DNA from: Gemmatimonadetes bacterium 13_1_40CM_69_22 | GTDB taxonomy: Bacteria > Gemmatimonadota > Gemmatimonadetes > Gemmatimonadales > GWC2-71-9 | Assembly (NCBI GenBank): GCA_001917665.1 | Contig: MNEL01000020.1 | Span: 1-64,000 of the forward strand | Direction of reading: 5' to 3' | Length of the DNA: 64,000 nucleotides | Shown here: positions 1 to 64,000 of the stretch, one piece after another | Layout: each line of letters starts with the position of its first letter | How positions within the stretch are numbered: the stretch's first letter is position 1 | Made by a program: the position numbers and the translations under genes | Notes under the pieces: generated by a model | Told to the model about the DNA's origin: nothing | Databases searched by the model: none | Seen by the model: only the letters and a program-made list of their open reading frames with translations

Positions 1-545
1 CCCAGCGCGAAGTCGCCACGCTCGCCGGCGGCTGCTTCTGGTGCCTCGAAGCCGCGTTCCAGGATCTGAAGGGCGTCGAGCGGGTGCAGTCCGGATACGC
101 GGGCGGCCACGCCCCCAACCCATCGTACGAGGACGTGTGCACCGGAACGACCGGCCACGCCGAGGTCGTACAGATCACGTTCGACCCGGCGGTGGTATCG
201 TTCCGCGACTTGTTGCACGTCTTCTTCACCATCCACGATCCCACGACTCTAAACCGCCAGGGACCGGACGTCGGCACCCAGTACCGCTCGGCCGTCTTCT
301 ACCACACGCCGGAGCAGAAGGCGGTCGTGGAACAGGTGATCCGTGAGCTCGAGGCCGAGCAGGTGTGGGATGACCCGATCGTCACCGCCGTCGTCCCATT
401 CGAGGTGCTCTACCCGGCGGAGGAGTACCACCGCGACTACTACCGCCGCAATCCGAATCAGGGCTATTGCCGCGCCGTTATCGCCCCCAAGGTGGCCAAG
501 GTCCGCAAGCTCTACCTCGACAAGCTGAAGCAGCCGGTGGGCTGA
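1..545 (+). CDS. msrA: Peptide-methionine (S)-S-oxide reductase MsrA, 5' end missing
   Basis: Reduces methionine-S-sulfoxide in proteins, acting in cytoplasmic repair of oxidised proteins. The gene enters from the left edge. Reading from base 3, the first visible residues are [17 protein letters not shown], so only a few N-terminal residues are missing. The GCFWC motif holds the catalytic cysteine. The family's [11 protein letters not shown] segment (about 4/5 along) and a C-terminal GYC resolving-type cysteine are present. The protein ends at TGA 543-545. No MsrB domain is fused. The next gene starts 9 nt downstream, but a functional link with purine breakdown is not evident. The family call is secure. 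Confidence 0.95.
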
Positions 546-554
546 GCGCCCGGC

Positions 555-1292
555 GTGACGCGTCTTCTCAAAGCCGCGATCAACGGCGGCCGCATGCGCG
601 CCGAGCACCAGGGGATCCCCGTCACGCCAGAGGAGCAAGCGGTCGCGGCGACCGAGTCGGTCGCCGCCGGAGCCGGGGCGATCCATCTGCATGTCCGCGC
701 TGCGGATGGAAGCGAAAGCCTGGCCGCGACCGACGTGGCCGGGGCGCTGACGGCCATCCGCGCCGCGGTGCCCGGGATCCCGATCGGGGTCAGCACCGGC
801 GCGTGGATCATTCGAGACTCCGACGCCCGGCTGCGGGCCGTCACGGGATGGACACTGCTGCCCGACTTTGCGTCGGTGAATTTCCACGAAGCGGGCTCGA
901 AGCCACTCGCCGAGCTGCTGCGCACCCGTGGCGTGGGCGTGGAGGCGGGGCTGTCGAACGCGCGCGGCGCCGAGTTGTTCGTGGACAGCGGTCTCGCCGG
1001 GCGTTGCCTGCGGGTCATGTTCGAGCCTCAGGAGGGCGACGCCGACGCGGCGTTGCGAGCCCTGGCCCAGCTGGAGGCGAGACTCGACGGCGCCGGAATC
1101 AAGCTGCCACGCCTGCTCCATGGCACCGGCCCGACCGTGTGGCCGCTCGTCGACGAGGCGATCGCGCGCGGGTACGACACCCGCGTGGGGTTTGAGGACA
1201 CGCTCACCCTGCCGGACGGCACGACGGCCCCCACTAACGCCGCGCTCGTCGCCGCAGCGCGCCGGCGGATCGAGGCGCATGGCGCCCGCTGA
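555..1292 (+). CDS. BKACE family (DUF849) beta-keto acid cleavage enzyme-like protein
   Basis: 245-residue TIM-barrel protein of the DUF849/BKACE family. Characterised members condense a beta-keto acid with acetyl-CoA to give acetoacetate and a CoA ester, using a zinc held by two His and a Glu. Seen here: N-terminal KAAINGGR, the paired-histidine motif IHLHVRAADG (about residues 43-52), GVSTGAWI, VNFHEAG, and a C-terminal RVGFEDTLTLPDG segment carrying the expected acidic ligand. It is shorter than typical 270-310-residue members. GTG start, no clear ribosome site. Its end overlaps the allantoinase start by 14 nt, so it is probably co-transcribed with the purine genes. The true substrate is unknown. 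Confidence 0.85.
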   Translation: MTRLLKAAINGGRMRAEHQGIPVTPEEQAVAATESVAAGAGAIHLHVRAADGSESLAATDVAGALTAIRAAVPGIPIGVSTGAWIIRDSDARLRAVTGWTLLPDFASVNFHEAGSKPLAELLRTRGVGVEAGLSNARGAELFVDSGLAGRCLRVMFEPQEGDADAALRALAQLEARLDGAGIKLPRLLHGTGPTVWPLVDEAIARGYDTRVGFEDTLTLPDGTTAPTNAALVAAARRRIEAHGAR

Positions 1293-2625
1293 GCTCGTCA
1301 TCGCCAGTCGGCGCGTGGCGACCCCGGACGGGATAGGTCCGGCGGCCGTGGTGATCGCCCAGGGCGTGATCACCGCGGTCCGAGCTTACGGCGAGCCCCG
1401 GGACGCTACCCGGCTGCTCGACCTGGGAGATGCCGTGGTGCTGCCCGGCGTGGTGGATACGCACGTACACGTGAACGAGCCAGGGCGCACCCAGTGGGAA
1501 GGCTTTGTGACCGCGACGCGGGCCGCGGCCGCAGGGGGGGTCACGACCATCGTGGACATGCCGCTGAACAGCGTTCCGGTGACGACCACGGTTCAGGCCC
1601 TGGAGCAGAAGGCCCGGTCGGCGGCCGGCCACGCCGTGGTGGACTACGCGTTCTGGGGCGGCGTCGTGCCCGGCAACGCCGACCGGCTCGCGCCGCTCGC
1701 CCGCGCGGGTGCGCTCGGCTTCAAGTGTTTCATGGTCGCGTCGGGGATCGACGAGTTCCCACCGGTAGCGGAAGCCGACCTGCGCCCGGCCATGACGCGA
1801 CTCGCCGAGCTCGGGCTGCCACTGCTCGTTCACGCCGAGCTCCCCGGGCCTATCGCGCAAGCCGCGGCCGCTGCTCCCGCCGACCCGCGCCGCTACGCCG
1901 CGTATCTCGCCTCCCGGCCGCGTGCCGCGGAGCTCGACGCGATCGACGCGATCCTCGGGCTGTCCCGCGAGACCGGATGCCGGGTTCACATCGTGCACCT
2001 CTCGGCAGCCGATGCGCTGAGCCGGCTGCGAGACGCGCGGCGCGCCGGCCTCCCGCTGACGGTCGAGACCTGCCCGCACTACCTCACCTTCGCCGCGGAC
2101 GACATCGCGGACGGCGCCACCGCCTGGAAGTGCGCCCCACCGATTCGTGAGCGGGAGAACCGCGAGCGCCTCTGGACCGGCCTGGCCGAGGGGACCATCG
2201 ACTTCGTGGCGAGCGACCACTCGCCGGCACCTCCGGAGCTGAGGTGTCTCGAGGCCGGCGACTTCTTCCGCGCCTGGGGCGGTGTGGCCTCGCTCGAGCT
2301 GGCGCTCGCCGTCACGTGGACCGGTGCGCGCGCTCGCGGCCACGACCCGCGAGACCTCGCTCGCTGGCTCGCCGAGCGGCCGGCCAGGCTCGCCGGCTTG
2401 CGCGGCAAGGGCCGCATCGCCCCGGGGGCCGATGCCGACCTGGTGGTGTTCGATCCGGACGCGCGATTCACCGTCGATCCCTCGCGGCTGCGTCAGCGAC
2501 ATCCCATCACCCCTTACGCCGGGATGACGCTGTACGGCGTCGTGCGGCAGACGTTCGTTCGAGGTTGCTGCGTATACGACGAGGGGACGTTTCCGGCGGG
2601 GGCCGTGGGCCAATGGGTGCGCTAA
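1279..2625 (+). CDS. allB: Allantoinase
   Basis: Hydrolyses allantoin to allantoate (cyclic amidohydrolase, cytoplasmic, binuclear metal centre). The chosen ATG at 1279 gives 448 residues, the usual size; longer in-frame reading upstream would run through the BKACE gene. The metal site is complete: THVHVNEPGR (His62, His64), the carbamylated-lysine region GFKCFM (Lys149), LLVHAE (His185), VHIVHLS (about 235-241) and the aspartate in ASDHSPAP. The set matches allantoinase better than dihydroorotase or dihydropyrimidinase, and allantoicase and ureidoimidazoline genes follow directly. Translationally coupled to the preceding BKACE gene by a 14-nt overlap. Confidence 0.93.
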   Translation: MAPAELVIASRRVATPDGIGPAAVVIAQGVITAVRAYGEPRDATRLLDLGDAVVLPGVVDTHVHVNEPGRTQWEGFVTATRAAAAGGVTTIVDMPLNSVPVTTTVQALEQKARSAAGHAVVDYAFWGGVVPGNADRLAPLARAGALGFKCFMVASGIDEFPPVAEADLRPAMTRLAELGLPLLVHAELPGPIAQAAAAAPADPRRYAAYLASRPRAAELDAIDAILGLSRETGCRVHIVHLSAADALSRLRDARRAGLPLTVETCPHYLTFAADDIADGATAWKCAPPIRERENRERLWTGLAEGTIDFVASDHSPAPPELRCLEAGDFFRAWGGVASLELALAVTWTGARARGHDPRDLARWLAERPARLAGLRGKGRIAPGADADLVVFDPDARFTVDPSRLRQRHPITPYAGMTLYGVVRQTFVRGCCVYDEGTFPAGAVGQWVR

Positions 2626-2638
2626 CTCCGTGGCCGAG

Positions 2639-2656
2639 CCCACCCCTTGGGGTGGG
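2639..2656. repeat. Perfect hairpin covering the allantoicase leader
   Basis: CCCACCCC, TT, GGGGTGGG: an 8-bp perfect stem with a 2-nt loop. The right arm is the only G-rich, Shine-Dalgarno-like stretch in front of the ATG at 2660, so in RNA the hairpin could mask it. Alternatively it is one of the dispersed palindromes found elsewhere in this window. Confidence 0.6.
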
Positions 2657-2659
2657 AAC

Positions 2660-3673
2660 ATGATGCGCGACGGTTGCATCGATTTGGCGGCCGCGCGCGT
2701 CGGCGGGCGGGCGCTCCTCGCGAGCGACGAGTTTTTCGCGCCCAAGGAGAACCTGCTCGAGCCCGGGCGCGGAGTGTTCCTCGAGGGCAAATACACCGAT
2801 CGGGGCAAGTGGATGGACGGGTGGGAGACGCGGCGGCGCCGCGGGCCGGGCCCAGACCACGACTGGTGCATCATCCGCTTGGGCATCCCGGGAGTGATCC
2901 GGGCGGTCACGGTGGACACCAATCATTTCAGGGGCAACCATCCCGTGGCATGCTCGCTGCACGCAGCGGAGCTGCGGGGGGCCCCCACCGCGCAACGGCT
3001 GCGCGCCCTGGGCCACGCCTTCGTGGAGCTCGTGCCGCGCTCACCACTCACGGGACACGCCGAAAACGACTTCTTGACGGGGAGCGACGCCCGGTGCACG
3101 CACGTCCGCCTCAACATCTACCCGGACGGCGGCATAGCCCGCTTGCGCGTCTGGGGTGAGGCGCGCCCAGACTGGCGACGGATCACGAGTACCGAGCGGG
3201 GCGCGATCGACCTAGTCGCGGTGGAGCACGGTGGGCTCCCCCTCGCCACCAGCGACCAGTTCTTCAGCGAGCCGCTGAACCTGATCATGCCGGGTCGGCC
3301 GCGCGATATGGCCGACGGCTGGGAGACGCGGCGGCGCCGCGACCGTGGCCACGACTGGGTCGTGCTGCGGCTCGGCCGGCGGGGCGTGATCGAGCGGATC
3401 GAACTGAACACGACTCACTTCAAGGGCAACTTCCCCGAGAGCGCGGGGCTCAAGGGGTGCGACGCGCCCGCGCTCCGCGGCGTCGCCACGCCTCTCGACA
3501 CCGCCGACTGGCGCGAGCTGCTGCCCCGCGCCAAACTGCGGGCCGACACGCGGCACCGCTTCGTGCTCCGCCGCCCGACACGGGTACCGGTGACGCACGT
3601 CCGGCTGAACATCTTCCCGGACGGCGGGGTGGCGCGGCTGCGACTCTGGGGGCGGCCGGTGGACCCCGTGTGA
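2660..3673 (+). CDS. alc: Allantoicase
   Basis: Hydrolyses allantoate to (S)-ureidoglycolate and urea. It has the family's two tandem jelly-roll repeats: the first has DEFFAPKENLL, MDGWETRRRR and DTNHFRGN; the second has DQFFSEPLNLI, ADGWETRRRR and NTTHFKGN. Each ends with a THVRLNI(Y/F)PDGG(I/V)ARLR(V/L)WG signature. The ATG at 2660 (or the adjacent ATG at 2663) is preferred over the GTG at 2630. It places DLAAARVGG at the family's usual N-terminal position and leaves the hairpin at 2639-2656 outside the protein. With allB upstream and uraD/uraH downstream, the purine-breakdown role is secure. Confidence 0.93.
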   Translation: MMRDGCIDLAAARVGGRALLASDEFFAPKENLLEPGRGVFLEGKYTDRGKWMDGWETRRRRGPGPDHDWCIIRLGIPGVIRAVTVDTNHFRGNHPVACSLHAAELRGAPTAQRLRALGHAFVELVPRSPLTGHAENDFLTGSDARCTHVRLNIYPDGGIARLRVWGEARPDWRRITSTERGAIDLVAVEHGGLPLATSDQFFSEPLNLIMPGRPRDMADGWETRRRRDRGHDWVVLRLGRRGVIERIELNTTHFKGNFPESAGLKGCDAPALRGVATPLDTADWRELLPRAKLRADTRHRFVLRRPTRVPVTHVRLNIFPDGGVARLRLWGRPVDPV

Positions 3674-3686
3674 GCGCCCGTCGTGG

Positions 3687-3766
3687 TTCACAGGCTGAAG
3701 CCTGTGCTCGGCACGTCACTACCCTTACGGGTAGCGTCTCACCGAGCACACCCTTCAGGGTGTGAA
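3687..3766. repeat. Composite REP-like palindromic element (three hairpins plus outer stem)
   Basis: 80-bp intergenic element. Hairpin A is CACAGGC-TGAA-GCCTGTG (3689-3706). Hairpin B is TACCC-TTAC-GGGTA (3720-3733). Hairpin C is CACACCC-TTCA-GGGTGTG (3747-3764). GTGCTCGG (3704-3711) pairs with CCGAGCAC (3742-3749) to enclose hairpin B. The ends are symmetric (TTCACA... and ...TGTGAA). The arrangement resembles REP/BIME elements mobilised by Y1 (RAYT) transposases. A short reading frame across it is only a translation of the repeat. Confidence 0.75.
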
Positions 3767-3776
3767 CAGGATCGCC

Positions 3777-4250
3777 GTGTATTTCAATGGGCTCCCCGAG
3801 CGCGACGCCCGCGCGGCGTTGCAGCGCTGTTGCGGCGCGCGGCGCTGGGTGGACGAGATGCTCGCCGCCCGCCCGTTCGCGAGCGACGCCGTGTTGCTCG
3901 CACACGCCGCGCGCGTCTGGTGGGCGCTCGGGCGGGAGGATTGGCTCGAAGCGTTCGCGCGCCACCCACGGATCGGCGAGCGGACCGCGGAACAGTGGTC
4001 GCGCCGCGAGCAGGCCGGCGTGGACACGGCCCCGGCCGCCACGCGCGCCGCCCTCGCCCGTGAGAACCTCGCCTACACCGAGCGGTTCGGGTATCTGTTC
4101 CTGACTTGTGCCACGGGGAAGACCGCCGGCGAGATGCTCGGCGAGCTGCGCCGCCGCCTCGCACACGACCCGGCCACGGAGCTCCGGATCGCGGCGGGCG
4201 AGCAGGCGAAGATCACCCGGCTCCGACTCGAGAAACTGGTGTCGCCATGA
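3777..4250 (+). CDS. uraD: 2-oxo-4-hydroxy-4-carboxy-5-ureidoimidazoline (OHCU) decarboxylase
   Basis: Decarboxylates OHCU to (S)-allantoin, the last step from urate. About 157 residues, all-helical. The family signature FARHPRIGE contains the catalytic histidine (His63), followed by SRREQAGV and the C-terminal half NLAYTERFGYLFLTCATGKT. The GTG at 3777 is chosen. A GTG at 3762 is in frame but lies within the palindromic element ending at 3766. The stop overlaps the uraH start (ATGA, 4247-4250), giving a coupled uraD-uraH pair that processes consecutive products of urate oxidation. Confidence 0.92.
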   Translation: MYFNGLPERDARAALQRCCGARRWVDEMLAARPFASDAVLLAHAARVWWALGREDWLEAFARHPRIGERTAEQWSRREQAGVDTAPAATRAALARENLAYTERFGYLFLTCATGKTAGEMLGELRRRLAHDPATELRIAAGEQAKITRLRLEKLVSP

Positions 4251-4585
4251 GCGGAATCACGACGCACGTCCTGGACACCGCGCGCGGACGGCCCGCCGCC
4301 GGCATCGCCGTCTCACTGGCGTGGCAGACCGGCGACGGTTGGACCGAGCTCGCCTCCGGCCGGACCGACGCCGATGGCCGCGTCGCCGATCTGCTACCGG
4401 CGCGAGTGCAGGACGCGGCCGGCACCTACCGCCTTCGCTTCGACGTCGGAGCCTATTTCGCGGCGCAAGGCGCCGCGCCTCTCTTCCCGTACGTCGATGT
4501 CGTGTTCGACATCCGCGACGCGGGGCGCTATCACGTGCCGCTCCTGGTCAGCCCGTTCGGCTATACCACCTACCGCGGCAGCTGA
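4247..4585 (+). CDS. uraH: 5-hydroxyisourate hydrolase (transthyretin-like)
   Basis: Hydrolyses 5-hydroxyisourate to OHCU. The 112-residue transthyretin fold has the three diagnostic regions: N-terminal THVLDTARGRPAAG with catalytic His, the central arginine/histidine strand (YHVPLLVSPFGY), and the C-terminal tetrapeptide YRGS that separates hydrolases from true transthyretins. The ATG at 4247 overlaps the uraD stop. No signal peptide, so it is cytoplasmic. It sits 8 nt before the urate oxidase gene, so substrate producer and consumer are adjacent. Confidence 0.95.
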   Translation: MSGITTHVLDTARGRPAAGIAVSLAWQTGDGWTELASGRTDADGRVADLLPARVQDAAGTYRLRFDVGAYFAAQGAAPLFPYVDVVFDIRDAGRYHVPLLVSPFGYTTYRGS

Positions 4586-4593
4586 GCCCCGGC

Positions 4594-5817
4594 GTGGACA
4601 CGCACCTCGGTCAGTGGCTCAACCTGGCGCTCCGCTGGGGCCACGTGATCACGGGAGTCGCGTGGATCGGAACGTCGTTCTACTTCAACTGGCTGAACAG
4701 CCGGCTGGCGCCGCCCCCGCCCGAGCGCGCCGAGCCGGGGGTCGCGGGCGAGCTCTGGTCGGTCCACGGCGGCGGGTTCTACCGAGTAGTCAAGTACGCG
4801 GTCGCCCCCACCCGCCTCCCCCCTACGCTCCACTGGTTCAAATGGGAGGCGTACGCCACCTGGCTCACCGGCTTCGCGCTGCTCGCCTGGGTCTACTACG
4901 TGGGGGCGGCGGCCTACCTCGTGGACCCGCAAGTCTCCCGGCTCGGCCCGCGTGCCGCGATCGCCGTCGGCCTCGGGACGCTGCTCGGCGCTTGGGTGGT
5001 GTACGACGCGCTGTGCCGGTCGCGGCTCGCGAACTCGCCTCTCGCCCTCGCTGCGACGCTGTTCGTCCTCGGGACCGGGCTCGCGTGGGGACTCACGCAG
5101 CTGCTCGCTCCCCGCGCGGCCTACCTCCACGTCGGCGCGGCGCTCGGCACGATCATGGCTGCGAACGTCCTCATGGTGATCATCCCATCCCAGCGGGACA
5201 TGGTCACCGCCTTGACGGAGGGGCGGGCGCCCGACGCAGCTCGGGGCGCACAGGCTGCGCTCCGCTCGCTCCACAACAACTATTTCACGCTGCCCGTCTT
5301 GTTCATCATGGTCAGCTCGCACTACCCCGAGACGTACGGCCACACGCTGAGCTGGTTGATCCTCGCCGGGCTTGCGCTGGTGGGCGTGGCGACGCGGCAT
5401 TGGTTCAACCTGCGCAACGAGGGGCGCCCGAACGGGTGGCTCCTGCCAGGAGCGGCGCTGGCCATGGTGGCGCTCGCGGTCGTCACGGCTCCACGGCGTG
5501 CCGACCGAACGGGGGCGTACGAGAGGGCGGGGGCGAACCCGACGGCGGGGAACACGGCGTCATTCGCTGAGGTGCGCGTGATCATGGCGCGCCGTTGCGC
5601 ACCGTGCCACTCCGCAGCGCCCACCGTGCCGGGCCTCACCACTCCGCCGCGCGGCGTCGCGTTCGACACGCCGGAGCAGATCCGCACCCGTGCCGACCGG
5701 ATCCTCGTCATGGCCGCGACGACCCACACCATGCCGCTTGGCAACGTCACTGGGATGACGGACGAGGAGCGCGCGCTCGTGGCCCGGTGGATACGGGCCG
5801 GGGCCCTGCTTCGTTAG
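4594..5817 (+). CDS. puuD: PuuD-type membrane urate oxidase with C-terminal cytochrome c
   Basis: Oxidises urate to 5-hydroxyisourate, passing electrons to the respiratory chain instead of making peroxide. The N-terminal part (about residues 1-300) is a multi-pass DUF989 membrane domain with HVITGVAWIGTSFYFNWLN, GEL(W)SVHGGGFY and HNNYFTLPVLFIMVSSHYPETYG. The C-terminal part (about 325-407) is a c-type cytochrome: Cys335-Ala-Pro-Cys338-His339 and a distal methionine region (TTHTMPLGNVTGMT). GTG start, 407 residues. It follows uraH and ends 1 nt before the convergent xanthine dehydrogenase subunit, so urate made by that enzyme is the likely substrate. Confidence 0.93.
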   Translation: MDTHLGQWLNLALRWGHVITGVAWIGTSFYFNWLNSRLAPPPPERAEPGVAGELWSVHGGGFYRVVKYAVAPTRLPPTLHWFKWEAYATWLTGFALLAWVYYVGAAAYLVDPQVSRLGPRAAIAVGLGTLLGAWVVYDALCRSRLANSPLALAATLFVLGTGLAWGLTQLLAPRAAYLHVGAALGTIMAANVLMVIIPSQRDMVTALTEGRAPDAARGAQAALRSLHNNYFTLPVLFIMVSSHYPETYGHTLSWLILAGLALVGVATRHWFNLRNEGRPNGWLLPGAALAMVALAVVTAPRRADRTGAYERAGANPTAGNTASFAEVRVIMARRCAPCHSAAPTVPGLTTPPRGVAFDTPEQIRTRADRILVMAATTHTMPLGNVTGMTDEERALVARWIRAGALLR

Positions 5818-5818
5818 A

Positions 5819-6646
5819 TCACGGCCACCCGCACGTCTCCCGCAGATCGTCATACAGCACGCGCGCCATCACGCGGCGCCGGTACTCCGCCGTGGAGCGG
5901 ACGTCATCGATGGGCGACACGTCCTGCGTGATAGCGGGAACCAAATCCCCCGGATGTGCGACCTGCACGCGCTGCTCGAGCAGTCGCTCGAGCATCGGAC
6001 AGCGGCGGATCGTGGGCGCCATGCTCGCCGCCACGACGCGCCATCCGGCATCCGAGCGCGTGACCGCGAGCCCCACTTTCGCGATCGCCTGCGCCCGGCG
6101 CGAGCCGACCTTCTCGAACACCTGGTATGAGTACGGGCGGCGCGGGATGCGGATCGCCACCACGAGCTGGTCGGCGCGGCGCCGCATCTCCTTGTAGCCG
6201 GTGTAAAAGTGGTCGAGCGGCACCTCCTCCCGACCGCGCCCCGACTCGAGGACGACTACGGCGTCATAAGCCATGAGCACGGGCACGCCGTCCGCCGCCG
6301 GAGAGGCGTTCACGATGTTCCCCGCCCACGTGCCGCGCGCCTGGATCTGGATCGCGCCGACTTGTCGCGCCGCTCGCACGAGCAACGGGAATTCCCGTCC
6401 GATCCGCTCGTCCTGGATTACGTCCCAGTAGGTGGTGAGACCGCCCAGCACGAGCTCCCGGTCGCTCCAGCGCAGTGGCTTCAGATCTTCGAGCCGCGAC
6501 AGATCGACGTAGGTCCGGTCGTGCGCGTCGATACGAACGGGCCAGTGGACCAGCAAGTCCGTGCCGCCGGCGACCGGGATGGCCGCGCCGTCGCCCGCGA
6601 GCAGGCCCAAAGCCTCGGGGACACGGTCGGCCAGCAGTACTCTCAC
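5819..6646 (-). CDS. Xanthine dehydrogenase FAD-binding (medium) subunit
   Basis: FAD subunit of a molybdenum hydroxylase that converts hypoxanthine and xanthine to urate. 275 residues. The PVAGGTDLLVHW loop near residue 30 binds FAD; RGTWAGNIVNASPAADGVPVLMAYDA is the second FAD_binding_5 signature, followed by the CO dehydrogenase flavoprotein C-terminal domain. The start is GTG at 6646, overlapping the small-subunit stop as GTGA. In-frame sequence upstream of it does not resemble the family. The purine-pathway assignment rests on the adjacent urate oxidase; other molybdenum hydroxylases share this fold. Confidence 0.9.
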   Translation of the reverse strand: MRVLLADRVPEALGLLAGDGAAIPVAGGTDLLVHWPVRIDAHDRTYVDLSRLEDLKPLRWSDRELVLGGLTTYWDVIQDERIGREFPLLVRAARQVGAIQIQARGTWAGNIVNASPAADGVPVLMAYDAVVVLESGRGREEVPLDHFYTGYKEMRRRADQLVVAIRIPRRPYSYQVFEKVGSRRAQAIAKVGLAVTRSDAGWRVVAASMAPTIRRCPMLERLLEQRVQVAHPGDLVPAITQDVSPIDDVRSTAEYRRRVMARVLYDDLRETCGWP

Positions 6647-7122
6647 GCTTCCCCCTTCCCCCTTCCCCCTTCCCCGACTTCCCCGATCGTCGTCGCCACG
6701 GCGTCCACGATGCCGTCGTAGCCGGTGCAGCGGCACAGGTTCCCGGCCATCAGCTCGCGAACCGTATGCGTCTCGAGCAGCTCGGGGTGGGCGCTGATCC
6801 ACAGCGCCGTCATCACCACGCCGGGTGTGCAGGCGCCACACTGCGTCGCGCCCTGTTCGAGGAACGGCCCGAGCTGGACGGGATCGAGCGCCTCAATTGT
6901 CTCCACCCGCGCCCCACGCACCTGGTAGGTCGGCACGAGGCAGGAGTTCACGGGCAGGCCGTCCAGGTATACGGTGCACGCCCCGCACTCGCCCTCCCCG
7001 CAGCCCTCCTTGGTTCCCGTGAGTCCCAGGCGGTAGCGCAGCGTGTCGAGCAGCCGCTCGGCGGGATCGGCCTCCATCGACACCGCCTTCCCGTTGAGGG
7101 TGAAACCAATGCTGAGGGTCAT
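6643..7122 (-). CDS. Xanthine dehydrogenase 2Fe-2S (small) subunit
   Basis: Electron-transfer subunit with two [2Fe-2S] clusters. 159 residues from the ATG at 7122 (MTLSIGFTLNGKAV). A plant-type ferredoxin domain has GCGEGECGACTVYLDG; the second helical cluster domain has QCGACTPGVVM and NLCRCTGYDGI. An ATG at 7176 would add residues encoded by a dispersed repeat (7157-7189) and is rejected. The C-terminus (VGEGGRGKGEA) is encoded by the heptanucleotide repeat and abuts the FAD subunit through a GTGA overlap. Gene order on the minus strand is large, small, medium subunit. Confidence 0.93.
   Translation of the reverse strand: MTLSIGFTLNGKAVSMEADPAERLLDTLRYRLGLTGTKEGCGEGECGACTVYLDGLPVNSCLVPTYQVRGARVETIEALDPVQLGPFLEQGATQCGACTPGVVMTALWISAHPELLETHTVRELMAGNLCRCTGYDGIVDAVATTIGEVGEGGRGKGEA
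6649..6675. repeat. Heptanucleotide tandem repeat (TTCCCCC, about 3.9 copies)
   Basis: Three perfect TTCCCCC units plus TTCCCC on the plus strand. On the coding (minus) strand these are GGGGGAA units that encode the last residues of the small subunit. The unit nearest the GTG at 6646 also serves as the ribosome-binding site of the FAD subunit. Confidence 0.8.
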
Positions 7123-7156
7123 CCGCCACCCCCCAAGTGCGGAATGCAACTCCCAC

Positions 7157-7189
7157 TGCCATTCCGCATTCCGCACTCCGCATTCCGCA
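7157..7189. repeat. 33-nt dispersed repeat, copy 1 (intergenic)
   Basis: This stretch, built from short ATTCCGC/ACTCCGC units, is identical base for base to 12021-12053. Here it lies in the leader between the large and small xanthine dehydrogenase genes. Read in protein frames it gives RNAE or FRIPHSA motifs. Confidence 0.85.
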
Positions 7190-7219
7190 TTCTTTGCTCC
7201 TCAGGCCGGCCGGCGCACA

Positions 7220-9472
7220 TCAGTGCGTCCTTTCCACGATTTCCATGAGGCGTTCCGCAGTGAGCGGGATCGCGCGCGGGTCCGCCCCCGTGGCCGCCGC
7301 CACCGCGTTCAGGATCGCAGGCGCGGGGCCGTCGATCGGCAGCTCACCGAGCCCCTTCGCCCCCTGGGCGCCATGGGGGTAGGGGTTCTCGACGAACGCG
7401 ACGCGGATCGGCGGCACGTCGTCGCTCGTGGGGATGATGTAGTTCGTGAGCTGGTTGTTGATCATCGCCCCGTTCTCGACCTTGCACTCCTCCATCAGCG
7501 CCCACCCGAGGCCTTGCACCACGCCGCCTTGCACTTGGCCCCGCGCCAGCGTCGGGTTGATCACTTTCCCGACCTCTTGCACCGCGACGAAGTCGATCAC
7601 GCGCGTGGTGCAGGTGCGGAGGTCCACCTCCACCTCGGCGACGTAGGCGGCCCAGGCGAATGCAGCATAAGCGTCGCCCTGGTAGCGTTCCTCGTCCCAC
7701 GCGATGCCGGGCGGACGCTCGTAGACCGCCTCGCCCAACAGCGGTTCACCGCGGTGCTCCCGGTGCCAGCGCATAATGGCGTCCTTCACCGCCGCGCCGC
7801 GCGCGCGGTCGTCGAGCCCGACCCGGTGTCGCAGGTCGTCCGCGGCGCGCTCGATCAGGCGCCCGACCACCATGGTGGTGCGCGAGGCGACGGTGGGCCC
7901 GCTGTTGGGCACGCGCGCTGTGTCCGGTTCCCCGATGACGACCTCCTCGGGTGCCAGGCCGAGCCGGTCCGCCACGATCTGCGTGAACACGGTGAGCGTC
8001 CCCTGTCCCATCTCGATGTTCGCGCTCAGCACCTCGACCCGGCCGTCCGGCAGCCCGGCCACCTGGAGCCGTGAATTCAGGTGCACCTCGCCGCCGCCCG
8101 TGAACCCAGCGCCGTGGTAGAAGGTCGCGAGCCCGATGCCGCGCCGCTGCGAGCGCTGCGCCGCGTTGAACGCCGCGTGCGAGTGTTGCTTTTCGCGGTA
8201 GCCGGAGAGCGCGAGCGCCCGCTCGAGCACCGCGATCCGATCGGTGCCGTCCCGGATCACCTGGCCGGTCGCGGTGCTCTGGCCGTCCCGGAGCAGGTTC
8301 CTACGCCGCAGCTCCACCGGATCGAGCCCGAGTGCCCGCGCGATCACGTCCATGTGCCGCTCGAGTGCGAACAGCGTTTGCGGGGCGCCGAACCCGCGGA
8401 ACGCGCCGAACGGCACCGCGTTGGTGAACATAGCGCGACCCACGATGCGGACGTTGTCGCAGGCGTAGGGCCCCGCCGCGTGGATGATGCCGCGGGATAG
8501 CACCACGGGCGACAGGGTCACGTACGCGCCGCCGTCGAGCACGACCTCGATGTCCTGGGCGAGGAGCCGGCCATCCGTGGTGAGCGCCGTGCGGTGGCGC
8601 ACCAGCGACGGATGGCGCTTCGTCGTGGACGCCATGTCTTCCGGGCGGTCGTACACCATCTTGACCGGGCGGCCGGCCTTGAGCGCCAGCAACGCCGCGT
8701 GCAGCGCGATCGTGGACGGGTATTCCTCCTTGCCGCCGAAGCCGCCGCCCGTGGGCGTCTGGATCACCCGGACGCGCCGCTCGTCGCGTCCGAGGGCGTG
8801 CTGCAACGCATTGAGTACGTAGTAAGGGCACTGCATCGATCCCTTTACCACGAGCACGTCGTTCTCGAGCCAGGCGATCATGCCCTGGGTCTCGAGGTAG
8901 ACGTGCTCCTGCGCGCCCGTCTCGTAGACGCCCTCGACGACGACGGGCGCTCGGGCGAGCGCTTGCTCCACGTCGCCCTTGGCGATCTGCAGCCGCTTGA
9001 GCACGTTGTCCCGCCCGAACTGGATCTGTTCCGGCCGCGGTGGAGCGCGAAAATCCAGCGCCGGTGGCTCGGGCGCGACCACGACATCGACCGCGCGGGC
9101 CGCGCGCCGTGCCATCTCCCGGGAGGGATGCGCCACCAGCAGCACCGCCTCGTGCACGTGGCGCACGTACCCCGCAGCGAGCACCGGCTGGTCGCGCTCG
9201 ATGAGGAGGATTTCGTTCGCGGTGGGGACGTCCCGGTAATCGACGACGACGATCTCCGACCAGTTTACGTCGGGCCGAAAGCGGACGGCGCTGACGCGAC
9301 CGCGCGGGGCGGGACTCCGGACCGTCATCCCCCACAGCGCGCCCTCGAGTGGTAGGTCGTCGACGTAGCGCTCACGCCCGGTGAGCTTGGCGAGACCCTC
9401 GCGGCGTTGCATGAGTCCGGCATTAATACCGTTGCCGAGTCGTTCTCGCCACTCCGGCTGCTTTATCGCCAC
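7220..9472 (-). CDS. Xanthine dehydrogenase molybdopterin-binding (large) subunit
   Basis: Catalytic molybdenum-cofactor subunit, 750 residues, the usual size for a separate large subunit. The N-terminal aldehyde-oxidase/xanthine-dehydrogenase a/b hammerhead includes AKLTGRERYVDDLPLEG. Cofactor-binding signatures are TGGGFGGKEEYPS, FRGFGAPQTLFALE and EMGQGTLTVFTQI. The C-terminal region has VQEVGKVINPTLARGQVQGGVVQGLGWAL and GAKGLGELP, which carries the conserved active-site glutamate. The GTG at 9472 is the first plausible start; an ATG about 20 residues inside is possible. It heads the three-subunit operon, divergent from the gene at 9522. Confidence 0.93.
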   Translation of the reverse strand: MAIKQPEWRERLGNGINAGLMQRREGLAKLTGRERYVDDLPLEGALWGMTVRSPAPRGRVSAVRFRPDVNWSEIVVVDYRDVPTANEILLIERDQPVLAAGYVRHVHEAVLLVAHPSREMARRAARAVDVVVAPEPPALDFRAPPRPEQIQFGRDNVLKRLQIAKGDVEQALARAPVVVEGVYETGAQEHVYLETQGMIAWLENDVLVVKGSMQCPYYVLNALQHALGRDERRVRVIQTPTGGGFGGKEEYPSTIALHAALLALKAGRPVKMVYDRPEDMASTTKRHPSLVRHRTALTTDGRLLAQDIEVVLDGGAYVTLSPVVLSRGIIHAAGPYACDNVRIVGRAMFTNAVPFGAFRGFGAPQTLFALERHMDVIARALGLDPVELRRRNLLRDGQSTATGQVIRDGTDRIAVLERALALSGYREKQHSHAAFNAAQRSQRRGIGLATFYHGAGFTGGGEVHLNSRLQVAGLPDGRVEVLSANIEMGQGTLTVFTQIVADRLGLAPEEVVIGEPDTARVPNSGPTVASRTTMVVGRLIERAADDLRHRVGLDDRARGAAVKDAIMRWHREHRGEPLLGEAVYERPPGIAWDEERYQGDAYAAFAWAAYVAEVEVDLRTCTTRVIDFVAVQEVGKVINPTLARGQVQGGVVQGLGWALMEECKVENGAMINNQLTNYIIPTSDDVPPIRVAFVENPYPHGAQGAKGLGELPIDGPAPAILNAVAAATGADPRAIPLTAERLMEIVERTH

Positions 9473-9521
9473 TTGACCGAGGCGCCGTACCTGGGTCAGT
9501 CATACTCTGCCGGAGGGAGCC

Positions 9522-9899
9522 ATGTCGTACCTCGCCTGGGCCTGCAGCGCGGAGGGCAAAGGAGCCGAGCGTGGGTTGCGCCGCGGCGCCTGGTATCCCG
9601 TGCTCGAGACTTCGGACCGGTTCGTGGTGCTCGACGTGAACGACATCCAGGTGCGGTTCACGCGTGAGCGGCTGCGGTTTCGCGCCGCGCCACCGAGCGG
9701 CTGGACCGTGGTGCAGCTGTCGCCGGAGGAGGCCACAGCCGAGGCGCGAGCGCACGGACATCCCGACACCGAGGTCGTCCGCGTCTACCTCGTCTGTCCG
9801 GGCTGTCACTCCCGCTACCACCTGCGTGAGGTTGCGCCGGAAGTGCGCTGCGGGGAGTGCGGCAACACGTACCCGGTCCACTCGGTGACCACGGCCTGA
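9522..9899 (+). CDS. Hypothetical protein with C-terminal zinc ribbon
   Basis: 125 residues, family not recognised. The N-terminal half holds a small beta-rich stretch (GAWYPVLETSDRFVVLDV) describing a value or ligand module I cannot assign. The last third is a zinc ribbon: two CxxC knuckles, CPGC and CGEC, about 20 residues apart. A good ribosome site, GGAGG, sits before the ATG. No signal peptide. It is transcribed away from the xanthine dehydrogenase operon from a shared 49-bp upstream region. An RNA- or DNA-binding accessory role is possible but unproven. Confidence 0.7.
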   Translation: MSYLAWACSAEGKGAERGLRRGAWYPVLETSDRFVVLDVNDIQVRFTRERLRFRAAPPSGWTVVQLSPEEATAEARAHGHPDTEVVRVYLVCPGCHSRYHLREVAPEVRCGECGNTYPVHSVTTA

Positions 9900-9974
9900 G
9901 GGGGCAAGGGACGCGCGTTTGCGGCGAGGCGCCGGTGCCCGCAGCTTTAGGGCCCGCGACCCGAGGAGGGAGCC

Positions 9975-10412
9975 ATGACGCGCTGGCCGCTGCTCGCGGT
10001 GCTCCTCGCGGCGCCCGTCTCGGGCGCTGCGCAGGCGCCGCCCGCCGGACCGAGCGAGCCGTTTGTAGTGGAGTATTACTACAAGGCACGCTGGGGCTAT
10101 GCCGACGAGTTCATCCGACTTTTCAAGAAGAATCACTACCCGGTTTTGAAGCGCCAGATGGAACTGGGGCGCATCCAGGAGATCACGGCGGCGGCACCCA
10201 GGTTCCACGCCACGGAGGAGGGTCGCTGGGACTATCGCGTCACCATCGTGTGGAAGAACGCCGCCGCGCCGCACGAGCCATTCCTCGAGGCGGAGCTGCG
10301 GCGCCTATTTCCCGACCAGGAGACGTTCAAGCGCGAGGAGCAGCGCCGCTTCGAGATCCTCGCGGCGCACTGGGACGTCCCCGTGGTGACCGTGGACCTG
10401 ACGCGGCCGTAG
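9975..10412 (+). CDS. Secreted hypothetical protein
   Basis: 145 residues beginning with a clear Sec signal (MTRWPLLAVLLAAPVSGAAQA, cleavage likely after AQA). The mature part starts FVVEYYYKARWGYADEF and has a charged, mixed alpha/beta composition. It resembles a single dimeric alpha/beta-barrel (ferredoxin-like) domain, but this is only an impression. A strong ribosome site, GAGGAGG, precedes the ATG. The stop is 5 nt from the convergent lhr stop. Function unknown; likely periplasmic. Confidence 0.7.
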   Translation: MTRWPLLAVLLAAPVSGAAQAPPAGPSEPFVVEYYYKARWGYADEFIRLFKKNHYPVLKRQMELGRIQEITAAAPRFHATEEGRWDYRVTIVWKNAAAPHEPFLEAELRRLFPDQETFKREEQRRFEILAAHWDVPVVTVDLTRP

Positions 10413-10417
10413 CGCCG

Positions 10418-13400
10418 CTACCGCCCTGCCCGCGTCTTCCCGAGGTAGGTCCGCACCAGCGGTGCGACTCGGCCCCGCACGAGGGCTGTCCGCAGCGCCT
10501 CCGCCTGCTCGGCCGTCACGTCTGTGAGCAACCGCTCCCCTCTCCCCTCTCCCTCCTTCACCGCTACCGGAATGCCGTCGCGGTACAGAACGCGGTTCGT
10601 CGCGAGGGCGGGCACGGCGTCTCCCGGCGTGATGATGCCGACCAGATTGAGGGGGTCGGCACCACTCAGCGCGACGAGCGCACCGCTCGTCGCTTGCCGG
10701 CGCACGGAGCGTAGCAGGCCGACGGCTTCTGGAAGCGCGTACTGTTCGCCCGAGAACCCGCCGACGAAGCGGCCGCCGCGCACCTCGCCCCGCGCCTCGA
10801 GGCGGCGGTACACGCGCAACAGATCACGCCACGGTGCCAGCAGCGTTTCGCGCGTCACGACGCGGCGGAACACCACCCCGTAGCGCCGCAGCAGCTGCCA
10901 GGCGACCGCTTCGACGAGCTGGTCTTCCGGCAGGAGCGACGCCTGCCGCACGCGCGACCAGCGACCCGCCGTTTCGACCCCGAACGGCGCGACCCGCCCG
11001 CGGCGTCGGAAGCCGCTGCTCCCGATGGGGCGACGGCGGTCGGACGGGATGAGCAGCGCTCGCAACCCCGCGAAGCTGTCCGAGGTGACGAGGCCCCAGG
11101 CCACCAGCTCCCCCAGTCCCTTCTCGACTTCGGTGCGCAGCAGACCGGTGGCGTTCACGAGGTCGCCGAAGAACGACGCACCACGCCCGTCAAGCAGCTC
11201 CAGCACCGCCCGCCCTGCGTGGGATAGCGCCAGCTCCGCAGGGTCCGGTTGCAGCGTCAGAGACCGCCAGATTGCCCCCCGTTCCCGGCGGAACAGGGCC
11301 ACCGGGCTCGTGCGAATCGGGCCCGACTTCCTGTTCCGCGTTCCGACTTCCGCGTTCCGCGTTGCGGCGAGTCGGCCCCAAGCGATCTCGCCCGAGAGGC
11401 AGAGCCCGTCGAGCCACAGCGGATCGTACTCCCCGAGCCGCGCGGGGAGGACGTCCGTCTCCCAGGCGCCCGCCGGCAGCTCGAAGCCGTCGAGCAGCTC
11501 CAGCACGGCCGCGAGCCCCTCCGGCCCCTCGGCCCGCGCGTCCGGGGCGACGCGCTGCCAGCGGAACAGGAAGCGCATGAAGTCGGCCGCCGTCACCGGC
11601 TCGATCTCCTTGCGCAGGCGATCGAGCGTGTAGCGGTGGATGCGCGCCAGCAGCCGCCGCTCGCACCACTCGAGCTCGGCCACGCCGGGGGTGAACCGAC
11701 CGCGCAGCACGAACCCCTCGTGCTCGAGCGCACCGAGGGCGACGTCGACGTCCGGCGCTGGGACGCCGAGCGAGCGCCCCAATTCCGCCACCGTCGTCGG
11801 CCCGACCGCCTCCAGTCTCCCCCGCACCAGCTCGCGCAGCGCATCCTCGCGGGTCCACGTCTTGGCGCGTTCCCGCTCGGGCGGCACGAGCGGCGGCTCG
11901 CACGGCGCCCCGGGAAACGCCGCCTGCACCATCGGCAGTCGCTCGGCGGGAACCCAGAGGCGTGGCTCGTGGAGGAGAGTCCCGGCGCGCCCTGCCCGCA
12001 CCAGCTCCTCGAACCACCCTTGCCATTCCGCATTCCGCACTCCGCATTCCGCACCGGGGACGGCCCCCATCACCAGCAGCGCGTCGTGCAGTTCATCGCC
12101 GGAACTGACGTCCGGCCATGCTTCGTCCCGCACCCGATCGATCGCGTCCTGGTCGAGTTTGCCGAATTCGTCGGCGCTCTTCACGTCGAGCCCGCGGCGC
12201 GTGATCACCGCCTGGGTGCGGCGCTCTTCGAGCGGGGCGTCGTCCAGGAACGCGTACGGCTTCGCGTTCAACACCTCGTGTGACAGCAGTGACGGCTCGG
12301 GGGTGTCCCGCGCGATGAGCGTGACGCCCCCCGCTTCCATCGCTTCGAGCACGCGCTTCAACCCCGGGAAATCCATCGCCTCGAGCAGGCAGTCTTCGAT
12401 GGTCTGCTTTACCAGCGGATGGTCGGGGATCTCGCGGTCTCCCACCAGATTCTCAGGGCACGCGAGCTGGTCCGGGAACACCGCCGCCGCGAGGTCTTCC
12501 GCCTCCATCCGTTGCAGCGGCGTCGGGACTTTCTTGCCGCCACGCGCCCGCAGCACCGCGAGCGCGCGCGTCGCGTTCCAGCGCCACCGGGAGCCGAACA
12601 TCGGCGCGTCCAGCATCGCCTGCACCAGCAGGTGCTCGGCCGTCTCCGGCTTCAGGTAGTGGAACACGTCATCCAGTGGGAAGCTGTGCTGGGGCCCGAG
12701 CGACAGGACGATCGCGTCCTCGGTCGCCGCAGCCTGGAGCTCGAAGTTGAAGCTGCGGCAGAACCGCTTCCGGAGTGCGAGACCCCACGCCCGGTTGATC
12801 CGGCTCCCGAACGGCGCGTGCAGCACGAGCTGCATCCCGCCCGCCTCGTCGAAGAACCGCTCGAGCACGAGGGTCTGCTGGGTGGGGATGACGCCGAGGA
12901 CCTGCTTCGCCGCGCCCAGGTACTCGACCACCTGGCGCGCCGCCGCCTCCGGGAGCCCCGGCACCGCGCCGGCGAGCCAGGCGATCGCGCTGGGCGGATC
13001 GCCGAGACGGTCCGCGACGTCCTGCCGCAGGCGAGACACTTCCTCCGACAGCTCCGGCGTGCGCGCCGGCGCCTCCCCCACCCAGAACGGAATGCTGGGC
13101 GGCTGGCCGTGGGCGTCCACCACCCGCACCTGACCGGACTCGACCTTGCTGATGAGATAGGAGGTGTTGCCGAGCTGGAAGATGTCGCCCGGCATGCTCT
13201 CGATCGCGAAGTCTTCGTTCAGGGTGCCGACGAAGGTCTCGGTCGGGTCGAGGATCACGCGATAGTCCCCGATGTCGGGGATCGCGCCTCCCGAGGTGAG
13301 CGCCGCGAGCCGGGCGCCGCGCCGGCCGCGTAGCCGGCGGTTCACCCCGTCGTAGTGGATATGCGCCCCGCGCCGGCCCCGGCGCGTGGTGAACCCCTCC

Positions 13401-14764
13401 GCGAGCATCTGCACCACGTCGCCGAAATCCTGGCGGGCCAGGTCGCGGTAGGGGTAGGCACCGCGCACCAGCTCGTACAGCGCCTCCTCGTCCCAGTCAT
13501 CGCCTGCCGCAGCCGCCACGATGTGCTGGGCGAGGATGTCGAGCGGGTGGCGGGGGATGACCAGCCGGTCGAGCCGGCGCTCGGCGGTCGCGCGCGCCAG
13601 GGCGGCGCACTCGATCAGCTCGTCGCGCGACAGTGGGAACAGCCGTCCCTTCGGGATCGCCTGCAGGTGATGTCCCGCCCGCCCCACGCGCTGCAGCAGC
13701 GTCGCGATCGAGCGCGTCGAGCCGATTTGGCACACCAGGTCCACCGTGCCGATGTCGATCCCGAGCTCGAGCGACGCCGTCGCCACGAGCGCCTTGAGCT
13801 TGCCCTCCTTGAGCCGCGTCTCGGCGTCGAGCCGCTTCTCCTTGGACAGGCTGCCGTGGTGCGACGTCACGTGCTCCGCCCCGACCCGCTCGGAGAGGTG
13901 CAGGGTGAGTCGCTCCGCGAGCCGCCGCGTGTTCACAAACACGAGCGTGGTGCGGTGCGCACCGATCAGCTGCGCCAGCCGGTCGTACAACTCGTCCCAC
14001 ACCTCACCCGCCATCACCGCTTCGAGCGGGGAGGAGGGGATCTCGATCGCGAGATCGAGCGCGCGGGCGTGCCCTGAGTCGATGATGCTGGTGTCGAGAG
14101 CCTGGTGTCGGACGCCGGCAAGAAAGGCCGCGATCTCCTCGATCGGCTTCTGCGTGGCCGACAGACCGACCCGCTGGAGCTGCCGGCCAGCCAGATGCTC
14201 CAGCCGCTCGAGCGACAGCGCGAGGTGGCTGCCGCGCTTGTCGCGCGCCACCGCGTGGATCTCGTCGACGATGATGGTCCGCACGGTGCGGAGCATGTCG
14301 CGCGCGTGCTCGGAGGTGAGGATCAGGTACAGCGACTCGGGCGTCGTCACGAGGATGTGCGGCGGCCGTTTCACCATCGCCTGCCGCTCAGCCGCCGGCG
14401 TGTCCCCGGTGCGGACGAGCGTGCGGATCTCCACGTCCGGGAGGCACATCGCCTCGAGCGTGCGGCGGATCTCGGCGAGCGGCTCCGCCAGGTTCTTCTG
14501 GACGTCGTTGGAGAGCGCCTTCAGCGGCGAGACGTACACCACCTGCGTTTCGTCGCGCAGCGTCCCCTCGAGTCCCTGGCGCAGCAGGGAGTCGATCGCC
14601 GCCAGGAAAGCGGCGAACGTCTTCCCCGAGCCCGTGGGAGCGGCGATCAGCGCATTCCGGCCCGCGTGCATGACGGGCCAGGCGCGCCGCTGCGGCTCGG
14701 TGGGCTCCGCGAAACGCGCGCCGAACCAGCGCTCGATGACGGGGTGGAAGCCGGAGAGCGGCAT
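10418..14764 (-). CDS. lhr: Lhr family ATP-dependent helicase (large form)
   Basis: 1448-residue superfamily-2 helicase of the Lhr family (3'-5' translocase linked to DNA repair). RecA1: Walker A APTGSGKT (residues 42-49), [10 protein letters not shown] and DEIH. RecA2: [35 protein letters not shown] and QRVGRAGH. Winged-helix and Lhr-core domains occupy the middle, and a long C-terminal region of winged-helix type follows. Two short stretches look foreign: about residues 904-915, from an exact copy of the 33-nt repeat, and about 1132-1146, from a related repeat. Both keep the frame. A hexamer CATATT ends 6 nt before the ATG with no ribosome site. Confidence 0.93.
11331..11367. repeat. Degenerate TTCCGCG-type repeat inside lhr
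   Basis: A run of GTTCCGCG/TTCCGACTTCCGCG units related in style to the 33-nt repeats. On the lhr strand it encodes [13 protein letters not shown], unlike the surrounding hydrophobic/helical sequence. Confidence 0.6.
12021..12053. repeat. 33-nt dispersed repeat, copy 2 (inside lhr)
   Basis: Identical over 33 nt to 7157-7189. It is read in frame by lhr as [10 protein letters not shown], so the insertion changed the protein without breaking it. Confidence 0.85.
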
Positions 14765-14797
14765 GACTCAAATATGGCGAAGATTTCCCGAATGGAG

Positions 14798-16000
14798 CTA
14801 GAGCACGCTGTCGAGCGAGGCGCCCCGTGCGGCCGCGATACGCGCGATCGTTTCCCCGATCTTGTTGTTGGGTGTCGAGGCGCCTGCGGTGATCCCGATC
14901 GTCAGCGGCCCGGCGGGCAGCCACCCCTCCCGGCGCTGCTCGTCTGGCGCTCCCACGGGGCGGAACCGGATCGTGCCGCCTGCTGGGTCGATGCACACGG
15001 CGTCCTCCACGTGATAGGTCGGCACTTTCTGCTGACAGATCGCGGCGAGGTGCGTGGTGTTGCTTGAGTTATAGCCGCCGATCACGACCATGAGATCGAG
15101 CGGCTCGGCGATGAGCTTGAGCACCGCGTCCTGCCGGTCCTGGGTGGCCGAGCAGATCGTATCGAAGGTGCGGAAGTGCTGCGGCACCGCCGCCTCCCCG
15201 TAGCGCGCCGCCACGCTGTTGCGCAGCTCCGCGGCGATGGCCAGCGATTCGCCGGACAGCATCGTGGTCTGATTCGCCACGCCGACGCGCGTGAGGTCGC
15301 GATCCGGGTCGAAGCCGGGCGACAGCTTTCCGGCGAACTGCGCCAGCAGCCGCTCCCCGTTCTCCCCTCCCTCGATGTACCGGCACACCTCGCGTGCCTC
15401 CGCCATGTCGCGCACCACGAGGTAGCGGCCCCCGGGATACTTGGTCACCTGGCTCGACGTAGCCTTCGTTTCTTCGTGGTAGTACTTGCCGTGGATGATC
15501 GCTGTGAAGCCGTCCTTCGCGTACGACTCGACCCGCTTCCACACGTTTAGCACGGAGCCGCAGGTCGTATCGACCAGCACGCAGCCGATGGCCCGGAGCC
15601 GCTCGAAGTCCCGCACCGTCACGCCGAAAGCGGGGAGGATGACGACGTCGTCCGGCTGCACGGCGCTCAGCTCGAACTCGCCCCCTTCCGGCCGGCCGAG
15701 GAGCTCCACGCCCATGGCGCGCAGCTTCGAGTTCACATGCGGGTTGTGGATGATCTCGCCCACGAGGAAGAGGCGCTTGTCGGGGAACTTGGTGCGGCTC
15801 TCGTACGCATACTCGACGGCGCGGTCGACGCCATAGCAGAACCCGAATTCGCCCGCGAGCTTGAAGGTGAGGTCGCCCAGCGAGAGCACGTACCCATGCC
15901 GGCGGATCCGGTCTACGACGTGGCTGTGGTAGTCCGCCGTCAGGGCGCCCTCGATGCGCCCCTTCAGCCCGAACCCTCTCCGGAAGTAGGTCTGCTCCAC
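14798..16000 (-). CDS. ispH: 4-hydroxy-3-methylbut-2-enyl diphosphate reductase
   Basis: Last enzyme of the MEP isoprenoid pathway: converts HMBPP to IPP and DMAPP with a [4Fe-4S] cluster. 400 residues, the long form with an N-terminal extension (EQTYFRRGFGLKGRIEG) as in cyanobacterial and plant proteins. Cluster cysteines: Cys55 (GFCYGVDRA), Cys147 (DTTCGSV) and Cys283 (TICSATQDRQ). Substrate histidines appear in EIIHNPHVN and IIHGKYYHEETKA. GTG start. TAGATT lies 6 nt before it, overlapping the end of the Gfo/Idh gene 4 nt upstream. It could therefore be read both from the operon and from its own leaderless promoter. Confidence 0.96.
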   Translation of the reverse strand: MEQTYFRRGFGLKGRIEGALTADYHSHVVDRIRRHGYVLSLGDLTFKLAGEFGFCYGVDRAVEYAYESRTKFPDKRLFLVGEIIHNPHVNSKLRAMGVELLGRPEGGEFELSAVQPDDVVILPAFGVTVRDFERLRAIGCVLVDTTCGSVLNVWKRVESYAKDGFTAIIHGKYYHEETKATSSQVTKYPGGRYLVVRDMAEAREVCRYIEGGENGERLLAQFAGKLSPGFDPDRDLTRVGVANQTTMLSGESLAIAAELRNSVAARYGEAAVPQHFRTFDTICSATQDRQDAVLKLIAEPLDLMVVIGGYNSSNTTHLAAICQQKVPTYHVEDAVCIDPAGGTIRFRPVGAPDEQRREGWLPAGPLTIGITAGASTPNNKIGETIARIAAARGASLDSVL

Positions 16001-16004
16001 GGGG

Positions 16005-17063
16005 TCAATCTAATCGGACCCCGCGGCCGGCGCGCACGGCGTCCATCACCCGCTGGACCGCGACACCGTCGTGGAATGTGGCGGGCTCGCCTGCCGCGGG
16101 CCGCCCCTCCAGGACACCGACCAAATCTCGCAGCAACCGCACGCACGAGCGCGCCCACATGTTGTTCGGCACCGTCTGCCCGGACAACTCGTCGGGAACG
16201 CTGACGTCCTCGAGCGCAAGTCCCGGACGACCGATCTCGAGCTTCGTCTCACCCGTCAGGAGCAGCGAGCCCTCGGGTCCCGTCACCCGCACAAAGTGAC
16301 CCGGCCCGTGAAACGCGAATGTGGTCAGTGTGATCGTCGCGACCGCGCCGCTGGCGAGGCGCATCACGAAGCTGGCGTAGTCGTCGGCCGTGACGGCCCG
16401 CGCCACCCCATGCTCGTCCCGGCGCTCGGGGACGAACGTGGCGACCCGGCCGCTCACTTCGACGACGTCGCCTGCCGTCCAGAAGCGGCACAGATCGATG
16501 AGATGCGACCCTACGGCTCCCAGGATCCCGCCGCCGCGCGCCGCGTCGTGCCACCAGGTCCAGGGCGCCTCGCAGGCCTGGGGTCGCCCGTCGCCGCGCA
16601 GGTAGGACACCACCAGCTCGAGATGCAGCACCGGGCCAATCCCGCCCGCGCGGATCAGCGCTCGAGCCCGGCGCCGGTTCGGTTCGTAGCGCAGCTCGTG
16701 GTCGACGCGGGCGCAGCCCGGGCTCCGCTCTGCCACCTCGACCATGTGCTCCGCCTCGCGCGCGGTGAGCGCCATCGGCTTCTCGCACAACACGTGCTTC
16801 CCGGCCTCGAGCGCCGCGATGGCGTGGCGCGCGTGGGCGTCCGGGGTCGACGACACGATGACGAGGTCGACATCGCCGGAGCGGGCCAGCTCCTCGCCGC
16901 TCCCGAACGCGTGCGCAATGTCGAACTCCCGGGCCACGGCGGCCGCCCGCGCGCGATCCCGGCTCGCCACCGCCGTCACCACCGCACCTGGCACCAGCCG
17001 CAGCCCCGGCAGCTGCACCCGTCGCGCGAACCCCGTGCCGATGACGCCGACCCGGACCGTCAT
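16005..17063 (-). CDS. Gfo/Idh/MocA family oxidoreductase
   Basis: NAD(P)-dependent oxidoreductase of sugars or related compounds, 352 residues. The N-terminal Rossmann fold begins VGVIGTGFARRVQLPG. CEKPMALTAREAE carries the family's EKP motif (about residue 90); VGSHLIDLCRFW (about 190) is the second signature, and a C-terminal alpha/beta domain follows. The ATG at 17063 overlaps the upstream lipoprotein stop as ATGA. Substrate unknown; neighbours (thioesterase, lipoprotein) do not identify it. Confidence 0.9.
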   Translation of the reverse strand: MTVRVGVIGTGFARRVQLPGLRLVPGAVVTAVASRDRARAAAVAREFDIAHAFGSGEELARSGDVDLVIVSSTPDAHARHAIAALEAGKHVLCEKPMALTAREAEHMVEVAERSPGCARVDHELRYEPNRRRARALIRAGGIGPVLHLELVVSYLRGDGRPQACEAPWTWWHDAARGGGILGAVGSHLIDLCRFWTAGDVVEVSGRVATFVPERRDEHGVARAVTADDYASFVMRLASGAVATITLTTFAFHGPGHFVRVTGPEGSLLLTGETKLEIGRPGLALEDVSVPDELSGQTVPNNMWARSCVRLLRDLVGVLEGRPAAGEPATFHDGVAVQRVMDAVRAGRGVRLD

Positions 17064-17566
17064 GGCTGCATCGCGCACGGCGGCGTGTCCGCTCCGATGC
17101 GCACCGACTCGAACGACGCATCGAGCGTGACGCGAGCCGTCCCCGCGACCTCGCCACCAGAGCCCCGCGCGTTCGCCGCGAGCGCATCGCCCGCCCGGGT
17201 CACCGACACCGTCCCGCTGTCGAGCGTGACACCGTGCGCCACGTCGCCCACCATGAAACGCGCCGCTACGACCGCACCGCGCCCCGTCGTGCTGTCGGCG
17301 CGCGCCAGCAGGGGGAACTCACCGCTCGCGATTGAGTCGCTCGAGCGTACGTAGATGAGCACGCCGTTGCCGCGCTCCGTGCCTTGCAGCAGCAGGCCGC
17401 CCCGGCCGGCACGCCCGCAGCGATCCGCGGTAGCCGGTGTGGCGAAGCGCAGCGTGTCGCGCGGCGGCCGGGTGATGCGGGCGCGCAGCCGGGCCGCCGG
17501 CGGCCCGCGGCTCCCGCACGCCACTGCGGTGCCGAGCGCGAGCAACGCGAGCGCGCGTGTGTTCAG
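17060..17566 (-). CDS. Putative lipoprotein with CTG start
   Basis: About 168 residues, family unknown. The reading frame has no ATG, GTG or TTG near the proper N-terminus. The CTG at 17566, overlapping the thioesterase stop as CTGA, yields a good lipoprotein signal: NTRALALLALGTAVAC, with Cys about residue 17. An ATG at 17704 would prepend some 46 residues antisense in character to the thioesterase and put the signal mid-protein. The mature part is beta-rich (TLDSGTVSVTRAGDALAANA). It is the middle gene of a coupled trio (thioesterase, this, Gfo/Idh) with 4-nt overlaps on both sides. Confidence 0.65.
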   Translation of the reverse strand: MNTRALALLALGTAVACGSRGPPAARLRARITRPPRDTLRFATPATADRCGRAGRGGLLLQGTERGNGVLIYVRSSDSIASGEFPLLARADSTTGRGAVVAARFMVGDVAHGVTLDSGTVSVTRAGDALAANARGSGGEVAGTARVTLDASFESVRIGADTPPCAMQP

Positions 17567-18030
17567 GGGGACGGAGGGGGAGCGCCGAGCTGCGCGCGCG
17601 CCGCTTCCAACGGCAGCGTGTGGGGCGCGAGCGCCGCGACCAGCCCAGCCGGGAGCGGCTGGGGCTTCAAGTGTTTCCGATCCACGCAAACGAGGACCAT
17701 CCACCCCGCCGCGGTGAGAGACTGGCCGGTGCCGCGGAACACGTCGAAGTTCAGAGTCATCGACGTCGTGCCGATCCGCCCGACATAGGTGGCGACGCGC
17801 AGCCGGTCGTCGAGGCGCGCCGGCGAGTAGAACTCGCTGTGCACGGCCTTGCGGGGAAGGAAGATGTCGTAGCGATCGAAGACCCGGGCGTAGGCGAGGC
17901 CGCAGGCGCGGAACAGCTCGGTTTCCGCGATCTCGAAGAAGCGAACGTAGGAGCCGTAGAAGATGATGCCCGCAAAATCCACGTCGGACCAGCGGACATA
18001 GTCTTCGACGACGTACGGCGTGGCGGGCAT
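17563..18030 (-). CDS. Acyl-CoA thioesterase (YbgC/4HBT hotdog family)
   Basis: 155-residue hotdog-fold thioesterase hydrolysing acyl-CoA or acyl-ACP. The N-terminal VRWSDVDFAGIIFYGSYVRFFE matches the YbgC/4-hydroxybenzoyl-CoA thioesterase signature with catalytic Asp (about residue 17). The middle holds HSEFYSPARLDDRLRVATYVGRIGTTSMTLNFDVF, the dimer strand region. The ATG at 18030 gives the usual start about 13 residues before the Asp. It leads the operon with the CTG-start lipoprotein and the Gfo/Idh gene. Substrate not predictable. Confidence 0.88.
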   Translation of the reverse strand: MPATPYVVEDYVRWSDVDFAGIIFYGSYVRFFEIAETELFRACGLAYARVFDRYDIFLPRKAVHSEFYSPARLDDRLRVATYVGRIGTTSMTLNFDVFRGTGQSLTAAGWMVLVCVDRKHLKPQPLPAGLVAALAPHTLPLEAARAQLGAPPPSP

Positions 18031-18109
18031 GGTTTCCCGGGCGTGGCCTGAGCGGGAAGCTAGACGGCGGGAAACTACGACGCCAGCAGCCTGGCGCGCC
18101 CCTGCGCCG

Positions 18110-18637
18110 CTACACCCGCGCCGGGGGTCCGTGGCTGCCGCGCGCGTCGGGCCGGAGGCCGTAGGCGCGCAGCCTCCGCCATAGCGTAGTGCGGCTGATC
18201 CCGAGCCGGCGCGCCGTTTCGGCCAACTTGCCGTGCGTCTGCTCCAGCGTGTCCAGGATCGCCTGCCGCTCGCGCTCCGCGAGCGTCTTCGCGTGAGCGC
18301 CGTCGGCCAGGAAGATCGCCTCACCGAGCTCCGCCGAGCCCTGCTTCAGCGAGCGCGCTCGACCGCCCAGCGCGACCAGCCGCTCTCGCAAAGCGCCGCC
18401 GCGCAGAAACGTGGCGTCGCCCAGGCTGTCCACGACTTTCCGGGCACGCTGGTTGGCGTAGATCATTCGGCCGTAGGCGTCGAACACCACGACGCCCTCC
18501 CCAAAAGACTCCAGGACCGCTTGGCCGAGCGGCGCGAAGGAGAGCGGAGGCGGGACGCTGGTAGCCTTGTCTCGTTGAGCCATACGTAATTGCATACTCG
18601 GATGCGGGGTCAGAGTTTCAGGCAGCATCGCCGTCAT
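18110..18637 (-). CDS. PAS-domain/Fis-type helix-turn-helix regulator
   Basis: Transcription factor of up to 175 residues. The central part (about 35-75) is PAS-like: VLESFGEGVVVFDAYGRMIYANQRA. The C-terminus is a Fis-type HTH_8: RQAILDTLEQTHGKLAETARRLGISRTTLWRRLRAYGL. The AAA+ sigma-54-interaction domain usually found between such modules is absent, so it cannot act as a classical enhancer-binding activator. The start is uncertain: ATG at 18637, or internal ATGs within the first 19 residues. It stands alone between the thioesterase operon and the helicase gene. Confidence 0.82.
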   Translation of the reverse strand: MTAMLPETLTPHPSMQLRMAQRDKATSVPPPLSFAPLGQAVLESFGEGVVVFDAYGRMIYANQRARKVVDSLGDATFLRGGALRERLVALGGRARSLKQGSAELGEAIFLADGAHAKTLAERERQAILDTLEQTHGKLAETARRLGISRTTLWRRLRAYGLRPDARGSHGPPARV

Positions 18638-18684
18638 AGAGAGGACCCCCCGATCCGCCCGAGGTCACACCTCGGCCTGGCCCG

Positions 18685-21237
18685 CTAGCGGCGGCGGCGG
18701 CGCCCGCCGCGAACCAGGCGGACGCGCTCCTCGCGCGAGAGCCCGCTGAGCTGCCGGTGCAGCTCCTCCACCGTCGCAGCGCGCACTGCCTCCCGCTTAC
18801 CGCGCAGCACTATGAAACGCACCGGGCGGTCCAGCGGCGGGAGGTCGCGGGGCTGGAGCCGGCGCGCCTGCCCCTCCTTGAGCCGCAGGCGGATCACGCC
18901 CACGCCCTGCTCCACCTCGTAGTCCACGGGGACGCGGTCGCCGTAGAGGTGGATCGAAGACGGCAGCGCTTCGAGCTGGTGGCGCAGGCCCTCGGGGACC
19001 GCCGCATCGACGTCGAGGGCGATGCGCGTATTGATGAACTCGTCCCACGAGCTCACGCCCTCGAGCTGAGCGGCGAGCCGGGCAGTCAGTCGCTCGCTCG
19101 CCGCCTCCGCGACCCGTCCGCCGGAGCGGCGCCAATAGAAGCCGAAGCGCTCGAGCGCCTTGCGGATCCGCCCCTGGTCGGGATGGGGCGTTGCCCCCGC
19201 CAGCAGGGCCTGGACCAGCGCTGCCCGCGCGGCGGCGGCGAGCTCGGGCGGGAACGGGCTGCGCAGGGGCTCGACGTCGCGCTCGAGCACGAAGCCGAAG
19301 TACTCGACAGTGCGCACCACCATCAGCCCCTCTCGTCGACGGTGCCGCTCGAACACCACGGTCGGCGCCCCGCGTCGCGCGTAGCGACGCAACGCGCGCT
19401 CGGGAAGCTGGGTCCCTTCGATGCTCGCCCGCGGCACGCCGAACCGGTCCGCGAAGTAGCGCAGCGTCCCCGCGACCGCCCCCCAGCTGCCGCACACAGA
19501 GCCGCGGCTCACCCGCGCCTCGTGCCCATCCGCCGTCTCCTCCTCGATCACCAGGTCGAACGGCATGATCTTCGCGACCAGATCGGCGAACGCCGCGAGC
19601 GTCTTCTCGCCGGCGTAGGACAGCTTGTCCGGCAGCGCGAGCTCGATCTGGCGGTACACCGACGCCGTGCCGAGGGCGACGTCCTCGATCGCCTTGACGA
19701 GCACGCCGCGGCCCTCCGCCCAGTCATCGATGCTCTCGTGGAAGACGTGGCGCGGGAGGCCGTACACCTCCCCCAAGGAGCCGTGCTTGTTGACCGCCTC
19801 GGCGTAGACGTTGTACGCCGTGAGGTGATCGCTGCCCGGCACGATCAGTCCCTTCAGCTCCCGCTCCTCACGCGTCATGCGGTGGAGCGATTCGATGTTG
19901 GCGGCGACGGCGACCACCGGGATCAACTCGCCCTCCGCGTGATAGAGCAGCTCGCCCCACGGCCGCTCGACCGGCATCGCCTCGACCTCGCGTCCGTAGC
20001 GCGTGAGCCGGCCCTGCTCGATGAGACCCCGGTCCGTCAGGAGCTGGAGCGCATCGCGATACGCCTTGCGATCGAGCGGGACGGGCAGGTCGAGGTCCCG
20101 CGCGTCGACGCCCAGCGCAGCGCAGGTGATCGCGACGCGCTCTGCGTCGCCCGCGAGCTGAAACTCCGGCGGCGTCGGCACGAGCCGCTCGAAATCGAGA
20201 TCGCGGTCGCTGAGGATGTAGACCTCGCCCCCTTCGACCCGCCCGTGCACCCGCCCCGCCATCTGGAGGATCTCGTTCGCCCCGAGATACAGCCGGGTGA
20301 GCACGTTGCGGCCCCGCTCCACCACGTTGGTGTAGCGCGCGTCGTAGATCACCACCGTGTCGAGCCCGCGGATGTTGAGCGCGGACTGGCCCGCTGCCGT
20401 CATGGCGAGCAGGAACGGGCGCCGCACCTCCCCATCGAGGAACGGCCGGATGACCCGGATCGGCTCGCCCCCGTGGTAGAACGCCGTGGGCAGCGTTTGC
20501 CAGCGTGCACCCAGCTCCCGCGCGATTTGCTCGACTTCGGCTCGGGTCGGCACGAACACGGCTACCCCGCGGCGCTGCCGCATCACCTGCCTGACGAAGC
20601 GCTCGTTCAGGAACTCGAGCGGCTGCTGGGGGAGGACGCGCACCTGGGCCGCCTTCGCCGGGTCGAACGCCCGGGTCTCGAGCACCTCCACCGCGCCGAG
20701 GTAGCGGGCGTAGAAGGCCGGATCCACGGTCGCCGACAGCCAGATGAAGCGGCAGCGCGCCCGCTTGCCGAGCGCGAGGCAGAGCTCGAGCTCCGCCGAC
20801 GTCTGGTGGATCTCGTCCACGACGAGCGTGTCGCGGTCGGTGATCAGGCCGTCCTCGAACCAGCGGCGCGCGATCCCCGTCGTGACGATCACCACGTTCC
20901 AGGTGGGAGTTTCGGGCGTTGCTTCGCGCTCCCGGTTCACGACGCCCACCTTGAGGTGCGCCCGCAAGATGGTTTCGGCGATCGACCGGATGGCGAGCGT
21001 TTTCCCCGTGCCGGTGCCCGCCACGATCCCGAACCCGCGCCCCGAGGCGGCGAGGCGAAGGATGTCGTCACCGTGCTCTCGCTCGAGCAGCGTGTCGATG
21101 CTCAGGCCGAGCGCGAGCTCGATCGTTTCGCACGCCGCACGGGTCGGGGCGATGACCACGACCCGCCCGGTGGAGGGCTCGGCGGCGAGGAAGGCCTGCG
21201 GATCGGGAGGAAGAAAGTGGTCGCGCGAGATTCGCAC
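18685..21237 (-). CDS. DEAH-type ATP-dependent helicase (HrpA/HrpB-like)
   Basis: 850-residue superfamily-2 helicase. Walker A AGTGTGKT (residues 73-80), Walker B DEIH (141-144), IWLSATVDP, a RecA2 domain with VAVFVPTRAEVEQIA, and ILQMAGRVHGRVEGG as motif VI. A helicase-associated region resembling HA2 follows (about 380-470), and the C-terminus is long and basic, ending GGRRRRR. The architecture is closest to HrpB/HrpA, but the canonical C-terminal HrpB domain is not evident. GTG start with TATATT ending 6 nt upstream, consistent with a leaderless transcript. Substrate (RNA or DNA) unknown. Confidence 0.85.
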   Translation of the reverse strand: MRISRDHFLPPDPQAFLAAEPSTGRVVVIAPTRAACETIELALGLSIDTLLEREHGDDILRLAASGRGFGIVAGTGTGKTLAIRSIAETILRAHLKVGVVNREREATPETPTWNVVIVTTGIARRWFEDGLITDRDTLVVDEIHQTSAELELCLALGKRARCRFIWLSATVDPAFYARYLGAVEVLETRAFDPAKAAQVRVLPQQPLEFLNERFVRQVMRQRRGVAVFVPTRAEVEQIARELGARWQTLPTAFYHGGEPIRVIRPFLDGEVRRPFLLAMTAAGQSALNIRGLDTVVIYDARYTNVVERGRNVLTRLYLGANEILQMAGRVHGRVEGGEVYILSDRDLDFERLVPTPPEFQLAGDAERVAITCAALGVDARDLDLPVPLDRKAYRDALQLLTDRGLIEQGRLTRYGREVEAMPVERPWGELLYHAEGELIPVVAVAANIESLHRMTREERELKGLIVPGSDHLTAYNVYAEAVNKHGSLGEVYGLPRHVFHESIDDWAEGRGVLVKAIEDVALGTASVYRQIELALPDKLSYAGEKTLAAFADLVAKIMPFDLVIEEETADGHEARVSRGSVCGSWGAVAGTLRYFADRFGVPRASIEGTQLPERALRRYARRGAPTVVFERHRRREGLMVVRTVEYFGFVLERDVEPLRSPFPPELAAAARAALVQALLAGATPHPDQGRIRKALERFGFYWRRSGGRVAEAASERLTARLAAQLEGVSSWDEFINTRIALDVDAAVPEGLRHQLEALPSSIHLYGDRVPVDYEVEQGVGVIRLRLKEGQARRLQPRDLPPLDRPVRFIVLRGKREAVRAATVEELHRQLSGLSREERVRLVRGGRRRRR

Positions 21238-21243
21238 GCCCGC

Positions 21244-21249
21244 AATATA
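21244..21249 (-). promoter_or_regulatory. -10-like hexamer TATATT just upstream of the helicase gene
   Basis: TATATT on the minus strand, separated from the GTG at 21237 by 6 nt. Transcription from it would begin at or next to the start codon. It lies in the 71-bp divergent region shared with the DUF2167 gene. Confidence 0.5.
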
Positions 21250-21308
21250 GATTAGGCGCGGCGCCCGCTCACGAACCCCAACCCCCTCGACCGAGGAGGA
21301 GGCGGGAA

Positions 21309-22196
21309 ATGTCGGCTCGCTGGCTCGCTTGCCTCGTGCTGCTCCCCTTGGGCGCAGCCTCCGCGCAGAAACTGGAGAAAAAACCGCTCACGCCCGAGCA
21401 GTTAGAAGCCCAGCTCCACTACCAGACCGGCCGCGTGTCCATCCGCAATGGCCTCGCGACGCTCGTGCTGCCGGCCGAATTCCGCTACCTCGACTCCCGT
21501 CAGGCCGCCACGGTGCTCCAGGCGTGGGGGAATCCGCCCGGCAGCCGCACGCTCGGCTTGCTCCTCCCGTCGGGCCTCAGCGTGTTCGCCCGCGAGGCCT
21601 GGGCCGTCGTGATCACCTACGACGAAGACGGCTACGTCAAGGACGACGAAGCGGCGCAGATCGACTCCGACGACCTCCTGAAGAAGATGCAGCAGGGGAT
21701 CCGCGATGGAAACGACGAGCGCAAGCGCGCCGGCTACCCCACGGTCGAGCTCGTCGGATGGGCCGAGCCGCCGCACTACGACAGCGCCAGCCACAAGCTG
21801 TACTGGGCGAAGGACCTGCGGTTCGGCGGCGACAGCGGGCGTACGCTCAACTACAACATCCGGGTGTTCGGGCGGCGCGGCGTCCTGGTACTCAACGCGG
21901 TCGCCGCGATGGACCAGCTCGAGTCGATCAAGCGCGCGATGAGCCAAGTGATGGGTTTCGTCGAGTTCAACGAGGGGCACCGCTACGCCGACTTCGTCCC
22001 GGGTACCGACAAGGTCGCCGAATACGGCATTGCCGCGCTGATCGCCGGGGGCGTCGCCGCGAAGGCAGGGCTCTTCAAGGTGCTGCTCGCCGCCTTGATT
22101 GGGCTGAAGAAGGTCCTCGTCGTAGCGCTGGCCGCGGCAGCCGGGTTCTTTCGCAAGCTGTTCCGCCGCAAGCCGGCAGACGCGGCCGCGAAGTAG
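21309..22196 (+). CDS. DUF2167 membrane protein
   Basis: 295 residues. A Sec signal (MSARWLACLVLLPLGAASAQ) leads an exported region with the DUF2167 hallmarks: LPAEFRYLDSRQAATVLQAWGNPP, AWAVVITYDEDGYVKDDEA, ID(S)DDLLKKMQQG and WAEPPHYDSASHKLYWAKDLRF. Two hydrophobic segments follow near the C-terminus (about 240-280), then a basic tail (FFRKLFRRKP). It is probably an inner-membrane protein with a periplasmic domain. Biochemical role unknown. Ribosome site GAGGAGG before the ATG. Followed by a strong terminator. Confidence 0.9.
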   Translation: MSARWLACLVLLPLGAASAQKLEKKPLTPEQLEAQLHYQTGRVSIRNGLATLVLPAEFRYLDSRQAATVLQAWGNPPGSRTLGLLLPSGLSVFAREAWAVVITYDEDGYVKDDEAAQIDSDDLLKKMQQGIRDGNDERKRAGYPTVELVGWAEPPHYDSASHKLYWAKDLRFGGDSGRTLNYNIRVFGRRGVLVLNAVAAMDQLESIKRAMSQVMGFVEFNEGHRYADFVPGTDKVAEYGIAALIAGGVAAKAGLFKVLLAALIGLKKVLVVALAAAAGFFRKLFRRKPADAAAK

Positions 22197-22204
22197 GAAA
22201 AAGA

Positions 22205-22237
22205 AAGCGGGAGGCGTGCGTGCAACGCCTCCCGCTT
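22205..22237. terminator. Bidirectional intrinsic terminator
   Basis: A perfect 13-bp stem (22205-22217 with 22225-22237; core GCGGGAGGCGT) and a 7-nt loop. On the minus strand it is followed by CTTTTTC, a proper U-tract for the gene at 22341-22643. It also lies 8 nt after the DUF2167 stop between two convergent genes. Confidence 0.85.
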
Positions 22238-22340
22238 GACCACCGTACCGTGCGCTCCTGCCTAGGGCATCAGGAGCCGCACCGGCGACCTCCGCACGCG
22301 CTCGCTCCGAATGGTACGGCGCGCGATTAACCCGCGGCGC

Positions 22341-22643
22341 TCACTCGTCGTCATCGTAGCCGTACTGGTGATGGCGGTGATGATGCCGGTAGATTCTCGC
22401 CCGAGTCACGAATACCCGATCGACGAACAGGGGGCGAACCGGATAGGGCCGGGGGACGACAACGACCACCGGCGGCCGATAGAAGTACGGGCGGTAGACA
22501 TACGGCCGCTCCACCACGACGATGCCAGACACGTAGGGCCGCGGCACACCGAACCCGACCGCGACGCTGACCCGCGTCTGCGCCGCGGCGGGAGCCGCAG
22601 CGAGTGCGAGTACCAGTCCGAATGCCAAAGCTGTGCGTTTCAT
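22341..22643 (-). CDS. Small secreted low-complexity protein
   Basis: 100 residues. A signal peptide (KRTALAFGLVLALAAAPAAAQ) precedes a proline/tyrosine/valine-rich mature part (PYVYRPYFYRPPVVVVVPRPYP) and a tail with RHHHRHHQYGY and a DDDE end. The His and Asp clusters could bind metal, and the Pro-Tyr repeats suggest an extended envelope protein. No family recognised. A strong ribosome site, GGAGGTG, before the ATG supports it being real. Transcription would end at the hairpin at 22205-22237. Confidence 0.75.
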   Translation of the reverse strand: MKRTALAFGLVLALAAAPAAAQTRVSVAVGFGVPRPYVSGIVVVERPYVYRPYFYRPPVVVVVPRPYPVRPLFVDRVFVTRARIYRHHHRHHQYGYDDDE

Positions 22644-22804
22644 AGGTCACCTCCGCGACACCGGCTCGTCGGAAGGGTCATGCCACAGGCGGAGGCCGTC
22701 GGATAACCTGCGCATCTGAGCCCACTTAGGGACGTTGGGCATGGGGCGTCGTGGCGCGCGGAGTTGTCACCCCCAGCGGTCACCGTGTAGCGGGGTCGGG
22801 TCCC

Positions 22805-23872
22805 TCAATCTCCCAGGCTGATCCCCAGGTCGCGCGCCGTCGCGATGGTATCGGAGTCGAGCGGGACGAGCTTCGGCATGGCGAGCGCCTCCGCAATGGG
22901 GATAGGGGCGATGGCGGGGGGTCGCAGCGCGACCATCGTCCCGAACTTCCCTTCTGCGATCACGCGTACGGCCGCCGCACCGAACCGCAGGCCCAGCAGG
23001 CGGTCGAACGTCGTGGGGCTGCCGCCACGCTGGAGGTGCCCCAGTACGATCGTGCGCGTCTCCTTGCCCGTCATTTCCTGGATCGAGTTGGCGACCTTGT
23101 CGCCGATTCCGCCGAGGCGCTCGTGCTCGGGATCGATCAGCGACACGGTGCCGCCCTTCGGTGCCGCTCCCTCCGCGACCACCACGATGCTGAAGTGCCG
23201 GCCCTCGGTTTCGCGCCGCTGGATTTTGTCGCACACCTTCCTGATATCGAAAGGGATCTCGGGGATCAGGATCACGTCGGCAGACCCGGAGATCCCGGAG
23301 TGCAGGGCGATCCACCCGGCGTGGCGCCCCATCACCTCCACCACCATGACGCGCTCGTGACTCTCGGCCGTGGAGTGGAGCTTGTCGATGGCGTCGGTGG
23401 CGGTCTGGACCGCGGTATCGAAGCCGAACGTGGAGACGGTGCCACCGACGTCGTTGTCGATCGTCTTCGGCACGCCGACCACCGGGATCCCTTTCTCGAA
23501 CAGCCGGTGCGCGATGCGCAGCGAGCCATCACCGCCGATTGCGATGAGGGCGTCGATCCCTTTGGTCCGGAAAGCGGCGATGAGCTCGTCGGTGCGGTCC
23601 CGCTCGACCCAACGGCCGTCGGGGAGCTGCTCGCGCCACCGGAACGGATCGCCGCGGTTGGTGGACCCGAGGATGGTGCCACCGAGGTGTGTGATGCCGC
23701 GGACCGCGTTGGCATCGAGCGTCACGACGCGGTCCTCGTCCAGCAGCCCGTCATAGCCGCGCCGGATACCGACGCACGCCCAGCCGCGGTGGACCGCAGC
23801 GAGCACGGCCCCGCGGATCACGGCGTTCAGCCCCGGGGCGTCGCCGCCGCCGGTGGAGATCGCGATTCTCAA
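22805..23872 (-). CDS. pfkA: 6-phosphofructokinase
   Basis: Phosphorylates fructose-6-phosphate (glycolysis). 355 residues with nucleotide loop ISTGGGDAPGLNAVI, GYDGL, IGGDGSLRIA and PKTIDND with the catalytic base Asp, then MVVEVMGRHAGWIAL and LGHLQRGGSPTTFDR. The residue matching E. coli Gly104 is Gly, which favours ATP as donor; that matching Gly124 is Lys (PKTIDND), otherwise common in pyrophosphate enzymes. Such Gly/Lys combinations are known in ATP-using actinobacterial enzymes. TTG start at 23872 overlaps the SelW-like stop as TTGA, so the two genes form an operon. Confidence 0.93.
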   Translation of the reverse strand: MRIAISTGGGDAPGLNAVIRGAVLAAVHRGWACVGIRRGYDGLLDEDRVVTLDANAVRGITHLGGTILGSTNRGDPFRWREQLPDGRWVERDRTDELIAAFRTKGIDALIAIGGDGSLRIAHRLFEKGIPVVGVPKTIDNDVGGTVSTFGFDTAVQTATDAIDKLHSTAESHERVMVVEVMGRHAGWIALHSGISGSADVILIPEIPFDIRKVCDKIQRRETEGRHFSIVVVAEGAAPKGGTVSLIDPEHERLGGIGDKVANSIQEMTGKETRTIVLGHLQRGGSPTTFDRLLGLRFGAAAVRVIAEGKFGTMVALRPPAIAPIPIAEALAMPKLVPLDSDTIATARDLGISLGD

Positions 23873-24108
23873 CGCGCCGGCGGCGCCGTCTGCTGAATCA
23901 GGCGCAGCACTTCCCCGGGCTCAGCGTGCCGCCCGAGGGCCTTTTTGGAGAACAGGCGACGCCCGTCGATCTCGACTTCGAACACACCGCCGGAGGACTG
24001 GATCAGCTTGACGTCCGCGTGCGGGTAGGCCTTGCGGATCTCGGCCGCCAGACCGGCGGCCCGAGGCTCGTAGTTTCAGACGACACAGTACTCGATGGTG
24101 ACGCGCAT
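23869..24108 (-). CDS. Rdx/SelW-family thioredoxin-like selenoprotein (in-frame TGA read as Sec)
   Basis: 79 residues if the TGA at 24076-24078 (codon 11) is selenocysteine. Before it: MRVTIEYCVV; after it: NYEPRAAGLAAEIRKAYPHA, then a beta strand VEIDGRRLFSKKALGRHAEPGEV and LRLIQQT. This is the Rdx family (SelW/SelT/SelH) layout, with a CxxU redox motif where most homologues have CxxC and the family's NYxPRA signature intact. The reading frame stays open and conserved in character on both sides of the TGA. A hairpin of bacterial SECIS type follows it. The stop overlaps pfkA (TTGA). ORF finders split or miss it. A pseudogene or sequencing error is the alternative. Confidence 0.8.
24040..24065 (-). 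promoter_or_regulatory. Candidate bacterial SECIS element
   Basis: On the minus strand, CTCGGGCCGCC (24065-24055) pairs with GGCGGCCGAG (24049-24040): 10 bp with one bulged G, closing the loop GGUCU (24054-24050). The loop begins 21 nt after the TGA and has G at its first positions, as in known bacterial SECIS elements; the E. coli fdhF element also shows GGUC at its tip. It overlaps coding sequence, as bacterial SECIS elements do. Confidence 0.7.
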
Positions 24109-24221
24109 ACGGGGTGTGGGAGAGCCGGCTCGGTTCCGTGTAAGGATAGTCGCGCTTGACACGCCACGCCACAGTCCCGAGTTTGCGCGGCATCCACCCC
24201 CGAGGATTCAGACCGACCGGC

Positions 24222-26342
24222 ATGAGCATCCTTCCCCGCCTCAAGGCCTCGCCCGGCGTGCTGGTGCGAACGCTCGTGTCGCTCGGGGCCGTCCTCGCCG
24301 TCGTCGCGGCGGTCGCCGCCTACGCCTCCGGACGGGCGGTCCTCGGTGCCGGTCTCGGGACCGAGTTCGTCATGCTAGTGGCGATCGGTGCGCTGTCGCG
24401 GCGCTACGGGGTGGCGCTCCCCGGCAATGGCTTTTCTTCTTACATCGTGGGCGTCACGGCGTTCGCTGTGCTCGACCGCGGGTGGGCGTGCGCGGCCCTT
24501 GTCGCCCCGACGGCCATGGTCGCGGGCGACCTGTTGTTGCGGCGGCTGCCGGCCCGCACGGCGCTGGGAAACGCCGCCCATCTCACGGCCGGCACGGCGG
24601 TCGTCGGCCTCATGTACGAGCGTCTCGGCGGCCTCCTGGGTGCCGACGCGCTCGACGCGACGAACCTCGCGCCCCTCGCCGCGCTGCTCGCGCTCCTACC
24701 CGTCGTCGTCAACGCCACGTTCTACCTCGAGCTCGCGCTCGGTCGCTCGCTGGCATGGGTGGACGCGTGGCTCACCGCGCGGTGGGAGACGATCGTGTAT
24801 GCCTGCTCCGCCGGGCTCGCGCTCGCCTGGCTGCGCCTCGCCCACGCCGGGCTTGGCCCGGTCGAGACGTTCGTAGCGGGCGCGGTCCTCGCCACGGCGA
24901 CCGCGACCAGCGTGTACGTCGTCCGGCTCGGGGTGCGCGCCGACGAACTCGCATTGATCCAAGGGCTCTCGCAGGTCATCGCGCGAGACATCTCGCTCGC
25001 GAAGAGCTTCGCGCGCATTCAGGAGCTCACGCGGCGCCTGGTGCCGTGGGAGCAGATGGGCTTCGCCCGCTACGACTCCCGCACCAACGAAATGGAGCTC
25101 GTCGCCGACACCGCGGCCGGCGGCCGGACGAGCTTTCGCTTCGACGCGAACGCCGGGCTGACCGGCGAGGCAGTCCGGCTACGCCGTCCCGTCGTGGCGC
25201 ACGCGCTGCGGCCTGACCAGGTCGTCCTCCCTGGCGAGGAGCGCCCCGGCGCGGAGGTGCTCGTCCCGCTCTATCACGCCGGCCAACTGGTCGGTCTGTG
25301 GAGCGTGCGCCACTCCGATCCCCTGATGTACCGCGAAACCGACGGCGAGGTGCTCGCGCTCCTCGCCCCCCAGCTCGCGCTCATGCTCGCGATCGAGACG
25401 TCGGTACAGCCGGTAGTCGGCGCCTCCGAGCGAACGACCACGTACATCGGGACCCTCACCGCGACGACGCAGGAGATCCATGCGTCGAGCCAGGAGGTAG
25501 CCGCGGCGGCCCAGCGCGCCAGCCACGGCGCGAAGCAGGCGGCGAGTCTCGTGAGCGCCGTGGCGCGCGAGTCGGATCAGCTCAAGCAGCACGCCGGCGA
25601 GGTCGCCGCGGCCGGCGACCAGACGCGCGACTCGGGCTCCGCGATGGAGAAGACCACCGACAAGGTCCGCCTCGCGACCGAGACCGCCGTCCGCCGCCTC
25701 ACGGACCTCGGGGTGACGACCGAGCACAGCGCGTCCGAAGTGCGGCGGCTGCGCGACGTCGCCGAGCAGGTGGAGAAATTCTCGGAGACGATCGGGTTCA
25801 TCGCGAACCAGACCAATCTGCTCGCTCTCAACGCTACGATCGAGGCGGCGCGTGCCGGCGTGCACGGCCGCGGTTTCGCCGTCGTGGCCGACGAGGTGCA
25901 TAAGCTCGCGGAAGCAAGCGGGCGCGAGGCCCGGGCCGTCGGCCGGTCGGCGCAGGACACGCGCGGAGCTCTCGACCGCGCCGCCCAGCTGCTCGAGGGG
26001 CTCCGCGAGGACCTGACCGAGGTCGTCCGGGGCTCGTCCGAGTGGGTGTCGGACCTGAGCCACATCGCCGAGGCAGCCTCCAGCACCGCCCGGGCGGGGA
26101 AGCGCGTGGCGGAACTCGCGCGCGGCATCGCGGCGCTGTCGGGCCGGATCAGCGCGGCGCTCGAACAGGCGAAGGCCGGCGCCCAGTCGTCGAGCACGGA
26201 GGCGGAGGCCGTGGCGGCCGCAGCGGCGGAGCAGCTCAAGGCCATTGAAGCCCTCACCCACGGCGCCACCGAGCTGGCGCAGCTCGCCGACAACCTTGCG
26301 AAAGCGGTGCGCTTCGTCCGGGGGGAGAACGGCCATCCGTAG
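24222..26342 (+). CDS. Methyl-accepting chemotaxis-type receptor with membrane and GAF domains
   Basis: 706 residues from the ATG at 24222. About residues 10-250 form seven or so membrane helices with little periplasmic sequence. A GAF-like domain (about 270-400: [15 protein letters not shown] ... [24 protein letters not shown]) follows, then a methyl-accepting signalling domain with the conserved hairpin tip [21 protein letters not shown] and [16 protein letters not shown]. It probably senses an intracellular or membrane signal and controls CheA, or acts as a non-chemotaxis signal transducer. No che genes are nearby. The 3' end overlaps the Kelch lipoprotein gene. Confidence 0.92.
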
Positions 26343-27786
26343 GCTCGCGCCAGCCTGGGCCGTCCTGCTCGCCGGGTGCGGCGACACGATTGGACCGCCC
26401 GCGCAGGCCGGGCCCCGCGTCGACTACGTCGACGGCGCGATCGATCCCATCCTAGTGCGCGGCCAGGCCGCGGTGATTGAGGGCTTCGGGTTCGGGGCCG
26501 CGCCGGGCACCGGGGGCGTCACGCTCGCCGGCGCTGGAGGCAGCGTCGCCGCGCCCATGGCCGGCTCGAGCGATTGGAGCGACCTCACCATCCGCTTCAC
26601 CGTGCCGGACAGCGCGGTTTCGGGAATGCTCACCGTGACGACGGCGGCCGGGCTTCGGCTCACAGCTACCGTACACGTGATTCCTCGTCTCCGGTTCGGC
26701 CCGGACACGCTGACCTGGAAGCAGCGGACTGCCTTCCCGCGCGCTCCCGTGGGCGTCGGGGTCGCGGCGGCGGAGATTCCCGCGGACAACGTCGTTTCGA
26801 TCACCCTGTACGCCGCGGGCGGTGCCGAGCTGGTCGGCGCGCGTCTCGTCCCCGACGCGGGCGTCTACGTCGCCCGGGCGCTCGCGGGCGGGGCGGTCGG
26901 CGCGTGGGCGCGCCAGCCCGACAACGCGGACCCGCTCAAGAGCCGGGCACTTCCCGCGCCGCGCGGGTTCGCCGCCGTGGCCGTGGCCACGCGCTACAAC
27001 TCCCACTTCACGGGAAGCGCGCTGTACGTGATCGGGGGCATCGACTCCGCCGGTCGGGCGCAGCCGTCGGTGTTCGCAGCCGATGTCACTCCAGACAGCG
27101 TCGCCGGGCACTTCGCGCCGATCGAGCCGCTTCCCGCACCGGTGGCGGGCGCGACCGCGGTGGTGCGGCGCGGCCGGATCTACGTCATCGGCGGCACGGA
27201 CTCGCTCGGGCGCCCGCAACGCTCGGTGTTCGTCGGGCGCATCGCCGCCGACGGGCATATCGACGGCTGGTACCGGCAGCCCTTGCTCCCGACGCCACGG
27301 GCCTACGGTGGCGGTGTGGTCCTCGACGATCGCGCGGTCGCGTTCGGCGGAGTGGCGGATAGCGTGCCGCCGGGCGGCGGACTCGACCCAACGACGCCGC
27401 GGCTCGCTTCGAGCGATACCGCGCCGGTGAGCCTCGTCTCGGGCTTCTTGGCCGGCCCTTGGGCCTCGGGAAACACGCTGTTCCCCGCCCCCCGGTCGCA
27501 GTTCGCTACGCTGGACCTGGGCGACGTCGTCCTGCTCGTGGGCGGCATGTACGGTGGCGCCGCCACGAACGACGCGGAGACGCTCGCGGCCGCCGTGATC
27601 GGCGACTCGCTCGGCCTGTTTACGGGGCCCGCCGGCCCCGGCACGATTGCGGCGCAGGGCGGCGGCACGCTGGTGGGGCCGGCGGGCGTCAGCTGGCGCG
27701 AGTCGGATGGGTCACGGCATGCGCTCGTGATCGGGGGGATCGACCTGAACACGGGCCTGCGGAAATCGGGCGTCTGGGGTTTCTAA
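26296..27786 (+). CDS. Kelch-repeat lipoprotein with IPT-like domain
   Basis: About 496 residues. The signal [14 protein letters not shown] is a lipobox. An IPT/TIG-like fold follows ([24 protein letters not shown]), then Kelch-type beta-propeller repeats with [38 protein letters not shown] and [11 protein letters not shown]. Probably an outer-membrane or periplasmic binding propeller. The start is doubtful: TTG at 26296 is the nearest permitted codon. ATC at 26335, 6 nt after GGGGGAGA, would start exactly at the signal, and ATG at 26245 gives a longer form. All overlap the receptor gene. Confidence 0.78.
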
Positions 27787-27840
27787 CCGGAGCCCGAGTT
27801 ATTACCGTAGGGCCACACCCTAGGGACCGGGGGCCGAGTC

Positions 27841-29283
27841 GTGCGCACACTGGCGATCCTGGGAATGGCGCTTACCTGCGGCGTCGGCCGCCTCGGCGCG
27901 CAGCGGGCGCATCAGTTCGAACTCGGCGCGCTCGGCTCCTTCACGCGCTACGACAGGGCGTTCGGCCTCGAGGATCGCGTCGGCGGCGGCGCGCGTCTCG
28001 GCTACTTCTTCACTGACGTCGTCGGCGCGGAGCTCGACGTCGGGTACCAGGACTTGAGCCCCAGGACGGGCAGCGCATCGCCCACCCTCGCGCTCGGCGG
28101 CGCGAGCCTGATCCTCAATTTCGGGAGCCCGCGCCAGCTGTTCTACATCCTCGGCGGCTACTCGCGCCTCGACTTCGAGAAGACGGCGCCGTACCGCTTC
28201 ACCGACGACGCCGTCCACGGCGCGATCGGCGATCGGCTGTTCCTGGGCGACCGCGCCGCGCTGCGGCTCGAGGTGCGCGCCATCTACGCGCCCAACACCG
28301 GATTCGCGCGCGCCTTGTGGGCCGGTCACTTGGTCGGCTCGCTCGGCCTCTCCCTCTTCACCGGCGGGGGGCTGCTCCCGGACGAGGATCACGATGGCGT
28401 CCCCGACAAGCGCGATACCTGCTCCAACACGCCGCTGGGCGCAACGGTCGACGTGCACGGCTGCCCGACCGACGCCGATCATGACGGCGTGTCCGACGGA
28501 CTCGATCAGTGCCCCGGCACGCCCGCCGGGGCTCGGGTGGACGCGAAGGGCTGTCCGATCGACTCGGACCACGACGGCGTGTACGACGGGCTCGATCAGT
28601 GCTCCAACACGCCCGCCGGCGCGCATGTAGACGCCAAGGGCTGCCCCACCGACGCCGACGGCGACGGCGTTCCCGACGGAATCGACCAGTGCCCCAACAC
28701 CCCCGCGGGCGCGACCGTCGACCCGGCCGGCTGCCCCCTCGATACGGACAAGGACGGCGTGCCGGACGGCATCGACAAATGCCCGAACACACCGCTGGGC
28801 ACGGAAGTGGACAGCACCGGGTGCCAGCGCTTCAAGGACTCCGACGGCGACGGAGTCGACGACACCAAGGACAAGTGTCCCGGCACTCCGCCCGGCTCGC
28901 GAGTGGATGCCTTCGGCTGCGTGATCCTGTTCACGCCGGAGCGGACACCGGTGATCCTGCGGGGGGTGACGTTCGAGACGGGCAGGGCGGTCCTCCAGCT
29001 CGAGTCCTTCACTGTGCTCAACATCGTCGCCCAGTCGCTGGTGGCGAATCCCGCCATTCGCATCGAGATCGCGGGATATACCGACGGCACGGGCTCCGCG
29101 GCGACGAACCTGCGGCTCTCGCAGGCCCGCGCGGAGGTGGTGCGCGCCTACCTGGTGAGCCGAGGGGTCTCGCCCACCCGCATGATCGCGCGGGGCTACG
29201 GCGCGACCAATCCGATCGCCGTGAACACCACTCCCGAAGGTCGAGCGCAGAACCGGCGGGTGGAGCTGCACCAGTTACCCTAG
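27841..29283 (+). CDS. OmpA-family outer-membrane protein with six thrombospondin-3 repeats (paralogue 1)
   Basis: 480 residues. Signal peptide ending GRLGAQ, N-terminal OmpA-like beta-barrel (about 25-180: HQFELGALGSFTRYD, LGYFFTDVVGAELDV, YILGGYSRLDFE). Six TSP3 calcium-binding repeats of the DxDxDGVxDxxDxCPxTPxGxxVDxxGC type (about 181-362) form the linker, and a peptidoglycan-binding OmpA C-terminal domain follows (IEIAGYTDGTGS, NLRLSQARAEVVRAYL, NRRVELHQL). It tethers the outer membrane to peptidoglycan with a rigid Ca-binding stalk. GTG start. A paralogue follows after 10 nt. Confidence 0.92.
   Translation: MRTLAILGMALTCGVGRLGAQRAHQFELGALGSFTRYDRAFGLEDRVGGGARLGYFFTDVVGAELDVGYQDLSPRTGSASPTLALGGASLILNFGSPRQLFYILGGYSRLDFEKTAPYRFTDDAVHGAIGDRLFLGDRAALRLEVRAIYAPNTGFARALWAGHLVGSLGLSLFTGGGLLPDEDHDGVPDKRDTCSNTPLGATVDVHGCPTDADHDGVSDGLDQCPGTPAGARVDAKGCPIDSDHDGVYDGLDQCSNTPAGAHVDAKGCPTDADGDGVPDGIDQCPNTPAGATVDPAGCPLDTDKDGVPDGIDKCPNTPLGTEVDSTGCQRFKDSDGDGVDDTKDKCPGTPPGSRVDAFGCVILFTPERTPVILRGVTFETGRAVLQLESFTVLNIVAQSLVANPAIRIEIAGYTDGTGSAATNLRLSQARAEVVRAYLVSRGVSPTRMIARGYGATNPIAVNTTPEGRAQNRRVELHQLP
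28381..28926 (+). repeat. Six tandem TSP3 coding repeats
   Basis: Units of about 90 bp, each encoding a calcium-binding aspartate loop followed by a Cys-Pro-x-Thr-Pro stretch. They closely resemble the seven units in the neighbouring paralogue, making the region prone to recombination. Confidence 0.85.
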
Positions 29284-29293
29284 AGGAGCCGAC

Positions 29294-30886
29294 ATGAGAC
29301 GGTTCGCGGTGCTGGCGACATTGCTCACGCTCCCGACGGGACGCCTCGCGGCGCAACACGCCGGGCAGTTCGAGGCCGGTGCGTTTGGCTCCTACACGCG
29401 CTACGACGCCGCCTTCGGTCTTCCCAACAAGCTGGGTGGCGGCGGACGCCTCGGCTACTTCTTCGGTGACGCGGTCGGCCTCGAGGCCGACGTGCTGTTC
29501 CAGCCCCAGTACACCGTGTCGAGCGGTGGGACGCCCACCACGCTCGAGCCGCTGATCGGCAGCGCCAGTCTGGTCTTCAACGCCGTGCACGGCAGCCGCC
29601 TGATGCTCTACCTGCTCGGCGGCTACTCGCTGCTCGACTTCGGGACGCGGGCCCCGTATCGCTTCACCGACAACGCCATGCACGGCGGCGCCGGCGTGCG
29701 GATCTTCCTCACCCAGCGGGTCGCGCTGCGGCTCGAAGGGCGCGGCGTCTACGTGCCCAGCACCAGGTCCGCCTTCGGGCCGACCACGGCTACGCATTTC
29801 GTCGCGACGGCCGGCCTTTCGGTCTTCCACCTGGGCGAGCCGCCGAAGGACTCGGACAAAGACGGGGTGACCGACAAGAAGGACGCCTGTCCCAACACGC
29901 CATTGGGCGCGACCGTCGACCCGCGCGGCTGCCCGACGGACTCCGACCATGACGGCGTGTACGACGGGCTCGACAAATGCCCCAACACACCGGCCGGCGC
30001 GACCGTGGACGCCAGCGGCTGTCCCGCCGACGCCGACGCTGACGGCGTGCCCGACGGGATCGATCAATGCCCGAACACGCCGGCGGGCGTGCACGTGGAC
30101 GCCAAGGGCTGCGCCGTCGACTCGGACGGCGACGGCGTTCCCGACGGCGTCGATCAGTGCCCCAACACCCCGGCGGGCGCGACCGTGGACGCCCTGGGGT
30201 GCCCGGCGGACGCGGACAAAGACGGCGTGCCGGACGGCGTCGATCAGTGCCCCAATACGCCGGTCGGCGCGCTGGTCGACGCGAAGGGTTGTCCGATGGA
30301 CTCGGACCTGGACGGCGTGCCGGACGGCCTCGACAAGTGTCCCAACACTCCCGCCGGGACGCCGGTCGACACCACCGGCTGCCCGCTGCCGCGGCAGGTG
30401 ATCCGGGACTCCGACGGGGACGGCGTGCCCGACGACCGCGACAAATGCCCGAATACGCCGGCCGGCTCGAAAGTGGATGCGAACGGCTGCATCATCCTGT
30501 TCCAGCCGGAAATCGTGCCGGGCGCCCCGGGCGCCGCGCCGGCGCGGCCCACGCTGATCCTGCGCGGGGTGAACTTCGAGTGGGGCCGGTCCGCCCTCAC
30601 GCGTGATTCCTACGCGGTGCTCGACCAGGTGGCGGGGTCCCTGATCGCCAACCCTGACATTCAGATCGAGATCGCGGGCTACACCGACAACACGGGATCG
30701 GTGCCTCTCAACGTGCGGCTCTCGGAGGCCCGGGCGGCCTCGGTGCGCGCGTACCTGGCGCGCAAGGGCGTGTCGCCGGGGCGGATGGTGGCGAAGGGCT
30801 ACGGGGCGAGTGGCTTCATCGCGCCCAACACCACGGCGGCGGGCCGGGCGCAGAACCGGCGGGTGGAGCTGCATAAGCTGCCGTAA
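29294..30886 (+). CDS. OmpA-family outer-membrane protein with seven thrombospondin-3 repeats (paralogue 2)
   Basis: 530 residues, clearly a tandem duplicate of the preceding gene: same signal and barrel pattern (GQFEAGAFGSYTRYDAAFGL, YLLGGYSLLDFGTRAPYRFTD). It has seven TSP3 repeats, with a longer spacer (PLPRQVIR) before the last. The OmpA domain is IEIAGYTDNTGS, NVRLSEARAASVRAYL and NRRVELHKL. Ribosome site GAGG about 7 nt before the ATG. It probably has the same anchoring role with a longer stalk. Ten nt separate the two genes, so they are co-transcribed. Confidence 0.92.
   Translation: MRRFAVLATLLTLPTGRLAAQHAGQFEAGAFGSYTRYDAAFGLPNKLGGGGRLGYFFGDAVGLEADVLFQPQYTVSSGGTPTTLEPLIGSASLVFNAVHGSRLMLYLLGGYSLLDFGTRAPYRFTDNAMHGGAGVRIFLTQRVALRLEGRGVYVPSTRSAFGPTTATHFVATAGLSVFHLGEPPKDSDKDGVTDKKDACPNTPLGATVDPRGCPTDSDHDGVYDGLDKCPNTPAGATVDASGCPADADADGVPDGIDQCPNTPAGVHVDAKGCAVDSDGDGVPDGVDQCPNTPAGATVDALGCPADADKDGVPDGVDQCPNTPVGALVDAKGCPMDSDLDGVPDGLDKCPNTPAGTPVDTTGCPLPRQVIRDSDGDGVPDDRDKCPNTPAGSKVDANGCIILFQPEIVPGAPGAAPARPTLILRGVNFEWGRSALTRDSYAVLDQVAGSLIANPDIQIEIAGYTDNTGSVPLNVRLSEARAASVRAYLARKGVSPGRMVAKGYGASGFIAPNTTAAGRAQNRRVELHKLP
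29849..30496 (+). repeat. Seven tandem TSP3 coding repeats
   Basis: Same roughly 90-bp units as at 28381-28926 with one more copy. Individual units are more alike between the two genes than the barrels are, suggesting copy-number change or gene conversion. Confidence 0.85.
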
Positions 30887-30997
30887 CGGCGGCGGTCGGG
30901 CTGACAGGCGGTCGGGCGGTCGGCATCGCTGACCGCCCGTCGCGTCGCTGGCTCCCAGCACGTAGTTTTCTCCGTCCCGCAACCGCTTGAGCATCAC

Positions 30998-33100
30998 ATG
31001 AACGCCCGCTGGCTGCCTCCAGTCGCGATCGGCCTTCTGACCGCCGGTCCGCCGGCCTGTCTGTCCGCCCAGTCTTCCCGCCATCCCTTTCAAGCGACGG
31101 ACGCCTACCGCCTCACCGCTCTCGGCGACGCGCGCGTCTCGCCCGACGGGCGGCGCATCGCCTTCGTCGTGACGACGGTTGTCGAGGACAAGGACCGCCG
31201 ACATTCCGAGATTTGGACCGTGCCGACGGACGGTTCGGCGCCCGCGTTCCGCTACACGAGCCCAGCCACGGAGGCGTCGAATCCGGTGTGGTCCCCAGAC
31301 GGCTCGCTGCTCGCCTTCACGAGCAAGCGCGAGGGCTTCGACGACGACGTGTGGTTCCTGCGGACCACGGCGCCGGGCGGTGAAGCCTTCCAGGCGCGCG
31401 GCGTACACGCCACCCCGCTCTTTTCGGGCGACGGCAAGTGGCTGCTCTACAGCTGGCGCGGCTCGGAGCCCGACAGCTTGAAGAAGGACTCGTGGCGGAC
31501 TCGAGTCTCTCCGAGCGCGATCACGCGCGGGCCGGACCCGAAGCGGTTCGACGGCCGGGTGTACACGTCCCTGCCGTTTCTGGAGGACGAGCGCGGGCTC
31601 GTGCCGCCGCGCGAGACCCGCCGGCCGAGCCATCTGTACCTCGTGCCCTCGGGCGGCGGCGAGCCGAAGCAGCTCACCAACGGGGACCTGAGCCAGCGGG
31701 CCCCAGACTGGTCACCCGACGGTCGGGCGATCGTGTTCGTGCAGGACTCGACCGACACGAGCGAGGTGCGCGACCAGGTCAGGCCGCAGCTCTACGTGCT
31801 CACGGTGGCGGACGGCGCGGTGCGCCGGCTCGCCACGTCCTACGTGGAGAACTTCGAGCCTGCCTGGTCGCCCGACGGCAACGCCATCGCCTTCATCTGC
31901 TCCAAGGGTCGCGGCGAGGAGAACGATGTGTGCGTGATTCCGGCGGCGGGCGGGACCGTGCGCAGTCTCACGAGCGCGTGGGACTTGGATCCGTCAGGCC
32001 CGGCCTGGTCCCCGGACTCGAAGACCGTGTACTTCAGCGCCGAGACGCGCGGCAACATCCACGTGTTCGCGGCGCCGGCCACGGGAGGCGATGTCCGCCA
32101 GATCACAACGGGCGAACGGCAGCTCAGCGGTCCGGCGATCACGCGCGACGGCAAGTGGCTCGCCTACCCGGCGAGCGACGCCACGCACCCGACGGAACTG
32201 TTCGTCGCCCCGGTCGGGCGCGCCGGGGCCGGGCCTGACAAACGGCTCACGTCTTTCAACGACTCGCTGCTCGCGCAGCTCGTGACGATCCCGGCCGACA
32301 CGTTGTGGTTCACGAGCGTGGGGGGCTTGAGCATCGAGGCATTTCTCATGCGCCCCTACGGCTACCGCCCCGGGAAGAGCTACCCCTTGATCCTGTACAT
32401 TCACGGCGGCCCGCACTGGAACTACGGCAACGTCTTCTTCCCCGAGATGCAACTGCTCGCAGGACAGGGGTACTGGGTGCTGCTCGTCAATCCGCGCGGT
32501 TCGACCGGGTACGGGCACGACTTCACGTTCGCGACGCGCGGGCGCTGGGGGATGGAGGACTACCAAGACCTGATGAAGGCGGTGGATGTGGCGATCGCCC
32601 GCGGCGGCGTGGATACGACGCGCCTGGGAGTCGCGGGGGGCTCCTACGGCGGCTTCATGACCAACTGGGTGGTGGGGCACACGCACCGCTTTGCCGCGGC
32701 GGAGACCGATCGCTCCATCTACGACTGGCACTCCTGGTACGGCTCCTCGGACGCGCAAGGCCTCACGGACTACGAGTTCTCAGGGCCGCCGTGGGACGCG
32801 GACTCGCTGTACCGCGTGCTCTCGCCGATGACCTACGCCCAGCGCATTCGCACGCCGCTGCTCATCGTCCACTCGGAGGACGATCGCCGCACCCCGATCA
32901 CGGACGGCGAGCAGCTGTTCGTGATGCTGCGCAAGCGCGGCGTGCCCGCAGAGTTCGTGCGTTACCCGCGCTCCTACCACGGCCTGTCCCGCACGGGCCC
33001 GCCGTGGCTGCTCGTGGACCGGCTGGAGCGGATCCGCACCTGGTTTGCGCACTGGTTCGGCAGCGGCGAGACGCCGCCGGCCGCCGGCACGCTGCGCTAG
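30998..33100 (+). CDS. Secreted S9 family (prolyl oligopeptidase/acylaminoacyl) peptidase
   Basis: 700 residues with signal peptide (to about residue 25, LSAQSS). The N-terminal beta-propeller has repeated WSPDG/WSPDS blades (about 90-400), and the C-terminal alpha/beta hydrolase domain is catalytic. Ser is in LGVAGGSYGGFMTNW, Asp in LLIVHSEDDRRTP, His in RSYHGLSRTGPP. The HGGPHWNYG loop is the oxyanion region. It cleaves oligopeptides in the periplasm. The next peptidase gene begins 3 nt after its stop, so the two are in one operon supporting peptide scavenging. Confidence 0.93.
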   Translation: MNARWLPPVAIGLLTAGPPACLSAQSSRHPFQATDAYRLTALGDARVSPDGRRIAFVVTTVVEDKDRRHSEIWTVPTDGSAPAFRYTSPATEASNPVWSPDGSLLAFTSKREGFDDDVWFLRTTAPGGEAFQARGVHATPLFSGDGKWLLYSWRGSEPDSLKKDSWRTRVSPSAITRGPDPKRFDGRVYTSLPFLEDERGLVPPRETRRPSHLYLVPSGGGEPKQLTNGDLSQRAPDWSPDGRAIVFVQDSTDTSEVRDQVRPQLYVLTVADGAVRRLATSYVENFEPAWSPDGNAIAFICSKGRGEENDVCVIPAAGGTVRSLTSAWDLDPSGPAWSPDSKTVYFSAETRGNIHVFAAPATGGDVRQITTGERQLSGPAITRDGKWLAYPASDATHPTELFVAPVGRAGAGPDKRLTSFNDSLLAQLVTIPADTLWFTSVGGLSIEAFLMRPYGYRPGKSYPLILYIHGGPHWNYGNVFFPEMQLLAGQGYWVLLVNPRGSTGYGHDFTFATRGRWGMEDYQDLMKAVDVAIARGGVDTTRLGVAGGSYGGFMTNWVVGHTHRFAAAETDRSIYDWHSWYGSSDAQGLTDYEFSGPPWDADSLYRVLSPMTYAQRIRTPLLIVHSEDDRRTPITDGEQLFVMLRKRGVPAEFVRYPRSYHGLSRTGPPWLLVDRLERIRTWFAHWFGSGETPPAAGTLR

Positions 33101-33103
33101 ACC

Positions 33104-35482
33104 GTGACGCCTCGCGCCCTCGTCGCGCTGCTCGCGGCGGGGCTGCTCGCTGCCCCGCTGTCGCTTGCCGCGCAGCAGCGCCGCCACACCGGGCAGACTC
33201 CGGCCCCGCGGCGGCCGCGGGCTCCGGACATCGTGACGCGCGTGCCGACTCCCAAGTCGGTCCTGGGATTCGAGCCCGGCGAGGATCGCCGCCTCGCCGA
33301 CTGGCCGGCGCTGCTGCGCTACTACCAGGCCCTGGCGAAGACGAGCGACCGCGTGCGGTATCGCGAGCTCGGGAAGACCACGCTGGGCGCGCCGCTCGTC
33401 GCGCTCCTCATCTCGAGCCCGCAGAACCTCAAAAGCCTCGATCGCTATCGGCAGCTGAACGCGCGGCTCGCCGATCCGCGGACCATCCGCAGCAACCGCG
33501 AGGCGCAGGAGGCGCTGCGCGACGGCCGCACCATCGTGCTCATCACGTCCGGCATTCACTCGAACGAGGTGGGCGGGCACCTGACGCCCGCGATCCTCGC
33601 CTACCGCCTCGCGAGCGACACCACCGCCGCCACCCGGACGATCCTCGACAACGTGATCCTGTTGCTCGTCCCCTCGCTCAACCCTGACGGCGTCTCGATC
33701 GTCACGCGCTGGTACAACCGCACGCTCGGCACGCCCGCCGAGGGCACCGACCCACCCGAGCTGTACCACCACTACACGGGGCACGACAACAACCGCGACT
33801 GGTACGCCTTCACCCAGGTCGAGACGCAGCTCGTGGTCGACTCGCTGCACAACGTGTGGCATCCCGAGATCGTGCACGACATTCATCAGCAGGACAGCGA
33901 CGGCTCGCGCCTTTTCCTGCCGCCGTACCTCGACCCGGTGGAGCCGAACGTAGACCCGCTGCTGGTGGACGGCGTGAACGCCCTCGGGGCCGGCGTCGCG
34001 TGGCAGCTCGCCGGGGAGGGGAAGACGGGGATCGCGATCAACGCCATCTACGACGCGTGGACGCCGGCCCGCGCCTACCAGCACTACCACGGCGGCGTCC
34101 GCATCCTCTCCGAGGCGGCGAGCGCCAACCTCGCGTCGCCGATCGATGTCCCGTTCGACCACCTCGCGACCCGGGCGCGCGGCTTCACGCCGCGCGAGCG
34201 CTCCTGGAACTTCACGAATCCGTGGCCCGGCGGCCGCTGGACTCTCAGGGACATCGTCGCCTACCAGACCGACGCCGCGTACGCGCTGCTCGAGAACGCG
34301 GCGCGCTACCGTGACGTCTGGCTCGCGAACTTCCTCACCATCGAGGGGCGCGCGGTCCGCGGCTGGCGAGGATGGCCGTACGCGTACGTGATCCCCCGCC
34401 AGCCGCGGGACACGGTCGGGCTCGCCACGCTGCTCGGCATCCTGCGCCGCGGGCAAGTGGAGATCCGCACCGCCTTGCACCCCATTACGCTCGCCGGACA
34501 GCGGTACGCCGCGGGGAGCTACGTCGTCGTGCTGCGGCAGCCGTACGCGGCCTTCGCCAAGACGCTGCTCGAGCCGCAGCATTATCCCGATCTGCGGCTC
34601 TACCCCGGCGGGCCGCCCCTGCCGCCCTACGATGTGACGGCCCACACGCTGCCGCTCCTCATGGGCGTCGCGGCCGTGCCGGCGCGCGACTCCCTGCGGA
34701 TCGGTCTGTCGGCGCCGATCGAGCCGCCGGCGGCGACCCCCGGCGCCGCCGGCATCGCCGGGGCGGAGAGGCCCCGTGTCGGGCTGTACCGCTCCTACAA
34801 CGCCGCGATCGACGAAGGGTGGACGCGGTGGGTGTTCGATACGTGGCGCGTGCCGTACGTCTCGGTGGTGGATTCCGTCGTGCGCGCCGGCAAGCTCGCG
34901 GAGCAGTTCGACGTGGTCGTGCTCCCCGATCAAGCGCCGGACGAGCTGCTCACCGGCCTGCCGCGCGAGTATCCCGCGCCGTACGCAGGCGGCCTGGGGG
35001 ACGATGGCGTTAAGGCGCTGCGCCGGTTCGTGCAAGATGGCGGCACGCTCGTCGCGCTCAACGACGCCAGCCGGTTCGCAGCGACGCAACTGCTGCTCCC
35101 AGTGCGCAACGTGCTCGAAGGCGTAGCCGACGACGAGTTCTATGCCCCGGGATCGATCTTCCGGCTCGAGCTCGACACCGGCCATCCGGTCGCGCGCGGC
35201 ATGCCAGCGCAGAGCATCGCCTGGTACGAGAGCGGCCCCGCCTTCGAAGTGCTCGACTCGAGCGCCGCGCGGGTGATCGGCCGCTACCCCGCCGACGCCG
35301 ACAAGCTGCTGCTCTCGGGGTGGGTGCTCCATCCGGAGCGGGTGGCGGGCCGTGCCGCCCTGGTCGAAGTGAAACAGGGGGCCGGGCGGGTCGTATTGTT
35401 CGGCTTCCGCCCCCAGTACCGTGGTCAAAGCATCGCGACGTACCCCTTGCTATTCAACAGCTTACAGCGGTCGGCACGATAG
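33104..35482 (+). CDS. Secreted M14 family zinc carboxypeptidase-like protein
   Basis: 792 residues with a signal peptide ending LSLAAQQ. Zinc ligands: the HxxE motif in SGIHSNEVGGH (about residue 150) and the later His in EIVHDIHQQDSDGSR. YTGHDNNRDWYAFTQVET supplies the conserved asparagine/arginine substrate-binding segment. The C-terminal half (about 470-790) is a glutamine-amidotransferase-like alpha/beta domain of the type often appended to these M14 proteins (LRRFVQDGGTLVALNDAS). GTG start 3 nt after the S9 gene. It probably trims peptides in the periplasm. Confidence 0.9.
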   Translation: MTPRALVALLAAGLLAAPLSLAAQQRRHTGQTPAPRRPRAPDIVTRVPTPKSVLGFEPGEDRRLADWPALLRYYQALAKTSDRVRYRELGKTTLGAPLVALLISSPQNLKSLDRYRQLNARLADPRTIRSNREAQEALRDGRTIVLITSGIHSNEVGGHLTPAILAYRLASDTTAATRTILDNVILLLVPSLNPDGVSIVTRWYNRTLGTPAEGTDPPELYHHYTGHDNNRDWYAFTQVETQLVVDSLHNVWHPEIVHDIHQQDSDGSRLFLPPYLDPVEPNVDPLLVDGVNALGAGVAWQLAGEGKTGIAINAIYDAWTPARAYQHYHGGVRILSEAASANLASPIDVPFDHLATRARGFTPRERSWNFTNPWPGGRWTLRDIVAYQTDAAYALLENAARYRDVWLANFLTIEGRAVRGWRGWPYAYVIPRQPRDTVGLATLLGILRRGQVEIRTALHPITLAGQRYAAGSYVVVLRQPYAAFAKTLLEPQHYPDLRLYPGGPPLPPYDVTAHTLPLLMGVAAVPARDSLRIGLSAPIEPPAATPGAAGIAGAERPRVGLYRSYNAAIDEGWTRWVFDTWRVPYVSVVDSVVRAGKLAEQFDVVVLPDQAPDELLTGLPREYPAPYAGGLGDDGVKALRRFVQDGGTLVALNDASRFAATQLLLPVRNVLEGVADDEFYAPGSIFRLELDTGHPVARGMPAQSIAWYESGPAFEVLDSSAARVIGRYPADADKLLLSGWVLHPERVAGRAALVEVKQGAGRVVLFGFRPQYRGQSIATYPLLFNSLQRSAR

Positions 35483-35536
35483 CGTGATCCCCGTCTCTTG
35501 TCCCATCGGAGTGGGATTCCTATCGTGTAGCCCCCT

Positions 35537-36799
35537 ATGGCTGTGGTCCGGCAGGCAGGTGCCCTCTTGCTGGCCGCGCTCTTCATGAGTCGCGGCCTTT
35601 TTGCGCAGGATAGCGTTCCACCTGCGCCCGCCGCGCCCGGACCGACCGACGTGCCGGTCGTGCTGCCGACGGCTCCCGCCGATCAGGCGCACGTCACGCT
35701 CCGACCGACCGAGCTCCGCTACGTCCAGCAGGAGACGCTGCTCGTGCCCCAGACGTCGTCGATCAAGGGGCTGTACGTGAACGCGTGGGCATTCGGGTCG
35801 CACAAGCTGTGGCAGCTCGTGCGGCTCGCCGACGAGACGGAGATCAACGCCTTCGTCGTCGACGTGAAGGACGACACCGGGTGCCTCCTGTATCCGTCGG
35901 CAGTGCCGACGGCGGAGCAGATCGGGGCGAACAAGTGCGTCCGCGCCAAGGACGCGAAGGCCCGACTCGACACGCTCGCGGCGCACGGGATCTACACCAT
36001 CGCGCGCTTCGTGGTCGCCAAGGACCCGCTGCTGGCGGAGCGGAAGCCAGGCTGGTCGGTGAAGGATCGCACCACGGGCGGGCTGTGGCGCGACCGGATC
36101 AACATCGCCTGGGTGGACGCCTACAACGACTCGGTGTGGATCTACGCGGCGCAGCTGGCCGCGGAGGCCGTGCGGTTGGGGTTCAACGAGGTGCAGTTCG
36201 ATTATGTCCGCTTCCCCGACGAGCCGCGCGAGCGCATGGCGACGGCGATCTTCCCGGCCCACCACGCCGGGGAAACGCAGCGCGCGGCGGTGCGCGAGCA
36301 CATCACGCTGCTCCGGAACCGCCTCAAGCCGCTGGGCGTGCCCGTCACGTTCGACATTTTCGGCCTCACCGCCTCTGCTACGACGGGCGATCTCGGCATC
36401 GGGCAAGTGTGGGAGGATTTCATCAACGTCGCGGACGTGGTGCTGCCGATGGTCTATCCCAGCCACTACTACCGCGGGGCGTTCGGGCTGGCATGGCCGA
36501 ACGGCCAGCCGTATCGCGTGGTGCGCGCCGCGTTGACCGACGCGCTGCAGCGCTCGCGGCCGCACCCCGCCGCCGCCGAGATCCGCCCCTTCCTGCAGGC
36601 GTTCACGCTGGGCCGGCGGCTTCCCCGCTACACGCCGTCCGAGATCCGCGAGCAGATCCGCGCGGTCGAAGACCTCGGCATCACGTCGTGGGTGCTGTGG
36701 AACCCACGCAGCGTGTACCAGCGGGAATCGCTGCGGCCGAAGAAGCGCGCTCCCCCTGCCCCAGGGCGAGAACTCTCCGGCACGACCGGCGGCCGTTAG
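35537..36799 (+). CDS. DUF4015 putative glycoside hydrolase, secreted
   Basis: 420 residues. The signal peptide ends at GLFAQ; a proline-rich linker follows, then a TIM-barrel domain of the DUF4015/GH13-like family: VKGLYVNAWAFG-like start, AFVVDVKDDTG, IARFVVAKDPLLAERKPGW, FNEVQFDYVRFPDE (likely catalytic acidic strand), VTFDIFGLTA and VVLPMVYPSHYYRG. Substrate unknown; an envelope polysaccharide role is inferred from export. TATCGT lies 10 nt before the ATG. The stop codon is within the hairpin at 36799-36820. Confidence 0.87.
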   Translation: MAVVRQAGALLLAALFMSRGLFAQDSVPPAPAAPGPTDVPVVLPTAPADQAHVTLRPTELRYVQQETLLVPQTSSIKGLYVNAWAFGSHKLWQLVRLADETEINAFVVDVKDDTGCLLYPSAVPTAEQIGANKCVRAKDAKARLDTLAAHGIYTIARFVVAKDPLLAERKPGWSVKDRTTGGLWRDRINIAWVDAYNDSVWIYAAQLAAEAVRLGFNEVQFDYVRFPDEPRERMATAIFPAHHAGETQRAAVREHITLLRNRLKPLGVPVTFDIFGLTASATTGDLGIGQVWEDFINVADVVLPMVYPSHYYRGAFGLAWPNGQPYRVVRAALTDALQRSRPHPAAAEIRPFLQAFTLGRRLPRYTPSEIREQIRAVEDLGITSWVLWNPRSVYQRESLRPKKRAPPAPGRELSGTTGGR

Positions 36800-36820
36800 C
36801 CCCGGCCGTCAGGCCGGGGC
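36799..36820. terminator. Hairpin shared by two convergent genes
   Basis: GCCCCGGCC, loop GTCA, GGCCGGGGC: a perfect 9-bp stem that includes the last base of the DUF4015 stop and the aconitase-family stop. Position favours termination for both strands, but there is no U-tract. Its stem-plus-GTCA style resembles the palindromes at 3687-3766 and 53834-53853. Confidence 0.55.
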
Positions 36821-38830
36821 GGCCACCGGCCCGGGCTGCCACTCCGTGATGTAGCCCGTGATGGCCGACGCCGCCACGGTGTACGGGTTGGCGAGGTAGA
36901 GCTGCCCCGGACCCGAGCGTCCTGGGAAGTTGCGGTTGATCGCGCTGATCGTCACTTCATCCCGGGTCTTCGACACACCGGGCCCCGCGTTGATGCAGGC
37001 GCCGCACGAGGGCTCGAGAAACGTCGCGCCCACCTTATGGAACAGCTCGAGGTAGCCCCGCTCCTCGCAGTAGCGTTTCACATCCTGCGACCCGCACTGG
37101 ATGTAAAACCGCACCCACGGCGCGACGCGGGCGCCCCGCTCCGCCGCTTCCGCGAGCACCCGTGCATACATGTCCATGTCTTCCTTCTTCCCCGCCGTGC
37201 ACGAACCCGCGTACGCGATATCCACACGGATCCGCCGAGCCGCCGGGTCGATATGCTGGCCGTTCCCCGGGTCGCCGGGTAGCGCCATCATCGGCCGGAT
37301 CGCGCCAGCGTCGATCTCGATCACCTCGCAGTACTCGGCGTCGGGGTCGCTCGCCAGCCCGGCGCACAGCCGCTCGGCGTCGCCACGCGCCATGCCGCGG
37401 TACTCCCTCAAGTACTCGACCGTCTTCGCGTCCGGGGCGACGTAGCCGGTGAACCCGCCTACCTCGGCCGTCATATTGGTCATCGTGGCCCGCTCGTCGA
37501 CGGACAGCGACTCGACAGCACCCCCACAGTATTCCACCAGCTTGCCGATGGCCTGGCCGCTCTTCACGTACGGATGCCGCAAGATCTCGAGCATGAAGTC
37601 CTTGGCCGTCACGTTGTCCGGCTTCTGCCCGCGCACTACGACCTTGACGGTTTCCGGGACCGTGAGCCGCACGTCCTTCGTGATCCACGAATTGAAGATC
37701 GCCGTCGTCCCCACGCCGAACGCCACGCACCCGACCGCGCCGGCGTGTGGGGTGTGGGAGTCCGAGCCGATGATCACCATCCCCGGCTCGGCGTGCCCCT
37801 CGAGCATCTTCGAATGGCAGATCGCCTCGGCGCCGTGGCGGCCGAGCCGCAGCTCGCCGTACAGCTTGATCCCCTGCTTCTCCGCGAACGTACGCTGCTT
37901 CTTCTCGAGCTGGAGCGCGACGTCGAGGAGCCCCTCCTTGACGCGCTCGGGCGTCATCGCTTCGGGGAGGAACGTCAGGTGGTCGCGGAACATGAGGATC
38001 GAGCCGGGATCGTAGACCTGCTCGTTCTCGCCCACGAGCTGCTCGAAGAAGATCGCGGCCATCGGCGTCACGTACTCGTGGCTGAACCGGATGTCGGTGA
38101 CCACGAAGCCCTCGTCTCCCGGCTTGACGGCCGGTACGCCGATCCTTCCCCGCGACGGGTCCACCACCCAATGACGGGCGATGATCTTCTCGCCGAGCGT
38201 CATGGGCCGGCGCGGAGTCTCGGGCGGCGCGAGGACGACCTTCCCTTGGAGCCGGGCGACGTTGAAGTTGAACAGCCCGCCGTACTCGATGATACCGCGC
38301 GTGATCTCGCCCTCGCCTTGGGTGAAGGCTGCGAGCGGAATCGCCTCGCCCCGCCGCACTCGGTCGATGATCGAGAAGTCGGTAGTGGTGAGGATCCCCA
38401 GATTCTGGCAATTCTCCCGGTAGATCCGCTCGATATTCTCGGCGATGACCAGTTTGATGCCGGCGCACATCTCGGCGTACGGCGACTGCTCCCGCGACGA
38501 GCCCTTGCCGCGCCGCTTGCCGCTGACCGACGCCACGAAGCGGCCGCCCTTCACCGATCCCCGAGTGATCGGGAACTCCTCGCCGCATTTCAAGCCCAGG
38601 TACGGGAAGTCGCCCAGCGTTTCGTCGTAGTAGTAGCAGATGTAGGCAGGCGTGATCTCGTCGGTCGAGATGTTGTCGCGCAGCGCGATGGCGGGGGTCC
38701 AGTCCAGGTCCTCCCCCGCGAGCTGGCTGCGCACCAGCGCGGCATCCTCGGCCAGAAACAGGACACGGCCCTCGAGCCGGACGAGATCCGGGAGCCGCGC
38801 GACCGGGCGGGCCTGCAGCGCTTGCAGCAT
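36809..38830 (-). CDS. Aconitase/3-isopropylmalate dehydratase family protein, swivel domain first
   Basis: 673 residues from the ATG at 38830; a TTG at 38866 would add 12 residues. The swivel domain comes first (about 45-180: ALRDNISTDEITPAY, GSSREQSPYAEMCAGIKLVIAENIERIYRENC). The catalytic [4Fe-4S] domain follows: GSDSHTPHAGAVGCVAFGVG, cluster cysteines in EYCGG, AGSCTAGKKEDM and EPSCGACINAGPG. This order recalls AcnB without its HEAT domain; classical AcnA and LeuC-LeuD have the swivel last. The reaction (aconitate, isopropylmalate or methylaconitate) cannot be decided from sequence alone. Confidence 0.88.
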   Translation of the reverse strand: MLQALQARPVARLPDLVRLEGRVLFLAEDAALVRSQLAGEDLDWTPAIALRDNISTDEITPAYICYYYDETLGDFPYLGLKCGEEFPITRGSVKGGRFVASVSGKRRGKGSSREQSPYAEMCAGIKLVIAENIERIYRENCQNLGILTTTDFSIIDRVRRGEAIPLAAFTQGEGEITRGIIEYGGLFNFNVARLQGKVVLAPPETPRRPMTLGEKIIARHWVVDPSRGRIGVPAVKPGDEGFVVTDIRFSHEYVTPMAAIFFEQLVGENEQVYDPGSILMFRDHLTFLPEAMTPERVKEGLLDVALQLEKKQRTFAEKQGIKLYGELRLGRHGAEAICHSKMLEGHAEPGMVIIGSDSHTPHAGAVGCVAFGVGTTAIFNSWITKDVRLTVPETVKVVVRGQKPDNVTAKDFMLEILRHPYVKSGQAIGKLVEYCGGAVESLSVDERATMTNMTAEVGGFTGYVAPDAKTVEYLREYRGMARGDAERLCAGLASDPDAEYCEVIEIDAGAIRPMMALPGDPGNGQHIDPAARRIRVDIAYAGSCTAGKKEDMDMYARVLAEAAERGARVAPWVRFYIQCGSQDVKRYCEERGYLELFHKVGATFLEPSCGACINAGPGVSKTRDEVTISAINRNFPGRSGPGQLYLANPYTVAASAITGYITEWQPGPVAAPA

Positions 38831-38910
38831 ACGCGAAAGATGAACCCCTTGCTCCGAGCCGAGCAAGCCGATTTGCTTCGGGGCACCGGACCGAACGCTG
38901 GAGGTCGAGG

Positions 38911-40542
38911 ATGTCTCCGTGCTGTCGATTTGCTGTCACGATACTGCTCGCCACGCCGGTCGCATCGCTCGGCGGCCAGCAACGGGCACCCGCGTTGCCA
39001 CCCGTGAGCACCGCAGCGATGGACGCCCACCTCCGCTATCTGTCCGACGACTTGCTCGAGGGGCGTGCCCCGGGCACGCGCGGGGGCCGCCTCGCCGCTC
39101 AGTACGTCGCGGCGCAGTTCCAAGCGCTCGGTCTAGCGCCTGCGGGGCCCGACGGCTCCTACTTCCAGCCGGTCGCGCTCGTCGGCCTCACGCCGCATCC
39201 GTCGCTCATGTGGGGCACGCCCGGCGCGCCGCAACCACTCAAGCCGCTCGACGACTTCGTCGCGTGGGCTGAGCGCCCGGAGCCCGAGATCACGGCTGAC
39301 GGCGAAGTCGTGTTCCTGGGCTACGGTATTCAGGCGCCCGAGTGGCAATGGGACGACTACAAAGATGTGAGCGTGCGCGGCCAGGTCCTGCTGATGCTCG
39401 TGAACGACCCGGGGCTCCAGGACTCGACGGTTTTCAACGGCCGCGCGCTCACCTACTACGGCCGCTGGACTTACAAGCTCGAGGAGGCAGCCCGGCGCGG
39501 GGCGCTCGGCGTCCTCCTGATTCACACCACCGCCAGCGCGACGTACCCGTGGGAGGTGGTGCGCGGGTCATGGTCGGTGGAGCAGTTCAAACTGGACCGC
39601 GTGGCGGCGCAGGGCATCGCGTTCGCCGGGTGGGTCACCTCCGACGCCGCCCGGGCTGCGCTCTCCCGCGCCGGCTTCAACCTCGACTTCCTGAGCCGTG
39701 CCGCCGCGCGGCGGGACTTCCGGCCGGTCCCGACCGGCCTGCACGTGGCGGTCGATATCATCAGCGCGCTACGTCGCGTCCGCTCCGAGAACGTGGTGGC
39801 GAAGCTGCCGGGGAGCGACCCGAGACTCGCGAGCCAGGTCGTACTGTTCACCGCTCACTGGGACCACAAGGGGATCGGCCCCGCGGTCAACGGTGACTCG
39901 ATCTACAACGGCGCGGAGGACAACGCGTCCGGCGTCGCCGCGATGCTCGCGACGGCCCAGGCGCTCAGCCACGCGACTCCCCCGCCGCGACGCACCCTGC
40001 TGTTCGTCGCGACGACCGCCGAGGAGAGCGGCCTGCTCGGCAGCCAGGCATACGTGCAAAGCCCGCTCGCGCCGCTCGAGCGCACGGCGGCGGTGCTGAA
40101 CCTCGATGTCACGAACGTGCGCGGCGCCACGCGGGACATCGACGCTCTCGGGATCGACCGCTCCACTCTCGGACTGGTGTTTGAGAGCGCGGCGCGGGCT
40201 GAGTCGCTCGCGGTCGTCCACGAGCCGGACGTGCGTGGCTCGTTCTACCGGTCGGACCACTTTCCCTTTGCAAGAGCCGGGGTGCCGGTGCTCTCGATCG
40301 AGGCGGGAAGAGATTTCATCGGGCGGCCTGCCGGATGGGGCAAGGAGCAGGATGAGCTGTACAACCGGGAGCGCTACCACCAGCCGAGCGACCAGTACCG
40401 GCCGACCTTCGCCTACGAAGGGATGGCGCAGGAGGTCCGCGTCACGATGCGGGTGGCTCTCGCGGTGGCGAATGCGCCCGAGGTGCCGCGCTGGTTGCCA
40501 AACTCGGAGTTCAAGCGTCAGACCAGCCCGCCGACGCCCTGA
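38911..40542 (+). CDS. Secreted M28 family aminopeptidase
   Basis: 543 residues with signal peptide (to about residue 25). A PA-type inserted domain lies at about 90-290. The zinc peptidase domain has ligands in order: FTAHWDHKG (His), YNGAEDNASGVAAML (Asp), TAEESGLLGS (catalytic Glu and ligand), LNLDVTN (Asp) and YRSDHFPFARAGVP (His). All are present, so it should be active, releasing N-terminal amino acids in the periplasm. Ribosome site GGAGG 6 nt before the ATG. Stands alone, divergent from the aconitase-family gene. Confidence 0.94.
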   Translation: MSPCCRFAVTILLATPVASLGGQQRAPALPPVSTAAMDAHLRYLSDDLLEGRAPGTRGGRLAAQYVAAQFQALGLAPAGPDGSYFQPVALVGLTPHPSLMWGTPGAPQPLKPLDDFVAWAERPEPEITADGEVVFLGYGIQAPEWQWDDYKDVSVRGQVLLMLVNDPGLQDSTVFNGRALTYYGRWTYKLEEAARRGALGVLLIHTTASATYPWEVVRGSWSVEQFKLDRVAAQGIAFAGWVTSDAARAALSRAGFNLDFLSRAAARRDFRPVPTGLHVAVDIISALRRVRSENVVAKLPGSDPRLASQVVLFTAHWDHKGIGPAVNGDSIYNGAEDNASGVAAMLATAQALSHATPPPRRTLLFVATTAEESGLLGSQAYVQSPLAPLERTAAVLNLDVTNVRGATRDIDALGIDRSTLGLVFESAARAESLAVVHEPDVRGSFYRSDHFPFARAGVPVLSIEAGRDFIGRPAGWGKEQDELYNRERYHQPSDQYRPTFAYEGMAQEVRVTMRVALAVANAPEVPRWLPNSEFKRQTSPPTP

Positions 40543-40730
40543 GTGCAATCCGTTGCATTGCTTGTAATGTGGCGAGCAGAAGGCAGTTACGGGTCTTGGT
40601 CCGGCCAGTTCTCCAGCGCCTCTGGCCGATTCCGAGGCCGCCGAATAAGTTTGCGCCCGCTTTTTGACAGTCCCGTCTCCCGCACTCGTCACCGCGGAGC
40701 GAGCCCCTGGAACTCCCGACATCCCATCGG
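40543..40730. other. Intergenic region without a gene
   Basis: 188 bp. It contains an imperfect palindrome near its left end (GTGCAA-TCCG-TTGCAT, about 40551-40566) and a TTGACA near 40663 with no convincing -10 partner. No reading frame with coding character. Confidence 0.5.
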
Positions 40731-41846
40731 TTGCCGCTGTCCTGGCTGCTCGAGGCGGCAAGCCCACCGATCCAGTACCGCGCCTACGCCGAAGTTGTGC
40801 GGGAGAGCGAGCGCGATCCGGAACGACTCGCCGTGCTGCGCCAGGCCGTCTTGGAGTACAAGGTCGCTCTGGCGATCGCCCGCAAGCAGAAGTCCACGGG
40901 GCTGTGGGGCGGCAACCTCCTCGGGCCGAACGCCTCGAAGGCGTACGGTTGGCATGAGCCCGGCACCGTGTTTCAGTACCGCCGATTGCTCGAGATGGGC
41001 TGGCCGCCGACCGAGCGGCCGTTCAGGCTCGCGGACCGGCTGCTGTTTCAGTTGCTGTCGCGCATCGAGCCGGACGACCCGGACCGGGCGGTTGCCCAGC
41101 GGGCTCAAGAGCTGCTGGCAGAGTACCAAAAGCCCGCCCGGACCGACTCCGGACTCGGCCGCTGGGCACGGCGGCTCGGCCGGGAGGCGGCGGCATGCGC
41201 GCTCGCGCGCGCCGGCCACATCGACGACCCGCGAGTGCGCGGGACCGCGCATACGATCGCCAGTAACATCTCACAGTTCCTGCGCAGCGAGCTCGCTGGG
41301 AAGCCGTTCAGGAAGGCGCACGGCAAGACGGTGCTCGAGCCCGCGGCCTACCCGCCCACCGTTTTCGCGGTCGAGATGCTCGCCTGCCTCCCTCCGGTGC
41401 AGCGGGAGCGCGCGGGGTTCATCGAACGGTTGGGGCAGTATTTCTCGGCGCCGGCGCCGCGTCGCGCGTTTTTCATCCTGGCTGGCAAGAAGCTGTTCAA
41501 GCCGATGTTCGAGCTGCTGGGCGACCCCCTGCGCTCCGACGCTCAGGGCCACATCAGCGACATTCCGTTCGCCGTGTACTGGCTCGAGCTCCTGGCCCGG
41601 CTCGGCCTGGCGCGCCAGATCCCGAGCGCCAACCGCGTGCTCGCCCGTCTCTACAGCGAGTGCGACGACCAGGGGATTTGGAGCCCGAAAAGCCTGCGAG
41701 CCATGCCCAAGGCCACGAATCCTGTCACGGCCCACTATTTCCCGCTCGAAGGGCCCGGGAAGAGTCCCGCTCAGCGACAGACCGACGTGACGTTTCGGCT
41801 GGGGCTGATCGCGCGGCTCATGGGGATCCCGGTCGAGGTGGTGTGA
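40731..41846 (+). CDS. Hypothetical protein with all-helical (prenyltransferase/cyclase-like) fold
   Basis: 371 residues, TTG start, no signal peptide, no family I can name confidently. Helical repeats with WLLEAASPPIQYRAYAEV near the N-terminus and TKSTGLWGGNLLGP-like, DDPDRAVAQRAQEL and YSECDDQGIWSPKSL segments recall the alpha/alpha-toroid of terpene cyclases and prenyltransferases. The catalytic DxDD or metal-binding motifs of those enzymes are not evident. No upstream ribosome site; the exact start is uncertain. It may be transcribed with the TrmB operon 90 bp downstream, but the operator there argues for a separate promoter. Confidence 0.65.
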   Translation: MPLSWLLEAASPPIQYRAYAEVVRESERDPERLAVLRQAVLEYKVALAIARKQKSTGLWGGNLLGPNASKAYGWHEPGTVFQYRRLLEMGWPPTERPFRLADRLLFQLLSRIEPDDPDRAVAQRAQELLAEYQKPARTDSGLGRWARRLGREAAACALARAGHIDDPRVRGTAHTIASNISQFLRSELAGKPFRKAHGKTVLEPAAYPPTVFAVEMLACLPPVQRERAGFIERLGQYFSAPAPRRAFFILAGKKLFKPMFELLGDPLRSDAQGHISDIPFAVYWLELLARLGLARQIPSANRVLARLYSECDDQGIWSPKSLRAMPKATNPVTAHYFPLEGPGKSPAQRQTDVTFRLGLIARLMGIPVEVV

Positions 41847-41912
41847 GAGGCACGGGGGCGCGCGCGGCGCGGGGGAGCGATGAGCACCACCTTGCGGCGA
41901 GCGTGTTAATAA

Positions 41913-41934
41913 CGTAGTAGTAACTACTACTACG
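41913..41934. promoter_or_regulatory. Operator-like palindrome in front of the TrmB gene
   Basis: CGTAGTAGT, AACT, ACTACTACG: a perfect 9-bp inverted repeat. It ends 2 nt before the ATG and is directly preceded by the AT-rich TTAATAAC. Binding here would block both the promoter and translation start, fitting autoregulation by the adjacent regulator. Confidence 0.65.
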
Positions 41935-41936
41935 CG

Positions 41937-42599
41937 ATGCCAGACGTCGACCTCACCCCGTTCGGATTCACTCCCACTGAGTCCGTCGTGTATGCAGCGT
42001 TGCTGCGGCTCGGCCCGTCCACGGGGTACGGGGTGGGGCACGCCACGCGGCTCGCACGCGCCAACGCCTATGCCGCGCTCGCAGGGCTCGTCACCCGCGG
42101 GGCCGCTCACCGGACCCCCGGCCGCCCCGTGCAATATCGCCCCACCGACCCCCAAGCACTGCTCGCTCACCTCGCCGCCCAGCAGGGAGAAGCACTCGAC
42201 CGGCTCAGTCGCGCGCTTGAGGACGCGAGTCACCCGACGGAGCCCGAGACTCGCGTCGTGGCCGGCGCTCGCGCCGTGGCCAACCTCATCCAGCAGCTCG
42301 TCGCTCGGGCCGACCAGACGATCCAGGGGATCCTGGCCGCAGAGCTGTGGCGCCCGACGCTGCCCGCGTGGCGGCGTGCCACAACCCGGGCGGCGCTCGA
42401 CGTCCGCCTGGCGGGCGAGAGCTCCGACACCGATGGCATCACGCAGGGCGCGGTCCCCGCAGGCACGCCCACGCTGCTGCTGATCGACGACACCCGAGTG
42501 CTGACCGTCTCGGGAACGGGCGAGCAGATTACCGCGCTGTGGAGCACGCATCCGCTCATTGCGACGCTGGCCCGCGCCGCGCTGCGCAACGTCACCTGA
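41937..42599 (+). CDS. TrmB-family transcriptional regulator
   Basis: 220 residues. The N-terminal winged helix-turn-helix (FGFTPTESVVYAALLRLGPSTGYGVGHATRLARANAYAALAGLVTRG, residues 10-57) is the TrmB type. A short helical linker follows, then a C-terminal effector region (about 105-220) with LIDDTRVLTVSGTGEQITALWSTHPLI, as in the phospholipase-D-like sensor domain of these regulators. A perfect palindrome abuts its start codon. The stop overlaps the hydrolase start (TGATG), so it probably controls its own operon: regulator, hydrolase, TetR protein. Confidence 0.85.
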   Translation: MPDVDLTPFGFTPTESVVYAALLRLGPSTGYGVGHATRLARANAYAALAGLVTRGAAHRTPGRPVQYRPTDPQALLAHLAAQQGEALDRLSRALEDASHPTEPETRVVAGARAVANLIQQLVARADQTIQGILAAELWRPTLPAWRRATTRAALDVRLAGESSDTDGITQGAVPAGTPTLLLIDDTRVLTVSGTGEQITALWSTHPLIATLARAALRNVT

Positions 42600-43597
42600 T
42601 GCGCCGGCTGCCGCTCGCCCTGTTCGCCACGCTCGCCGCCTGCCGCGCGGCGCCGATTCCGGACGGCGAGCGGTTCCCGGCCGGAACGCAATTCACGGCG
42701 CGCTTCCTTCAGGTCGGCGACACCAAGGTCCGGTATATCGACGCCGGGGAGGGGACGGCCGTGATCTTCATCCACGGGCTGGGGGCGTCTCTGTACGCCT
42801 GGCGGAAAAACCTCGCCCCCGTGATAGCGGCGGGATTCCGGGTGGTGGCGTTCGACAATCGGGGCTTCGGCTCCTCCGGCAAACCGGCGCAGGGGTACAC
42901 GAACGCCGCCTATGCGCGCCTCGTCGCGGCACTGATGGACTCCCTGCACCTCCCCGATGCCGTGCTCGTGGGTCACTCGATGGGGGGCGAGATCGCCGGC
43001 GAGGTGGCGATCGCCTTCCCGCACCGTGTACGCGCATTGGTCCTGATTGGGGCTGTGGGACTCGGCACGCGCGAGCCGCTGCTGTTCCGAGTCGCCCGGT
43101 GGCCCGTGGTGGGGCCCGCGATCCTCGCGTTCCGGGGCCGGGGATTCGTCGCGCGGCTGCTCAAGTCTACGTATGCCGACCCCAACAAAGTGGGCGAGGC
43201 GGATGTGGACCAGTATTACGCCCCGGTCGCCGAGCCGGACTACGGTCGGGCGCTGCGGGGAGTGTTGCGGGAGTTCCGGCTCGACGGGTTGGCAGGGCGG
43301 CTCGGCGCGATTCAGGCGCCCACGCTGGTGCTGTGGGGGGAAGCGGACCGCTGGGTGCCGATCGCCCGGGGCCGCGCGCTCGCCGCCCAGCTCGAGCGCT
43401 CGGCGTTCCTCTCCGTGCCGCACGCCGGACACTCGGTGCAGGAGGAAGCGCCCGGGGAGGTGAACCGCCTGCTGATCAAGTTCCTCAAGCAGGGCCTGCC
43501 GCGCGTACCGGAGAACCTCGCATCGCTCACGGACTGGCGCGGCCGCCGGAGGGATATAGATTTCATCAACCGGATGGTTGAGCGAATCGCCCCCTGA
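42599..43597 (+). CDS. Alpha/beta hydrolase, lipoprotein-like signal
   Basis: 332 residues from the ATG at 42599. N-terminus RRLPLALFATLAACRAAP looks like a lipoprotein signal with Cys about residue 16. The hydrolase fold is complete: oxyanion HGLGASLYAW, nucleophile Ser in LVGHSMGGEIAGE, Asp in LWGEADRWVP, and His in HAGHSVQEE. The reaction (esterase, lactonase or haloalkane-like) cannot be told. Coupled to the TrmB gene upstream (TGATG) and to the TetR-type gene downstream (CTGA). Confidence 0.9.
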   Translation: MRRLPLALFATLAACRAAPIPDGERFPAGTQFTARFLQVGDTKVRYIDAGEGTAVIFIHGLGASLYAWRKNLAPVIAAGFRVVAFDNRGFGSSGKPAQGYTNAAYARLVAALMDSLHLPDAVLVGHSMGGEIAGEVAIAFPHRVRALVLIGAVGLGTREPLLFRVARWPVVGPAILAFRGRGFVARLLKSTYADPNKVGEADVDQYYAPVAEPDYGRALRGVLREFRLDGLAGRLGAIQAPTLVLWGEADRWVPIARGRALAAQLERSAFLSVPHAGHSVQEEAPGEVNRLLIKFLKQGLPRVPENLASLTDWRGRRRDIDFINRMVERIAP

Positions 43598-44184
43598 AAC
43601 CTAAGCTGGGCAACCCCAGAGCATTACGGATCATCACCGCCGCCAGGGACGAGTTCGCCCGGCGCGGCTTCGATGGCGCCCGCGTGGACCAGATCGCTCG
43701 GCGCGCCGGTGTCAACAAGCAGCTGCTGTTCTACTACTTCCACTCCAAGCGCGGACTGTTTAACGCCGTGCTCACGCGCGGCGCCGCCGAGCTGGAGCAG
43801 GCGCTCGCCTCGCTCGCGGTCGGCGGCGAGGGGCCGCTCGATCGCATGGGCGCGGCGCTGGCGGCACAGTTCGACTTTCTCGCCGCCCACCCCGATCTCG
43901 TCATGCTGCTCACGCAGGCCGGCCGATCCGACGCCCGGCCGTTTGCGCCGGCCATCAAGCGGCTGGTCATCCTGCTCGCCGAGGGACAAGGGCTGGGCCA
44001 GGTGCGCGACGACGTCGACCCACACTTGGCGGCGGCGCAGGCGCTGGTGCTCATGGTCGCCTATCTCGGCCTCGAGTCGCTCATTGCCGCGAGCGCCCCG
44101 CCGCTCGGCGCCGACGAGCCGGCGTTGCGCGCGCGCTGGAAGGAAGCCGCGGTGAAGCTGGTGCTGGAGGGAGTGAGGGCCTAG
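43594..44184 (+). CDS. TetR-family regulator with CTG start
   Basis: 196 residues if it begins at the CTG at 43594, which overlaps the hydrolase stop as CTGA. Translation then gives LKPKLGNPRALRIITAARD, followed by EFARRGFDGARVDQIARRAGVNKQ and LLFYYFHSKRGLF, a complete TetR helix-turn-helix. The first ATG/GTG/TTG in frame (GTG at 43684) would delete the first DNA-binding helix. Upstream reading is closed by a TGA at 43579-43581. The C-terminal ligand domain is ordinary in length. It is the third gene of the TrmB operon and likely responds to the hydrolase's substrate or product. Confidence 0.82.
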   Translation: MKPKLGNPRALRIITAARDEFARRGFDGARVDQIARRAGVNKQLLFYYFHSKRGLFNAVLTRGAAELEQALASLAVGGEGPLDRMGAALAAQFDFLAAHPDLVMLLTQAGRSDARPFAPAIKRLVILLAEGQGLGQVRDDVDPHLAAAQALVLMVAYLGLESLIAASAPPLGADEPALRARWKEAAVKLVLEGVRA

Positions 44185-44228
44185 GAAGAGACTTCGAGGC
44201 CGAGTGCATCGGGCGGGCCGGCCGACCG

Positions 44229-46766
44229 TCACCAATTCAGCCAGTACGACGCTTTCACGAGGAAGGTGTTTTCCGGGTGGAGGCTGAACAGGTCGCGGAA
44301 GTCACCGGCGAGCGACCGCGTCCCCGTCGCCCCGAGGAAGTCGCCCCGACGTTGCGCCCAGACGACGAACAGCGTCGAGCCGGGCCGATACTCCCACCGC
44401 AGCACGACGTTGGAATTGAACTGCTTGAAGTTGAACCCACTGGCGACGGTGCCGAAGTACGGCTTGAACCGGTCGTCGTACGCCGCAGCGCGCGGATTGG
44501 CGAGCTCGCGCGGGTTCGCGTACGTGCCCTTGCTCACGAACGGCTGTGCGTAGACCTGGAGCGTGAGGTCGGGCGTTATCGTGTAGTCTACCCGCCCGGT
44601 CAGCGACAGGGTCTTCTGGTTCAGGTGGGCCAAGGGGTAGTGTGTGGCGCCGGTGGAGTCGGTGACGGGGCCGAAGGGCTGGGTGTTGTCGATATTGTGC
44701 GTGACGCTGATGCCGATCGTTGTGTTGAACTGCGACGCGATGCGCACCGATACCTGCGAGCCCATGTTGACCGACTCGGACCGGCCGCCGTCCCCACGCC
44801 AATAGTTCGCCCACAGAGCGGGCACCACAACCGGCCGGCTGTCGCCGTCCCACTCCGCCCAAGAGGAGACAATTGGATCGACCCGCACGGCCGGGCCACC
44901 GCGAGCGCGGCGGTCGTCGAGCGTCGTGCCAAGGTGACCCAGTGTCGTGCCGGCGTGCAGCCACCAGCGGTTCTTGAGCTGCACGTGAACATTGGTGTTG
45001 GCAGCGCGCTCGAGCGGCAACCCGGCGCCCGTCCAGAATTGCCACCAGTTGAAGTTCCAGAACGCGGTCTGGTACAGCGAGCTCGGATGCAGCGACTGCA
45101 CCCCGAACCAGTTGTTCCAGCTCTGCTGGTCGGCGCGGAGCAAGAAGCCGAGGTCGTTCACCTCGAAACCCGGGGAGCGGCGCTGATAGCTCGTCTCGAA
45201 CCGGGTGATCCCCCCGCCCACCTTGCCGAAGAGCAGCTCCTCCGCGTCGCCCGCGAGCGACGTCCTGGTCGAGTCGAAGGGGAGACCGGCGTCGGGGCGC
45301 TGGTAGTAGTGCACCGGGTCCCGTTGGGTCGCCGTGATCGCCGACGGCGTTCCCGCCACCCGGCTCAAGTCCACAGAGCCGGAGAGCTGGTAGCGGCTCC
45401 CCAAGAAGCGGTGGCGAAAGTCGAGCGCGCCCACGTACGCGCTGTGGCGGAGCGAGGCGTCCGTCAGCGGGTCGAGGCTGCGGTTCACCGCCGTGGCCAG
45501 GACGCCGACGCCGCTCCCGCCGTTGCGGAAGTCCTGCTGCGCGCGGATGGCCGCGTAGTTGGCGGCAGGCTCGGTGGTGCGGTCCGCGTTGCCGGCGGCG
45601 CGCCGCGTAACTGCGTCGAGCACACCGACCGTCTGCCCACCGGGCAACCGGCCGGTCAGCTTCGCCGCGCTGTAGATCGTGGTGGCGATAGGCGACTCGG
45701 GATCGCCGCGGCCGAGTTGCGGGGCCCGCCCGATGCGACGCGAGTAGAACAGCCGCTCACCGTTGCAGTTCACCTGGCTGCAGTTCACGTTGAAGCGGAA
45801 GATCCCTGTGCCCGCGACGAAGAAGGGACGGCGCTCCTGGAAGAAGGTCTCGAAGGCCGTGAGGTTGAGGACAGCGGGGTCGGCCTCCACTTGCCCGAAG
45901 TCAGGGTTCACGGTGGCGTCGAGCGTCAGGTTGGAGGTGAGCCCGTATTTCAGGTCCGCCCCTCCTGTGAGCTTCTGGGACCGATCAAAGCTGTTGCCGG
46001 CTGCGACCGACACGTTCTTCGTCACCGCGTACGGCGCGACCTCCAGTCGGCGCGGTGCGGGGAGTCCCACCAAACCGGTGACGTCCCCCAGCTGGGAGGC
46101 GAAGCCCGCCTTCGATTGCCGGTACACCGGCCAGGCGACCCGCTCCGAGTACCGCTGGATGTCGCGCCACACGGCGAAGCCGAACGTGTTCGTGTCCGCA
46201 TGCGCGTAGCGCAGCTGCGACAGCGGTATCCGGAACTCCGCCGTCCAGCCGAGCGAGTCCACGGTCGTCGCCACCTCCCACACCCCGTCCCACGCATCAT
46301 CCTCGTTGTTGTCGTTGTAGATCGCGTAATCGCGCTTCACGCCCGCGGGGTTGACGGCGAACTCGTACCCGGTGCGCCGGTCGTGATAGGAGTCGATCAC
46401 GATCTTGAGCTGGTCCGTCGGCGCGCGCACGTCGCGACGCGCCAGGATTTTCAGGATGCTGTCGGGATGGGGATCGAAGGCGCGGATGAACGCGTAGAAG
46501 TTGTGGTCGTCGTAGCCGACCTTGGCTTCCGTGGGGAACCGCGGGTCGCCGTCCTCCCGCGGCGAGAACTCGCGGAAGGCCGTGATGGCGGGTGCTTCGC
46601 GCCACACCTCGTCGTCGTCCTTGCCGTCGATGACCACGACGCGGACCGCCCGCCGGGCGACGACCGTGGTGGCAGTGGGCGCCGGCGGCTTGCCGGCTTC
46701 GGCGGTGGGGCTGCCGTACGCCTGGACGACGACCATGACGGCGAGCATGGGCACGGCGGCTGGCAT
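44229..46766 (-). CDS. DUF5916 outer-membrane barrel protein with CBM9-like domain
   Basis: About 845 residues from the ATG at 46766, with a signal (MLAVMVVVQAYGSPTAEA). The N-terminal CBM9-like beta-sandwich (about 50-240) has VVIDGKDDDEVWREAPAI, FREFSPREDGDP and WTAEFRIPLSQLRY. The DUF5916 region follows: LDATVNPDFGQVEADPAVLNLTAFETFFQERRPFF and LFYSRRIGR, ending in an aromatic-terminated beta-barrel (KASYWLNW). Probably an outer-membrane protein for binding or taking up carbohydrate; no substrate is evident. Monocistronic, 119 bp from the convergent-side lon end. Confidence 0.9.
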   Translation of the reverse strand: MPAAVPMLAVMVVVQAYGSPTAEAGKPPAPTATTVVARRAVRVVVIDGKDDDEVWREAPAITAFREFSPREDGDPRFPTEAKVGYDDHNFYAFIRAFDPHPDSILKILARRDVRAPTDQLKIVIDSYHDRRTGYEFAVNPAGVKRDYAIYNDNNEDDAWDGVWEVATTVDSLGWTAEFRIPLSQLRYAHADTNTFGFAVWRDIQRYSERVAWPVYRQSKAGFASQLGDVTGLVGLPAPRRLEVAPYAVTKNVSVAAGNSFDRSQKLTGGADLKYGLTSNLTLDATVNPDFGQVEADPAVLNLTAFETFFQERRPFFVAGTGIFRFNVNCSQVNCNGERLFYSRRIGRAPQLGRGDPESPIATTIYSAAKLTGRLPGGQTVGVLDAVTRRAAGNADRTTEPAANYAAIRAQQDFRNGGSGVGVLATAVNRSLDPLTDASLRHSAYVGALDFRHRFLGSRYQLSGSVDLSRVAGTPSAITATQRDPVHYYQRPDAGLPFDSTRTSLAGDAEELLFGKVGGGITRFETSYQRRSPGFEVNDLGFLLRADQQSWNNWFGVQSLHPSSLYQTAFWNFNWWQFWTGAGLPLERAANTNVHVQLKNRWWLHAGTTLGHLGTTLDDRRARGGPAVRVDPIVSSWAEWDGDSRPVVVPALWANYWRGDGGRSESVNMGSQVSVRIASQFNTTIGISVTHNIDNTQPFGPVTDSTGATHYPLAHLNQKTLSLTGRVDYTITPDLTLQVYAQPFVSKGTYANPRELANPRAAAYDDRFKPYFGTVASGFNFKQFNSNVVLRWEYRPGSTLFVVWAQRRGDFLGATGTRSLAGDFRDLFSLHPENTFLVKASYWLNW

Positions 46767-46885
46767 ACCGGACCTTTGGGGGTACCGGGGACTTAGACGC
46801 GTCCGGGGCCGAAATGGTTGCACCAACGCGCAGGCCCCCGGGGAGAGCAACCCGCCGGGGGCCCGATGCGCCGCGTTGCGCCCGC

Positions 46886-49315
46886 TTAGTTCTGCTTCGC
46901 CACCAGGCTCGGCTCGTGCGGTACGTCGCCCTCGAACACGAGGTGGCCCGCCTCGAACCTGGCGCCACGGAGCGCCAAGCTCAGCACCTCGCCCAGGTCC
47001 TCGACGAGGTGCACCTCGAGCGACGTCCGCACCTCTTCGGGAAGATCGTCCAAGTCCGGCGCGTTCTCCTTGGGGAGCACGATCGTGCGAATGCCGGCGC
47101 GGACGGCACCGAGCACCTTCTCCTTGACGCCTCCAATGGGCAACACCCGGCCCCGCAGCGTGACTTCGCCGGTCATCGCGAGGTCGTGGCGTGCGGGCCG
47201 CCGGGACAGCGCGGACACCAGCGCGGTCGCCATCGTCACACCGGCGGACGGGCCGTCCTTCGGGATGGCACCGGCCGGGACGTGGATATGCACGTCGGTC
47301 CCGGTGAGGGCTGCGTCCGGGATACCGAGCTGGTCGGCGTGGCTCTTGGCGTACGTGAGTGCCGCGCGCGCCGATTCCTTCATCACGTCACCCAGCTGGC
47401 CGGTGAGCACCAGCTCGCCCTTGCCGCGCATCACGCTCGCCTCGACGAACATGATGTCGCCTCCGACCGGCGTGTAGTACATCCCCGTCGCGACCCCGAT
47501 GTCGTCCTCCCGCGCCATGCGCTCGGGGTGCACCTTGGGGCGTCCGATGAGATCGTCGACATGTTTCGCGTCCACTGTGACGCGCTCGGCTTCCCCTCCG
47601 GCGATCTTGCGGGCGACCTTGCGCCCGAGCTTGCCGATCTCGCGCTCGAGCTGGCGCACACCCGCCTCGCGCGTGTAACTCGTGATGATCGCGCTCAGAG
47701 CCTCGTCCGTCACCGTGAGCTGCTCGGGAGCCAGCCCGGTCTCGTGCAGCTGCCGCGGCACGAGGTAGCGCTTCGCGATCTCGAGCTTTTCGCGCTCGGT
47801 ATAGCCCGCGAAGTTCACCGTCTCGAGCCGGTCGAGCAGCGGCGCCGGGATGTACTGGAGGAAGTTCGCCGTCGCGATGAACAGCACCTCGGACAGGTCG
47901 AACGGCACACCGAGGTAGTGATCGGTGAACGAGTCGTTCTGTGCCGGATCCAGCACCTCGAGCAACGCGGCCGCGGGGTCGCCCTGGAACGAGACGCCCA
48001 GCTTGTCGACCTCGTCGAGCAGGAACACCGGGTTCTTCGCGCCGGCCTGCTTCATCCCCTGGATGATGCGGCCGGGCATGGCACCCACGTAGGTGCGACG
48101 ATGGCCGCGGATATCGGCCTCGTCGCGAGCGCCGCCCAGCGAGATACGCACGTACGGCCGGCCCATCGCGCGGGCGATCGACTTGGCGATCGACGTCTTG
48201 CCCACGCCCGGCGGCCCGACGAACAGCAGAATCGAGCCTTTCGACTGCTTGTCGTCTTCGTTGCCGCGCGCGTCGCCTTTCGGCGTGCGCTGTCGCAGCT
48301 GGCGCACCGAGAGGAACTCGAGGACTTCGTCCTTGACATCCTGCAGGCCGTAGTGGTCCTCGTCGAGGATCGCGGCCGCCCGCTTCAGGTCGAGCGACTC
48401 TTCGGCCCGCTTGTTCCACGGCAGCTCGGCCATGGTCTCGAGATAGGTGCGGATCACCTGGGCTTCCATCGAGTCCCGGGCCGCCCGCTCGAGCCGCGCC
48501 AGCTCGCGATCCACTTCCTTGCGCGCGGCTTCGGGAAGCTCGAGCGCCGCGAAGCGCTTACGCAACTCTTCGACTTCCGTCGCTTCGTCTTCCTCGCCCA
48601 GCTCCTTGCGGATCGCCTTCATCTGCTCGCGCAGGAACAGCTCCCGCTGGCGCTCTCCCAGCTCCTCCTGAACCTGGGACTTGATCTGCTCCTGGGCGTC
48701 GAGCACCCCGATCTGACGTTGCACGTGCACCAGCACCCGGCGTAGCCGCTCCTCGACCTCGAGGGTTTCGAGCAATGCCTGGCGCTCGGCCGGGGCGATC
48801 TCCAGGTAGCCCGCCACGAGGTCGGCCAGGCGCCCCGGATCCGACACGCCCTCCAGCACCTGCCGCACCACCTCCTCGGGCAGCCCGGACTTCTGTCCGA
48901 GCTCCCCGGCCCGCTCGCGCGCCTCGCGGTGCAGCGCCACGAACGCCGGATCGTCGGGGCGGAGCGGCGGCCGATCCTCCACCTCCCGTACCACGGCCTC
49001 GAGATGCCCCTGGTTCTCGACATAGTGCAGCGCCACGCCGCGCTTCTCACCGTGCAGCAGCAGCTGCACGCCGCCCAGACCGCGCTGAATCTGGCTGATC
49101 TTGGCGATCGTCCCCGTCGTGTACAGCACGCTCGGGGTCACGTGATCGACGTTCTCGCGCTGCGAGACGGCGAAGATCAGGCGGGACTCCCCCTTCAGCG
49201 CCGCTTCGATAGCGCGCAACGTAGTGGGACGGCCCGCGCCGATCGGCGCGGACACGCCCGGAAACAAGACGATCTCCCGGAGCGGAAGCACCGGGAGCGT
49301 CAAGCGTTCAGACAT
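46886..49315 (-). CDS. lon: ATP-dependent protease Lon
   Basis: 809-residue LonA. The N-terminal substrate domain (LPVLPLREIVLFPGVSAPI) leads to a coiled region and AAA+ module: Walker A GPPGVGKTSIAKSIA (about residue 364), Walker B PVFLLDEVDKL, and sensor-1 ATANFLQYIPAPLLDR. The C-terminal Ser-Lys protease has PKDGPSAGVTMATAL (Ser about residue 690) with the downstream lysine in GGVKEKVLGA. The ATG at 49315 has GGAAG upstream; a longer reading frame exists but does not resemble Lon. Degrades damaged and regulatory proteins. Confidence 0.97.
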   Translation of the reverse strand: MSERLTLPVLPLREIVLFPGVSAPIGAGRPTTLRAIEAALKGESRLIFAVSQRENVDHVTPSVLYTTGTIAKISQIQRGLGGVQLLLHGEKRGVALHYVENQGHLEAVVREVEDRPPLRPDDPAFVALHREARERAGELGQKSGLPEEVVRQVLEGVSDPGRLADLVAGYLEIAPAERQALLETLEVEERLRRVLVHVQRQIGVLDAQEQIKSQVQEELGERQRELFLREQMKAIRKELGEEDEATEVEELRKRFAALELPEAARKEVDRELARLERAARDSMEAQVIRTYLETMAELPWNKRAEESLDLKRAAAILDEDHYGLQDVKDEVLEFLSVRQLRQRTPKGDARGNEDDKQSKGSILLFVGPPGVGKTSIAKSIARAMGRPYVRISLGGARDEADIRGHRRTYVGAMPGRIIQGMKQAGAKNPVFLLDEVDKLGVSFQGDPAAALLEVLDPAQNDSFTDHYLGVPFDLSEVLFIATANFLQYIPAPLLDRLETVNFAGYTEREKLEIAKRYLVPRQLHETGLAPEQLTVTDEALSAIITSYTREAGVRQLEREIGKLGRKVARKIAGGEAERVTVDAKHVDDLIGRPKVHPERMAREDDIGVATGMYYTPVGGDIMFVEASVMRGKGELVLTGQLGDVMKESARAALTYAKSHADQLGIPDAALTGTDVHIHVPAGAIPKDGPSAGVTMATALVSALSRRPARHDLAMTGEVTLRGRVLPIGGVKEKVLGAVRAGIRTIVLPKENAPDLDDLPEEVRTSLEVHLVEDLGEVLSLALRGARFEAGHLVFEGDVPHEPSLVAKQN

Positions 49316-49587
49316 AGGTTCTTCCATTTGAGAGTTCACAACGGCCTCACGGCCGGACTGCGTCAGCATCGTCCGTGCCACCAAGAGAACGCTTAAGCGA
49401 GCACGTCCGTTCCGTGCGGAGCGGTCAATAAGGCAGAAGCTGCCTTTTAGCCACTGATGATCAGGCCATCGGCCGTCAGCTTGGCGCCACCTACCGACGG
49501 CTTCGATCGTAAGTGCAAACCGTTTGGATGGTTGCACGGTCGCGCCGACACGGCTAAATCTATGCGGCGCACACCGCTCGGACCCCG
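49316..49587. promoter_or_regulatory. Divergent lon/kinase regulatory region
   Basis: 272 bp without a gene. It holds a short perfect hairpin AAGGCAG-AAG-CTGCCTT followed by TT on the plus strand (49430-49446), and an imperfect palindrome GTGCAAACC...GGTTGCAC (49513-49537). TAAATCT (49554-49560) is a possible -10 for the kinase. No CIRCE-type heat-shock operator seen. Confidence 0.5.
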
Positions 49588-51417
49588 ATGACGGACGCAG
49601 ACAAGTCGCTCGCCGCGCGCCTGATCCAGGCGTTGGGAAGCTCCTACACTGTCGAGGGGGAGCTCGGTCGCGGCGGGATGGGCGTCGTGTACAAAGCCCG
49701 TGACGAGCGCTTGAAGCGCCAGGTGGCGATCAAGGTGCTGCCCCCCGAGCTCGCCTTCCGGGAGGAGATCCGTATCCGGTTCCTGCGCGAAGCAGAGACG
49801 GCGGCGCGGTTGTCACACCCGCACATCGTCCCGATCCATTCGGTCGGCGAAGGTCCGGACGGCCTCGTCTACTTCGTGATGGCGTACGTGGACGGCGAGT
49901 CGGTCGCGGCGAAGCTGAAGCGGCGCGGCCAACTGCCCTCGGAGGAAGCGCGCCGCATCATGCTGGAGACGGCGGACGCGCTCGGAGCCGCGCACGCGCT
50001 CGGCATCATCCACCGGGACGTGAAGCCGGACAACATCCTGCTCGAAGGAAGCCGCGGTCGCGTCGTCGTGACGGACTTCGGGATCGCGAAGGCGCTCTCG
50101 TCGACCACGGGCTCGGCGACGCTGACCGCCACGGGCGTGGCGATCGGGACGCCGCACTACATGAGCCCGGAGCAGGCCGCGGGAGATCGCGAGATCGACG
50201 GCCGCTCCGACATCTATAGCCTGGGCGTCGTGAGCTACCAGATGTTGACGGGGGAGCTGCCGTTCCACGCGCCGACGGTGCCGGGCATCCTCATGAAGCA
50301 CATCACGGAGCGGGCACCGCTCGTCACAGATAAGTGCCGCGATTGCCCCGAAGATCTGGCGGCCTGCGTGATGCGCTCCCTCGAGAAGGACCCCGATGAC
50401 CGCTGGCCCACGGCGGACGCGCTACGGCGCGCGCTCGAGGCCCGCAGCGCGACCATGTCCCGGTCGCGACGAACCTCCGGGGGGCCGGCGCCGCGGGCGC
50501 CGCGGTTCCCGTCCCCGCCCGCCCTCCCCATCCCCCGAAGCCCCGACGTGGGACGTCGCCCGATCCGCCGTCGCGAGGCGGCGCAGTTGGCGCCTGCCGG
50601 CGAAGCGGACATTGTCCGCAAGATGCGCTCGAGCTTCGTGTCTTGGGCCTCGGTCGCCGGCGGGTGCTTGTTGTTCGACGTGGCGACCGGGTGGCATGGG
50701 TGGTCCTTGTTCGTGGCTGTGCCGTGGGGCGCGTTCGGCCTGCTGCCGCTCTACATGCGGCTCTGGAGTGCGGGCTACTCCTGGCGCGACGTGCTGCGCC
50801 GGCCGGCGGCGCCCGAGTCGGCGGAGGCGCAGCTCGCGGCGGCGGGGTCGCGGCCGCTCGATCTCCCGACCGCCACGGGGGACGAGTTCGGCCGCCTGGC
50901 GACGGCGGTGCAACAGGCGCGGAACGACCGCAAGGCCATTCTCAAGATCATGGAGCGGGTGCCCAAGTCCGAGAAGAAGCTGCTCCCGGACGTGATCGTC
51001 ACGGTGGACGGGCTGCTGAAGCGGTCCGAAGACCTGGCGCGGACGGCGCACGCGATGAGCGGCGCCGTCGATCGCGGAGCGCTCGCACGACTCGAGGACA
51101 AGATCGCTGTGACGAAGCGGGAGCCCGAGAGCGCGGAGCGCGAGCGCCAGCTCAACCTGCTGCAGCGGCAGCGGCAGACGCTCACCGACCTGCTCACGCG
51201 CCGCCAGCTGGTCGAAGACCAGATCGAGTCGTGCGTGCTCGCGATGCAGAACGTGCGGTTCGATCTGCTGCGCCTCAGATCGGCGGGCGTGGCCGCCGTG
51301 CTCGACGATCTCACCCACGCCACTCAGCAGGCGCGCGCCCTGTCCCGCGACGTCGACCACGCCATCGCCGCGGCCGGCGAGATCCGGGAAGCGCTGGGGG
51401 AGCAGCCCGGCGCCTAG
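49588..51417 (+). CDS. Transmembrane serine/threonine protein kinase with coiled-coil C-terminus
   Basis: 609 residues. Hanks-type kinase domain (about 20-285): GRGGMGVVYKA, Lys49 (VAIKV), HRDVKPDN, DFGIAKA and GTPHYMSPEQ. A Pro/Ser/Arg-rich linker leads to two membrane helices (about 350-385), then a C-terminal alpha-helical coiled coil of about 200 residues (TAVQQARNDRKAILKIM ... LLQRQRQTLTDLLTRR). With two helices the C-terminus would also be cytoplasmic, so it is not a classical extracellular sensor. ATG start. Stops of this gene and the convergent SpeE-like gene share the palindrome CTAG (51414-51417). Confidence 0.93.
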   Translation: MTDADKSLAARLIQALGSSYTVEGELGRGGMGVVYKARDERLKRQVAIKVLPPELAFREEIRIRFLREAETAARLSHPHIVPIHSVGEGPDGLVYFVMAYVDGESVAAKLKRRGQLPSEEARRIMLETADALGAAHALGIIHRDVKPDNILLEGSRGRVVVTDFGIAKALSSTTGSATLTATGVAIGTPHYMSPEQAAGDREIDGRSDIYSLGVVSYQMLTGELPFHAPTVPGILMKHITERAPLVTDKCRDCPEDLAACVMRSLEKDPDDRWPTADALRRALEARSATMSRSRRTSGGPAPRAPRFPSPPALPIPRSPDVGRRPIRRREAAQLAPAGEADIVRKMRSSFVSWASVAGGCLLFDVATGWHGWSLFVAVPWGAFGLLPLYMRLWSAGYSWRDVLRRPAAPESAEAQLAAAGSRPLDLPTATGDEFGRLATAVQQARNDRKAILKIMERVPKSEKKLLPDVIVTVDGLLKRSEDLARTAHAMSGAVDRGALARLEDKIAVTKREPESAERERQLNLLQRQRQTLTDLLTRRQLVEDQIESCVLAMQNVRFDLLRLRSAGVAAVLDDLTHATQQARALSRDVDHAIAAAGEIREALGEQPGA

Positions 51418-54400
51418 AGCACCTCGCCGCGCCGGCACCGCGCGACGAGCGGCGGGCCGTCGTCACGCTCGATCCCGAACTCGAGCAACAGGATGAACTG
51501 CTGCGCGGCCTCCTCGCAGCGGCCCGCCCGCAGCGCCGCGACCGCGAGAAACTCGTGGAGCTTCGACCAGCCATCGCGACCCGCCACGGCCGCCCGCATC
51601 AGGCTGTCGGCGGTGCGCGGCGGTCCCTCCAGGGCGAAGCGCGTGAGCGCGTCCCCAAGCCATTCCCGGGGATAGGGGTGCCGCAACGTGCCGCGCGCGG
51701 CGGCCAACGCCGCCCGCGCGTCTGCCGCGGCCCCGGCCCAGTCCTTGGCACGTGCCGCCACCACCGCGAGGCCGGCGCGCGCTTCCGCAGTGTCGGCACC
51801 CGCTGCGAGCGCCCCGGTCAACAGAACGGCGGCCCGTGCGCTCTGTCCGCGCCGGGTCGCGACGAGCCCGGCGAGCAGCCACGCGCCGGGGTCGCGCCCC
51901 GGCCTCACGAGCCGCCCGAGCGCCGTGTCGGCGAGCGTCGAGTCGCCGAGTCCCAGCAAGATCGCGGCGGCGTTGACGGTCCAGAGAGGTTCATCGGGGC
52001 GGGCCCGGCGGGCGGCGTCGATGTAGCGCAGGGCAGCGGGATCACCGCGCCGCACGGTGAGCGCCCTGGCGAACAGGAACGGGGACGCGCCGTCCGCTTC
52101 CTGAGTCGCGGCGCGGATCGCGACCAGCGAATCGAACACCCCCTCGGTACCCCGGCTGTCGAGGAAGCGACGCGCCGCGACGAACTCGAGCCGGGGCAGG
52201 TCGTCGCGATGCGCCACGCCGGGCTGCTTGAGCAGCTCGCCGACGCCCGCCGACCCGAGGAGCAGGTGGCCGAAGTAGTCGGCGGGTTGGTCCACGCCGA
52301 GATACTCGCGGCCGAGCTCGCCGAGCGAGCCACGGGCGCCGACCAGCCGCCCCAGCCAAGCGCGGTCGTACGTGAGCGGACGCGCCGAGCCGAGCACCAT
52401 CACGTCGCCCGGCGAGCTGAACCAGATCTCCACGTGCGGGAACACCGCGGCAAGGTTCCGCACGATGCCCACCACGACGGGCACCGGCAGCTGGTATAGC
52501 TGCACCCACTGGGAGAAGACGCCGCCCTCCGTGAGTCGCTCGCGCACGATCCGGAAGAACTCCGGCGTATAGAGGGTCGCGACGCCCGCGAGCCACGGGT
52601 TCGAGGGCTCGGAGACGATCACGTCGTAGCGCGCCCGGTCGATCTGGAGCGCGCTCCGCGCGTCGTCGACGACGACGGAGACGGTGGGCCGGGCGAGCAC
52701 GGTGTCGTTCACGTGTAGGAAGAACCGGCTCATATCCAGCACGGCGGGCTCGATCTCCACCACGCGCACCCGCTCCATCCCGGGGACGGCTGCGAGCGCG
52801 TGCGTGGTGACGCCGCTACCATACCCGATCACCAGGGCCGACGTGGCGCCAGGCCGCGCCGCCACAGGGGCGAGGCCGAGCAGGATTTCCGTGTCCATGT
52901 CGCCGTGGTCCGAGGCGTCGGCCTTGCCGTTGACCTTGAGCGTGCGGCCGGTTCCGCTCTCCCACACCGACACGGTGGCGTTCCAGCCCTCGCGGTACGC
53001 CAGCTGCCGCACGCCGCGGTGCTCGAGGAAGTCCTGCCGCGCAACGGCACTCATCGGCTGTCGGGCATAGATGCTCGGGCCCAGATCGATGAGCCGGGTG
53101 CTCCAGCGCGGTGCGGCAAGGGCGACGGCGAGCCCCACGCTCGCGAGGCCGCCGGCGCCGAGCACCCGCAGCCGGAGACGGCGGTGCTGCTCGGAGCCTT
53201 CCGCGACGCGGCGCGCCACCAGGACCGCGAGCGTCAGGGCCGCGCACGCGTTGATCGCCACACCAATGCGGAGCGTGCGATCGGTGCCCAGCGTCACCAC
53301 CAGCAGGAATCCCGTGAGCACGGCGCCTGCGATGCTGCCCAGGGTGTTGAGGGCGTACGCGCGCCCCACGTCGGCCCCGCGCGCCACGTTCCGGGAGGCC
53401 ACGAGATCCGTGAGGAGAGGAAACGTCATCCCCATGCCGAGCGCCGGGATCAGCACCACCGCGCCGACGCCGAATCCCATGGCGAGGAGTCGTTCCGTCG
53501 CCCCCAGGGACTGTGTCTGGAACACGGCGATGATGTAGCGCGGCAGCAAGCCAAACACGACGAACAGCGCCCCGGCCCCGGCGGCGGTCACGCCCTGCGC
53601 TAACGCGGCGTCCGCCGCAGCCTCGGACGCGGGCGCGCGGCGCCGCGCCACGACGGCGCTGCCGACGCCGATCCCGAGCAGGAAAACGAGCAGCACCAGG
53701 GTAAATGCGTAGGTCGAGCCGCCGACGATCATCACGAGCACCCGTGTCCACGCGATCTCGTCGAGCAGCGAGGCGAACGCCGTGAGGGCGAGGAGGAACA
53801 GCGCGACGGCGCGGAGCGGGGCGATGTGGTGCTCCCCGGGCTGTCGCCCGGGGTCAGGGGGTGGCGCGGCCGCCCGGGGATCGGGCAGGCGGAGCGCGCT
53901 CACGCCGATGAGCAGGTTCACCAGCGCGGTACCCCAGAGGCTCGCCCGGATGCCGACGTACTCGATGAGGAAGAACCCGGCGAGCGCCGTGCCCGCCACC
54001 GCACCGAGCGTGTTGAGGCCGTACAGGCGGCCCAGTGACGGTTGCAACGCGGCGCGGTCCGCGCCCATGAACGCCCGCGTGAGCACCGGGAGCGTGCCGC
54101 CCATCAGGGTCGTGGGGACGAGCAGCACGAGCGCCGCGAGCCCGAAGCGCAGCGCGACGCTGGCGGTGCCGCTCAGCTGCCAGGCGCCCGCCGCGGCGAT
54201 GTACACCCGGTGCGCGAGCGACAGGACAAGGGGCGAGACGAGGCCGAAGACCCCGATGGCGACCTCGAGTCCGCCGTACAGCGCTGCGGGGCGCGCGTGG
54301 CGGTCGGCGCGGCGGCCCAACAGCCACGCGCCCAGGCCGAGCCCCCCCATGTAGGCGGCGACGACCGTCGTCACCGACTGCACGGTGGAGCCGAACGCTT

Positions 54401-54497
54401 GGTACAGGAGGCGCACCCAGAGGAGCTCGTAGACGAGCCCGGTGGCGCCTGACAGAAGGAACAGGAGACTGTAAGCGCGCGCCGCGCTAGAACGCAT
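51414..54497 (-). CDS. Transporter-like/spermidine synthase-like fusion with helical-repeat tail
   Basis: 1027 residues. About 1-490 are some twelve membrane helices of the 'fused MFS/spermidine synthase' type ([23 protein letters not shown]). About 500-720 is a SpeE-like methyltransferase fold ([22 protein letters not shown]). The rest is TPR-like helical repeats. In the active-site strand, SEPSNPW replaces the Asp-containing SDxxDP motif of true polyamine synthases, so aminopropyl transfer is doubtful. A proline/glycine stretch ([10 protein letters not shown]) is encoded by the palindrome at 53834-53853. Its start overlaps the E1 gene end by 11 nt. Confidence 0.88.
53834..53853. repeat. Palindrome inside a membrane-protein gene
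   Basis: CCCCGGGC, loop TGTC, GCCCGGGG: a perfect 8-bp stem. It is read in frame as a loop between membrane helices. Similar in form to 36799-36820. Confidence 0.7.
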
Positions 54498-56607
54498 GCA
54501 GCTCGCGCATCGCCTGCGCGAGATCTTCCACCTGTGGCAGGATAAAATCCTCGAGCGCGGGAGCGTAGCCGACGAAGGTGTCGGTCGCCGCCACGCGCTT
54601 CACCGGGGCGTCGAGCCAGGCGAAGCACTCGTCCGCGATCTTCGCGGCGATCTCGGCGCCGTAGCCCCAGGACAGAGCATCCTCGTAGGCCACGAGTACC
54701 CGGCTCGTCTTCTGCAGCGACGCGGCGATCGTGGCGAAGTCCAACGGCGAGAGGCTGCGCAGATCGATCACCTCGCTGCTCACGCCGTCCTTCTCCTCGA
54801 GCTCCTTGGCCGCGACGAGCGCGCGCTGCACCACGGCGCCGTAGGTCACGACGGTCAGGTCCTTTCCCTGTTTGACGACCTTCGCCTTGCCGAACGGGAT
54901 CATGAAGTTCGGGCCGGGGTTCGGCGCCTTGTTGTAGGTCTGGCGGTAGAGGTGCTTGTGCTCGAGGAAGAGGACCGGGTCGTCGCAGCGGACGGCGGTG
55001 CGGAGCAGCCCGTTTGCGTCCAGCGCCGTGCTGGGACACACGACCCGCAGCCCCGGAATGGCGGTGAAGACGACGGCCCCCGTCTGCGAATGGTACAGGG
55101 CACCGCCCTTCAGGTAGCCACCGTAGGTCACACGCACGACGGCCGGGGCGCTGAACGCGTTGCTCGAGCGCCACCGCATCGTGGCGAGCTCGTTGCGGAG
55201 CTGGTGGTAGGCGGGCCAGATGTAGTCGAAGAACTGGATCTCGACGACCGGCTTGAGCCCGCGGGTCGCAAGCCCGATTGCCCGGCCCACGATGTTGGCC
55301 TCGGCGAGTGGCGAGTTGTACACGCGCTCGCTCCCGAACTGGCGCTGCAGGCCCCAGGTGACCTTGAAGACCCCGCCCTTCCCCTTCACTTCCTTGAGGT
55401 TTTGCTCGCGGCTGGCGTCGGCCACGTCCTCGCCGAACACGACGATGCGCGGGTCCCGCGCCATCTCGTCCTTGAGGCAGGCATTGAGCAGATCCACCAT
55501 CGTGGTGGGATCGCCCGCGAACTGGGGGTCATCCTCGGTGTCGAACTGCTCGGAGGTCGGGTCGACGTCCGGAGAGTACACGTAGCGCAGCGCCGATTCC
55601 GGTTGCGGCTGGGGGGAGGCGAGCGCCATGTCGGCCGCAACGCCGACTTCCTCCTCCACCTGCCGCCGCATCTGCTCGATCTCCGCCTCGGTGGCGACGC
55701 CTTCGGCGATCAGCCGCTTGGGGAAGGTGAGCGTGCAATCGCGTTTCGCTTCGTCCTCGCGCTCCTTCGGCGGCTTATACAGGACCTCGTCGTCCGAGAG
55801 CGAGTGCGAGTAGGGCCGGATGACGTGTGCATGGACGAGCGCGGGGCCCTTGCGCTGGCGGCAGTATTCGGCCGCGCGCACGAGCACCTCATAGGAGGCG
55901 ACCGGGTCGCAGCCGTCCACCTCGTCGACCAGCAGGTCGGGGAAATTGCGGACCAGCTTCGACACCGAGCCGCCCGCGGTTTGCACCTCGACCGGCACCG
56001 AGATCGCGTACTTGTTGTCCTCGACGAGGAACAGCACCGGCAGCTTGAGGTTGGACGCGGTGTTGAGCGCCTCCCAGAATTCGCCCTCGCTCGTCGTACC
56101 GTCGCCGATCGAGACGTAGACCAGCTCGTCGCCCTGGATCGGCTTGTCGGCGATGTCAGCGATGCGGGCGTAGCGCAGCCACGCCTCGGCGCAGCCCACC
56201 GCCTGCAGGAGCTGCGTGCCCGTCGGGCTCGACTGGCTGACGATGTTGAGCGCCTTGTGGCCCCAATGGGACGGCATCTGTCGGCCACCCGAGTTGGGAT
56301 CCTCCGCCGCCCCCACCGCGGAGAGCAGCATCTCCGTCGGGGTCATGCCGAGCGTGAGGCAGAGCGCGCGATCGCGATAGTACGGATAGAACCAGTCGTA
56401 GGCGGGGCGGAGCACTCTCCCTGCGGCTGCGAGCACGGCTTCGTGGCCGGCGCCCGAGATCTGGAAGAAGATCTTGTTCTGCCGCTTGAGCTGGATCTCC
56501 TTGTCGTCGAGCCGGCGCGAGAGCAGCATCAGCCGGCAGATATCGAGGAGATCCGCTTTCGAGAGGACCTTAGCGGCCTTGGCTCTGGCGTGGGTCCGGG
56601 TCGCCAT
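54487..56607 (-). CDS. Branched-chain 2-oxoacid dehydrogenase E1, fused alpha-beta
   Basis: 706-residue thiamine-diphosphate enzyme that decarboxylates branched-chain 2-oxoacids for an E2 lipoyl carrier. The alpha part (about 1-330) has [27 protein letters not shown] and the ThDP motif [15 protein letters not shown] ... EDNKYAIS. The beta part (about 370-706) has [35 protein letters not shown] and [10 protein letters not shown]-like ending. Fusion of the two subunits is known in several phyla. TATCTT ends 7 nt before the ATG with no ribosome site. No E2 or E3 gene in the window. It leads an operon with the SpeE-like fusion. Confidence 0.93.
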
Positions 56608-56644
56608 GGAGTGAAAGATAGCGCTCCCACGGCATCCGCACGAC

Positions 56645-58975
56645 TCACCACCGCTCCGTCTTCACATCCGCCAGAACCCCGTGCAGGTCATTGAACAGGA
56701 CCTCTTTCGGCTCCGCGGGAAGGAGCGGACTTTGGTACTCCGTCTGATCCCCCCGGACCCCAATACGGAAGTGTGCAAAGCGGTTGTTCCCCAGGTCCGC
56801 CGAAACGAGAACGAACATCTGGAAGTCGCCCGGCACGTACTCCTGCGTCACGCGGAGGCGGATCGTGTACTTCCCGCCCGCGACGGGTTGGCTGGTCCAC
56901 GCCACGTGATAGGTGGGAATGGCCGTGCCCTTCACCCACTCGTCGAAGAACCAGTCCATCGGAACGCCGGCGTGACGCTCGACGACACTTCGAAAGTCGT
57001 CGGTGGTCGCTGGCTTCCCCCGGTACGACTGATAGAAGTCGCGCATGGTCTCGAGGAAGCGATCCTGCTTCATCGTGCTGAGGTCGAGCATCAAGATGCG
57101 CAGCATGTGAAAGACCCAGGCGCCCTTCTCGTAGATCACCACGTCGTACCCGCGTCGCACGCTCGGCGTAGCGTTGCGGTAGCCGATCCAGATCGGGCCC
57201 GCATCGTCCCTTTCGTCCTTGATGTCGGCCTTGTACTGGTCGAGAAACTTGAAGTACTCGTCGTTGCGCTTGCGCTCGCTCTGGAGATACCAGAGGGCGG
57301 AGAACGAGGCCAGCCCCTCGCTCAGCCAGGCGTCGCGATACGAGCCGGGTTGGACGCCGTTGCCCCACCACTGATGGGCGACCTCGTGCGCTCGGAAGAA
57401 TTCGTCGAAGCCGTCGAGCGAGGTGTTCTGGAAGGTCGACCAGGACAGGTCGATCATTCCGGGAAAAGATACGCCCTCATCGTACGGGATCTCCGTGACG
57501 TAGAAATGACTGTAGGGGCACTCGCCAAAGAGATTCGTGAACAGCTTCAGGCTGTTCGAGACATCCGCCGCGACGTTCTCTCGCATGCGCTTCTGCTGCG
57601 GGATCATGTAGCCCCGCGCCATGAGCTCCCGCGCGAGTTGGCGATGCGCGTCCTCGGAGAGGAGCACATCCAGCGCGGGCGCGTCCGGTTGCGCCACGTG
57701 GTAGTTCTCGAACACGCCGAGGTTGAACGTGGCGAAGGGCGTCGGGAGGCGCGTGACCCAGTGCGTCGTCAGCACCTTGTCTGCCACCGTGGAGTCGGTG
57801 CGCTCGCCCACGCTGACGAGCGGATACCAGGTGGGGCTGTGATACGTGAGATCGAACGTCGCGAGGTTCTTGCCCTGCCGGTTTACAGGATACCACGATG
57901 CGCCCGGATCGATGAAAAACCAGTCGCCATGCCGATCGATCAGGCCGCCGCCAGCGCTGTGATAGAACAGCCTCAGCGCCGGGGAGTCGCCCGCTTGCAG
58001 CCGGCGACCCGCCCGCACCCACAGGTCGTCGCTATCCTTGGCCTTGAACACCGGGGCGGGCTCCCCGGTACTCCAACGCGCCGAGTCCACCAAGAGCTTC
58101 GGGTGGAGCCCGAACAGGAGCCACGGTCCCACGGGCTCGACGGCCGTCAGGGACAGCGTGGCGCTCGCGGCGAAATCGAGGTTTGCACCGGCCGTCGGCG
58201 TGAGCTGAACCTCCATGCGGTAGCTCGGCACGTCGAGCCGCTCGCGATACATCCAGGACCCGCCCGTGCCCCTTAAGGGTCGCTGCAGTGGAGACTGCGT
58301 GACGACGGCCCAACTGCTCCCCCAGCGGAGGCGGCTCACAGGACGGTACAGCTGCACCGCCTCACTCACCTCCGGGTTGATCTGGAAGAGCACCGCCCCA
58401 CCGTGGGCGCGCTCCACGCGCGCCAGGAAGAACCCGGTCGGCTCGCCGCTGAGCAGCGGGCCGATCACATCGCTGCTGAACGACCCATCGTTGCTTCCCT
58501 TGAGGGTGCCGACCAGGTCGCGCACGTGGTCGCCGACCTCCCCGGGAATCTCGGCCTGCCGGAATGGGAGCACGCCGAGTTGATCGACCGTCGAGTCCGA
58601 GAAGACCAGGATCGCTTCGGTGAGGGTATCCTCGAGTGCGGGAGATCCAGCGAACCGCTGGAGCTCGGCTCGCTCGGCGGGAGGGTCGGGTGCGAAGCTG
58701 AACCGGCCCTCGCCCCGAAACAGGGCGCCCACGGTCCGGCCGCCGACGGGCCCGAGCAGATACAGCGTCCCGCGCTCCAGGGTGAGCCGGCCGACGTCAC
58801 GGCTGAGGACGAGGTGACTGACCTCGGCCACGCGCCCGGGCAGCGGCGCGAGGTTGCTGACCTGTTGGTACCGCTCCAGGTAGGTCGCGGCCGGGGAATG
58901 CCCATCGGACGCCGAGTTCTGGCCGAGGAGGCGAGCGGGAACGAGCACCAGCGCCAAAAGGGGAAGACGGGTCAT
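56645..58975 (-). CDS. Secreted M1 family metallopeptidase
   Basis: 776 residues with signal peptide ([18 protein letters not shown]). Zinc site complete: [11 protein letters not shown] (about residue 526) and the distal Glu in [14 protein letters not shown]. The exopeptidase GxMEN motif, normally about 30 residues before HExxH, is replaced by [11 protein letters not shown], so N-terminal amine recognition may differ from standard aminopeptidases. A long N-terminal region (about 1-230) precedes the usual beta domain. Starts at the ATG at 58975; the 45-bp gap to the flavin reductase-like gene is a divergent promoter. Confidence 0.9.
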
Positions 58976-59020
58976 GACGCCAAACTTGGCGCGCCGTTGG
59001 CCCGGGTCAATATTTCACCC

Positions 59021-59503
59021 ATGGATGAAGCGGCGAAGAAAACCGTCCTCCGGCACTTCCCCTACGGGCTCTACGCCCTCACGGTCAAGCACGGAGGCGA
59101 GGAGCACGGCATGACCGCCAACTGGATTACCCAGGCGTCCTTTGAGCCCCCGATGGTGGTCGTGGCCGTAGAGAACACGTCGAAGACGATCGGCATGATT
59201 CGCGACGCCCACCACTTCGCAGTCAATGTTTTCCTGCAAGGGCAGCGCGAGCTTGCTGGGAAACTGGGTCGCTCCTCCGCCAACACGCCGCAGAAGCTCA
59301 AGGGGATCAAGACGAAGCCGGGGCCCGTTTCCGGTGCGCCGATCCTCGCCGAGGCGCTGGGGTGGGTCGAGTGCCGCGTCGTCGCCACGCTCCCGGCTGG
59401 CGATCACACGCTGGTGCTCGGCGAGGTGGTCGAAGCGGGCGTGGAGCACGACGGCGGCCAGGCGCTGACCCTAGAGGAGGCGGGGTTCAAATACTCGGGC
59501 TAG
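59021..59503 (+). CDS. Flavin reductase-like (FMN-binding split barrel) protein
   Basis: 160 residues of the flavin reductase domain: YGLYALTVKHGGEEHGMTANWITQASFEPPMVVVAVENTSKT binds FMN, with FAVNVFLQGQRELAGKLG following, and a C-terminal VLGEVVEAGVEHDGG strand. It may supply reduced flavin or act as a redox protein. ATG at 59021 with AATATT ending 6 nt upstream and no ribosome site, so probably leaderless. Its stop is 16 nt from the convergent amidohydrolase gene. Confidence 0.9.
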   Translation: MDEAAKKTVLRHFPYGLYALTVKHGGEEHGMTANWITQASFEPPMVVVAVENTSKTIGMIRDAHHFAVNVFLQGQRELAGKLGRSSANTPQKLKGIKTKPGPVSGAPILAEALGWVECRVVATLPAGDHTLVLGEVVEAGVEHDGGQALTLEEAGFKYSG

Positions 59504-59519
59504 GTGCTAAGCGCTGCTG

Positions 59520-61175
59520 CTATGGCTTCTCGTATACCACTTTCCCGCCAACGATCGTGACCGCCACCCGGGCCGTGTTGATCGACTCCGCCGGCATCGT
59601 GAACAGATTGCGGTCGATCACCACCACGTCCGCATCGTAGCCGGGAGCGAGCGCGCCCCGCGTCTTGTCGTCGAACGTCGCGTAGGCATTCCCGGCGGTG
59701 TAGGCGCGCAGGGCCTCGCCCACGGTGACCCTCTGCTCGGGCACCCACCCGTTCGGATTCTTGCCGTCGAGGGTGCGGCGCGTGACCGCGGCATAAACAC
59801 CCGCGATCGGGTCGAGCGGCGCGACGGTCCAATCGGACCCGAACGCGAGCTTCGCCCCGGTGTCCAGCAACGTGCGGAACGCATAGGTCGTCCTGATGCG
59901 GACCGGGCCGATACGCTTCTCGACCCAACGGCCGTCGTCGATGGCGTGATAGGGCTGCATCGACGGAATCACGCCGAGCGTGCCGAACACGGGGATCTCT
60001 TGCGGCCGCAGGTGCTGGGCATGCTCCACCCGGAAGCGGCGGTCCCGCCGCCCGTGCGCCTTGGTCACGCTGTCGTAGATCGACAGGATGAGCGCATTGG
60101 CGCGATCGCCGATGGCGTGCACCGCCACTTGCAACCCCACCGAGTCGGCGTTGCCGATCCACGTGGCGAGGTCCTGGGGCGGGTGCTGCAGCAAGCCGGC
60201 ATAGCCCGTCGAGTCGGCGTACGGCTCGAAGAAGGCGGCGGTGCGCGAGCCCGCGGAGCCGTCCGCGAAGCCCTTCAGCCCGCCGATGCGGACCCAGTCG
60301 TCCCCCGGGCCCGTGCGCCGGATTGTGTCCGCGACGGCGCGCCACTCCTCGAGGGGCAAGTACAGCGCCACGCGCATGGTGAGGCGGCCCGCCTGTTCCA
60401 GGCGGCGGTAGGTCGCCAGGTCGGCCCAGGACGCCGCCATGTGCGCGGTGGCAGTGACGCCGAGTGACGCGGCGTGAGCGAGCGCGCGCGCCAGCGCCGA
60501 GTCGCGCTGCTCGAGAGACGGGTCAGGCTCGGCCCGACCGATGAGATCGAGCGCCTGGTCCTTGAAGATCCCGATGGGCTCGCCGCTCTTTGGGTCGCGC
60601 AGGATCTCGCCGCCCGCCGGCGTGGGAGTGTCCTTGGTAATGCCGGCGGCTTTCATGGCAGCGGCGTTCGCGAGCGCCTCGTGCCCGTCCAGCCGGCTGA
60701 CGAAGACGGGATTTCTGGGCGTCACCGAATCGATCCATTCGTGCCGCGGTAGCGGCTGGCCCGGCCAGAGGGTGTGGTCCCAATCGCCGCCGGTGATCCA
60801 TTGCCCGGGCTTGAGGGTTCGCGCGTACTCCCGGAGACGCCGGACGAATTCCTGGGGCGTCGCGGCGCTCCGCAAATCGACCGACGCGAGCTGGAACCCG
60901 CCGCCGATGAAGTGCGTGTGGCCATCTGCGAGACCGGGGATCACCAGGCCGCCGTCCGCGCGAATCACGCGGGTGTGGGAGCCGAGGTAGCGGGCGATCG
61001 CGGCCGAGTCGCCGACGGCGAGGATCTTGCCCTCGGCGATCGCCACGGCGCCCGGCTGCGCGGCGCCGGAGGAGAGGCCGGTCCACACCATGCCGCCGCG
61101 GATGACGATATCCGCCGGCTGGCCGCAAGCGGCGAGCGAAAGGCACAACAGTCCCACCCAGAGGTGTCGGCGCAT
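59520..61175 (-). CDS. YtcJ-like amidohydrolase, lipoprotein
   Basis: 551 residues. Lipoprotein signal RRHLWVGLLCLSLAACGQ (Cys17). The metal-dependent amidohydrolase domain has GLADGHTHF (HxH), LDGHEALAN, KGFADGSAGSRTAAFFEPY, VHAIGDRAN, RVEHAQHL and AFGSDWTVAPLDP. The set is that of YtcJ/N-substituted formamide deformylase-like proteins (amidohydrolase_3). Natural substrate unknown. Export as a lipoprotein is notable because most family members are cytoplasmic. The small gene at 61185-61457 lies 9 bp upstream on the same strand, suggesting co-transcription. Confidence 0.9.
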   Translation of the reverse strand: MRRHLWVGLLCLSLAACGQPADIVIRGGMVWTGLSSGAAQPGAVAIAEGKILAVGDSAAIARYLGSHTRVIRADGGLVIPGLADGHTHFIGGGFQLASVDLRSAATPQEFVRRLREYARTLKPGQWITGGDWDHTLWPGQPLPRHEWIDSVTPRNPVFVSRLDGHEALANAAAMKAAGITKDTPTPAGGEILRDPKSGEPIGIFKDQALDLIGRAEPDPSLEQRDSALARALAHAASLGVTATAHMAASWADLATYRRLEQAGRLTMRVALYLPLEEWRAVADTIRRTGPGDDWVRIGGLKGFADGSAGSRTAAFFEPYADSTGYAGLLQHPPQDLATWIGNADSVGLQVAVHAIGDRANALILSIYDSVTKAHGRRDRRFRVEHAQHLRPQEIPVFGTLGVIPSMQPYHAIDDGRWVEKRIGPVRIRTTYAFRTLLDTGAKLAFGSDWTVAPLDPIAGVYAAVTRRTLDGKNPNGWVPEQRVTVGEALRAYTAGNAYATFDDKTRGALAPGYDADVVVIDRNLFTMPAESINTARVAVTIVGGKVVYEKP

Positions 61176-61184
61176 GCGGTTCCC

Positions 61185-61457
61185 TCAGCGGAGTTTGGTG
61201 ATGCGGCGGATCGTCTCCAGCGCGGCGACGGGGTCGGCCCTGGCGCTCTTCCCGGCGCTTCCCTCAGCCACGGCGGGCGGGACGGCGAGGGCGTCGCGGA
61301 TGTCGAGCAGCACCTCGAGCAGGAGCTGCTCGCGCTGGTAGGCGGCGTCGACATCGGCCATCCGCGCCTGGTCGCCGCCGGCCTTCGCGCGGTCGTAAGC
61401 TTCGCGGTAGATCGATTCGAGATTGCCGAGGATTCGCTCACGGGGCCGTGGACTCAT
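61185..61457 (-). CDS. Small helical hypothetical protein
   Basis: 90 residues, predicted helical: ERILGNLESIYREAYDRAKAGGDQARMADVDAAYQREQLLLEVLLDIRDAL, then an Ala/Gly/Ser linker and DPVAALETIRRITKLR. Charged amphipathic pattern suggests a coiled coil or helical bundle. No family recognised. ATG start with TATCTT 8 nt upstream on the minus strand. Sits 9 bp before the amidohydrolase gene and is probably its operon partner; divergent from the DJ-1/PfpI gene with only 26 bp between start codons. Confidence 0.7.
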   Translation of the reverse strand: MSPRPRERILGNLESIYREAYDRAKAGGDQARMADVDAAYQREQLLLEVLLDIRDALAVPPAVAEGSAGKSARADPVAALETIRRITKLR

Positions 61458-61483
61458 GGCGGGGAAAGATATAGCTTGGCGAC

Positions 61484-62014
61484 ATGAGCCTCAAAGGCAA
61501 GAACCTGCTCTTCTTCGCGGGTCCTCTCTACGAGGACCTCGAGCTGTGGTATCCGAAGATCCGCCTCGAGGAAGAAGGCGCGGCGACGGTGGTTGCGGGA
61601 TTGGGAGAACGCACCTACCAGGGGAAACGCGGCTATCCCGTCACGGTGGACACCAGCGTTGATCAAGTCGACGCGGGAGACTTCAACGGTCTGGTCATCC
61701 CCGGCGGGTTCGCGCCCGACCAGCTGCGCCGTTCCGAGAAGGTTCTCGCGATCACCCGAGAGATTTTCCGGGCTGGGAAACCGCTCGCGTTCATCTGTCA
61801 CGCTGGGTGGGTGCCGATTTCGGCGAAGATCCTGGACGGCAAACGCGCGACGAGCGTGCGGGCGATCAAGGACGACATGGAGAACGCCGGCGTGATCTGG
61901 GAAGATGCCCCCGTAGTGGTGGACGGCAACCTGATCTCATCGCGCACACCCGCCGACCTGCCGCACTTCTGCCGCGCCCTGATCGCGGCCCTACGCCAGG
62001 GACCGCAGGACTAG
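61484..62014 (+). CDS. DJ-1/PfpI family protein
   Basis: 176 residues. FAGPLYEDLELWYPKIRLEEEG supplies the conserved Glu near residue 18, VIPGGFAPDQLR the oxyanion loop and FICHAGW the nucleophilic Cys105, followed directly by His106. This arrangement fits the PfpI/YhbO group (protein deglycase or stress protease-like). TAGCTT ends 6 nt before the ATG; leaderless transcription is likely. Its last 24 nt overlap the convergent DUF1015 gene. Confidence 0.92.
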   Translation: MSLKGKNLLFFAGPLYEDLELWYPKIRLEEEGAATVVAGLGERTYQGKRGYPVTVDTSVDQVDAGDFNGLVIPGGFAPDQLRRSEKVLAITREIFRAGKPLAFICHAGWVPISAKILDGKRATSVRAIKDDMENAGVIWEDAPVVVDGNLISSRTPADLPHFCRALIAALRQGPQD

Positions 62015-63244
62015 GCCGCTGGGCACCTTCGGCACGAAGTAGGTGGACTTGGGCGGCATCACGTCCCCCGCATCCGCCACCGCGAACACCTGCTCCACCT
62101 TGGTGGGGTTGAGCAGCACCGCGGCCGCCGCCTTCCCGTGGCGCACTGCGTCGAAGGCGGCCCTCGGGTCGGGGGTGTAGGCGAGCGTGGGCGTGGTTGT
62201 CCCCGCGCCGAGGATGTACTGCACGACGAGCGCCTCGATGCGCGCCACGTCGAGCGCCCGGACCGCGGGCGTCCTGCCCAGCCCCGGGATGTGGTCGAGC
62301 TGCGCCTCTTGCTTCAGCACCAGGGTGACGTCGTAGGCGCCGGGGAACGCAACGATGCACGCGGTGCGGTCGCGACCCAGCTCGGCGAGGCGTTCGATTC
62401 GATCCATACAGGGCGCCACGCGGCCCACCTCGAACCACTCGCGCCACCCCTCGATCAGCTTCGCGGCATCGCGGTCGGCCCCGAACACGATCCGGTGTGT
62501 GGGGAGGAGCGTCAACCCGGGATCCGCGGCCGAAACGATGAACGACAGCACCCGGTCGCCGCGGGGGTCTTCCTGCGCGAAGGCGATCGCAGTCTCGTAG
62601 CGGTGATGACCGTCCGCGATGTAGAGCTGCGCCCGGCCCGCGAGCGCCGCGAGCTCGCGCGCCCTTTCTCCGACCACGCTCCACATGCGGATGCCCACGT
62701 CGTCCAGCTCGGCGCGGGCCGCGGGCGCACCACGCGCCGCCTGCGCGAGGGCCTGGGCGAGCGCTCGGTCGGGGTCGGGGGCGATCAAAAAGATCGACTC
62801 CAGGCTGGTCCGCGTCGCCCGGAGCAGCGCGAGCCGGTCCGCCTTGGGGGCCGCGTGGGTCTGCTCGTGCGGTCGCACGCGTCGCGTCGCGAACGGCTCC
62901 GCCCGCACGGCGGCGAACATCCCGACGCGCGCACGGCGCTCGCCCGACGGCAGCCCGTAGTCCTGCGCGACGACGTAGACCGCGTCCCCCGGGTCCGGCT
63001 GCAGCACACCCGCGCTCCGCCATGCCGCCAGGCGCTCGGCGGCGCCGGCGTATCGATCCGCGTCGGCCGGCGCTTCCGGCAGGATGAGGTGGACGATATT
63101 GTGAGAGTCCCGCGCCGCGTAGCCCGCCCGCTGTGCGGGCGCGATGACGTCGTAGGGCGGCGCGATCAGCGCACTCAGCCGGTGCTGGGCCGCATACCGC
63201 TCGCCGCGGAACGGGACCACGAGCGGTGGCAGATCGACACTCAC
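61991..63244 (-). CDS. DUF1015 family protein
   Basis: 417 residues from the GTG at 63244 ([21 protein letters not shown]). Family markers: [72 protein letters not shown], and a C-terminal [40 protein letters not shown]. DUF1015 proteins are widespread, and SerK-like free-serine-kinase activity is known for some relatives; which reaction applies here is not clear. It is divergent from mazG with 18 bp between start codons and overlaps the DJ-1 gene tail-to-tail. Confidence 0.92.
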   Translation of the reverse strand: [417 protein letters not shown]

Positions 63245-63262
63245 GCTTGCCCGGAGCCTCCC

Positions 63263-63577
63263 TTGTCCCTGCGCGAAACCCAACAGACAGTCGATCGCTG
63301 GATCGGGCAATATAAGGAAGGATACTTCTCGCCGCTGACGAACGTCGTCCGGCTAACGGAAGAGGTGGGCGAGCTCGCGCGCGAGATCAACCACCGGTTT
63401 GGCGAGAAGACCAAGAAGCAGGACGAGGCGGAGGGCTCGGTGGCGATGGAGCTCGCCGACATCCTCTTCGTCGTCGTCTGCATCGCCAACTCGCAGCGGA
63501 TCGACCTCGATCAGGCCTTCGCGGCGATGATGCAGAAGGTGGAGACCCGGGACCGGGAACGGTGGAAGCGGAAATAG
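63263..63577 (+). CDS. MazG-family nucleotide pyrophosphohydrolase
   Basis: 104-residue single-domain MazG: hydrolyses NTPs or dNTPs to monophosphates. SLRETQQTVDRWIGQYKEGYFSPLTNVVRLTEEVGELAREI has the ExxE half of the metal site; VAMELADILFVVVCIAN supplies the ExxD half. The TTG at 63263, 6 nt after GGAG, gives the usual N-terminus; an earlier in-frame stretch is antisense to DUF1015. Single-domain size matches the half-length MazG/MazG-like housekeeping proteins. Confidence 0.88.
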   Translation: MSLRETQQTVDRWIGQYKEGYFSPLTNVVRLTEEVGELAREINHRFGEKTKKQDEAEGSVAMELADILFVVVCIANSQRIDLDQAFAAMMQKVETRDRERWKRK

Positions 63578-63677
63578 GCTGCGGGGATTGCGGTTTGGGT
63601 GGCCGGCTCGAATCTTTGTACCCCTGATGACCAACGGCCGCGTCGCAGGCGACTGCTCGATGCCTGGTGTCCGGGCC

Positions 63678-64000
63678 ATGCGCCGAGTGGCGGCGGTGCT
63701 GCTCGGCGTGTCCTGCATCGGTGAGTCCGCAAGCCGGAAGGGACCGTCCGACCGAGTCGCAGCCGACACCCCCTACCATGCGGCCGGCGAGGAGGGCAGC
63801 GGCGTCGCTGTCGCCATCGTGCTCGACAACTCGGGCTCCATGGGGAATGCCGCCCCCGGGGACACGCGTCCCAAGACCGACGTCGCCCGCGCGGCGATCG
63901 CCACGATGCTCGACGCGACCGAAGGCTTCATTCGGGCGCACCCCGACGTGCCGGTGAAGGTCGCGATGCTCTGGTTTGCAGGCAGCCGGCACGTGACGAC
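63678..64000 (+). CDS. Von Willebrand factor A lipoprotein, 3' end beyond window
   Basis: 108 residues visible, open to the right edge. The ATG at 63678 gives a lipoprotein-like signal (RRVAAVLLGVSC, Cys12). ATGs at 63660 and 63627 are in frame but would bury the signal. The mature part starts a VWA domain: VAVAIVLDNSGSMG carries the metal-dependent adhesion site DxSxS, followed by TDVARAAIATMLDATEGF and VKVAMLWFAG. Likely an envelope protein with extracytoplasmic VWA, role unknown. Confidence 0.8.
   Translation, partial: MRRVAAVLLGVSCIGESASRKGPSDRVAADTPYHAAGEEGSGVAVAIVLDNSGSMGNAAPGDTRPKTDVARAAIATMLDATEGFIRAHPDVPVKVAMLWFAGSRHVT

Follow-up and report, generated by a model that had tools for sequence, protein, structure and literature searches.

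A probable REPIN-like mobile repeat at an alc–uraD junction, one of a Gemmatimonadota family, and its putative IS200-like, domesticated-looking transposase

The window analysed here is a 64,000-nucleotide stretch (positions 1 to 64,000) of contig MNEL01000020.1, from a Gemmatimonadota soil metagenome-assembled genome (MAG) whose assembly comprises 2.36 Mb in 60 contigs and is 71.5% complete; among named genomes, Gemmatimonadetes soil MAGs are its closest relatives. The window contains a purine operon. The allantoicase gene alc (2630–3673, + strand; likely start ATG 2660) matched TIGR02961 with 409 bits as well as PF03561. Downstream of it lies uraD (3762–4250, + strand; start GTG 3762 or GTG 3777; TIGR03180, 177.7 bits), and next comes uraH (TIGR02962, 137.8 bits), which overlaps uraD through an ATGA. 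These matches bear out an earlier placement, made from the bare sequence, of a hairpin element between alc and uraD of a purine operon.

Taking as limits the points where copies with unrelated flanks cease to match, we placed the element at 3686–3767 (82 bp, no strand assigned). An element of 80 bp had been proposed at 3687–3766; it is there, but its true limits lie one base further out on each side. It is an inward-facing dimer of two inverted 28-nt units, each consisting of a hairpin tipped by CTGAAG and then GCTCGGY, and the two units have one middle hairpin in common. In the left unit (3686–3713, + strand), the hairpin at 3689–3706 has the loop TGAA and is followed by GCTCGGC; in the right unit (3740–3767, − strand), the hairpin at 3747–3764 has the loop TTCA and is accompanied by GCTCGGT. 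The middle hairpin (3719–3734, no strand assigned) has the loop TTAC, and across it CTCGG at 3707–3711 (+ strand), the 5′ half of an outer stem, pairs with CCGAG at 3742–3746. The termini, GTTCACA and TGTGAAC, are mirror images, and the 39-nt arms around the 4-nt centre are 77% complementary. All three loops, the outer stem and the mirrored ends are as the sequence-only reading had described them. At the alc stop, GTGTGAGC resembles GTGTGAAC at the element's end in the manner of a target-site duplication; GTGTGAAC also belongs to the inverted end.

The fold of positions 3670–3785 was far better than expected by chance (z = −4.5; 0/200 shuffles equally good). For the isolated RNA, ViennaRNA predicts a long imperfect hairpin bearing the middle hairpin (−45.5 kcal/mol) in preference to a cloverleaf (−39.4), giving the inter-unit pair 6–77 a predicted probability of 0.998. 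To see which structure is conserved, we used an alignment of 14 copies (A2: nine from congeners, the window copy and four dimers from its own genome; locus L251, with two middle hairpins, was excluded). The three-hairpin form was paired in 94.5% of cells, and both partners had changed in 12 of its 25 pairs and in 31 cells, a covariation equalled by 0/500 shuffles. Four of the six pairs of the middle hairpin were changed on both sides over the 14 copies, and the outer stem was paired in 97.1% of cells with 4/5 pairs invariant. The inter-unit long hairpin was paired in 83.2% of cells, and both partners had changed in 6 of its 17 pairs and in 11 cells; its covariation lay above most shuffles (1–9 of 500 reached it), as is expected for inverted copies. 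We therefore rejected the long hairpin as the conserved structure, its covariation being weaker than that of the three-hairpin form despite its thermodynamic preference. The proposal of a cloverleaf-like element thus holds for the form that covaries strongly over the 14 copies, but not for the predicted fold of the isolated RNA. We read this covariation as suggesting selection on each unit's own hairpin, which would be expected if a transposase recognises single-stranded units.

The element belongs to a dispersed family. The pattern CTRAAGN{4,8}GCTCGG matched its own genome 33 times, against 6 times in a reversed control; within the window, GGCTGAAGCC alone and the motif of the middle hairpin alone occurred at chance frequency. 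The fold statistic, the own-genome pattern counts and the covariation together rule out chance hairpins. From the pattern search we aligned 18 own-genome units (A1), the window units excluded. Their tip and GCTCGG are invariant by construction, having been selected by the pattern; their stem, on which there was no such selection, paired in 94.4% of cells, with 5/7 pairs changed on both sides. A model built from this alignment (R1), and hence without the window units, recovered the left unit with 42.3 bits and the right with 34.3 bits, together with a third, single unit (2632–2659, − strand; 26.2 bits) that lies after the stop of allB (2625) and just ahead of ATG 2660 of alc.

Across its own genome, R1 found 58 matches at E≤1 and 31 at E≤1e-4. 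At the permissive threshold of E≤1, 22 of the 58 units formed 11 pairs within 150 bp, while 36 lay outside close pairs. Every one of the 11 pairs faced inward, where 0.2 pairs were expected at random; four spanned 80–83 nt (the three-hairpin kind) and seven 97–172 nt. A crude gene caller placed 21 of the 30 best matches in intergenic sequence and 3 at gene edges; the other 6 lay within an ORF, in 4 cases close to its 5′ end.

At E≤1e-4, R1 detected units in 23/61 relatives, including all five genomes of the genus (the own genome counted among them), 0/17 in family f2 and 2/7 in f3. A scan of the phylum at E≤1e-6, with 25 candidates scored per genome, gave matches in 27/298 genomes, all in the window's family. 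Searched with a 96-bp query at E≤1e-5, 3/4 same-genus genomes gave matches, 17 rows in all; we examined 10 copies, the other rows being partial matches or reverse readings of places already taken, and the full-length congener copies among them had unrelated flanks. A model of the whole dimer built from A2 (R2) had matches in 14/14 genomes, all chosen for carrying units, and its counts may be up to about double because many symmetric copies are reported on both strands. The sequence-only reading had expected further copies, and there are many in the own genome and the genus; a single copy with none in relatives, the outcome it held to be fatal, is clearly not what we found. The own genome also contains one four-hairpin dimer (L038, G000:C25 near 29886), much like a member found at another alc–uraD junction (L060, below), which suggests that several subfamilies coexist. 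None of the papers listed by our literature searches is about such a repeat family in Gemmatimonadota.

We then compared the alc–uraD junction across relatives. Of 80 alc loci fetched, ten were from Gemmatimonadota (L056–L065) and nine of these reached uraD, the contig of L059 ending too early; R1 was applied to 25 of the 80. A locus of the same genus (L056, 80% alc identity) has the orthologous element at the same junction, in decayed form (26.7 and 18.7 bits), with one compensating A-T to G-C pair in its middle hairpin. The single unit at 2632–2659 is missing there, so the operon acquired units at two junctions. At L058 and L060 the junction holds a different, four-hairpin member of the family, and no element was found at the junction of L057 (79% alc identity) or of L061–L065. 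In a tree of alc and uraD, L057 is sister to the window and L056 (supports 0.914 and 0.917); since this sister genus is empty, the window copy was most simply inserted after that split, as far as this phylogeny indicates, or it may be an older insertion followed by later losses. An empty site in a near relative is what a mobile element had been expected to leave, and to judge from these sequences the junction has been struck by elements more than once. In L059, hairpin-like sequence (CACCCTTTAGGGTG) occurs at 3960–4055 and at the allB–alc junction near 2985–3010, without an R1 match at E≤0.05.

The element also meets the start of uraD. As had been noted from the sequence, an alternative GTG of uraD lies inside it: GTG 3762 is in frame, in the last stem. 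In L057, uraD starts with a GTG and overlaps the alc stop by four bases; GTG 3762 aligns with that start and so may be the ancestral one. The second candidate, GTG 3777, has AGGA a short way upstream. Predicted folding buries GTG 3762 (0.05 unpaired) and lowers the accessibility of GTG 3777 from 0.41 without the element to 0.18 with it, and that of AGGAT from 0.55 to 0.39, a modest predicted loss at the uraD start. An influence on transcript stability or uraD translation had been suggested from the sequence. The likely consequence, on these models, would be a loss of alc–uraD coupling with some damping: the inserted element separates the two genes and leaves the uraD start with a stable hairpin, which would probably alter mRNA processing or dampen uraD translation.

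Such effects raise the question of whether an element of mobile origin is now retained as an operon regulator, stabilising the 3′ end of alc mRNA, acting as an attenuator or damping uraD translation. The predicted burial of GTG 3762 and reduced access to GTG 3777 would agree with this, as would the persistence of the L056 copy in the same place with a compensated pair in its middle hairpin. The outer units of that copy have decayed, however, L057 and five others do without the element, and of the four further genomes in the genus, three (G001, G003, G004) gave no uraD match at all at E≤1e-15, so that the purine pathway itself is patchy within the genus. We consider retention as a regulator unlikely, and the location of the element in a purine operon is probably incidental.

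A Y1 transposase, suggested as the element's partner, was sought in the same genomes, and we found Y1 genes flanked by the element's units. The own genome contains three Y1_Tnp genes (on contigs C29, C50 and C58), and units of the element's family flank those on C29 and C50. The gene on C58 (L021, G000:C58:36000-42500) adjoins a different hairpin (ACCCCGGGCGCAAGCCCGGGGT) that occurs five times, spaced 52 bp apart (3465–3694 of that locus); this hairpin has no R1 match and is apparently that transposase's own repeat family. In a less selected set of loci, found with Pfam, 14/31 contained an R1 unit within the locus. A second set, retrieved with the G004 protein and thus biased towards such transposases, had a unit within 150 bp in 26/30 loci, and in 15/30 the gene lay between units less than 300 bp away on either side. 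Among 37 f1 genomes, Y1 genes were present in 17/21 with units and 5/16 without (Fisher p 0.006); the 4/21 with units and no Y1 gene include several incomplete assemblies. Positive genomes have one to four Y1 genes each, and the three proteins of the own genome are strongly divergent, with 32–40% identity to the first A3 sequence.

The C50 transposase has the same ADH-like neighbour in six loci from two genera. In the window's genome its catalytic Tyr is replaced by His, although an assembly error is also possible; the G004 orthologue has the Tyr and units on both sides, and the G034 orthologue has a stop within the frame. We infer that this gene and its orthologues are the element's cognate transposase. 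With His in place of the catalytic Tyr, the C50 transposase would no longer be able to move the window copy.

The sequence-only reading had called for a RAYT-like transposase. The genes flanked by units exist, but their products are IS200-like. They are HUH proteins of about 125–145 residues with THVH or DHVH; 28/30 have the spacing Y---Q, 14/30 show Q--HH and four aligned proteins carry a W-A motif. None of the 30 has Y---NP, the signature of TnpAREP in the excerpted PMC6006769. Of ten proteins scanned by profile, 8 passed the cut-off of NF033573 (IS200) and 0 that of NF047646 (REP, 80 bits). A canonical RAYT is thus excluded by motif and by profile. The class 3 signature given in the same excerpts, Y----Q, was likewise not what we found, the prevailing Y---Q being one residue shorter. 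The closest solved chains were the transposases 2xm3, 2xma and 2xo6. We take these to be ISDra2 TnpA.

These features leave room for the view that the units belong to an ordinary autonomous IS200/IS605 element as its subterminal hairpins and that the 82-bp element is debris, an internal deletion of the MITE or PATE type. The proteins have the IS200 profile and Y---Q of subclass 1.1, with all ten below the REP cut-off, and in several loci, e.g. L288, L289, L304, L306 and L310, single inward units enclose the transposase gene. Yet the near-identical multiple copies of subclass 1.1 were not found: there are one to four genes per genome, those of the own genome are divergent, and one gene is stable in its locus across two genera. 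Moreover, the units are true inverted pairs, and in L282, L284 and L303 it is dimers that flank the gene. We regard this account as quite improbable. Least credible, to the point that we give it almost no weight, is a dedicated structured RNA (riboswitch or sRNA) or a terminator of the purine operon, for which the intercistronic position and strong fold would speak: there is no Rfam match in 2400–4800 at E≤0.1 and no T-run after the hairpins, and the many copies elsewhere, in unrelated surroundings, refute this reading as a complete account. Hairpins within operons of soil MAGs can thus be mobile repeats and not regulatory RNAs.

Its copies are dispersed, its units pair inward and its hairpins are conserved; it is present or absent at a single junction, and units flank transposase genes. 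On this evidence the element is very probably a non-autonomous miniature mobile repeat, REPIN-like and one of a Gemmatimonadota family, whose units are most likely cut by a small HUH/Y1 transposase. Against this reading stand the 36/58 own-genome units outside close pairs, the 6/30 best matches inside a called ORF, the f1 genomes with units and no Y1 gene (4/21) or with a Y1 gene and no units (5/16), the mere 14/31 loci with a unit in the less selected set, and the long hairpin predicted for the isolated RNA. The inner second hairpins of two inward-facing 28-nt units appear to have fused into one. The tyrosine transposase would most likely recognise and cut the folded single-stranded DNA of a unit, and would move or copy the unit pair into gene junctions by single-strand cleavage and joining.

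Whether such a system belongs with REPs depends on the feature considered. Its palindromic units are dispersed and mainly extragenic, as in REPs generally; as in REPINs and BIMEs, they are inverted (11/11 inward) with the spacer forming a larger hairpin, as the A2 structure has it. Y1 genes are flanked by matching units, as in a REPtron (26/30 loci in the biased set, 14/31 in the Pfam set), and share the low copy number and stable chromosomal place of RAYTs (one to four genes; six loci in two genera). The earlier assignment to REP/BIME-type non-autonomous elements therefore stands as regards the many dispersed copies, the Y1 genes with units and the empty junction, but not as regards the tag: 0/18 A1 units start with GTAG or GTGG, which excludes a canonical GTAG REP. 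In its workings the system resembles a REPtron equipped with REPINs, yet it lacks two defining features of the GTAG REP/RAYT system.

This combination of REPIN-like repeats and a syntenic transposase with IS200-like motifs, no GTAG and several subfamilies in close relatives bears on how IS200-type transposases became chromosome-resident spreaders of tiny hairpin repeats. The matched pairs of protein and repeat, and a natural Tyr-to-His copy beside intact orthologues, make tag recognition and domestication testable, and the element may help to show how such transposases and repeats became tied. We offer tentatively, as a serious possibility, the broader view that this is a REP/REPIN-like system apart from GTAG REPs, driven by a fixed, low-copy IS200-like (Y---Q) transposase; that it represents a living intermediate between IS and RAYT; and that the three-hairpin mobile unit arose when the inner hairpins of a four-hairpin dimer fused.

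Among known systems, REPINs and BIMEs built of GTAG REPs and mobilised with a RAYT (class 2), as portrayed in excerpts of PMC3116915, PMC3733652 and PMC8266576, share with the present family short hairpin units in inverted pairs whose spacer may itself hold a hairpin, mainly intergenic dispersal, units beside a low-copy Y1 transposase and one unit family per transposase. They differ in that here there is no GTAG or GTGG tag, the conserved unpaired motif being GCTCGGC on the inner side, and in that the Gemmatimonadota transposases have Y---Q where RAYTs have Y---NP. Excerpts of a survey of transposase classes (PMC6006769), in which the phylum Gemmatimonadota goes without mention, supply the remaining comparisons. 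TnpA of subclasses 1.1 and 1.2 share the Y---Q spacing and IS200 profile, and subclass 1.2 also the Q--HH found in about half of our proteins and the low copy number. Subclass 1.1, however, consists of high-copy mobile IS with near-identical copies, and subclass 1.2, as excerpted there, is without REPs, has a W-Q motif where our four aligned proteins have W-A, and occurs mostly in Cyanobacteria and Bacteroidetes. Of the systems described, class 3 TnpAY1 of Planctomycetes and Acidobacteria comes nearest: according to the same excerpts it is IS200-related and low-copy, with atypical hairpins on its flanks that occur in many copies and lack GTAG, and in our own comparison its foot CnGA resembles the CCGA(G) that lies beside the hairpin here, on the opposite strand. 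As described there, class 3 differs in having Y----Q, NHVH and about 178 residues, in place of the Y---Q, THVH or DHVH and smaller size seen here. In the excerpted survey, class 3 proteins are proposed as intermediates on the way from IS200-type to chromosome-resident transposases (PMC6006769).

Follow-up and report, generated by a model that had tools for sequence, protein, structure and literature searches.

The gene rdx, on the minus strand of the window (the whole 64,000-nucleotide stretch analyzed) at 23869..24108, very probably encodes a 79-residue selenoprotein of the Rdx (SelW-like) family, in which an in-frame UGA is read as selenocysteine (Sec) in a SECIS-dependent manner. Based on comparative sequence evidence, we place the probability of this reading at approximately 0.96. 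The frame opens with ATG at 24108-24106, has TGA as codon 11 (24076..24078), and ends with a terminal TGA at 23871-23869; its minus-strand reading is MRVTIEYCVV-TGA-NYEPRAAGLAAEIRKAYPHADVKLIQSSGGVFEVEIDGRRLFSKKALGRHAEPGEVLRLIQQTAPPAR-stop, and the product has Sec at residue 11 (MRVTIEYCVVUNYEPRAAGL...). With Cys placed at the TGA, the protein matched Pfam PF10262 at 74.6 bits over profile positions 1-73 of 74. It also scored 101.8 bits against NCBIfam NF041051 (SelT/SelW/SelH; cut-off 88) and exceeded the cut-off for TIGR02174. NCBI family models for Rdx already exist, and their names accommodate selenoprotein forms. The redox motif near the N-terminus is C8-V-V-U11, in which C8 and position 11 were invariant among homologues, and Rdx-family proteins (for example, PDB 2fa8) are among the closest solved structures. 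A profile search of the draft genome identified this as its sole Rdx gene. A preliminary description of this DNA had reported the same frame, with the TGA exactly at the second Cys of the CxxC/CxxU motif, and had assigned it to the SelW/Rdx family. The sequence, the coordinates, and the position of the TGA were confirmed, and the PF10262 and NCBIfam matches bear out the assignment.

SelW-like proteins with a CxxU motif are already established as selenoproteins of bacteria (PMC1088965, PMC1794560, PMC2398784). They form an abundant family known since 2005, and the present rdx belongs to this known kind. It has the size, the CxxU motif, the second-position Sec, and the bacterial SECIS of the described members (PF10262; TIGR02174; NF041051), but adds a host phylum, Gemmatimonadota, and a pairing with pfkA. 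It was noted in 2006 that, in organisms containing Sec, SelW-like proteins have very few if any Cys homologues (PMC1794560).

Each of the five genomes of the genus carried the in-frame TGA, as did 83 of 83 Rdx-bearing genomes among the 102 searched in the family and 80 of 80 named loci drawn from another collection (76 counted by script and four by eye). These counts answer, in favor of Sec, the alignment of homologues at codon 11 that had been proposed earlier as a check. The nearest named loci were from Gemmatimonadetes MAGs, with protein identities of up to 96%. Third codon positions accounted for 53% of the rdx differences 3' of the TGA, as in a translated frame. In a phylum-wide draw, Rdx was found in 193 of 395 genomes, and all matches listed carried the TGA, except for five of a divergent Cys type. 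These Cys-type proteins (L135-L139, from other Gemmatimonadota families; compare PDB 2fa8) belong to the Rdx family by sequence; however, they have CxxC and form a divergent subfamily. They do not look like revertants because two of the genomes concerned also list a TGA copy. Two irregular loci were also observed: a 99% complete genome (G054; L124 on G054:C1) has a shortened Rdx that has lost approximately 30 residues internally after the Sec motif, and in G019 a second Rdx-like match (L123 on G019:C55) contains two TGAs in frame.

A bacterial SECIS hairpin is predicted at 24040..24065 on the minus strand. Positions in it are given as p, the number of bases past the UGA (24076 minus the coordinate). 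Its apical loop GGUCU (24050..24054, p22-26) begins 21 nt after the UGA, and its upper stem pairs p16-21 with p27-32 (24055-24060 with 24044-24049). Below this, 24061 pairs with 24043, 24062 is bulged, and 24063-24065 pair with 24040-24042. The loop and its spacing had been given correctly in the preliminary description, as had the number of pairs (10 bp) and the single bulge; the bulged base was reassigned. The bulge has two isoenergetic registers, and since p15 and p33 covary, we place it at p14 (24062) rather than p15, with 24061 paired to 24043. The folding energy of the hairpin was -19.6 kcal/mol, with a z of -2.1 relative to dinucleotide shuffles. A single-fold z of this size in GC-rich coding DNA is weak evidence when taken alone; comparisons among relatives put the hairpin far beyond chance.

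Codon usage and covariation were examined in 82 distinct sequences. Gly at the loop position (p22-24) was encoded by GGT in 51 of 51 cases, against 11% in gene bodies, and Ser at this position by AGT in 22 of 22, against 3%; the codon of the Thr preceding the loop was invariably ACC. Positions p15 and p33, which are the wobble bases of Arg and Ala codons, formed G-C in 48 sequences, A-U in 17, and C-G in 5. They paired in 88% of sequences against 63% in shuffles, a level reached by none of 2000 shuffles. Phylogenetically independent pairs on a PfkA tree were in agreement versus opposed by 3-4 to 0 for G/A with C/U, and by 3 to 0 for C with G; under this strict test, such small numbers do not reach significance (p 0.25 each). 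Folding energies of individual genes were only moderately beyond the synonymous-codon null (mean z -0.98; five control stretches, -0.08 to -0.43). Positions p22 and p25 (24054 and 24051) also covaried (G-C in 51 and A-U in 21 of 82; 0 of 2000 shuffles), tying the Leu codon (CTG/TTG) to the preceding Gly or Ser. A p22-25 pair leaves only two loop bases and, thus, fits no ordinary hairpin pair.

The published limits for bacterial SECIS elements are a loop of 3-9 nt with G in its first two positions, an upper stem of 4-16 bp, a minimum free energy of at most -7.5, and a distance of 16-37 nt from the UGA (PMC13188914). The rdx hairpin lies within them, with a 5-nt loop, an upper stem of 6-7 bp, a spacing of 21 nt, and -19.6 kcal/mol. 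It has the same apical loop as the SECIS of Escherichia coli fdhF, GGUCU (checked in E. coli records), as well as stem G-C pairs and a location just 3' of the UGA. In contrast, the distance from the UGA to the loop is 21 nt in rdx and 18 nt in fdhF, the rdx hairpin bulges a purine (G, rarely A) at position 14, and the stem sequences are unrelated. The codon bias, the p15/p33 covariation, and the fdhF-identical loop substantiate the SECIS-like hairpin that had been proposed from this single sequence.

The genome itself, a 2.36-Mb draft that is 71.5% complete and has the window on its contig C34, encodes a tRNA-Sec with a UCA anticodon (81 bits), selA (542 bits), and selD (402 bits). The latter has the canonical in-frame TGA in its GAG-U-ACKLG site and, thus, is itself a selenoprotein gene. 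A profile search of the draft did not find selB, and a search of the draft with the full SelB protein of a congener returned only other translational GTPases. Since the draft is 71.5% complete, this absence is uninformative and we read it as a gap; selB exceeded the cut-off in three of the four congeners (G001, G002, and G004), from which we infer its presence in this lineage. A search for selA, selB, selC, and selD had been suggested beforehand; it recovered selA, tRNA-Sec, and selD in the draft, and selB in congeners only. The earlier proposal that this lineage decodes UGA as Sec is upheld by the tRNA-Sec, selA, and selD, together with the conserved TGA and SECIS.

In selD (L130 on C50; L127-L134), the sequence GGCGCAGGUC(C/U)UGCG forms a conserved hairpin approximately 33 nt after the TGA; its loop is of the GGUC type, and it is likely a second SECIS with the same type of loop as rdx. 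Several family genomes (G068, G036, G044, G056, G066, G086, G095, G096, and others) have selD without an in-frame TGA, and rdx, where found in these genomes, keeps its TGA. SelD alternates between a Sec and a non-Sec form, which is not the case for Rdx.

The distribution of Rdx followed that of the Sec genes. Among the 83 Rdx genomes of the family, tRNA-Sec was found in 72, selA in 73, selB in 70, and selD in 79. Across the 102 family genomes, Rdx co-occurred with selA, selB, tRNA-Sec, and selD at Fisher p values of 3e-4 to 2e-5, which overstate independence because the genomes are related. Rdx was absent from 10 of the 11 family genomes without selA, selB, and tRNA-Sec. The exception, G050, keeps Rdx; this genome, which still has a selD with the TGA, is 69% complete. 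In the genus g34, nine of 10 genomes lack Rdx, selA, selB, and tRNA-Sec, and the remaining one, G082, has all four. This pattern indicates that the loss of the Sec machinery went with the loss of Rdx, not with its reversion to Cys.

Three other explanations of the TGA were considered. A single base separates TGA from a Cys codon, and it may be a nonsense mutation in a pseudogene or a miscalled TGC/TGT. However, the same TGA recurs in the 83 independently assembled family genomes and the 80 named loci, the protein 3' of it is conserved with differences concentrated at third positions, and the SECIS is conserved. The comparative data refute this explanation, to which we attach next to no probability. 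Alternatively, UGA may end translation, with the gene expressed only as fragments and the hairpin a by-product of GC-rich Ala and Arg codons. The Ala-rich peptide and its GC-rich codons do dictate much of the stem, and the single-fold z is only -2.1. Nevertheless, these codons do not account for the exclusive use of GGT and AGT at the loop, the wobble-wobble covariation at 15-33, the identity of the loop with that of fdhF, or the co-loss with the Sec machinery. A chance hairpin was rejected on these four grounds and is very improbable.

Unusual tRNAs able to read UGA are known, and UGA may be decoded as Cys or Trp through a reassigned code or a Cys-charged SelC-like tRNA. However, UGA also terminates translation here: TGA ends 11 of 31 long GC3-selected ORFs in the window, and relatives differ in the stop codon of rdx itself, with TGA in some and TAG or TAA in others. 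The tRNA-Sec is canonical, the genome encodes SelA and a SelD that is itself a selenoprotein, and the SECIS is conserved. We rejected code reassignment on this evidence and regard it as highly unlikely, although slightly less so than a chance hairpin.

Under the selenoprotein reading, and by analogy with established bacterial Sec biology, SelD would supply the selenophosphate with which SelA converts Ser-tRNASec to Sec-tRNASec. SelB, seen in congeners and not in the draft, would bind the apical loop and bring Sec-tRNASec to the UGA, while the terminal UGA of rdx would terminate normally. Rdx would then act as a small thioredoxin-fold thiol/selenol oxidoreductase, with a selenenylsulfide forming between Cys8 and Sec11.

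Directly downstream on the minus strand is pfkA (22805..23872), encoding a 355-residue protein of the phosphofructokinase family (PF00365, 361 bits). Its TTG start at 23872 overlaps the rdx stop as TTGA, as described previously, and the five genomes of the genus all show this overlap (-3). A co-directional pfkA was located downstream of rdx in 63 of the 80 named loci and in 69 of 85 relatives' loci, in the latter nearly always at -9 to +52 nt from the rdx stop. A consensus search of 22700-24350 detected no sigma-70-like promoter or terminator. The two genes are probably co-transcribed and, in this genus, also translationally coupled; of the operon proposed earlier, the adjacent and overlapping pfkA was observed, and co-transcription is deduced from the gene arrangement. 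In one relative (L095, G023:C172), the stop of rdx and the N-terminal 48 residues of PfkA are missing, leaving the two genes in one continuous frame; this probably reflects a local deletion or an error in assembly rather than a true fusion enzyme. On the plus strand at 24222-26342, a divergent gene with GAF and methyl-accepting chemotaxis signaling domains has an intergenic region in common with rdx-pfkA.

A literature search for SelW and phosphofructokinase together returned nothing. Gemmatimonadota are not mentioned in the main text of the selenoproteome papers searched, the supplements of which may contain an earlier tabulation, and a paper naming both Gemmatimonad- and selenocysteine has no description of this rdx. 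Therefore, while the family is known, the phylum-wide fixation of Sec in Rdx and the conserved pairing of rdx with pfkA seem less known and apparently undescribed. We speculate, with little confidence, that Gemmatimonadota Rdx is functionally coupled to phosphofructokinase, either because Sec decoding sets pfkA translation or because the redox chemistry of Rdx protects or regulates PfkA; if so, glycolytic flux would answer to the supply of selenium or oxidants. The conserved pair is a testable hint to the function of SelW-like proteins. Gemmatimonadota, which are common soil bacteria, join the lineages with a widespread and apparently obligate Sec form of Rdx, and they offer a clean natural case in which the loss of the Sec machinery led to the loss of the protein, with no reversion to Cys.
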